This document shows positions 1 through 33,724 of a stretch of DNA of 33,724 bases, one piece after another. Under the pieces are notes generated by a model that saw only the letters and a list, made by a program, of their open reading frames with translations, searched no databases and was not told the origin of the DNA. Source of the DNA: an uncultured SAR86 cluster bacterium (GTDB taxonomy: Bacteria; Pseudomonadota; Gammaproteobacteria; Magnimaribacterales; AG-339-G14). Location of the stretch: positions 1 to 33,724 of the forward strand of contig CACOQX010000010.1 in the NCBI GenBank assembly GCA_902629465.1. The letters are read 5' to 3'. Each line of letters opens with the position of its first letter. Positions within the stretch are counted from its first letter, which is position 1. The translations under genes were made by a program, and so were the position numbers.

Positions 1-175
1 CTGTTTCAGTTTCTTTAGCTAAATTTTCTAAAAATTTAAAAACTCTTGAAATAATCAAAGCTCTTAAAATCAATGAAAAAACTATGATTATTAAAGAAAT
101 AACTACATTACCAATAGATATACCTAGAAAATCTTGATTCCATACTTCCAGTATTAAATTAAAAAACCCGTCCAT
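1..175 (-). CDS. MscS-like mechanosensitive channel, N-terminal fragment
   Basis: The reading frame is open to the left edge, so only the first 58 codons are present; it is too short for the ORF track. The peptide begins MDGFFNLILEVWNQDFLGIS, continues with one hydrophobic helix (about residues 20-42) and then a basic/amphipathic stretch (FKFLENLAKETET). A short amphipathic start, a 'FLGISIG' turn, one helix and a charged 'LKKLAKKT'-type linker are typical of the N-terminus of small MscS-family channels, which open under membrane tension. The start lies 5 bases after the stop of the DUF481-like gene, so it is probably the third gene of the cyclase operon. The pore helix and beta domain are outside the window, so the family call is tentative. 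Confidence 0.5.
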   Translation of the reverse strand, partial: MDGFFNLILEVWNQDFLGISIGNVVISLIIIVFSLILRALIISRVFKFLENLAKETET

Positions 176-180
176 AAAAA

Positions 181-924
181 TTAATTGAAATTATACGAAA
201 AAACTGTAGCAAATCCTTCTTCTTTCTTTACAGCATTTGAAGGAGGTTTTGAGTCATAAAATGTATTGTATTGAAGGGAAATTTTAAAATTTTCATTTAC
301 ATGAAAATCGAACTGACCAATTAGAGTTGCCTTATAATCACTAAAAGAACTTAATGCAGGCTGAATAAAAGCTGATAAATCAAATACTATATTTTCATCT
401 ATTAAAAATTCACTGTGAAAGTAAGAGGATACTCTCAAAGTATTATCAGTAATTGTTGATAAATCCTCTTCATCTTCATTCATAACTCCAACGCCTGCCT
501 TAAAATTATTTTCTAAATTAAATCTTGCACCTAATCCAATTAATTCTCTCTTATTAAATTTTCTAAACGGATTCTTTGAATATTGTATATACGTTTCTAA
601 ACTGGGGTCTTTATCAAATAAAAAATTTAGTCTCAAATGAGCTAATGTTGCAGAATCATAATTTTTTTGATTAATTTGTTTTTGCGACCTCTTTATAACA
701 AAAAAAGTTTCCAAATCTTCTACGTTGTAATCTAATGAGGATTGAATTGAAAAACTGTCTCTATTTCTATTTCCTCTTGAAAAACTTAGCGATCCTGAGA
801 TGTTAGCAAAAAAGCCTTTTTCTCCGTCTCTCCTCAAGTCTTCTACATTTACAATCGCCTCTGAATGAATAAAAAAAGATGAAAATAAAGCAAAAATTAG
901 AAAAAATTTACTTTGTCTTTGCAA
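181..924 (-). CDS. DUF481-like outer membrane protein
   Basis: A predicted outer membrane beta-barrel of about 247 residues. After a signal peptide (QRQSKFFLIFALFSSFFIHSEA) come alternating polar and aromatic strands ending in VFSYNFN. The opening 'GFFANISGSLSFSRGNRNRDSF' style and strand rhythm fit DUF481, whose members include YdiY, described as salt-induced. The ORF track starts at a TTG at 975. I prefer the TTG at 924: it has GGAG a few bases upstream, puts the signal peptide at the very N-terminus and overlaps the cyclase stop by only 17 bases. An ATG at 945 is the alternative. The overlap suggests translational coupling to the cyclase, and the MscS-like gene follows after 5 bases. Function is unknown; the osmotic link is inferred from family and neighbours. 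Confidence 0.65.
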   Translation of the reverse strand: MQRQSKFFLIFALFSSFFIHSEAIVNVEDLRRDGEKGFFANISGSLSFSRGNRNRDSFSIQSSLDYNVEDLETFFVIKRSQKQINQKNYDSATLAHLRLNFLFDKDPSLETYIQYSKNPFRKFNKRELIGLGARFNLENNFKAGVGVMNEDEEDLSTITDNTLRVSSYFHSEFLIDENIVFDLSAFIQPALSSFSDYKATLIGQFDFHVNENFKISLQYNTFYDSKPPSNAVKKEEGFATVFSYNFN

Positions 925-3091
925 TAAATACTCCAGACCAGTCATTCGGCAAGGTTTGTTTTGATAATTCATCAATCCTTTCTAAAAATAGCGTGTAGTA
1001 TAAAGTAAATTCAGTTTTAGAAAACCTATATTTATCAATATGTTCTTTGGCTTTTAGCCAATTTTGATCTCTATAATTCTTTAAAAACTCTTGGTGTTCT
1101 ATTAAAAAATCCTCATCTGGAATCTCGGAATCCTCTTTATTAAATACTGTATAGATTGTTACAGGCTCTGATTTTCCTTTCACCGCAATCAAATCAAGTT
1201 CGCACACAGAATATTTATCCTGTGGAAGACCCTGAACAGATCCTTCACCCAAAATAATCTGCATCCCATAATTGCCCGACTGACCTTCCAAACGAGAAGC
1301 TAAATTAACTGCATCACCAAGCACCGTATAGTCAAATCTTTTATCAGAACCCATGTTTCCAACAATACATTCACCTGTATTTATTCCAATACCCACAGAC
1401 AATTTATCTTCATCATGTCTATTTAGATCTTTATTTAACTGCTCTAAAGCTTTGCTCATTGAAAAGGCAGCATCAATTGATTTTTCTCTATGTTTTGGAT
1501 CTTCAGAAGGCGCATTCCAAAAAGCCATAATACAATCCCCCATGTATTTATCTATGGTCCCTTGATTATTTAATATCTCATTGGACAAAACAGTTAATAA
1601 ATTATTTATTAAATTAGTTAAAGCTTCTGGATCTCCTTTGTATTTTTCAGAAATTGAAGTAAACCCTCTTATATCAGAGAAAAGAAAGGTCATTTCTTTT
1701 CTTTCTCCACCAAGTTTAAGTGATTCACTTGATTGAGCTAATTTCTCTACCATCACAGGTGACATATATTGAGAAAATGCGTTTCTTACCTTACTTCTTT
1801 CTAATTCAGTAAAGAGAAAATTAAAGAACGTAACCACCAAATAACAAATAAGACAAATAACAAGAGGGGATATAGGATCAACCAAATAGTTATAGGAATT
1901 AAAAATATAAAAACTACCAAATGAGGAAATTCCATTTCCCATGATAAAAACAAATAAACCTCCTATTGGACCCAAGAATTGAATAAAAAAAGTAATAAGA
2001 AGGGCTAAAAATAATCCTGTTACAACTTCCATACCAAATATCCAATCAGGTCTTTTAAGAAATTGTCCTGAAAGAATCTGATCTGTTAAATTAGCAATTA
2101 TGTTTACTCCCGGAACATTATTTTCAAGCGGGGTTGATCTTAAATCAAACAGCCCTGGAGCACTCGTTCCAACAATCAATATTTTGCCTTCAAAATCTTC
2201 TTGAGTGTATTTAGGGCTTAGTACTTCCCAGATAGGAATAGTTTTAATAGGCTCTTTGGAGTAATGAATCCAAGCAGATCCATCTTCGTTAGTTGGGATA
2301 ATTAAATTTCCTAATTTGACATGATTTATGCCTGTTTCTTCTCCAAAAGCGTCTTCTCCTGAAGCATTTGAAGATTTTATTTGAAAAGTACTTGCCCCTA
2401 TAGCAACTCTTAAAATTTCTAAAGATAGAGACGGAACAAGATTTCCATTTATATTTTCAAACAAAGGAAGTCTTCTTATAATTGAATCGTTATTTCCAAT
2501 ACTCATACTGCCTATTCCAGTTGCGGAATCATCTAAAATTCTTAAATTAGTTTGAATGCCAGTGTATTTTTGTAAAAATTTTCTTGGATTATCTCCTTGT
2601 TCAATTAGGCCAAACTTCATAACAAAATTATTTCTCTTTGAATTACTTGGTATAGCCCCAAGAACTACTGTTCCATGGTTTTTAATAGAATTTGCAAAAA
2701 TATCATCATTATCTTGAATCTCATTAAGAATATCTATTAAGGAGGAATTATTTTTGTATTGTTTCTTCAATTCATTCGATCCTGTTCTGTCGAACTCTGC
2801 AAAAACAATATCAAACCCAAGAGAAGATGATAGATAGGTTTTATTTACTAGATTAGCAAGAACACTTCTTGGCCATGGCCATTGACCTATCTCAGAAAGA
2901 GATTTTTCATCAATATCCAAAACTACTACTGTGTCTGGAGATATTGTCTCTCTCGGAGAGATGTTTTGAAACAGATCAAAAGCAGTATTTCTTAGACTTG
3001 AAAAAACATTCAAAGGATCAAAAATTGGAATAAAACTTACAAAAATTGCAAAAGGGATTAATAAATATCTTCCTATTTTTGAAAAATTCAT
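908..3091 (-). CDS. CHASE2-domain class III adenylate cyclase
   Basis: A 727-residue membrane-bound nucleotide cyclase expected to make cAMP from ATP in response to a periplasmic signal. Residues about 7-25 form an N-terminal membrane anchor. Residues about 40-340 are a CHASE2 sensor (TVVVLDIDEKSL, then a W-P-W-P motif). Three hydrophobic helices span about 350-428, and the class III catalytic domain about 465-650. Catalytic residues are visible: metal-binding Asp in FSDIRGFT (about 473) and MGDC (about 519), adenine-selecting Lys in TIDKYMG (about 515), Thr in DYTVLGD (about 589), and Asn/Arg in NLASR. The K...T pair points to ATP rather than GTP. Downstream genes overlap or nearly abut it, forming an operon with envelope proteins. 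No cAMP receptor protein is seen in the window. The sensed ligand cannot be read from sequence. Confidence 0.93.
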   Translation of the reverse strand: MNFSKIGRYLLIPFAIFVSFIPIFDPLNVFSSLRNTAFDLFQNISPRETISPDTVVVLDIDEKSLSEIGQWPWPRSVLANLVNKTYLSSSLGFDIVFAEFDRTGSNELKKQYKNNSSLIDILNEIQDNDDIFANSIKNHGTVVLGAIPSNSKRNNFVMKFGLIEQGDNPRKFLQKYTGIQTNLRILDDSATGIGSMSIGNNDSIIRRLPLFENINGNLVPSLSLEILRVAIGASTFQIKSSNASGEDAFGEETGINHVKLGNLIIPTNEDGSAWIHYSKEPIKTIPIWEVLSPKYTQEDFEGKILIVGTSAPGLFDLRSTPLENNVPGVNIIANLTDQILSGQFLKRPDWIFGMEVVTGLFLALLITFFIQFLGPIGGLFVFIMGNGISSFGSFYIFNSYNYLVDPISPLVICLICYLVVTFFNFLFTELERSKVRNAFSQYMSPVMVEKLAQSSESLKLGGERKEMTFLFSDIRGFTSISEKYKGDPEALTNLINNLLTVLSNEILNNQGTIDKYMGDCIMAFWNAPSEDPKHREKSIDAAFSMSKALEQLNKDLNRHDEDKLSVGIGINTGECIVGNMGSDKRFDYTVLGDAVNLASRLEGQSGNYGMQIILGEGSVQGLPQDKYSVCELDLIAVKGKSEPVTIYTVFNKEDSEIPDEDFLIEHQEFLKNYRDQNWLKAKEHIDKYRFSKTEFTLYYTLFLERIDELSKQTLPNDWSGVFIAKTK

Positions 3092-3134
3092 AGTTCTATC
3101 TAAAAATATTATCCAATATTAGCTTTATTTTTAA

Positions 3135-3154
3135 TATAATTCGTTCCGAAAGGA
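3135..3154 (+). promoter_or_regulatory. candidate -10 box and Shine-Dalgarno for the TPR gene
   Basis: In the 70-base divergent gap between the cyclase and the TPR/barrel gene there is a perfect TATAAT (3135-3140), and GAAAGGA ends at 3154, seven bases before the ATG at 3162. No convincing -35 box is visible. The Shine-Dalgarno placement is the reason for choosing ATG 3162 over the TTG at 3156. Confidence 0.35.
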
Positions 3155-3161
3155 TTTGCCG

Positions 3162-4502
3162 ATGAAAATATCAGTATCTTTAGCAAGAAGATTCATATTA
3201 TTTTTATGCTTTTTACTAAGTATAAATCTTCTGGCGCAGAATGTTCCACCATCTATAAGTGACCCTGAAGAGTTGAGAGCAACTCAAATTGAAAGACAAA
3301 AGGTTTTTGACTCAATTATTGAAGATCCAACAAATCTGGAGAATCTTTTTAATTATGCAAATTTATCAATCCTTGTAGGAGATTTAGAAGCAGCAATTGG
3401 AGTTTTTGAGCAAATGCTAATTTATAAACCTGATTTGCCGAGAATTAAGTTAGAGCTTGGAGTTTTGTATTTTAGATTGGGAGCGTATGCTTCAGCAAAA
3501 AGATATCTGGATGATGTTGAAAATTATGACCCTCCTCAAGAAGTTAAAGAGAAAGTGGATGTTTTTCTTAAACAAATTGACAACGAAACCAGACTTTTTA
3601 AGACGCAGTCAGTAGTTTCTATTGGAACCGGAATGTCAAGTAATGCTAATGCTGGATTGGATACAGATGTTGTAACTGTGGTGGGAGATTTGGGAGCAGT
3701 GGAATTAAATATATCAAATAAACCTAAGTCTGATCTTTATTATACAGCAGCTTTTTCATCTCAAATTACTCAAGATTTAAGGCATCCTAGAGGAGATACG
3801 ATTAATTATGTTATTTCTTTGTCAAGACAGGTTTATCGAGATTTTTCAAATTTCGATTCTTCAACTGGAGTATTTTCAGTAAATAGGAAATTTAATATGC
3901 TCGATAATGAAAAATTAAAACTAACTAATCAATCGTTTAGTCCCTCATTAACTGCTTTTAAAGTATTTTTACAAGGTTCAGAATTACTTAGATCACATAG
4001 AGTTGATGTTGATTGGAAGGCAACATTAATGGATTCAGGTACATTTGGTTTAAATGTATATCTAGATGAAAGAGATTTTCTTGGTTCTCAAAATAAATCT
4101 GGAGACTTTATTGGAGTTGGACTTAGCAGAAGTATTATTTTTCCTAAAAGCGGAATTTTCTTGAGTTACAAAACTAATTATGAACATTTCTATGCAACTT
4201 CACCAATCGAGACTTATATAAAAAGATCTTTTGACGTCAGTACTAGACAAGCATTGAATTCGACTACTTTTGCAACTACAAATGTTGGATATTCTTATAA
4301 GGATTATGAAGAAAAAGATCCTTTTCTTGGCTTGAGGTCCGATAAATCGTTAAACTTGAGATTAGGTCTTACTAAGATTCTTAATCTTTGTTGGAATACA
4401 GATTTAGGACTTTCTTTTTCTACCAATAAAAGCACAATTGGACTTTATGCTCGGTCAAATGAAGGATTTTCCGTAAAATTTAATTATCTTTGTACACCTT
4501 AA
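3162..4502 (+). CDS. TPR-containing outer membrane beta-barrel protein
   Basis: A 446-residue exported protein with two parts. A signal peptide (FILFLCFLLSINLLAQ) is followed by about two TPR helix pairs (residues about 45-115; 'NLSILVGDLEAAIGVFEQ', then 'GVLYFRLGAYASAKRY'). From about residue 150 the chain changes to alternating beta strands rich in Tyr, Phe and Ser, as in a membrane barrel. TPR plus barrel resembles the layout of Slam/DUF560 surface-lipoprotein modifiers, but I see no decisive Slam motif, so the role is open. It is divergent from the CHASE2 cyclase and only one base before purU. Proteins of this kind often sit beside CHASE2 or FecR-type genes, which supports an envelope role. 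Start moved from TTG 3156 to ATG 3162. Confidence 0.7.
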   Translation: MKISVSLARRFILFLCFLLSINLLAQNVPPSISDPEELRATQIERQKVFDSIIEDPTNLENLFNYANLSILVGDLEAAIGVFEQMLIYKPDLPRIKLELGVLYFRLGAYASAKRYLDDVENYDPPQEVKEKVDVFLKQIDNETRLFKTQSVVSIGTGMSSNANAGLDTDVVTVVGDLGAVELNISNKPKSDLYYTAAFSSQITQDLRHPRGDTINYVISLSRQVYRDFSNFDSSTGVFSVNRKFNMLDNEKLKLTNQSFSPSLTAFKVFLQGSELLRSHRVDVDWKATLMDSGTFGLNVYLDERDFLGSQNKSGDFIGVGLSRSIIFPKSGIFLSYKTNYEHFYATSPIETYIKRSFDVSTRQALNSTTFATTNVGYSYKDYEEKDPFLGLRSDKSLNLRLGLTKILNLCWNTDLGLSFSTNKSTIGLYARSNEGFSVKFNYLCTP

Positions 4503-4503
4503 A

Positions 4504-5358
4504 ATGTCTAATGAATTTATATTAAGGGTTCAATGTCCTGATAAATATGGCATTGTTGCGAAAGTTTCCTCTACACTAAATAAAGCAAATCTTTTTATAC
4601 TTGACTCCGCACATTATGGGGATCCGGAAAACAAGATTTTCTTCATGAGAGCAAAGTTAGTTTATTCAAAAAAATTGCTTGATATAAAAAAATTTTCAAG
4701 CTTTTTTGAATCAGAATGCAAAAATTTGAAAATGAATTGGTCTATAAAAGAGGCCGGTTATAAACCAAATACAGCAATATTTGTCTCAAAATACGGACAT
4801 TGTCTTCAGGACTTAATGTATAGAGTCGACTCTGGTATTTTACCTATGAAAGTTTCTTGTATTATTTCCAATCACAAAGATCATGAAAAAATAGCAAATT
4901 GGCATGACATTCCTTTCTTTTTTATACCAATTAATAAAAATAATAAAGATGAGTCAGAATTACAAACAAGGAAAATCGTTAAAGATTTGAATATAGACTT
5001 GATGATTCTTGCAAGATACATGCAAATCTTATCTGACGAGATGTGTAAAGATTTTTATGGAAAAATAATCAATATTCACCATTCATTTTTACCAAGTTTT
5101 AAAGGTGCGAAACCATATCATCAAGCTTATGAAAAAGGAGTTAAGATTTTAGGAGCAACTGCACATTATGTTTCATCCGACTTAGATGAAGGTCCGATAA
5201 TAGATCAAAGTGTTGAGAGGGTAGATCATGCTAAAACTCCAAAAGATCTTGAATTGATTGGAAGAGATCTCGAATCTATTACTTTAGCTAGAGCCGTCAA
5301 ATATCATATAGAAAGAAGAATATTTATAAATAATTCTAAAACAGTTATTTTTAGTTAG
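4504..5358 (+). CDS. purU: formyltetrahydrofolate deformylase
   Basis: A 284-residue cytoplasmic enzyme that hydrolyses 10-formyl-tetrahydrofolate to formate and tetrahydrofolate, balancing one-carbon units and supplying formate for PurT-type purine synthesis. The N-terminal ACT domain (residues about 5-85) opens with the diagnostic 'LRVQCPDKYGIVAKVS'. The formyltransferase-fold catalytic domain follows, with Asn and His in INIHHSFLPSFKGAKPYHQA and the catalytic Asp in DLDEGPIIDQ. Length matches the family. The start is one base after the stop of the TPR/barrel gene, so they are probably cotranscribed although functionally unrelated. Its stop overlaps the stop of the converging metalloprotease gene by three bases, leaving no room for a separate terminator. 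Confidence 0.95.
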   Translation: MSNEFILRVQCPDKYGIVAKVSSTLNKANLFILDSAHYGDPENKIFFMRAKLVYSKKLLDIKKFSSFFESECKNLKMNWSIKEAGYKPNTAIFVSKYGHCLQDLMYRVDSGILPMKVSCIISNHKDHEKIANWHDIPFFFIPINKNNKDESELQTRKIVKDLNIDLMILARYMQILSDEMCKDFYGKIINIHHSFLPSFKGAKPYHQAYEKGVKILGATAHYVSSDLDEGPIIDQSVERVDHAKTPKDLELIGRDLESITLARAVKYHIERRIFINNSKTVIFS

Positions 5359-7844
5359 TTGTTGAGCAAGCTTTCTATCTTCCATCTAATAAGATTTTTA
5401 TGATTTTCTGTAGCTTCATCTCGAGAAGGCAAAAAAGTATATGCTTTTATTCTCTTCAGAGAAGCATAACTCGCAGAGGTTGAAGGAGAATCAAAATTTC
5501 CACTTCTAAAAATCATTATCAGCCTTTTAAGATAATAATTCTGTAGATTTTGATCTATACCGTTTAGTTCACGAGATTTACTTTCTTTAAAAATAGATAA
5601 AGTTAGATCTTTAAGCAGCTCATTTGGTAGATATTCATTTCCGTATAAAGAAGAATCAGTCAGTCTTTTTAGAACTCTAGAATTGGTAAAGTGTTTTAAT
5701 ACTTTTTTTTGTCCTTTTAAAATCATTTTGTGAATTTTGGGATCTTCAGTTTTACCGTAAAAATCAAAACTTCTTCTTTCCCGTTGCAACTTACTTGCAA
5801 TGTCAGGAGGAAGAAGAAATTTATCGCTATCGAAATAATATTCAGAAAGAATTTTTATTGATTCTTTTTGAATTTTATAAGGAACAACTTCATATGGATT
5901 TCCACCGTTTTCTAACATGTAGCCCCTATTTGTATAAACTCCACCAACTTGCCTTGAAATTATTTCAGCTGATGAATGAATTTGTCTTAAAAGAATTCTG
6001 TATCCCTGATAAATGCTTTCCCAGCTATCTGATTTTGATTTTAAAGTATCGTAAAGATTTGGTATTAAGTTTTGCGATAGTATAATTCTATCTTTGGCAT
6101 AACTGACAGGATCATTCGACATATCTCCAGTATTTATTCTTGGATCAATTCCTTTTCCAGGAGATCTCATATCATCAGCATCGTTCCCAAATAAATATTC
6201 TTTAGAGGAATATTTCTCAAGCATTTCATCTAAATCATTTTTTGAAAGTTCTGGAGTATAAGCGTACTTAATCGCCAAAATGTCATATTTACCGGGTTTT
6301 ATATCTGCATACTGTCCTTGTTTTACTCCCAGAGGAGCAATATTTAAAGCATGGTAATCCATTACAGAAGAACTTAAACCTTCTTTATAAGTTTTTTCAG
6401 GATTGTGTACATCAGAATTATTATGGAGAGTTGAAGCAGCGAAATTATGATTGAGACCTAACGTGTGACCAACTTCATGTAATATTAATTGGTATAAATC
6501 TTCTTTGTATAATTTACTTATCTCGGTTTCATTTAATTCTAGTGCTTCCATGGCTAATTTTCCAAATAGTCTATTTTCTTGTTTTATCAAAGAATTAAGA
6601 CAAAAATCGTTTCTATGATTTTGTTGATTATCTTGATTTTCAAATATTTCTGAGTATCTGACTCTATTAGTAAGGTAAATCCATTCAAGCATAATATCTG
6701 CTCCAAGAATTTCTCCTGTTCTAGGATTTGTAAAACTAGGGCCGTATCCTCCAAAAGGAGGATTAGGTGATGAAGTCCATCTTATAGTGTTGTATCTTAT
6801 ATCGCCCGCTGACCATTTTGCATCTTCAGGTTGTATTCTTACTTCAATTGCATTGAGGAAACCAGCTTCTTCAAAAGCAATATTCCATGCTAAAACTGCA
6901 TTTTTTATAATAGGTCTAAGTTCGTAAGGAGTAGAATTTTCAATCCAAAACAAAATAGGTTTAACTGGTATAGATTTTTCTTTATTTTTATCTTTTTTCT
7001 CTAGATGCCATTTATTAATTAGATCTTCATAAGGAGTAATATCTGTTGAAGATAAGTTGGTTTTTCTTTCAGAAAAGAAACCTATTCTTTGATCTTCTAC
7101 TCGAGTTTCAAAATTGTTTTCAGGATAATTTATAAAACTAAATCTAAGAGAAATTGAATTATTTCTTGAATCTTGATTTTCTATTGGTTTATTAGATGGA
7201 TTTGAGAAAACAAAATTAATTTCAAAGTCAGTGTTTTTAGGATAATTTAACACTTTATTGATACTAGATTTATTTCTGGATATAGAACCAATTCTAAAGG
7301 AATCTTTAGATTCTTCTTTGTTTTGAGCAACAGTTATTTTGGATAAGTTTTCACTTAATAATAAAGATGTAACATCTATTAAAAATTTATCTTTTGTTTC
7401 AGATTTTTTTTCAATTTTTAATGAATCTATCAAGGAATTAGAAATATTTGCATTTTTAGCTTTTGATAATGGATTTTTCTCATCAAATAAATAGGCAGTA
7501 TTGATTCGATCTATTCTGATCTGGTCAAAATATTTTATGAATTTAATGATGCCGTTATCTAAATAATTTCCTCTCCAAGTTCCAGCTTCTACTATTCCAT
7601 CCAAAATGTGAGCAAAATAAATAAATTCTTTCTCTAATTGATTTTTTTTTATTAAAAAATAAACTTTTCCATTTTCATCATTTCTATAAACATCAATGAG
7701 TCCGGGAAAGTGTGTCAAGTCTTCCAGAAAAGTCTCAAGTCCATCATCTTTTTCTTCTTTTTTATTATTATCTTCATCGGCCAAAATAGATATTGAAAGA
7801 AATCCAATAAGGGCTATCCTAAATAGTAAATTGTATAAAATCAT
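5355..7844 (-). CDS. secreted zinc-dependent metalloprotease (metzincin, DUF5117/DUF4953 type)
   Basis: A large exported protein of about 829 residues. An N-terminal hydrophobic signal (NLLFRIALIGFLSISILA) precedes an acidic start to the mature chain. The zinc site HEVGHTLGLNHNF (about residue 455) matches HExxHxxGxxH of metzincins, and a Met-turn-like SSVMDYHALNIAP follows about 45 residues later. Such long proteins, with an N-terminal DUF5117/5118-like region and an EcxA-type zinc domain, are common in marine bacteria as 'zinc-dependent metalloprotease'; substrates are unknown. The ORF-track start at 7856 is TTG; ATG 7844 is more likely, although no clear Shine-Dalgarno is visible. It is divergent from the COMT-like gene with 26 bases between starts, so the promoters must overlap the genes. 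Active periplasmic or secreted protease is inferred from motif and signal. Confidence 0.87.
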   Translation of the reverse strand: MILYNLLFRIALIGFLSISILADEDNNKKEEKDDGLETFLEDLTHFPGLIDVYRNDENGKVYFLIKKNQLEKEFIYFAHILDGIVEAGTWRGNYLDNGIIKFIKYFDQIRIDRINTAYLFDEKNPLSKAKNANISNSLIDSLKIEKKSETKDKFLIDVTSLLLSENLSKITVAQNKEESKDSFRIGSISRNKSSINKVLNYPKNTDFEINFVFSNPSNKPIENQDSRNNSISLRFSFINYPENNFETRVEDQRIGFFSERKTNLSSTDITPYEDLINKWHLEKKDKNKEKSIPVKPILFWIENSTPYELRPIIKNAVLAWNIAFEEAGFLNAIEVRIQPEDAKWSAGDIRYNTIRWTSSPNPPFGGYGPSFTNPRTGEILGADIMLEWIYLTNRVRYSEIFENQDNQQNHRNDFCLNSLIKQENRLFGKLAMEALELNETEISKLYKEDLYQLILHEVGHTLGLNHNFAASTLHNNSDVHNPEKTYKEGLSSSVMDYHALNIAPLGVKQGQYADIKPGKYDILAIKYAYTPELSKNDLDEMLEKYSSKEYLFGNDADDMRSPGKGIDPRINTGDMSNDPVSYAKDRIILSQNLIPNLYDTLKSKSDSWESIYQGYRILLRQIHSSAEIISRQVGGVYTNRGYMLENGGNPYEVVPYKIQKESIKILSEYYFDSDKFLLPPDIASKLQRERRSFDFYGKTEDPKIHKMILKGQKKVLKHFTNSRVLKRLTDSSLYGNEYLPNELLKDLTLSIFKESKSRELNGIDQNLQNYYLKRLIMIFRSGNFDSPSTSASYASLKRIKAYTFLPSRDEATENHKNLIRWKIESLLNN

Positions 7845-7870
7845 GATTGGAAACAAATTATCTTAGGTTA

Positions 7871-8635
7871 ATGAAAAACAATCAATCAGAAAGAAAAAAA
7901 AGTTCTATGCCCTTGAGGATTACGAGAAAAAGTTTTTTGGGAGTACTAAGTTTAATTTTTCAAGAATTTATGGAATCTTTATTTACAAAATTTAAGTTAA
8001 AGAAACCAAAAGAAGAAGAAGTTCTATCAATTGTAAGGTTAAAAGCAGAGCCTAATAATCCAAATTCTGTGCTTAAAATAATTGATAATTATGCATATAA
8101 AAAAACTTTTCTTATGAATATCGGAGAAGAAAAAGGGCTTCTCTTAGAAAATGCAATTAATGAATCAGCAGCAAATAACATTCTTGAGTTAGGTGTTTAT
8201 TTGGGCTACTCAACAATTAGAATTCTTAAAAACTTAAATGATAATTCTAAACTTACTTCAATTGAATCAAATAATAGATTCGCCGAAATTGCATCTGAAA
8301 ATATAAATATAGCTGGACTATCAAATAAGCATAAATTGATTATAGGGAAATCAAACGAAGTCATTCCAAATCTAAGTGAAAAATATGATTTTATTTTCAT
8401 TGATCATTGGAAGGATTTATACCTAAAAGATTTAAAAACTTTAGAAGAAAATGATTTGATTGAAGATAAGGCTTGGATTTTTGCAGATAATGTAATTCTT
8501 TTTAATCTGGAAGATTATTTAGATTATGTAAGATTGTCTCCAAAATATACAAGTAAATTCATTCCTGCGAAAAGGGAATATTCAAAATCACACCCTGATG
8601 GAGTGGAAATCTCAATCTTTAATAATGAAATTTAA
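7871..8635 (+). CDS. COMT-like O-methyltransferase
   Basis: A SAM-dependent methyltransferase of about 254 residues from ATG 7871 (the track begins at TTG 7847; ATG 7907 is also possible). The catalytic part strongly resembles animal catechol O-methyltransferase. It has NIGEEKGLLL (compare NVGDAKG), LELGVYLGYSTIR (SAM loop), FIDHWKDLYLKD (compare LDHWKDRYLPD, with metal Asp and catalytic Lys) and FADNVI (second metal Asp-Asn). A late DGVE supplies the catechol-binding Glu. All Mg and catalytic residues known from rat COMT are therefore present. The first 50 or so residues are basic with a hydrophobic patch (FLGVLSLIFQEFMESLF) that could be a membrane-contact helix. The Smr gene overlaps its end by 11 bases. 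The bacterial substrate is unknown; a catechol or other vicinal diol is the inference. Confidence 0.85.
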   Translation: MKNNQSERKKSSMPLRITRKSFLGVLSLIFQEFMESLFTKFKLKKPKEEEVLSIVRLKAEPNNPNSVLKIIDNYAYKKTFLMNIGEEKGLLLENAINESAANNILELGVYLGYSTIRILKNLNDNSKLTSIESNNRFAEIASENINIAGLSNKHKLIIGKSNEVIPNLSEKYDFIFIDHWKDLYLKDLKTLEENDLIEDKAWIFADNVILFNLEDYLDYVRLSPKYTSKFIPAKREYSKSHPDGVEISIFNNEI

Positions 8636-8849
8636 TACTCTTGATTTGCATGGAATCAAACATGCAGATGTAAAAATTGAAGTAGAAAATTATCTTTATT
8701 TGAATCAAGAGGATTGTCCGATATTAATTATCTGTGGAAACAGTCAAAAAATGATATCTTTAGTGGAGGAGGTTCTCGTCAAAATTAAATCAAGTTTTGA
8801 GATAGGTTCAGGTAATAATTATGGAACTATCATGGTGAGGTCAGTTTAA
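8625..8849 (+). CDS. stand-alone Smr-domain protein
   Basis: A 74-residue protein that is essentially a single Smr (small MutS-related) domain. It opens with LDLHGIKHADV (the Smr LDLHG signature), has a central CPILIICGNSQKMISLV in place of the usual 'hxIIxGxGxxS', and ends in GNNYGTIMV. Smr domains are nucleic-acid-binding modules, some with endonuclease activity; in bacteria some act on ribosomes or RNA. The ORF track begins at ATG 8598, but ATG 8625 fits the domain boundary and overlaps the methyltransferase stop by 11 bases, suggesting translational coupling. The usual glycine-rich motif is altered to CGNSQKM, so catalysis is uncertain. It sits two bases before the dihydroorotase start. 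Confidence 0.72.
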   Translation: MKFNTLDLHGIKHADVKIEVENYLYLNQEDCPILIICGNSQKMISLVEEVLVKIKSSFEIGSGNNYGTIMVRSV

Positions 8850-8851
8850 AA

Positions 8852-10189
8852 ATGGATAACTTTTCTTTAGTTTTAAAAAATTGTAATTTGGTAAATGAAG
8901 ACTCTATAGCTGCAGTAGATATTGGAATTAAGGGCGATAAAATAGAAAAGATTGCTTCCCAAATAACTTCAGAATCTTCTGAAATTATTGACCTTGAGGG
9001 AAATTACATTGCTCCTGGAATAATTGATGATCAAGTCCATTTTAGAGATCCAGGATTGACTGAAAAAGGAGATATACTTTCAGAGTCTTTGGCAGCCGTC
9101 TTTTCAGGCGTCACCTCTACCTTTGATATGCCTAATGTCAATCCTAATACAACTACTATTAATCTATTGAATGATAGGAATTCACTTGGAGCAAATAAAT
9201 CTTGGACTAATTATTCCTATTATTTTGGGGCAACAGAAACTAATTTAGAAGAAATAAAGAAATTAAATCCTAAAGAAACTTGTGGCTTAAAAGTTTTTAT
9301 GGGAACTTCTACTGGAACTTTATTAGTAGAAGACGATTTTGCTCTAGACCAAATCTTTCGATTTTGCCCAGTAACAATTGTGACTCATTGCGAAGATAAT
9401 GAAACTATAAAAGATAATTTAGAAAAAGTTAATTCAGAGCATCAAAAATTGAATGCAAGTTTTCATCCTATTATTCGCGACGATGTATGTTGTTACAAAT
9501 CATCATCGAAGGTCATTGAATTAGCAAAAAAACATTCTTCAGATCTACATGTTCTTCATTTGACTACTGAAAAAGAGATTGAACTTTTTGAAAATTTTGA
9601 TTTGAAGAATAAAAAAATTACTTGTGAAGTCTGCGTGCACCATCTGTGGTTTGATGAGAGAGATTATGAAAAGCAGGGAAATTTAATAGTTTGCAATCCA
9701 GCCATAAAAAAAGTATCCGATAGAGATGCGCTGAGAAAAGCACTTAAGGATGGTTTTATAGATTATGTTGCTACCGATCATGCTCCTCATTGTTTTGAAG
9801 ATAAGAAATTGCCTTATGGAGAAGCGCCAGCTGGAATTCCACTTATTGAGCATTCATTTCACATGATGATAGAACTTCATAAACAAGGATTTTATTCCCT
9901 TGGAGAAGTTATTTCATACATGAGTCACAAGGTAGCTGATAGGTTTTCTATTCAGGATAGAGGATATGTAAGGGAGGGTTATAAGGCAGACTTTATGATG
10001 TTTGATCTTGAGAAAAGAACCTTAGTAAAAAATAAAACAGAAAAAACTAAATGCGGATGGACACCCTTTGATGGATATACTTTCAATTCCTCTGTACTTG
10101 GGACAATCGTTAACGGAAAGCCTATTGTGGTTGATGGAAAACTAGTCGCAAAAAATTCTTCTGCAGAAAAAATATTATTTGATAGGTAA
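8852..10189 (+). CDS. pyrC: dihydroorotase, class I
   Basis: A 445-residue amidohydrolase that cyclises carbamoyl-aspartate to dihydroorotate in pyrimidine synthesis. The TIM-barrel metal ligands are visible: the HxH-equivalent VHFRDPG (about residue 62), the carboxylated Lys in GLKVFMG (about 147), His in VTHCED, His in VHHLW, and catalytic Asp in DYVATDHAPHCFE (about 308). Length and 'HFRDPG' place it in the class I/allantoinase-like branch rather than the shorter E. coli class II PyrC. Hydantoinase or allantoinase activity is a weaker alternative. It starts two bases after the Smr gene, and its stop overlaps the amidase start as TAATG, so translation is probably coupled. Confidence 0.87.
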   Translation: MDNFSLVLKNCNLVNEDSIAAVDIGIKGDKIEKIASQITSESSEIIDLEGNYIAPGIIDDQVHFRDPGLTEKGDILSESLAAVFSGVTSTFDMPNVNPNTTTINLLNDRNSLGANKSWTNYSYYFGATETNLEEIKKLNPKETCGLKVFMGTSTGTLLVEDDFALDQIFRFCPVTIVTHCEDNETIKDNLEKVNSEHQKLNASFHPIIRDDVCCYKSSSKVIELAKKHSSDLHVLHLTTEKEIELFENFDLKNKKITCEVCVHHLWFDERDYEKQGNLIVCNPAIKKVSDRDALRKALKDGFIDYVATDHAPHCFEDKKLPYGEAPAGIPLIEHSFHMMIELHKQGFYSLGEVISYMSHKVADRFSIQDRGYVREGYKADFMMFDLEKRTLVKNKTEKTKCGWTPFDGYTFNSSVLGTIVNGKPIVVDGKLVAKNSSAEKILFDR

Positions 10190-11631
10190 TGAATTATTCA
10201 GAATACTTTTCCTATGATTCTCTTGGATTAGCCGACCTAGTAAGAACAAAGAAAATATCGCCTGAAGAGCTCTTAGATATAGCAATAGGATTAACTAAAA
10301 AATTGGATCCTAAATTAAATGCTATTCCAATTAAACATTTTGATTTAGCTAGAGATAATTTAAAAAATCAAAACAACAAAGGAATATTTTATGGCGTTCC
10401 GTTTTTGTTGAAGGATCTTAATAATTATTTAGAAGGAACTGTAACTTCAGGAGGTTCTAGAATCTTGAAAAATATTAAAGCAGATCATTCAAGCGAATTG
10501 GTTAAAAGAACTATAGATTCAGGATTAAATATATTTGGGAAAACTAACTCTCCTGAACTTGGATTGACTGTTACAACTGAACCAGTATTGTATGGTCCAA
10601 CTAGAAATCCCTGGAACTTAGACAGATCCTCTGGAGGGTCCAGTGGTGGAGCCTCATCTGCTGTTGCCGCAGGGATAGTTCCAATGGCACAAGCAAGTGA
10701 TGGAGGAGGTTCTATAAGAATTCCTGCTTCTTGTTGTGGACTATTTGGTTTAAAACCTACTAGAGCTAGGACACCTTTAGGTCCAATTTCTTTAGAAGGA
10801 TGGGGCGGGCAGTCAATTTTCCATTGTGTTTCTGTTTCTGTAAGAGATTCTGCTGCTCTTTTGGATGTTACCTCTGGCCATGAAAGGGGAGCTCCGTATA
10901 GATCTGCTCATCAAGAAAAAAGCTTTTTAGAACAAATTAACATCGAACCGGGAAAACTTAAAATTGGTTTTTTAGATGATTCAAGTATTTCTGTTGACGA
11001 AGATGTTAAAGAGGTAATGAATTCAACAATAGATTTATGTCAAAAATTAGGGCATTCAGTTGAGCGTACAAAAATAAATTTTTCTTCTGAAGAAATTTCC
11101 TTAGCTATCGTTACTATTATCTCTTCAAACGTAGCTTATACAGTTAAATCGCAATCTGAACAGACTGGAAGAAATATTTCCAATGAATTTTTTGAAAACG
11201 TTACTCTTCAAATGGCAGAAAATGGTAATAATTTTTCAGCCAGTGACTATGTCAATGCAATAAAAATTAACCATAGATTAGGACAAGAATTAGAAAAAAT
11301 GTTTGATAAATATGATGTTCTTTTATCACCAGTTTTAGCATCACCTCCGATAAAAATTGGAACTATAGATATGAACACTAATGATATGAAAACTTACATT
11401 GAAAGACTAAGTAATTACTCTCCCTTTACAGGAATATTTAATCAGTCTGGACAACCTTCTATGTCTGTTCCTCTATTTAGAACGAAAGATAATCTTCCAG
11501 TTGGGTCTATGTTTTCTGCCTCATTTGGAAATGAAAATTTATTATTTTCTCTAGCAGGTCAATTAGAGCAAGCACAACCTTGGAGAGAATCTCTTAATAA
11601 TATGAGAACGGTTTTGCTGGAGACTATTTAG
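10189..11631 (+). CDS. amidase (amidase-signature family)
   Basis: A 480-residue amidase-signature hydrolase. The Ser-cisSer-Lys triad is present: Lys in PFLLKDLNNY (about residue 75), cis-Ser in the glycine/serine-rich DRSSGGSSGGASSAVAAG (about 150), and nucleophile Ser in DGGGSIRIPASCCG (about 173). Length and N-terminal layout fit general amidases and 6-aminohexanoate-cyclic-dimer hydrolase-like members. It is not evidently GatA, because no gatB or gatC lies nearby. The start overlaps the dihydroorotase stop by one base (TAATG). This pairing could serve hydantoin, ureide or cyclic-amide breakdown, but that is inference from adjacency only. Its 3' end overlaps the 52-aa antisense membrane gene by 8 bases. 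Confidence 0.88.
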   Translation: MNYSEYFSYDSLGLADLVRTKKISPEELLDIAIGLTKKLDPKLNAIPIKHFDLARDNLKNQNNKGIFYGVPFLLKDLNNYLEGTVTSGGSRILKNIKADHSSELVKRTIDSGLNIFGKTNSPELGLTVTTEPVLYGPTRNPWNLDRSSGGSSGGASSAVAAGIVPMAQASDGGGSIRIPASCCGLFGLKPTRARTPLGPISLEGWGGQSIFHCVSVSVRDSAALLDVTSGHERGAPYRSAHQEKSFLEQINIEPGKLKIGFLDDSSISVDEDVKEVMNSTIDLCQKLGHSVERTKINFSSEEISLAIVTIISSNVAYTVKSQSEQTGRNISNEFFENVTLQMAENGNNFSASDYVNAIKINHRLGQELEKMFDKYDVLLSPVLASPPIKIGTIDMNTNDMKTYIERLSNYSPFTGIFNQSGQPSMSVPLFRTKDNLPVGSMFSASFGNENLLFSLAGQLEQAQPWRESLNNMRTVLLETI

Positions 11632-11782
11632 ATTCTAGGTAGCTAGATCTACTTTCTTCTTCTATTTCCTGTCTGAATTCCGATTCTTGAATGAAGTATC
11701 CTAGAAGACCAAGTAAGAATGTTAATCCAGCTATGAGTAGAAAAAAAACAACAATATTTCTGGTAATTTCAGAATCTTTCAT
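11624..11782 (-). CDS. 52-aa single-pass membrane protein
   Basis: Not in the ORF track because it is short. ATG at 11782 and stop TAG at 11624-11626 enclose 52 codons. The peptide has a short N-terminus (MKDSEITRN), one strong hydrophobic segment (about residues 10-31, IVVFFLLIAGLTFLLGLLGY) and a Glu-rich charged tail (SEFRQEIEEESRSS). It fills the otherwise empty gap between amidase and MFS transporter and converges on the amidase with an 8-base overlap. An intact frame with protein-like composition and membrane topology in a compact genome supports a real gene; no family is recognised. No clear Shine-Dalgarno is seen. Confidence 0.6.
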   Translation of the reverse strand: MKDSEITRNIVVFFLLIAGLTFLLGLLGYFIQESEFRQEIEEESRSSYLESK

Positions 11783-11784
11783 AC

Positions 11785-11793
11785 TGATATAAT
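11785..11793 (+). promoter_or_regulatory. extended -10 promoter for the MFS gene
   Basis: TGATATAAT matches an extended -10 element (TGnTATAAT) and ends 24 bases before the ATG of the MFS gene. No good -35 box is needed for this promoter class and none is clear. The transporter would start its own transcript here. Confidence 0.42.
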
Positions 11794-11817
11794 ACATAAT
11801 TATCCTCTTTTGAAAGA

Positions 11818-13086
11818 ATGATTGTCGAAAAAAGATATACCTTTAGAGAAAAATTTTCTTGGTCTCTTTATGATTGGGCAAATTCTGTTTTTGCCACTAC
11901 TATTTTGGCAGGTTTTTTTCCTCTTTTTTTTAAATCTTATTGGGGAGGTGATCTTGATGACTCTACCTCAACTGCTTTACTAGGAACTGCTAGTTCGGTC
12001 GCTGGATTAATTATAGTTTTGATTGCTCCCTTACTTGGAGCAATGGCTGATTTATCTCGTAAAAAAAAGTTTTTTTTATTAATTTTTGCTTTGCTGGGAA
12101 TTATTTCGACAAGTCTTCTTTTTTTTATTTCCTATGGATTCTGGCAGTGGAGTTTAATAATTTTTGGTTTATCAGTTATTGGTTTTTCCGGAGCAAATAT
12201 TTTTTATGATTCTCTTTTGATAGACGTTTCATCTAATGAAGATAGGAATTATGTTTCTTCGATGGGATATGCCCTAGGATATTTAGGAGGAGGTATCTTA
12301 TTTTTGATTAACGTTCTTATGTATTTATATCCTTCATTTTTTAATTTAAATTCTCAAACTGAAGGTATCTTATATTCTTTTTTATCTGTTGCTGTTTGGT
12401 GGTTTGTATTCTCTATTCCTTTATTTTTATTTGTTCAACAAAAAAAAATTGAAGATATAACAGATTTTAAAAATCCATTTAAACAATCTTTTTTAAGAGT
12501 TTTTAATACTTTTAAAGAAATAAAGAAATTTAAATCTGTATTGATATTTTTAGTAGCATATTGGTTTTACATTGATGCAATAGACACTATAGTGAGAATG
12601 GCTGTAGCATACGGAACAGACTTAGGATTTGATTCTTCTAAATTAATAATTGCTTTAATTTTTACTCAATTTATTGGATTTCCTGCAACATTTGGATATG
12701 GGTATTTAGCTGAAAAGTTTGGATTATTTAAAATGTTAGTTTTTGGAATTTTGATATACATTTTTATTTGTATTTACAGTCTCTTTATAACAAGTGCTAC
12801 AGACTTTTTTATTCTTGCTGGACTTGTAGGATTAGTTCAAGGAGGTGTTCAATCGGTAAGTAGGACAATATTTAGTAGATTAATACCTCAAGAAAAGGCA
12901 ACTGAGTTTTTCGGATTTTATAATTTAATTGGAAAATCTGCTGTTGTAGTTGGTCCAGCTTTAGTAGGCTGGATGGCTTACTTATTTAATAACCCTAAAG
13001 CTGGAATTATAAGTTTACTGATACTATTCATTCCTGGAATTGTGATTTTATTTTATGTGCCTAGATCCAGTTTAGTAAGAGATTAA
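11818..13086 (+). CDS. MFS transporter, UMF1/Atg22-like family
   Basis: A 422-residue polytopic inner membrane protein with about 12 hydrophobic segments. The N-terminus SWSLYDWANSVFATTI is diagnostic of UMF1/Atg22-like MFS permeases, and APLLGAMADLSRKKK is the loop 2-3 signature of the MFS fold. Members are thought to export small solutes, amino acids in the yeast Atg22 case; bacterial substrates are unknown. Length is normal for the family. It probably has its own extended -10 promoter in the preceding gap. Its last 15 bases overlap the converging glycerophosphodiesterase gene. Confidence 0.87.
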   Translation: MIVEKRYTFREKFSWSLYDWANSVFATTILAGFFPLFFKSYWGGDLDDSTSTALLGTASSVAGLIIVLIAPLLGAMADLSRKKKFFLLIFALLGIISTSLLFFISYGFWQWSLIIFGLSVIGFSGANIFYDSLLIDVSSNEDRNYVSSMGYALGYLGGGILFLINVLMYLYPSFFNLNSQTEGILYSFLSVAVWWFVFSIPLFLFVQQKKIEDITDFKNPFKQSFLRVFNTFKEIKKFKSVLIFLVAYWFYIDAIDTIVRMAVAYGTDLGFDSSKLIIALIFTQFIGFPATFGYGYLAEKFGLFKMLVFGILIYIFICIYSLFITSATDFFILAGLVGLVQGGVQSVSRTIFSRLIPQEKATEFFGFYNLIGKSAVVVGPALVGWMAYLFNNPKAGIISLLILFIPGIVILFYVPRSSLVRD

Positions 13087-13809
13087 ATCTCTTTCTTTCA
13101 TAATTTCCATCAGTAATTCTGGCTCATCGGTAACAATCCCATTAACTCCAAGATCTATTAAGTTATTTATTGTGTTTCTATCATTTATTGTCCATACGTG
13201 GACTAATAAGTTACATTTATCAGCTTTTTGAATTAAATTTTTTGTCAATACTTTGATTCCTTTCCAGTTAAGAGGGATTTGCATAATTTTTATGTTTTTA
13301 TCATATGCTTTAAAAAACTTAAATAATGCTACATCTTTCAAACCCATTGAGACTATTGCATTTTGATTATGTTTTAATACCTTTTTAGTATGACCAGAAT
13401 GAAACGAAGCAAAACAAACTCTATTGAACGCATTCATGTCTGCAACAACTTTTATACTATCTTGTATTACTTCTTTAATTTTTAAATCTATATTGAAATA
13501 TATATCAGGAAATTTTTTTAAAGCATCTTCAAGAGTTAGTAATCTACATTTTTTTTCTTTAAATAATCCGGCTATTTCCTTAAATGTAAGATCTTTTACC
13601 TGCAAATCAAGATTAAATAACCTTTTTAAATCTGAATCATGAAAAGCTATAACCTCATTATCCAAAGTAATTCTTAAATCAGTTTCTATGTATTTATAAC
13701 CCATTTGAATAACAGAATTAAAAGCTTCAAAGCTATTCTCAATAAATTTTTTAGAATTACCCCTATGAGATAAACCAACAAAAGAATCTTTTTGATAAAT
13801 ATTTTTCAT
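13072..13809 (-). CDS. glycerophosphodiester phosphodiesterase
   Basis: A 245-residue GDPD-family enzyme that cleaves glycerophosphodiesters to glycerol-3-phosphate and an alcohol, recovering phosphate and glycerol from phospholipid headgroups. The catalytic signature is complete: SHRGNS with first His, ENSFEAF (family ENT-x-x-AF), YIETDLRIT with metal Glu/Asp, and IAFHDSDLKRL with second His. The end has the usual VHVWTINDRN and GVNGIVTDEPELL. No signal peptide is evident, so a cytoplasmic UgpQ-like role is likely. It converges on the MFS transporter with a 15-base overlap and is divergent from the alpha/beta hydrolase with 36 bases between starts. Confidence 0.9.
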   Translation of the reverse strand: MKNIYQKDSFVGLSHRGNSKKFIENSFEAFNSVIQMGYKYIETDLRITLDNEVIAFHDSDLKRLFNLDLQVKDLTFKEIAGLFKEKKCRLLTLEDALKKFPDIYFNIDLKIKEVIQDSIKVVADMNAFNRVCFASFHSGHTKKVLKHNQNAIVSMGLKDVALFKFFKAYDKNIKIMQIPLNWKGIKVLTKNLIQKADKCNLLVHVWTINDRNTINNLIDLGVNGIVTDEPELLMEIMKERDLISY

Positions 13810-13845
13810 ATAGAAAAAAATGATATTAGGATTTAAGATGAATGG

Positions 13846-14817
13846 GTGAATTATTTTTTATATTCTATTTTTTTAATTCTAGTCATCGTCTTTCTTCCAT
13901 ATATTTACTATTCAGTTAAATTAAAAAATCCATCAAAAATTATTAAACCTCAGTATGGAAAATTTGCAGAATTAAAAAATGGGAATATTTTTTATCAAAA
14001 ATTTACTTCAGATAACCCTTTAGGACAGATTGTTATTTTGGTACATGGTTTTTCTACTCCGAGTATAGTTTGGAAGGGAATCGTTCCTTATTTGACTAAT
14101 GCGGGGTATGACGTTATTGCTTACGATCATTATGGACGGGGTTTTTCATCAAGACCAAAAGTTGACTACACAAAAGATTTTTATATATCAACACTCCTAG
14201 AATTAGTTGATTACTTAAAAATAGAACAAAAAATTCATCTCGTAGGATATTCAATGGGTGGCCCAATTGTTGGATATTTTGCTAATGAAAATCCAAATAA
14301 AGTAAAGTCTGTTAATTTTATTGCGCCTGCAGGCTATATGTTCAAGAAAAAATCTCAATCAAGTTTTTATCTTAAAATCCTTAATATTAAATTTGTAAGT
14401 AATTATATTTCTATTGTATTCCCATCTTTAATGTATGGAGGCAGCTCTTCAATAGCACTGACAACTGAAGAAGATGAGAATAGATTATCTCAAGATGAAT
14501 TAAGCAGAGTTTACAAAGAACAAATGAAATATGAAGGCTTTACAAGATCATTAATTTCAACAGCAAACAATTTTAATTTATTTAATACCCAAAAGATGTT
14601 TAAAGAATTAGGAAAGAAAAATATAAATGCTTCTGTTATTTGGGGAGATGCAGATGAGGTTGTTCCTATTGATGGTTTAAGATATCTGAAGTCAGATTAT
14701 CCTAATATTAATTTTAAGGTAGTTGATAAAGGTCATCATGATTTAACTTATGCTCTACCGAGTGTCGTTGGTAAATTTTTATGTAAACAATTAATAAGTT
14801 TTTCAAACGGTGAATAA
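13846..14817 (+). CDS. membrane-anchored alpha/beta hydrolase
   Basis: A 323-residue hydrolase with an N-terminal transmembrane helix (YFLYSIFLILVIVFLPYIYYS), probably anchoring the catalytic domain to the inner membrane. The fold motifs are clear: oxyanion loop VHGFSTPS, nucleophile elbow GYSMGGP (G-x-S-x-G), acid Asp in WGDADEVVP and catalytic His in KGHHDLTY. The substrate is not predictable; lipase/esterase or epoxide hydrolase-like members share these motifs. The frame opens with GTG at 13846, since nearby ATGs are out of frame. The final 8 bases overlap the carboxyltransferase start, so the two are probably translated together. Confidence 0.82.
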   Translation: MNYFLYSIFLILVIVFLPYIYYSVKLKNPSKIIKPQYGKFAELKNGNIFYQKFTSDNPLGQIVILVHGFSTPSIVWKGIVPYLTNAGYDVIAYDHYGRGFSSRPKVDYTKDFYISTLLELVDYLKIEQKIHLVGYSMGGPIVGYFANENPNKVKSVNFIAPAGYMFKKKSQSSFYLKILNIKFVSNYISIVFPSLMYGGSSSIALTTEEDENRLSQDELSRVYKEQMKYEGFTRSLISTANNFNLFNTQKMFKELGKKNINASVIWGDADEVVPIDGLRYLKSDYPNINFKVVDKGHHDLTYALPSVVGKFLCKQLISFSNGE

Positions 14818-16168
14818 AAAAATAGGCATAACAGAGGTTGTTCTCAGAGATGGTAATCAATCTCTACTCTCAACCCGTTTAAAGATAGAAGACATAATTC
14901 CAATTGCGTCTAAATTAGATGATATAGGTTATTCCTCAATTGAAAGCTGGGGCGGTGCTATTTTTGATTCCTGTGTACGTTATTTAGATGAAGATCCTTG
15001 GGAAAGACTGAGAGAATTTAAAAGGGCTATGCCAAAAACGAAACAACAAATGCTTTTAAGAGGCCAAAATTTAGTTGGCTACAAACACTATAGTGATGAA
15101 ATAGTATCTAAATTTATAGATATGTCTGTTTTCAATGGAATTGATATTTTTAGAATTTTTGACGCACTAAATGATTTAAGAAATATAAAACATAGTGTGG
15201 AAATAGTTAAAAAAAATGGTAAACATGCCCAAGGAACAATTGCTTATACAATAAGTCCTGTTCATACGCTTGAAACTTGGATTGATTTAGCTAAAGAAAT
15301 AGAAGATCTTGATTGTAACTCACTATGTATCAAAGATATGTCGGGGATTTTAAGCCCTGAGTTCGCTTATGATTTAATTTCTAGATTGAAAAAAGAAATA
15401 TCAATCCCAATTCATCTTCACACTCATGCAACGACTGGCATGTCTAACTTAACTAATATGAGAGCAGTTGAAGCAGGGGTGGATAATATTGATACCTCTA
15501 TTTCATCAATGAGTATGGGTTATGGACACTCAGCCACAGAAACTATGGTTTATTTACTGAAAGAAAAAAATATCGATGTAGATATTAACTTAAATGATTT
15601 GTTAAAAATCTCGGAATATTTCAAAACTATTAGAGACAAATATAAAGAATTTGAAGGAAGAATGAAGGGAGTAGATTTACAAATGCTTATTAATCAAGTG
15701 CCTGGAGGAATGCTATCTAATTTAGAAACTCAATTAAAAAATCTTGGAAAGGAAGAGCTTTTAGAGGATGTAGTTTCAGAGATATATGATGTAAGAAAAG
15801 ATGTTGGTTTTGTTCCACTTGTAACTCCTGCATCACAAATTATTGGAGCTCAGGCTCTTTCTAATATTTTAAATAAAAGATATGAAACATTATCAATAGA
15901 AATAATTGACATGGTATTGGGTTACTACGGAAAACTTCCAGGAGAAATAAATACCAATCTTTTCAAAAAAGCTTCAGAACAAAAAAATAATATTACAGTC
16001 CGTCCTGCAGATTTGCTTAAAGATAAATTTGAGGATTTTAGAGAAAATTTAAAACAATATTGTAATAAATTACAAATTAAAGATTTGAGTAATATTGAAG
16101 AAAATATTCTTACTTTTATTCTCATACCTTATGGTAGTGAAAAAATTTTCAAAAAGATGTCTTCCTAG
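14810..16168 (+). CDS. carboxyltransferase subunit (OadA/PycB/5S-like) lacking a biotinyl domain
   Basis: A 452-residue protein like the carboxyltransferase part of oxaloacetate decarboxylase alpha, pyruvate carboxylase subunit B and transcarboxylase 5S. These enzymes move CO2 between carboxybiotin and pyruvate/oxaloacetate. Visible features are VVLRDGNQSLL (metal-binding start of the HMGL-like barrel), ESWGGAIFDSCVRYL, the carboxylatable Lys in CIKDMSGIL (about residue 177) and metal His pair HLHTHATTG. The conserved PYC/OADA region follows (QVPGGMLSNLETQL, VTPASQIIGAQA, GYYGKLPG). It ends at KIFKKMSS with no linker and no AMKM biotin-attachment motif, unlike full-length OadA. The partner biotin protein is not in the window. 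Start is GTG, overlapping the hydrolase by 8 bases; the 3' end overlaps the converging porin gene by 20. Confidence 0.85.
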   Translation: MNKKIGITEVVLRDGNQSLLSTRLKIEDIIPIASKLDDIGYSSIESWGGAIFDSCVRYLDEDPWERLREFKRAMPKTKQQMLLRGQNLVGYKHYSDEIVSKFIDMSVFNGIDIFRIFDALNDLRNIKHSVEIVKKNGKHAQGTIAYTISPVHTLETWIDLAKEIEDLDCNSLCIKDMSGILSPEFAYDLISRLKKEISIPIHLHTHATTGMSNLTNMRAVEAGVDNIDTSISSMSMGYGHSATETMVYLLKEKNIDVDINLNDLLKISEYFKTIRDKYKEFEGRMKGVDLQMLINQVPGGMLSNLETQLKNLGKEELLEDVVSEIYDVRKDVGFVPLVTPASQIIGAQALSNILNKRYETLSIEIIDMVLGYYGKLPGEINTNLFKKASEQKNNITVRPADLLKDKFEDFRENLKQYCNKLQIKDLSNIEENILTFILIPYGSEKIFKKMSS

Positions 16169-16796
16169 AAATTGAGAATACAAAACCATCATCATCTTGG
16201 TCGCTGGAATCATTAGAATTAAAGTAAAAATAAAAAAGACTCAGATTAAAATTATTTTGTAATGTTTCTATTCCAATAGAATAATTTGAACCATTAGAAG
16301 TATTTATATTTTTATATGAATCAAAATCTCCATACGATAACGTCAAAGAATTATTCAAAAAATCAAAGCCATAAGAAAATTCATAATAGTCTGGAAAATT
16401 ATCAAGACCTGCAAAATAAGATATTTCAAAATCATAAAAAGAAAAATTAAATTCTAATTCATCATAATTATCAATTTTGGAATTAGGATAATTTGTTCCA
16501 ACGTAGTTAAAAGAAATATTTAGATTTTTATCTATCTCTTTTTGATAACCAAAGAAATAACCAATCTCTCTGTTTGGGTAATCAGTATTTTCTGAGCAGC
16601 AATTTTCAAGCCAAGCTCCTGAAAAAAATCCATTTTCTAGTGAAAAATTAATTTCAACTCCAACTGTAGCGTTTCCATTATTTTGAGTGATGCCTCTCCA
16701 AATAGAATCACTATTTAAAGAAAATTCAATATCACTATTTGTAAATATAGAAAGTGGTAAAAAAAATAAGAAGACTTTTATTAAAATATTATTCAT
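16149..16796 (-). CDS. TorF-family putative porin, divergent copy
   Basis: A 215-residue predicted outer membrane beta-barrel, the most diverged of three tandem TorF-type (Gcw_chp) paralogues. It keeps the family landmarks: signal peptide (ILIKVFLFFLPLSIFTNS), N-terminal DSIWRGITQNNGNATVG, central FEISYFAGLDNFPDYYEF, acidic SSDQDDDGFVFS and a C-terminal Phe. It is richer in Asn and Phe than its neighbours and carries a Cys pair (LENCCSEN) absent from the other two. Its ATG directly follows the T-tract of a strong terminator, so its translation and transcription may be set by read-through. It converges on the carboxyltransferase gene with a 20-base overlap. TorF-type proteins are proposed porins with unproven substrates. 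Confidence 0.8.
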   Translation of the reverse strand: MNNILIKVFLFFLPLSIFTNSDIEFSLNSDSIWRGITQNNGNATVGVEINFSLENGFFSGAWLENCCSENTDYPNREIGYFFGYQKEIDKNLNISFNYVGTNYPNSKIDNYDELEFNFSFYDFEISYFAGLDNFPDYYEFSYGFDFLNNSLTLSYGDFDSYKNINTSNGSNYSIGIETLQNNFNLSLFYFYFNSNDSSDQDDDGFVFSISRKTSF

Positions 16797-16826
16797 AAAA
16801 AAAAGCCTCTCAAAAGAGAGGCTTTT
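16797..16826 (-). terminator. strong Rho-independent terminator overlapping a ribosome-binding site
   Basis: Perfect 11-bp stem (AAAAGCCTCTC / GAGAGGCTTTT) with a 4-base loop. Read on the minus strand, the stem ends in a run of eight T residues. It lies just after the stop of the middle porin gene. The T-tract runs straight into the ATG of the next porin, and GAGAGG in the 3' arm sits at Shine-Dalgarno distance (about 8 bases) from that ATG. Confidence 0.9.
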
Positions 16827-16848
16827 ATTTTAACTTTTTTTCAAGCTC

Positions 16849-17475
16849 TTAGAATGATCTGCTTAAAGATACATAAGCACCATCGTCGTCAACACCGGAA
16901 GAATTGTTTTTGTGAGCTTCAAAGTCGTAGTAGTAAAAACCAAGACTAAAGTCACCAATACCCCAATCATAACCAACTAAGGTGTTATCGCCAGTATCTT
17001 CATATTCTCCGTAAGAGATATTAAAAGAACCTGGACCCGCATCAACTGAGTAGCCGATCTCACTATATGAAGGACCATCATTTTGACCATCAGAGTACAA
17101 AATACTAAGGCCATAGATGTCGAAACCTACATAAGCTTCTTCAAAATCTGCAGCATCATTTCCGGGATAAATTACTGAAATATAACCTATGTTATAGGTC
17201 ATGTTTTCAGCCATTTCTCCTGAGAAACCTAGGTAGATGTCTAATTCCATAGATGCTGTTCCAACATTTGCATTAGACGCCCAAGTTCCAATATAGAAGC
17301 CCAAATCTGTGGATAGATCAAATCCACCATTCACAGAAGGGTCACCATTTGTCTGAGTAATTCCACGCCATATGTAGTCACTACTTAAGCCTACATTACT
17401 TGAAATTTCTACAGCAGATGCATAAGAACTTAAAATTAAAAACATGCTTGTTAAAGCAATTTTTATACTTTTCAT
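16849..17475 (-). CDS. TorF-family putative porin, middle copy
   Basis: A 208-residue outer membrane protein of the TorF/Gcw_chp family. The signal peptide (KIALTSMFLILSSYASA) is followed by SSDYIWRGITQTNGDPSVNGG, the hallmark N-terminus. Later come YSEIGYSVDAGPGSFNISYGEY, YDWGIGDFSLGFYYYDF and an acidic VDDDGAYVSLSRSF ending in Phe, as needed for barrel assembly. It closely resembles the copy at 17709, with near-identical blocks such as AGPGSF-ISYGEY, indicating tandem duplication. GGAG six bases before the ATG gives a good ribosome site. A terminator upstream separates it from the first copy and another follows it, so it is probably its own transcription unit. Substrate unknown. Confidence 0.87.
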   Translation of the reverse strand: MKSIKIALTSMFLILSSYASAVEISSNVGLSSDYIWRGITQTNGDPSVNGGFDLSTDLGFYIGTWASNANVGTASMELDIYLGFSGEMAENMTYNIGYISVIYPGNDAADFEEAYVGFDIYGLSILYSDGQNDGPSYSEIGYSVDAGPGSFNISYGEYEDTGDNTLVGYDWGIGDFSLGFYYYDFEAHKNNSSGVDDDGAYVSLSRSF

Positions 17476-17574
17476 ATCATCTCCATTATAAATTTATAAA
17501 AGATAAACGCATTAAACATTAAAAGATTCCTTCTATAAAGAGTTTTTTTTAAAAGAATCTACATAAATAGGTAT

Positions 17575-17622
17575 AAAAAACAAACAAACCCCTCAATCAA
17601 ACGCAGATTTAAAGGGGTTTGT
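17575..17622 (-). terminator. Rho-independent terminator after the first porin
   Basis: A 10-bp stem (ACAAACCCCT / AGGGGTTTGT) with a 19-base loop and, in the minus-strand direction, a run of T residues (17575-17580, A on the plus strand). It lies downstream of the 17709 porin stop and so isolates that gene from the middle porin. Confidence 0.78.
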
Positions 17623-17678
17623 AAACCATATAATCACTAGAGAAAGGGGAATATAGTTCTTATATAGTTTCAATGGTA

Positions 17679-17701
17679 CCTCCCAGTAAGCAACTGGGAG
17701 G
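17679..17701 (-). repeat. 9-bp perfect hairpin just after the first porin stop
   Basis: CCTCCCAGT and ACTGGGAGG enclose a 5-base loop, starting 8 bases after the stop codon of the 17709 gene. No T-tract follows on either strand, so it is more likely an mRNA 3'-end stabiliser or processing stem than a second terminator. Confidence 0.6.
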
Positions 17702-17708
17702 AATTTAA

Positions 17709-18350
17709 TTAGTAACTAATACTGAAATATGCTCCATCATCATCGGCCATACCACTCGCTGCTTCAGCTTGGAAATCATAAAAGTAAAAACCAAGAGTAA
17801 AATCTCCTATACCCCAGTCATAGCCGATTAATACATTTTCTCCTTTCTCATCATACTCGCCGTATGAAATTGAAAATGATCCTGGTCCTGCATCAATTCC
17901 ATAACCAAGTTCTGTATAGTCTGGAGAATTATCAATTCCCGCAGAAAAAGATATATAAGCTCCATAAAAATCAAAAGTTAAATATAATTCTTCAAAATCC
18001 CAAGAATCATAATCTGGGTAAGTGTAGGCTATATATCCTAAATCATATCCAGCGTCGTCGTTAAACGAACCTGAATATCCTAAATAGCCATCTAGTTCAA
18101 TTGAACCTGATCCAGCAACTGTATCGTCATCATCAGCTTCGACATTAGCTGCCCATACTCCGAGATAGAAACCGCTATCATCTTCTAAGTCAAAACCACC
18201 GCTTATGGATGGATTACCGTCATTTTGAGTCATCCCTCTCCAGATGTAATCAGTAGTAAGTCCAACATTCCCAGACAAAGAAACTTCGGCAAAAACTAAG
18301 CTATTTATGGAAAGAATAGAGCCAAAAATAATTTTTTTTAAAATATTCAT
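17709..18350 (-). CDS. TorF-family putative porin, first copy
   Basis: A 213-residue outer membrane protein, the promoter-proximal member of the tandem TorF/Gcw_chp set. The signal peptide (KIIFGSILSINSLVFA) leads to TTDYIWRGMTQNDGNPSISGG. The body contains IDNSPDYTELGYGIDAGPG, the SFSISYGEYDEKGENVLIGYDWGIG region and an acidic MADDDGAYFSISY end with a terminal aromatic. A short acidic insertion (VEADDDDTVAGSG) lies in one loop and is missing from the middle copy. AAGGAG sits five bases before the ATG, a near-ideal Shine-Dalgarno, and a TATAAT is upstream; a terminator and a stable hairpin follow. These features suggest high independent expression. Transport substrate unknown. Confidence 0.87.
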   Translation of the reverse strand: MNILKKIIFGSILSINSLVFAEVSLSGNVGLTTDYIWRGMTQNDGNPSISGGFDLEDDSGFYLGVWAANVEADDDDTVAGSGSIELDGYLGYSGSFNDDAGYDLGYIAYTYPDYDSWDFEELYLTFDFYGAYISFSAGIDNSPDYTELGYGIDAGPGSFSISYGEYDEKGENVLIGYDWGIGDFTLGFYFYDFQAEAASGMADDDGAYFSISY

Positions 18351-18380
18351 GAAAACTCCTTTTTGTTTAAATAAAATTCA

Positions 18381-18386
18381 ATTATA
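18381..18386 (-). promoter_or_regulatory. candidate -10 box for the first porin
   Basis: On the minus strand this reads TATAAT, about 30 bases before the porin ATG, with AAGGAG between. The -35 region is weak (AT-rich, no TTGACA). Confidence 0.33.
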
Positions 18387-18438
18387 TAAGTACGAAAAAA
18401 CCTAAATATTTTCCTTTTTTCAGATTAAAAATGGGTTT

Positions 18439-18465
18439 TTGATAGATAAGAGAGCTATTTATCAA
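18439..18465. promoter_or_regulatory. imperfect palindrome in the porin/acuI divergent region
   Basis: TTGATAGATA and TATTTATCAA form an inverted repeat (9 of 10 positions) with a 7-base spacer. It lies within the 223-base divergent gap between the porin and acuI, upstream of both, where a dimeric regulator could bind. AT-rich dyads arise easily by chance, so this is only a candidate operator. The rest of the gap shows no gene. Confidence 0.27.
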
Positions 18466-18573
18466 TTATCAAAGAAAAAATTGTTTGATTATGGTGCAAT
18501 AAAAAAATTATTACTTATTAAACAAGTCTTATCTTTTTAAGTTTATTTCAGTATGTTTTAATAGGTTCTTCTT

Positions 18574-19560
18574 ATGGAATATCGAGCTCTAATAACTACG
18601 GAAAAAAATAAAAACTTTATAAACTCAATTGAAAATAAAGACATTGCAGACCTTCCGGATAATGACACTTTGATAAAAGTTAAATATTCTTCATTAAACT
18701 ATAAAGACGCTCTTTCTGCCTCTGGAAATAAGGGGGTTACTAGGAGTTATCCTCACACGCCTGGAATTGATGCTGCAGGAATCATAGAAAATACATCTGG
18801 AAATAAATTTAAACCAGGAGATGAAGTCATTGTTACTGGTTATGATATGGGGATGAATACTTATGGAGGTTTTGGAGAATTCATTAAAGTTCCTCAAGAA
18901 TGGATAGTTAAAAAACCAAAAAATTTAACTCTTTCAGAATCTATGGCATTTGGTACTGCAGGCCTAACAGCCGGACTATGCTTGAGAAAACTTTTAAAAA
19001 ATGGGCTTAAGCCAGATGACGGAGATGTTTTTGTCTCTGGAGTTACCGGAGGTGTTGGAATTATTAGCCTGATGCTTTTTAAAAAATTAGGCTTCAGGGT
19101 CTCTGCAATTACTGGAAAAATGGATCAAGAAGAATTTTTAAAAAATTTAGGTGCTAACAATGTAATAGATAGAAATACTCTTGATTTAGAGTTGATCTCG
19201 CCCCTACAAAAACCAGTTTATGCTGGAGGAATTGATGCTGTAGGCGGAAAAATTCTTGCAAATTTAATCTGCTCAACATCACAAAGAGCAGCTATTGCAT
19301 GTTGTGGAATGGTTGGGGGATTATCTTTAGATACAAGTATATTTCCTTTTATTCTTAGAGGATTAAGTCTTTTCGGTATAGACTCGGCAGAATCTTTGAT
19401 AGATGTTAAAGAAGAGATATGGGAAAACTTTTCATCCGATTGGAAGCTGGAAAATATAGATGAAAACATTAAAGATATTTCTTTAGATGAGCTTCCTGAC
19501 GAGATTGATAAAATTTTAAAAGGAAAGCAAATTGGTAGAGTGAGAGTTGTATATGACTGA
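18574..19560 (+). CDS. acuI: acrylyl-CoA reductase-type quinone oxidoreductase (YhdH/AcuI family)
   Basis: A 328-residue zinc-free medium-chain dehydrogenase of the YhdH/AcuI family. AcuI reduces acryloyl-CoA to propionyl-CoA with NADPH, detoxifying acrylate made from DMSP by marine bacteria. Family signs: VKYSSLNYKDALSASG near residue 40, PHTPGIDAAGII, DEVIVTGYDMGMNTYGG, the nucleotide loop FVSGVTGGVGI (about residue 153) and the end GKQIGRVRVVYD. No DMSP lyase or CoA-transferase lies in the window, so a DMSP role is inference; YhdH-like quinone reductase is the cautious name. The stop overlaps a 40-aa membrane peptide ORF by 8 bases, followed by a nitronate monooxygenase-like gene, forming an operon. 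Confidence 0.85.
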   Translation: MEYRALITTEKNKNFINSIENKDIADLPDNDTLIKVKYSSLNYKDALSASGNKGVTRSYPHTPGIDAAGIIENTSGNKFKPGDEVIVTGYDMGMNTYGGFGEFIKVPQEWIVKKPKNLTLSESMAFGTAGLTAGLCLRKLLKNGLKPDDGDVFVSGVTGGVGIISLMLFKKLGFRVSAITGKMDQEEFLKNLGANNVIDRNTLDLELISPLQKPVYAGGIDAVGGKILANLICSTSQRAAIACCGMVGGLSLDTSIFPFILRGLSLFGIDSAESLIDVKEEIWENFSSDWKLENIDENIKDISLDELPDEIDKILKGKQIGRVRVVYD

Positions 19561-19675
19561 CAATAATTTTGACGAAAAAATAGCTAATGAAGATAGCAAG
19601 TTAGATTCCCTTATGTCTGTGTTGATTATATTTGCGGTAACAGGAATTATAGTTTTTTGGGTGGCTACACAGTAA
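19553..19675 (+). CDS. 40-aa single-pass membrane peptide
   Basis: Missed by the ORF track because it is short. ATG at 19553 overlaps the acuI stop (ATGACTGA), and its TAA overlaps the ATG of the next gene (TAATG). It therefore exactly fills the space between two genes. The peptide has a charged, acidic N-terminus (TDNNFDEKIANEDSKLD) and one C-terminal hydrophobic segment (LMSVLIIFAVTGIIVFWVA). A purine-rich GAGAG lies about 8 bases before the ATG. The double overlap is strong evidence of translation. No family is recognised; it could be a small regulator or membrane tether. Confidence 0.65.
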   Translation: MTDNNFDEKIANEDSKLDSLMSVLIIFAVTGIIVFWVATQ

Positions 19676-20649
19676 TGTCGGTCTCGGAACTCTTTGAAAA
19701 AACTAGATTGCCAGTATTGGCAGCTCCACTTTTTATTATTTCATATCCAGAACTTGTAATTGCTCAATGTAAAGCTGGAGTAATAGGTTCATTTCCTGCA
19801 TTAAATGCAAGGCCTGCTGAAGAACTGGAAAAATGGATAATTAAAATATCTTCTGAACTAGACAAATACAAAAAAGATAACCCAAACGAAATTGTTTCTC
19901 CTTTTGCAGTAAACCAAATCTGTCATAGCTCAAATGACAGGCTTGAACACGATGTAGACGTTTGTGTTAAACACAAGGTTCCCATGGTTATAACTAGTCT
20001 AAGAGCTCCTAAATTTGTTGTTGACTCGATTCATAGTTACGGAGGAGTAGTTATGCATGATGTTATAAATGTTAGACATGCTAAGAAAGCTATAGATGAG
20101 GGTGCAGACGGTTTAATTTTAGTCTGTGCAGGTGCTGGCGGCCATGCAGGCACATTGAGTCCTTTTGCCTTAGTAAGAGAAGTAAGAGAGTTTTTCGATG
20201 GTCCTATTGCCTTATCTGGAAGCATTTCTGAAGGTTCCTCAGTACTATCAGCACAAGCTTTGGGTGCAGATTATGCTTATATTGGAACAAGGTTCATTGC
20301 TACCAAAGAAGCTAATGCTTCACCAGGCTACAAACAGATGTTAGTGGATAGTGCTGCTAACGATATCATGTACAGTCCAACATTTACCGGCGTTCATGGA
20401 AACTACTTAAAACCTAGTGTGATTAATGCAGGCTTGGATCCTGATAATCTTCCTCATGCAGATAAGAACGACATGAATTTTGGCAGTTCTGGCCTTTCCG
20501 GAGATAATTCAAAAAAAGCCTGGAAGGATATTTGGGGATCAGGTCAAGGTATTGGATCAATCAAGGAAATCACTTCTGTAAAGGACACCGTTGATAAGTT
20601 AGTATTTGAATATCAAGCTTCAAAACAAAGACTAGATAAAATCAGTTAA
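19675..20649 (+). CDS. nitronate monooxygenase / 2-nitropropane dioxygenase-like FMN enzyme
   Basis: A 324-residue FMN-dependent TIM-barrel protein of the NPD/nitronate monooxygenase family. Such enzymes oxidise alkyl nitronates, including the toxin propionate-3-nitronate. Visible are LPVLAAPLFIISYPEL at the N-terminus, VMHDVINVRHAKKAID, the FMN/catalytic-His motif LVCAGAGGHAGTLSPF, and the phosphate-binding DYAYIGTRFIAT. The track starts at a TTG at 19657; ATG 19675 is chosen because it overlaps the preceding small ORF stop as TAATG and matches the family N-terminus. Cotranscription with acuI suggests handling of reactive three-carbon compounds, which is inference. Its stop lies one base from the converging crotonase stop. 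Confidence 0.88.
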   Translation: MSVSELFEKTRLPVLAAPLFIISYPELVIAQCKAGVIGSFPALNARPAEELEKWIIKISSELDKYKKDNPNEIVSPFAVNQICHSSNDRLEHDVDVCVKHKVPMVITSLRAPKFVVDSIHSYGGVVMHDVINVRHAKKAIDEGADGLILVCAGAGGHAGTLSPFALVREVREFFDGPIALSGSISEGSSVLSAQALGADYAYIGTRFIATKEANASPGYKQMLVDSAANDIMYSPTFTGVHGNYLKPSVINAGLDPDNLPHADKNDMNFGSSGLSGDNSKKAWKDIWGSGQGIGSIKEITSVKDTVDKLVFEYQASKQRLDKIS

Positions 20650-20650
20650 T

Positions 20651-21370
20651 TTATTTTTTATAAAATTCCCTGGATAAGAGAAATTGATCGTAGTCCATAT
20701 GCATAATTGCATGATCACTTTTATAGGTTAAAGCGTTTACACTTCTTTTTATCATTTGCGACGGTAATGCAGGCTTGGATGCATATTTTTTTGCAAAAGT
20801 AGCTGTCTTTTTATCTAAATCTTCATCCTTATATAATTCATCAATAAAACCCCATTTAAGAAGATCATTTGCATTTTCTGTCATTCCGCCAATAACCATT
20901 TTTTTTGTTTTTGAAGGACCTATAAGCCTCAAAAGTAAGGGGAGACCAAACCAATTAAGATTCATTCCTAGATCAATTTCAGGATAAGCAACTAAAGTTG
21001 TTTCGGAGGCAACTCTAAAATCACATGCTGACGCAATACATGCTGCTCCTCCCAAACAATATCCCCTCAAAGAAGCTATTGTAATTTGATTAATCTCTAA
21101 AATAGAATCTATTGCTTCTTTGCCTAAATTGGTTCTCCAAATTTGTAATTTAGACAACTTTTTTTGTTGTTCTTTGATATCTGCGCCTGCAGAGAAATTT
21201 TTTCCTACAGAGCGATATACAACAACTTTTGTATTTACATCATTATTAAATTCTTTATTTAAATCAATTAACTCTCTGAGAGTTTGGCTGTTTAGAGCAT
21301 TTAATGATTTAGTTCTCGTAAAAGAGACATAAGAGATTTTATTTCTTTTTTCTAGTTTTAGAAATTTCAT
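20651..21370 (-). CDS. crotonase-family protein (enoyl-CoA hydratase/isomerase-like)
   Basis: A 239-residue crotonase-fold protein. The CoA/oxyanion-hole motifs are conserved: KNFSAGADIKEQ and RGYCLGGAACIAS. Aligned with rat mitochondrial hydratase, the second catalytic Glu is kept (AYPEIDLG), but the first, in GGGCELA, is replaced by Cys (GGAACIA). The usual PGAGG stretch is MNLNWFG. Classic hydration normally needs both Glu residues, so this protein may be an isomerase, hydrolase or lyase-like member. It follows trxB on the same strand after 27 bases and probably shares its transcript. It ends one base from nitronate monooxygenase. Confidence 0.82.
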   Translation of the reverse strand: MKFLKLEKRNKISYVSFTRTKSLNALNSQTLRELIDLNKEFNNDVNTKVVVYRSVGKNFSAGADIKEQQKKLSKLQIWRTNLGKEAIDSILEINQITIASLRGYCLGGAACIASACDFRVASETTLVAYPEIDLGMNLNWFGLPLLLRLIGPSKTKKMVIGGMTENANDLLKWGFIDELYKDEDLDKKTATFAKKYASKPALPSQMIKRSVNALTYKSDHAIMHMDYDQFLLSREFYKK

Positions 21371-21397
21371 GAAAGATATGAATGATAGGATTAAGAA

Positions 21398-24714
<3,317 letters not shown>

Positions 24715-24725
<11 letters not shown>

Positions 24726-25269
24726 GCTTTTCTTAATATTCTTATTTATTTCATTTAATGTTTTTACTTGCGCAGAGTTAAATAGTTTAAGTATTTACAA
24801 TCAAGATACTAAGACAATATCTCTTAAATATATTCAATCTTTTGAAGGAATAAACAAATCTAATATCGTAGGACAAGTTTATTTTGAAAAACCAAATCTA
24901 TTTAAAATTAAAACCACAAAGCCTTCCAAAACTGAATTAATTGTAAATAATCAAGATGTCTACAGAACAGATTATGATCTCAATGAAACAATCAAATACA
25001 AACTGGCAAACGTTGAGTCACAGATTCCCGCTTTATTGTTATTAAAGTCGAAGAAAAAAGTTTGTAGTTTTTTAAATAATTCTGAGTCATCAGAATTTAT
25101 ATCCGATTTGAATATCGTCAATGACAATGGAGGATTAAAATTTATTTCATACAAAGATCAGTTTGGAGCTAATACCCAAATAAACTTCGTTAATATTAAA
25201 TTAAATGATGAACTAGATAAGAAGATATTTGACTATAATAAAGAGACAATTCTCGTTATTCTCAATTGA
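24715..25269 (+). CDS. lolA: outer membrane lipoprotein carrier protein LolA
   Basis: A 184-residue periplasmic chaperone that ferries lipoproteins from LolCDE to LolB. The signal peptide (LFLIFLFISFNVFTCA) is followed by a half-barrel domain with the family hallmark GQVYFEKPNLFKIKTTKPSK, the counterpart of 'G-x-hxhxRPgxFRhxxxxP'. NNQDVYRTDYDLNE follows. The sequence is diverged, but position between ftsK and serS is the classical gammaproteobacterial location, which raises confidence. The ATG lies inside the end of ftsK (11-base overlap), and serS begins one base after the stop, so ftsK-lolA-serS is a tight operon. Confidence 0.9.
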
Positions 25270-25270
25270 C

Positions 25271-26539
25271 ATGCTGGATATAAATCTTTTAAGAAATAAT
25301 TTCGAAGAAATAAAAAATAATCTTCAAAAAAAAGGTTTTGAATTTGATAAAAAGTCTTTTGAAAGAATTGATTCAGAGAGGAAAAAACTACAAGTTGATA
25401 CGGAGTCCCTTCAAGAAAAATCCAATATTCTAGCTAAAGAAGTTGCTCAAGAAAAAAATCAGACTTTAAAAGATCAAAAACTCAAAGATGCAAAAAAAAT
25501 ATCAACTGAATTAAAAAAAATTAAGACAAAACTTGATGCTACTTTAGAAGAATTAAATAACTTTTTATTGGAAATACCCAATGTCATATCAGAGGATGTG
25601 CCTGATGGTAAATCTGAAAAAAATAATAAGATTATTTATGAAAAGGGAATCATTCCAGAATTCTCTTTCAAAATAAAAGATCATCAGGAATTAGGAGAGC
25701 TTTCCAATGGAATAAATTTTGAAGAATCGGTAAATATCGCAAAATCTAGATTTATGGTTTTAAGAAAAGAAATTGCTAGGTTGCACAGGGCATTGTCTCA
25801 ATACATGCTAGATGTTCATGTTGAAAACGGTTACGAAGAAATTTATGTCCCGTATCTTGTTAATAAAAATTCACTAGTAGGTACTGGACAATTACCAAAA
25901 TTTGAAGAGGATCTTTTTAAAATTTCTAATGAGGAAATGTATTTGATTCCAACTGCTGAGGTGCCTGTTTCAAATATTTTCAGAAATAAAATTCTAAATT
26001 CAGAGGAATTACCCATTAACTTTGTTGCTCATACTCCATGTTTTAGAAGCGAGGCTGGTAGTTATGGAAAAGACACAAAAGGAATAATACGTCAACACCA
26101 ATTTGATAAAGTTGAACTCGTAAAATTTGTGCATCCCGAAGATTCTGAAAATGAACTTAACAAACTAACCAATGATGCCGAAAGTATTTTGAATAACTTA
26201 AATTTGCCTTACCGAAAAGTTATTTTGTGTAGTGGTGATACAGGTTTTGCATCATCAAAAACATTTGATTTAGAAGTTTGGTTTCCAAGTCAAAAAACAT
26301 ACAGAGAAATATCGTCCTGCTCAAATTTTAGAGATTTTCAAAGTAGGAGGATGAAAATTAGGATTAAACAATCCAAAAATAATATTTTTTGTCATACCAT
26401 CAATGGTTCAGGTCTAGCAATTGGCAGAACATTGGCTGCTATTTTAGAGAATAATCAAACTGAGCAAGGGTCAGTTATTGTTCCTGAGGTATTGGTTGAT
26501 TATATGGATGGATTAAAAGAATTGAATCTATCTAGATAA
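25271..26539 (+). CDS. serS: seryl-tRNA synthetase
   Basis: A 422-residue class II aminoacyl-tRNA synthetase that charges tRNA-Ser. The N-terminal long coiled-coil arm (residues about 25-105, Lys/Glu-rich) grips the long variable arm of tRNA-Ser. The catalytic domain shows motif 2 PCFRSEAGSYGKDTKGIIRQHQF and motif 3 NGSGLAIGRTLAAILENNQ, with the serine-pocket residues around TAEVPVSN and SSCSNFRDFQSRRM. The track starts 14 codons early at 25229; ATG 25271 (MLDINLLRNN) is the conserved family start and sits one base after the lolA stop. Normal length. sohB follows after 32 bases. Confidence 0.97.
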   Translation: MLDINLLRNNFEEIKNNLQKKGFEFDKKSFERIDSERKKLQVDTESLQEKSNILAKEVAQEKNQTLKDQKLKDAKKISTELKKIKTKLDATLEELNNFLLEIPNVISEDVPDGKSEKNNKIIYEKGIIPEFSFKIKDHQELGELSNGINFEESVNIAKSRFMVLRKEIARLHRALSQYMLDVHVENGYEEIYVPYLVNKNSLVGTGQLPKFEEDLFKISNEEMYLIPTAEVPVSNIFRNKILNSEELPINFVAHTPCFRSEAGSYGKDTKGIIRQHQFDKVELVKFVHPEDSENELNKLTNDAESILNNLNLPYRKVILCSGDTGFASSKTFDLEVWFPSQKTYREISSCSNFRDFQSRRMKIRIKQSKNNIFCHTINGSGLAIGRTLAAILENNQTEQGSVIVPEVLVDYMDGLKELNLSR

Positions 26540-26571
26540 TTATATTTTTCCTGATAAACTCTTTTTTTCTT

Positions 26572-27588
26572 ATGGAATTTTTAGTTGATTATGGTTCTTT
26601 TTTATTGAAGACCATCTCTCTTATAATCATTATCTCTATTCCTTTTTTTATTTTGTTCTCATCAAAAGGAAAAGATGCTTCGTCACCCGGTACATTAAAA
26701 ATAACGAATTTATCAGACAAATTCGATAACATGGCCGGGGCAATAAAGTCTTTAACTTTGAATAAAAACGAAAGAAAAAAACTTCAGAAAGAAAAGAAAA
26801 AGAATTTAAAGGCTAAAAAAAACAAATCCATTCCTAAGCCTGTTTTTGTTTTAAATTTTAATGGCGATATTGAGGCCTCAAGTGTTGAAAATCTTAAAGA
26901 AGAAATAACAGCAATATTAAAAAGCGAAACTAAGTGCCAAGAACTAGTTTTGAGATTAGAAAGCCCTGGTGGCACTGTTATTGGTTATGGTCTTTGTGCT
27001 GCTCAACTTCAAAGATTAAGAGATGCAGGTATTAAAGTTACTGCTTGTGTGGATAAAGTAGCTGCGTCAGGTGGATATATGATGGCTTGTGTGTGCAATA
27101 AAATAGTTTCATCTCCTTTTGCAATTATTGGCTCTATCGGTGTAGTTGCGGCTATTCCAAACTTTCATAAAGTACTCAAAAAGAATAATGTAGATTATGA
27201 ACTTCATACCGCAGGAGAATACAAGAGAACGATCACAATGTTTGGAGAAACTACTCCAGCAGGTAGGAAAAAGTTTAAAGAACATTTAGAAGACATTCAT
27301 GTTCTTTTCAAAGATCATATCAAAAAATTTAGACCATCTTTAGATATGAAAAAAATAGCAACCGGTGAAACTTGGGAGGGTATTAAAGCCCTAGAGGTTG
27401 GTTTGGTTGATGAAATTTCAACAAGTGATGAGTATCTTTTAAATCTCTCAAAGAAACATGAAATTTTTGAAATTTCATTTATCACCAAAAAAAATTTCCA
27501 AGATAAATTAAGTTTTTTCATTACATCAACCGCAACTAGATTGATTTCATCTTTAGAAACTTTTTTTGATAAAAATAAATATCGTTAA
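26572..27588 (+). CDS. sohB: SohB-type S49 signal-peptide-peptidase family protease
   Basis: A 338-residue inner membrane protease of the S49 (SppA/SohB) family, thought to degrade signal peptides or misfolded envelope proteins. An N-terminal helix (about residues 13-33) anchors it, followed by a very Lys-rich cytoplasmic-like linker (about 63-85). The protease domain then begins with KPVFVLNFNGDIEASSV. Catalytic Ser lies in VAASGGYMMA and the Lys in GEYKRTITMFGE, the S49 dyad. The N-terminal extension, with SohB-like GSIGVVAAIPNFHKVLKK, favours SohB over SppA. It lies 32 bases after serS with no visible terminator, so it may extend the ftsK-lolA-serS transcript. Confidence 0.9.
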   Translation: MEFLVDYGSFLLKTISLIIIISIPFFILFSSKGKDASSPGTLKITNLSDKFDNMAGAIKSLTLNKNERKKLQKEKKKNLKAKKNKSIPKPVFVLNFNGDIEASSVENLKEEITAILKSETKCQELVLRLESPGGTVIGYGLCAAQLQRLRDAGIKVTACVDKVAASGGYMMACVCNKIVSSPFAIIGSIGVVAAIPNFHKVLKKNNVDYELHTAGEYKRTITMFGETTPAGRKKFKEHLEDIHVLFKDHIKKFRPSLDMKKIATGETWEGIKALEVGLVDEISTSDEYLLNLSKKHEIFEISFITKKNFQDKLSFFITSTATRLISSLETFFDKNKYR

Positions 27589-27596
27589 TTTTTTAA

Positions 27597-27968
27597 ATGG
27601 AAGATTTAATACTTCTTCTTGGTATTGAAAATGCTTCGTTAAGAGGGTTCACGTTTGGCTTTGTTCATGTTTTGTTAGTAGTTGTCGGTTATTATTCAGG
27701 TTGGAGTATTAATCGTTTTCTAAAAATTGTCTCAAACGGATATATTGCGGGAATTATTGGAGCAGCGTTGGCACATGTTATAGCTGATTTAGTTGCAGCT
27801 CTAATTGATCCAACTATAAGACCAATGACTTTTGGTATTGTTTTAGGAGGTATCATTCCCTTACTCTTTATCCCTTTCCTGGATAAGTATTTAGTAAAAA
27901 GCAAAAATCACATCATGGTTGGAGATCATGAGGACATTAGAAAAGATTTAGAGGACAGACATTCTTAA
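27597..27968 (+). CDS. small polytopic membrane protein
   Basis: A 123-residue protein of unrecognised family with about three hydrophobic segments (about 16-36, 47-69, 78-98). A Gly/Ala-rich helix contains NGYIAGIIGAALAHVIADLVAAL, and the C-terminal tail is charged (VGDHEDIRKDLEDRHS). The buried His and Asp within a helix are notable for a membrane protein and could bind a ligand or metal, but that is speculation. It starts 8 bases after sohB and is probably the last gene of that operon. A T-rich stretch with only a 5-bp stem follows, and the converging 75-aa gene ends 17 bases away. Confidence 0.65.
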   Translation: MEDLILLLGIENASLRGFTFGFVHVLLVVVGYYSGWSINRFLKIVSNGYIAGIIGAALAHVIADLVAALIDPTIRPMTFGIVLGGIIPLLFIPFLDKYLVKSKNHIMVGDHEDIRKDLEDRHS

Positions 27969-27985
27969 GTGAATGCCATTCTTTT

Positions 27986-28213
27986 TTATTTTTTTAAAAT
28001 GGCAAATATAATTATCAAAGACACAAGGGCTAAGAGCCCATTCTCTCCAAATAAATTCATTACTTCTGAAAAGTTATTCAAAACATTTCCAAAAACTGGA
28101 GTTTCAGGCCCAAAAATTAGTCCAATCAAGAGAGATATTGCAATGAAAAGCCCTAAAACCTCAGTAGACTTATATAAGAATTTTCTTATTTTTTTAAATT
28201 TAAATATATCCAT
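27986..28213 (-). CDS. 75-aa membrane protein, paralogue of the neighbour
   Basis: A small protein with a basic N-terminus (FKFKKIRKFLYKS) and two hydrophobic segments (about 19-36 and 60-73). Its C-terminal half, PVFGNVLNNFSEVMNLFGENGLLALV...ILKK, aligns with WFFGGVLGNLLGVIQQLGDAGIVGLL...KLLK of the next gene upstream. The two are therefore likely tandem duplicates. No Shine-Dalgarno precedes the ATG; an A-rich leader and a stable hairpin do. The plus-strand ORF over the same bases looks like a shadow, having no homology-like features. Function unknown. Confidence 0.6.
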   Translation of the reverse strand: MDIFKFKKIRKFLYKSTEVLGLFIAISLLIGLIFGPETPVFGNVLNNFSEVMNLFGENGLLALVSLIIIFAILKK

Positions 28214-28223
28214 TTTTTTTAAG

Positions 28224-28250
28224 TTGAGCCGAAGTGAAACTCCGGCTCAA
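28224..28250 (-). repeat. hairpin between the two small membrane genes
   Basis: An 11-bp stem (TTGAGCCGAAG / CTCCGGCTCAA) with a 5-base loop lies between the stop of the upstream 73-aa gene and the ATG of the 75-aa gene. The single mismatch is a G-U wobble only in minus-strand RNA, consistent with a transcript structure in that direction. There is no T-tract, so it may protect the upstream mRNA or damp downstream expression rather than terminate cleanly. Confidence 0.6.
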
Positions 28251-28258
28251 AGCTAAAA

Positions 28259-28480
28259 TTACTTAAGTAATTTATAAAGCAGTGCTGCAGCTAAAAGTCC
28301 TACAATCCCCGCGTCACCCAACTGTTGGATTACTCCTAAAAGATTGCCAAGAACTCCGCCGAAGAACCAAGCATTGTTATCAAAAACAATACCAGCAACA
28401 ACACCCAGACCGATAACACCAACTAAGATTCCGGTTAATCCAGAAACTAAGTCTCTAATCATATCGAACGCTTTATCCAT
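28259..28480 (-). CDS. 73-aa membrane protein with a very strong ribosome-binding site
   Basis: A small hydrophobic protein with two glycine-rich membrane segments (LTGILVGVIGLGVVAGIVF and GIVGLLAAALLYKLL) separated by DNNAWFFGGVLGNLLGVIQQLGD. The track starts at 28495; ATG 28480 is preferred because GGGGAGG lies six bases upstream, one of the strongest Shine-Dalgarno sequences in the window, implying high expression. It heads a two-gene set with the similar 75-aa protein. Two-helix, glycine-rich architecture recalls holin-like, pore-forming or membrane-shaping peptides, but no family is recognised. Confidence 0.72.
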   Translation of the reverse strand: MDKAFDMIRDLVSGLTGILVGVIGLGVVAGIVFDNNAWFFGGVLGNLLGVIQQLGDAGIVGLLAAALLYKLLK

Positions 28481-28560
28481 AAGGTACCTCCCCATATATG
28501 TGTGATTTAGCTAACTTATAAAAACACAGGGTAATTAGTCCTTCAATTTTTAAAATTTTT

Positions 28561-28589
28561 TAGCTACTATCTAAGACAATTTCTGTCAA
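28561..28589 (-). promoter_or_regulatory. candidate promoter for the small membrane gene pair
   Basis: On the minus strand a perfect TTGACA (28589-28584) is followed 17 bases later by TAGCTA, a poor -10. An alternative -10 (TATAAG, near 28515) lies closer to the gene. The 157-base gap to the acyl-CoA synthetase start otherwise holds no gene. Confidence 0.28.
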
Positions 28590-28637
28590 ACACATATTTG
28601 ATAGTGTTATTAAAATAAAAAATAAAACAAGTAAAAA

Positions 28638-30203
28638 ATGAAAATTCCTGAAAACCAAACAATACAAGAATTATTTGAATGGCGTTTCGAGAGAACTCCG
28701 AAGGCGATAGCTCATAAGTTCCTTGATCGTGAAACTACTTATGAAGAACTGAATGTTTATTCAAATCAAATAGCTAATGGTCTTATCAGTTTAGGATGTA
28801 AACCTGATTCAAGGATTGCCTACTATGGAAAAAATTCTGATTATTTCTTTGAGTTCTTAATTGGAACTTTAAAATCTAACACAGTTGCAGTGGGTGTAAA
28901 TTGGAGATTGGCTCCTCCAGAAGTAAGTTATGTTCTTAATGATTCAAAAAGCGAAGTTTTGTTTGTTGGTGAAGAGTTTTATCCGATTATTGAACAAATT
29001 TTAGAAGAATTGCCTAATGTAAAAAAAATAATTGCTGTTGATGGAAATCATGCCGAGTATGAAGATTTTATATCATGGAGAGATTCTCAAGATTCTTTAA
29101 GTACCGGATTAAAATCATCTGACCAGGATGATATTCTTCAATTATATACATCAGGCACCACAGGCCATCCTAAGGGTGTTCAGTTAACCAACCGAAATTT
29201 TGCTGCTGCTAATGAATCTATCGATGGAATTGTTCCTTTTGAAGAGGGGACAACAAATTTAGTTTGTATGCCAGGCTATCATGTCGCGGGAACAAACTGG
29301 GGAATTTGGGGATATATATTCGGTTGTAGAAACATAATCATTGCAGATATAGATCCTGGATTAATTTTGGAACTCATTGAGCAGGAAAAAATAAGATCAA
29401 CGCTCTTTGTTCCTGCAGTCATTCTTTTTCTTATCAGTCATCCCAATGCTTTGACTACAGATTTTTCATCTCTAAATTTCGTTCTTTATGGGGCTTCACC
29501 CATTGCTGATGACACAATTATAAAAGCTAAAGAAATCATGAAGTGTGATTTGTATCAGGTTTATGGTTTGACAGAAACAACTGGAGCAATAACGATTATG
29601 ATGCCCGAAGATCATGATCCGAAAAAAGGAAAATTGAGATCATGCGGTAGAGCTCTCAAAGGAGTAGAACTTAAAGTTGTAGATGAGGAAGGAAATGATT
29701 TAAAAACTGGCGAAATCGGAGAGGTCATTTCTAAATCCGATCTAAATATGAAAGGATATTGGAATAAACCAGATGCCACAAAAGAGTCAATTGTAAACGG
29801 ATGGTTTTATTCAGGAGATGCAGGTTTTTTTGATGATGAAGGGTATTTGTTCATTCACGACAGAGTTAAGGACATGATTGTTTCTGGAGGTGAAAATATT
29901 TACCCAGCAGAAGTGGAAAATGCTTTGATGAGTAATTCCGAGATTCTTGATGCAGCCGTTGTAGGAGTTCCAGATGAAAAGTGGGGTGAATCGGTTAAAG
30001 GATTTGTTGTGCTTGCAGCTGATGCTTCTCTTTCAGAAGATGAAATTATCAGTTATACCAGAACACAAATCGCTGCTTATAAATGCCCTAAAACTATTGA
30101 ATTCATTAAAGAATTACCCCGAAACCCTTCAGGAAAAATCCTCAGGCGTGAGTTGAGGGATCCTTACTGGGAAGGCATTGATCGAAAAGTTTCAGGAAAT
30201 TAA
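28638..30203 (+). CDS. acyl-CoA synthetase (AMP-forming)
   Basis: A 521-residue ANL-superfamily ligase that activates a carboxylic acid as acyl-AMP and then joins it to CoA. Conserved signatures: P-loop-like LQLYTSGTTGHPKGVQLT (about residue 172), YGLTETTGAI, GYWNKPDATKESIVNGWFYSGDAGF, the hinge region HDRVKDMIVSGGENIYPAEVE, and catalytic Lys in PRNPSGKILRRELR. Length and motifs fit fatty-acid or aryl/steroid-acid CoA ligases (FadD3/FadD13-like). Chain-length preference cannot be read. No beta-oxidation gene is adjacent, although a crotonase and acuI lie elsewhere in the window. It is divergent from the small membrane pair. Confidence 0.92.
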   Translation: MKIPENQTIQELFEWRFERTPKAIAHKFLDRETTYEELNVYSNQIANGLISLGCKPDSRIAYYGKNSDYFFEFLIGTLKSNTVAVGVNWRLAPPEVSYVLNDSKSEVLFVGEEFYPIIEQILEELPNVKKIIAVDGNHAEYEDFISWRDSQDSLSTGLKSSDQDDILQLYTSGTTGHPKGVQLTNRNFAAANESIDGIVPFEEGTTNLVCMPGYHVAGTNWGIWGYIFGCRNIIIADIDPGLILELIEQEKIRSTLFVPAVILFLISHPNALTTDFSSLNFVLYGASPIADDTIIKAKEIMKCDLYQVYGLTETTGAITIMMPEDHDPKKGKLRSCGRALKGVELKVVDEEGNDLKTGEIGEVISKSDLNMKGYWNKPDATKESIVNGWFYSGDAGFFDDEGYLFIHDRVKDMIVSGGENIYPAEVENALMSNSEILDAAVVGVPDEKWGESVKGFVVLAADASLSEDEIISYTRTQIAAYKCPKTIEFIKELPRNPSGKILRRELRDPYWEGIDRKVSGN

Positions 30204-30233
30204 TAATATCGATTTATGAATTATTAAAATTTT

Positions 30234-31745
30234 ATGCAATTTTATAAAAAGTTATTCTTAAGCCTGCTATTTCTTTTGGTTTTAGCACCAATATATGCAG
30301 ACGATATCAAATTAACAATTACTGGTATTGGTGATACAAAAGCTAATGCGATTCTTGATGCTCAAAGAAATGCCTTGAGATATTCTTATGGAGAATTCAT
30401 CTCGTCTGATATAACGGTCTTGAACAACGAACTAAAAAAGAACGAGATTGTAAATCTAGTTAGCGGCACTATAAAAAACTTTAAAGTTCTTTCCAGTACT
30501 GATGTTTTTTATGCTAATGAAAAATTTATTGAGGTTCTGTTAGAAGTTGAAACTTCTCAAGAAGACCTAATAGCTTTTTCCAAATCAATAGGAATAGACG
30601 CCAGCATCTCTGGTTCTTTGTTTGGAGCTCAAGTAAAACTTCAAAAAATAAATGCTAAAAACGAATCTGTTGCTATTGAGCATTTGCTTAAATTGGTTAA
30701 ATCAATCGATGATGTCTTTGATTACAAACTTAAAGTATTTGATCCTAAAATTTATAAAATTAGTAGCTGGATGTTCAATGGAAAAAACTACTATAGTCGT
30801 TATGGAGATGATAGGGCTCAATTAGACGCCTATAGAGGAGCAGAAGATAGATATAGCATTACAATTTATACCCCTTTGATACTTAATGATAATTATATTG
30901 TCTTAAGAGAGGCAATAATCAATACGCTTCAATCCATACGTATGAGTAGGAAAGAACAAACAGAATATAGTAAATACGAGAAGCCTTATTATAGTATTGA
31001 TATCTTGATTGATAGAGAAGGGGACTGTGCTTATGAGTTTATAGAAATAGATTATACAAATGAGCCGAAAGTTCTTTCTGTTCGAAATGATATGCGTTGT
31101 TTTAATCTTGATTTCTTTACAAAACAAGAGTTACGACGATTAAGCTACGATAATAGGTTTCGTTCTTGGAGTCGTTCAACTAATAGAATATGGTTACGCT
31201 CAGAAAAATCTATAAAGCTCCTCGGAGAAATAAATTCTGTAATGGATAGACATATTCGGAAGTATCAATTAAAGAGAATTTCAGGTTCCAAAGAGAATTT
31301 AGTAAACAAACTAGCCTTTGGAAGCGGTTTATATGTAAATCATTACGAGGGTCTCACAGAAAGAAGACCCACAAAGGGAAAGATAAAAACTTTTTTTTCT
31401 AATCCTGATTATTATTATTCAAATACACTGGAAGGCTGGCATGACAATCCGTATGTAAAAACAAGTCCTTTTGTATCTATTTTTAAAGAGTCTAAATTTA
31501 GAGATGGTTCGTATGTCCAAAGTAATTATCGATTAAGAAATAGTAAAGCTGATACTGGTACTGGTTACTGTAATGGTTATTACCCAACTTGGGATAACAG
31601 ATACTTTACTTATTGTGATATGCCAAGAAAAAATAAAATTAGATTTTATGAAAAAGGGCATCCATTCGCTTATCTTTTTTGGACGGATGTGGTTACAGAA
31701 AGTGAATTGTCAAAAATAACTAAATATTCAATTGATATTAAATAG
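30234..31745 (+). CDS. secreted protein with FlgT_N-like domain
   Basis: A 503-residue exported protein. A signal peptide (KKLFLSLLFLLVLAPIYA) is followed by a domain (about 25-120) with the FlgT N-terminal/LPP20 pattern: ITGIGDTKANAILDAQRNAL, then a Gly-x-Ile-x-x-(F/Y) strand GTIKNFKVLSS and EVLLEVETSQ. In FlgT this domain joins the outer membrane rim of the flagellar basal body, but no flagellar genes are here. The remaining 380 residues are rich in Tyr, Arg and Ser (for example YYSRYGDDRAQLDAYRGAEDRYS) and match nothing I recognise. Four Cys near the middle and C-terminus could form disulfides. Probably periplasmic or outer-membrane associated. No Shine-Dalgarno is visible; it lies 30 bases after the CoA ligase. 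Confidence 0.6.
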   Translation: MQFYKKLFLSLLFLLVLAPIYADDIKLTITGIGDTKANAILDAQRNALRYSYGEFISSDITVLNNELKKNEIVNLVSGTIKNFKVLSSTDVFYANEKFIEVLLEVETSQEDLIAFSKSIGIDASISGSLFGAQVKLQKINAKNESVAIEHLLKLVKSIDDVFDYKLKVFDPKIYKISSWMFNGKNYYSRYGDDRAQLDAYRGAEDRYSITIYTPLILNDNYIVLREAIINTLQSIRMSRKEQTEYSKYEKPYYSIDILIDREGDCAYEFIEIDYTNEPKVLSVRNDMRCFNLDFFTKQELRRLSYDNRFRSWSRSTNRIWLRSEKSIKLLGEINSVMDRHIRKYQLKRISGSKENLVNKLAFGSGLYVNHYEGLTERRPTKGKIKTFFSNPDYYYSNTLEGWHDNPYVKTSPFVSIFKESKFRDGSYVQSNYRLRNSKADTGTGYCNGYYPTWDNRYFTYCDMPRKNKIRFYEKGHPFAYLFWTDVVTESELSKITKYSIDIK

Positions 31746-31754
31746 TTTTATATT

Positions 31755-32336
31755 ATGGACATAGCATTTATTAAGACAAAAAAAAGAATGGAGTTTCCAG
31801 AACATGAAGAAATGTTTAGCTTCATTGAGAGTTATATGGGGTATTTGCCTTATTCTTATCTTTTAATGGCAGAGAATTCTGATTTATTAACTGCTTTTTC
31901 AGGATTAACCAATACAGTTTTTGGTTCAAATGAAATCGACAATCAAACCAAACAACTTATAGCGCTTGCAACCAGTTTAAGTTCAGGTTGTAAGTATTGT
32001 CAGTCACATACGTCTCATGGTGCAGAGAGGGCGGGTGTATCAGTAGAAAAGATCTCAAAGATCCTAGATTATGAAAACAGCGACCTTTTCTCTAATCAGG
32101 AAAAAAGCGTGCTCAACTTAGCTTTTGCTTCGGGTAAAGTTCCTAATCAGGCAACTAAAAAACATTTCGATAATCTTAATAAGTATTTTACTTCTTCTCA
32201 GATAACTATGATTGTCTCTGTAATATCACTCTTTGGATTTTTAAATCGATGGAACGATACATTTGGAACGGAAATTGAAAAAATACCGGGAGATTTTGTA
32301 GAGGACGAACTTGTCCCATTGGGCTGGATGAAATAG
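31755..32336 (+). CDS. carboxymuconolactone decarboxylase / AhpD-like protein
   Basis: A 193-residue all-helical protein of the CMD/AhpD superfamily. The redox motif is intact: SSGCKYCQSHTSHGAERAGV gives CxxC with His three residues on, the proton-relay site of AhpD-type alkylhydroperoxidases. KQLIALATSLSSGC is the standard preceding helix. Such proteins reduce peroxides with a lipoyl or thiol partner; others are gamma-carboxymuconolactone decarboxylases, but the CxxC favours peroxidase-like function. It starts 9 bases after the FlgT_N-like gene and ends before a perfect convergent hairpin. Confidence 0.85.
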   Translation: MDIAFIKTKKRMEFPEHEEMFSFIESYMGYLPYSYLLMAENSDLLTAFSGLTNTVFGSNEIDNQTKQLIALATSLSSGCKYCQSHTSHGAERAGVSVEKISKILDYENSDLFSNQEKSVLNLAFASGKVPNQATKKHFDNLNKYFTSSQITMIVSVISLFGFLNRWNDTFGTEIEKIPGDFVEDELVPLGWMK

Positions 32337-32340
32337 AAAC

Positions 32341-32368
32341 CACTATGTCGAACTAGGTCGACATAGTG
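32341..32368. terminator. perfect 11-bp hairpin between convergent genes
   Basis: CACTATGTCGA and TCGACATAGTG flank a 6-base loop (ACTAGG), centred in the 43-base gap between two converging genes. The position suggests a shared transcript end for both strands. Neither side has a proper T-tract, so it may act as a 3'-end block or with Rho rather than as a classical terminator. Confidence 0.6.
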
Positions 32369-32379
32369 ATCTCATAACT

Positions 32380-33069
32380 TTAATTAACTCTTACAGAATA
32401 TGCTGCTCTAATAAATTCTCCAGATGGATCTTTATTAACACCCATCCAGTGTTGATTCCATTCTTTAGAGGCATTTCTTTTCTCAATTTTCTTTTGTAAG
32501 TCTGACCAACTTTCGCCAGCCATAACAAAAAATACTTGTCCTAAACCTGAAGAGTAAGTGTATGCATCTAAATCATATTTTTTAGATATTGCTATGCTTT
32601 TTTGCATGCTTTCAATCATATCAACTCCTCTTCCAGGTAAAGCTTCCCAAGCAGAAAAATGAACTACATTTGCATCTTTCCAAATATTTTTATCTGCAGA
32701 AGGCTCTAAAAGATTATTAAGACTATAACTAGCTTGAACATTAGGTCCCAAAATTGGCCAGTACTCAGAAACCCAATTCTGGAATTCCTCACTTTGTACC
32801 AATTTATCCTTAAAGGAAGCCCATTCAGATCCAGTATTAAATCTAATAACGTATGACACAACATTATCTCCCATTACATCATGTTGCCAGTACTCAACCT
32901 TGGCCCCTAATTTTTCTTGTATAACCTTTACCTCATCAAATATTGAGAGAGTAAGGGCTGTGCTTCCATCTACAGGCTTGATATCCCATGCTTCAAAATT
33001 ATCGCTTAAAGCAAATGATGCAAACCCAAAAAGCAATACTAATAAAAATATTTTTTTTATATATTTCAT
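32380..33069 (-). CDS. secreted protein with two related alpha/beta repeats
   Basis: A 229-residue exported protein of unrecognised family. The signal peptide (IFLLVLLFGFASFALS) is followed by two similar halves. Half 1 (about 45-105) has VSYVIRFNTGSEWASFKDKLVQSEEFQNWVSEYW; half 2 (about 150-215) has QVFFVMAGESWSDLQKKIEKRNASKEWNQHW. Both show a beta strand, then a Trp, an amphipathic helix and a closing Trp. This pattern resembles a duplicated dimeric alpha/beta barrel (ferredoxin-like) fold, as in NIPSNAP/ABM-type proteins, but exported. GGAG before the ATG gives a normal ribosome site. It converges on the AhpD-like gene. Ligand and role are unknown. Confidence 0.7.
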   Translation of the reverse strand: MKYIKKIFLLVLLFGFASFALSDNFEAWDIKPVDGSTALTLSIFDEVKVIQEKLGAKVEYWQHDVMGDNVVSYVIRFNTGSEWASFKDKLVQSEEFQNWVSEYWPILGPNVQASYSLNNLLEPSADKNIWKDANVVHFSAWEALPGRGVDMIESMQKSIAISKKYDLDAYTYSSGLGQVFFVMAGESWSDLQKKIEKRNASKEWNQHWMGVNKDPSGEFIRAAYSVRVN

Positions 33070-33191
33070 TTATTCTCCTATTAAAATTAAATACATATTC
33101 CCTAAAAAAATTATCAGAGAAGAATTGATTTGACTACAATTTTTTTCTTGATTCAATATCTTTGTGAGATGTGTATTATCCAAAGTCTAAT

Positions 33192-33234
33192 GGAGGGGTG
33201 GCAGAGCTTAGCTGATTGGACCAGTCTTAAAAAA
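33192..33234 (+). pseudogene. 5' half of a degenerate tRNA-Ser
   Basis: GGAGGGGTGGCAGAGC, then GACCAGTCTTAAAA, matches the acceptor 5' strand, D arm and anticodon-stem start of bacterial tRNA-Ser(TGA), which typically reads ...AGTCTTGAAAACT... The loop has changed TGA to TAA. The 3' anticodon strand, variable arm, T arm and CCCCTCC acceptor partner are absent downstream. A TATTAT box 12 bases upstream could be a surviving promoter. The rest of the 221-base gap shows no gene. Confidence 0.42.
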
Positions 33235-33290
33235 GCAATTTTTCTTTGCTCTCTATTAACTACTCAAGATTCACTGAATCCTTTATAAAT

Positions 33291-33724
33291 TTATAGTGAC
33301 TGAGCAAATCTTTTTACTTGTCTCATATGATTAGTAAATTCCTTATCACTCATATTTGGTAAAACAGAGAAAAATCTTAAATATTTTGTTTTCATTCCAC
33401 CTAATTGAAAAACAGTTTTTTTTAATCTTCTATATGGAATATTTTTGAAAAAAGAAAAATTGAAGTAGCTTATTTTTGGACCTCCATATGTTATGGACAC
33501 AATACCTAACTTATTTTTCATAGCACCAGGGACTGGAAAACCGTAGTTTTTAAAAAATTTACTATTTGGCAGTATTGATTTGTAAGAAAAAAACCAAGTG
33601 GGATGAAGAACCCAGTCAATCCAATTTTCAATTATTACGTTCATTCTTAAGTTATGACATGCTCCCATAAGAAACATCGCATCCGCATCTTCAAGTCTTT
33701 TTCTATAATCAATCACGAGTTTAG
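33291..33724 (-). CDS. flavodoxin-fold NAD(P)H oxidoreductase, C-terminal part
   Basis: The frame is open to the right edge; the listed start at 33716 is an internal GTG, so the N-terminus lies outside the window. The visible 144 codons match the later part of Flavodoxin_2 / KefF-MdaB type quinone reductases: RLEDADAMFLMGACHNLRMNVIIENWIDWVLHP (family 'AD.hhh..P.hhh..Pa.hK.WiD.V'), then KLGIVSITYGGPK and FQLGGMKTKYLRFFSVLPN. The usual P-x-W-W at the flavin edge is replaced by ACHNL. The N-terminal FMN-phosphate loop is not visible. These enzymes reduce quinones by two electrons. Confidence 0.65.
   Translation of the reverse strand, partial: KLVIDYRKRLEDADAMFLMGACHNLRMNVIIENWIDWVLHPTWFFSYKSILPNSKFFKNYGFPVPGAMKNKLGIVSITYGGPKISYFNFSFFKNIPYRRLKKTVFQLGGMKTKYLRFFSVLPNMSDKEFTNHMRQVKRFAQSL

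Follow-up and report, generated by a model that had tools for sequence, protein, structure and literature searches.

A conserved SAR86 locus pairing a CHASE2 adenylyl cyclase with a putative cAMP-gated K+ channel

Gene content of the locus

The window analysed here (33,724 nucleotides) comes from a SAR86 assembly of 0.94 Mb that is 60% complete, in which it forms the left end of contig C10. The features at its left end are listed in Table 1. An earlier note on this DNA had described a CHASE2 cyclase gene overlapping a DUF481 barrel gene by 17 bases, an MscS-like gene 5 bases further on, and a TPR/β-barrel gene that diverges from a 70-base region. This layout is borne out: the overlap follows if DUF481 begins at the likely TTG start codon at 924, which has GGAG in front of it, the DUF481 stop lies at 181 and the MscS ATG at 175, and the divergent genes are separated by 70 bases. 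Most close relatives share the start context of the DUF481 gene (TTG and GGAG), with the TTG one codon earlier in L031. Promoter-like matches in the 70-base region show no excess over shuffled sequences.

Table 1. Features of the locus, with positions in the window, strand and basis of assignment
Feature	Position	Strand	Basis
MscS-family mechanosensitive channel, first 58 codons	2..175	-	translation; 95% identity to the start of the L026 protein
DUF481 (YdiY-type) outer-membrane barrel, signal peptide	181..924 (ORF open to 975)	-	Pfam DUF481 4.8e-15, alignment, start context
CHASE2-domain class III adenylyl cyclase, 727 aa	908..3091	-	Pfam; catalytic residues
Cyclase CHASE2 sensor domain, residues 26-365	1997..3016	-	Pfam CHASE2 2.2e-49
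Cyclase catalytic domain	1157..1699	-	Guanylate_cyc 1.6e-23; residue alignment
Divergent intergenic region, 70 bases, cyclase/TPR-barrel	3092..3161	.	ORF calls
TPR + 14-strand β-barrel outer-membrane protein, 446 aa	3162..4502 (ORF start 3156/3162)	+	TPR_19 1e-07, AlphaFold2, Foldseek
PurU (formyltetrahydrofolate deformylase)	4504..5358	+	Pfam Formyl_trans_N 2.4e-38

The MscS gene is cut to 58 codons because window base 1 is the contig end; its identity is settled by relatives, since the fragment matches the start of the 365-aa MscS of L026 (L026:8917-10014), which contains the first, second and third MS_channel domains of Pfam (MS_channel_2nd 7.6e-18). The two reservations of the earlier note, that the left gene might not be MscS and that the order might be confined to this genome, thus fall away, since relatives identify the gene as MscS and show the same order in other genera. 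On the other side of the locus, PurU starts one base past the stop of the TPR-barrel gene (4502-4504) and is probably a neighbour outside the cAMP circuit discussed below. Elsewhere in the window, the minus strand at 16149-18350 encodes three paralogues in tandem, each ~210 aa long, which resemble outer-membrane proteins and belong to Gcw_chp (PF09694).

Conservation and co-inheritance of the gene set

Within the genus of the window, the genes keep the sequence TPR-barrel, cyclase, DUF481, MscS, and the flanking PurU and metalloprotease genes are kept too. The core locus is also found in other SAR86 families with conserved order and ~38-61% protein identity. All 28 surveyed SAR86-type loci keep the cyclase, DUF481 and a cyclic-nucleotide-gated (CNG) K+ channel. 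MscS is absent from the cluster in 8/28 of these loci (e.g. L036, L037, L040, L043) and displaced in L035; the L043 cluster retains the channel without MscS. L041 and L050, which are labelled Woeseiaceae, contain the same genes in a rearranged order. The conserved arrangement is not due to chance.

There is also a difference in the genes that adjoin the cluster. Giant proteins with FecR and cadherin repeats, from 1300 to >2300 aa, are encoded beside the TPR-barrel in many SAR86 (L044:1-3912; L112:273-7208), and a giant FecR-cadherin gene stands in other SAR86 genera at the place of PurU; this partner seems to have been replaced in the genus of the window, because PurU occupies its place there. 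The giant protein may be an adhesin at the cell surface that the TPR-barrel exports or senses. A CitT-type transporter with TrkA_C adjoins the CNG channel in most loci, in either orientation (L026:11441-13207 and equivalents). In one SAR86 genus the cluster is accompanied by an Ion_trans gene of the bacterial Nav-like kind (L043:3874-4599), which adds a third type of ion channel to the neighbourhood, and a partial match is found near the cluster in G040 (L112:3-233). In L015, DUF481 pieces flank an inverted cyclase on both sides, which is likely an assembly inversion, and the broken frames throughout the L038 cluster are likely assembly errors.

Concerning the region beyond the contig end, the gene that follows DUF481 or MscS in the relatives encodes an MloK1-like K+ channel, 342 aa in length (range 337-405 aa), that contains a cyclic-nucleotide-binding domain (CNBD). 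The channel could not be seen in the earlier note because the contig ends at window base 1; the window's own genome has no channel match, with the contig stopping inside MscS and the assembly 60% complete. The gene is usually located on the opposite strand, convergent to the cyclase and outside the cyclase operon. In the sequences scanned, the Ion_trans, Ion_trans_2 and cNMP_binding domains are all above the Pfam cut-offs, and the best solved relative is MloK1 (phmmer 7e-38), whose Glu298 and Arg307 are matched in the CNBD alignment. All 26 channel sequences compared share the TTVGYGD filter, the FGE motif (Gly-Glu of the PBC) and, within RxAT, the Arg and the Ala. The predicted model, which is of moderate confidence (pLDDT 76, pTM 0.39), retrieves CNG channels, MloK1 and SthK in Foldseek. 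With both the filter and the CNBD residues present, the protein is a putative MloK1-type cyclic-nucleotide-gated K+ channel, and is the likely direct target of cAMP.

The distribution of the gene set was followed as profile matches in 203 genomes of the order, which are related and not independent. PF00211 is found in 48 genomes, one each, and PF00027 in 51; receptor counts are PF00027 matches, and cyclase counts cover classes I and III. The CHASE2 cyclase is present in 47 genomes and the channel in 46; 45 genomes contain both and 155 neither (Fisher p 2e-41, a value that overstates independence because SAR86 genomes are related). The cyclase occurs without the channel in G000 and G080, both contig ends, and a channel match without the cyclase is seen only in G035, where the cyclase is cut at a contig end. 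Likewise, the regions of the apparent linkage exceptions G035, G080 and G112 were read out and proved to be contig ends, and G191 contains a cyclase of another kind. Where both genes lie on one contig (44 genomes), they are 1.3-2.9 kb apart. The set is patchy between and within genera, yet its genes are present or absent together; two other genera of the same family lack it, and in another family its occurrence is patchy. The TPR-barrel follows the cyclase (45/47 cyclase genomes), whereas DUF481 is also found in 16 genomes lacking a cyclase match, one of them (G035) a contig end.

Looking at the possible receptors and sources of cAMP, a CRP-type receptor is not recognisable in most of the linked genomes, because the channel is the sole PF00027 protein in 43/44 of them. 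The cNMP matches in cyclase-less genomes are mostly frames of ~175-270 aa, consistent with CRP-like proteins. The class III cyclase is present once per genome where it occurs, and no class I adenylate cyclase was found in the 203 genomes by a search that detected the E. coli positive control.

For comparison, 28 loci from other Pseudomonadota that contain a full-length CNG-type channel were examined. By profile searches and by a scan for motifs, a class III cyclase lies within ~6 kb of the channel in 1/28 (L145); the first HMM was narrow, and a repeat with a broader model, phmmer and the motif scan gave the same result. Cyclase linkage is therefore not a general habit of the CNG-channel family, and a general rule of this kind was rejected. 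In L117 (L117:8991-11841), from an unrelated gammaproteobacterium, a HAMP cyclase adjoins a CNG channel whose CNBD lies in another frame, through either a frameshift or an assembly error.

The cyclase and its candidate inputs

The catalytic domain of the cyclase contains the metal-binding Asp473 and Asp519, the substrate residues Lys515 and Thr589, and the transition-state residues Asn596 and Arg600. These six catalytic residues are conserved in 80/80 homologues, the second substrate position being Thr or Ser. In class III cyclases, Lys together with Thr/Ser at the substrate positions is the adenine type. The substrate of the SAR86 cyclase is therefore predicted from these positions to be ATP. 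Of the module suggested in the earlier note, the cAMP-linked envelope part is strengthened by the intact residues, by the confirmed MscS and by the conserved order.

We consider it quite probable that this region of the window is a conserved SAR86 locus, truncated on its left side, whose genes make up a self-contained cAMP circuit with a K+ channel as its output. The receptor cyclase, with its CHASE2 domain, membrane segments and class III catalytic domain, would sense the state of the periplasm or outer membrane, probably relayed by the co-encoded barrels, namely DUF481 and the TPR-barrel, which in many genera is accompanied by FecR-cadherin. The cAMP produced would bind the C-terminal domain of the MloK1-like six-transmembrane (6TM) K+ channel, whose gene lies two to three genes downstream, and open it. 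K+ flux and membrane potential would then change directly, with no transcriptional step; MscS, where present, may contribute tension-gated release. The genes present, their order and joint inheritance, the intact catalytic and ligand-binding residues and the scarcity of further recognised cAMP-binding proteins are direct observations; we infer the gating by cAMP, the relay through the barrels, the stimulus and the physiological outcome. Such a minimal circuit suggests an envelope signal that controls ion flow directly, not genes. For the stricter claim, that these SAR86 have a complete cAMP pathway without a transcription factor in which one envelope-sensing cyclase serves one cAMP-gated K+ channel as the sole receptor, we see even chances.

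A more specific form of the input side, compatible with the proposed circuit, is a cascade like that of Sinorhizobium meliloti, where the outer-membrane barrel NsrA (PMC7529298) is needed for signal perception by the CHASE2 cyclases CyaK and CyaD1/D2 (PMC7529298, PMC13001267). Here the TPR-barrel, with FecR-cadherin where present, would bind an external ligand and activate the CHASE2 cyclase, and the channel would be the output. The SAR86 cyclase is 30% identical to S. meliloti CyaK; nsrA lies directly upstream of cyaK on pSymB, and NsrA combines its barrel with FecR and TPR repeats, as found by domain search. The alphaproteobacterial CHASE2 cyclases nearest to those of SAR86 also often have FecR and TPR-barrel neighbours, as in SAR86; those alphaproteobacterial loci contain no MscS, no DUF481 and no convincing channel nearby. 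The co-inheritance of the TPR-barrel with the cyclase points the same way. Against this stand the lack of detectable homology between the TPR-barrel and NsrA (hhalign probability 2.5%), the fact that no FecR gene adjoins the cluster in the genus of the window, and the chance that the TPR-barrel is itself an exporter. Its AlphaFold2 model (pLDDT 83.9) has helices followed by 14 strands; among its Foldseek matches are BcsC and PelBC, which are exporters of the TPR-barrel type, and the porin OmpG. A distant relative in L067 has a SlipAM match (6.5e-10). Because homology is undetectable and Foldseek also returns exporters, the coupling of the barrel to the cyclase is proposed by analogy only, and we rate the cascade just short of an even chance. 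Three assignments of the barrels were rejected: the TPR-barrel as an NsrA homologue, kept as the analogy above; the TPR-barrel as a Slam member (TPR_Slam 0.066, below the cut-off, and no SlipAM domain); and DUF481 as a part of the NsrA barrel, to which it has no similarity.

The osmotic part of the earlier note fares less well. It holds that the cyclase, a salt-induced outer-membrane barrel and MscS form one unit that senses and responds to osmotic or membrane stress. The order cyclase-DUF481-MscS is indeed kept in the window's genus and several others, and the reading keeps some probability because turgor control would suit a K+ flux combined with MscS. The locus does not call for it, since the cluster can do without MscS (absent or displaced in about one third of the 28 loci) but not without the CNG channel; DUF481 also occurs apart from a cyclase match in the 16 genomes noted above, and ‘salt-induced’ is an annotation name for this family. 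We regard the osmotic reading as rather unlikely. That the neighbourhood has no function, the order being kept by inertia in streamlined genomes and the cyclase-channel adjacency by descent only, is improbable: all co-occurring genomes do come from one order and are small (~1-1.6 Mb), yet the patchy set is present or missing jointly, it survives rearrangement (L041, L050) and differing neighbours on both sides, and the channel is usually the sole recognised cAMP receptor available.

Comparison with known systems

Each part of the SAR86 locus belongs to a known family, and it is the wiring of a receptor cyclase to a CNG channel, in genomes with no recognisable CRP, that appears from the literature searched to be new. 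The flanking DUF481 and MscS genes share Pfam membership with E. coli YdiY and the MscS family; we know of no link of these two families to cAMP. The SAR86 channel resembles MloK1 (mll3241) and SthK as a 6TM K+ channel with a C-terminal CNBD and the same filter and phosphate-binding residues. It differs from them in being distant in sequence, in being tied genetically to a receptor cyclase and in residing in genomes that usually lack a recognisable CRP. On the cyclase side, a close parallel is the S. meliloti NsrA-CyaK/CyaD1-Clr pathway, in which a CHASE2 cyclase of the same family is likewise encoded beside an outer-membrane TPR/FecR/barrel protein. NsrA is, however, a single chain, whereas SAR86 encodes FecR and the TPR-barrel separately or has no FecR, an architecture like a split NsrA; and the output of the NsrA pathway is the CRP-type regulator Clr, where a K+ channel is proposed for SAR86.

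A cyclase that drives a cAMP-gated K+ channel, as proposed here, has been built in PAC-K, which combines bPAC and SthK (PMC6218482); PAC-K is engineered, light-driven and used in animal cells, while the SAR86 pair is natural and, as proposed, coupled to the envelope. The two functions are also genetically coupled in a known fused cyclase/K+ channel protein; in that protein an intrinsic K+ conductance regulates the cyclase, while in SAR86 the genes are separate and the channel is presumed to act downstream. No report of a receptor cyclase wired to a CNG K+ channel without CRP was found, in a search that had most subscription papers outside its reach, and the literature searched contained no mention of SAR86 with an adenylate cyclase.

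SAR86 are abundant ocean bacteria, and the distribution described above suggests that these streamlined open-ocean bacteria lost gene control by cAMP-CRP and retained or acquired control of ion flux by cAMP. Although bacterial CNG channels serve widely as models for structural work, a comparative study calls their physiological role one that ‘remains enigmatic’ (PMC7576140). Since the SAR86 channel is tied to a single receptor cyclase, with almost no rival among recognised cAMP receptors, the role of a CNG channel becomes directly testable in this group. If the stricter claim above is true, a signal at the outer membrane would set the membrane potential or K+ content within seconds, and a bacterial CNG channel would for the first time have a physiological role in nature.
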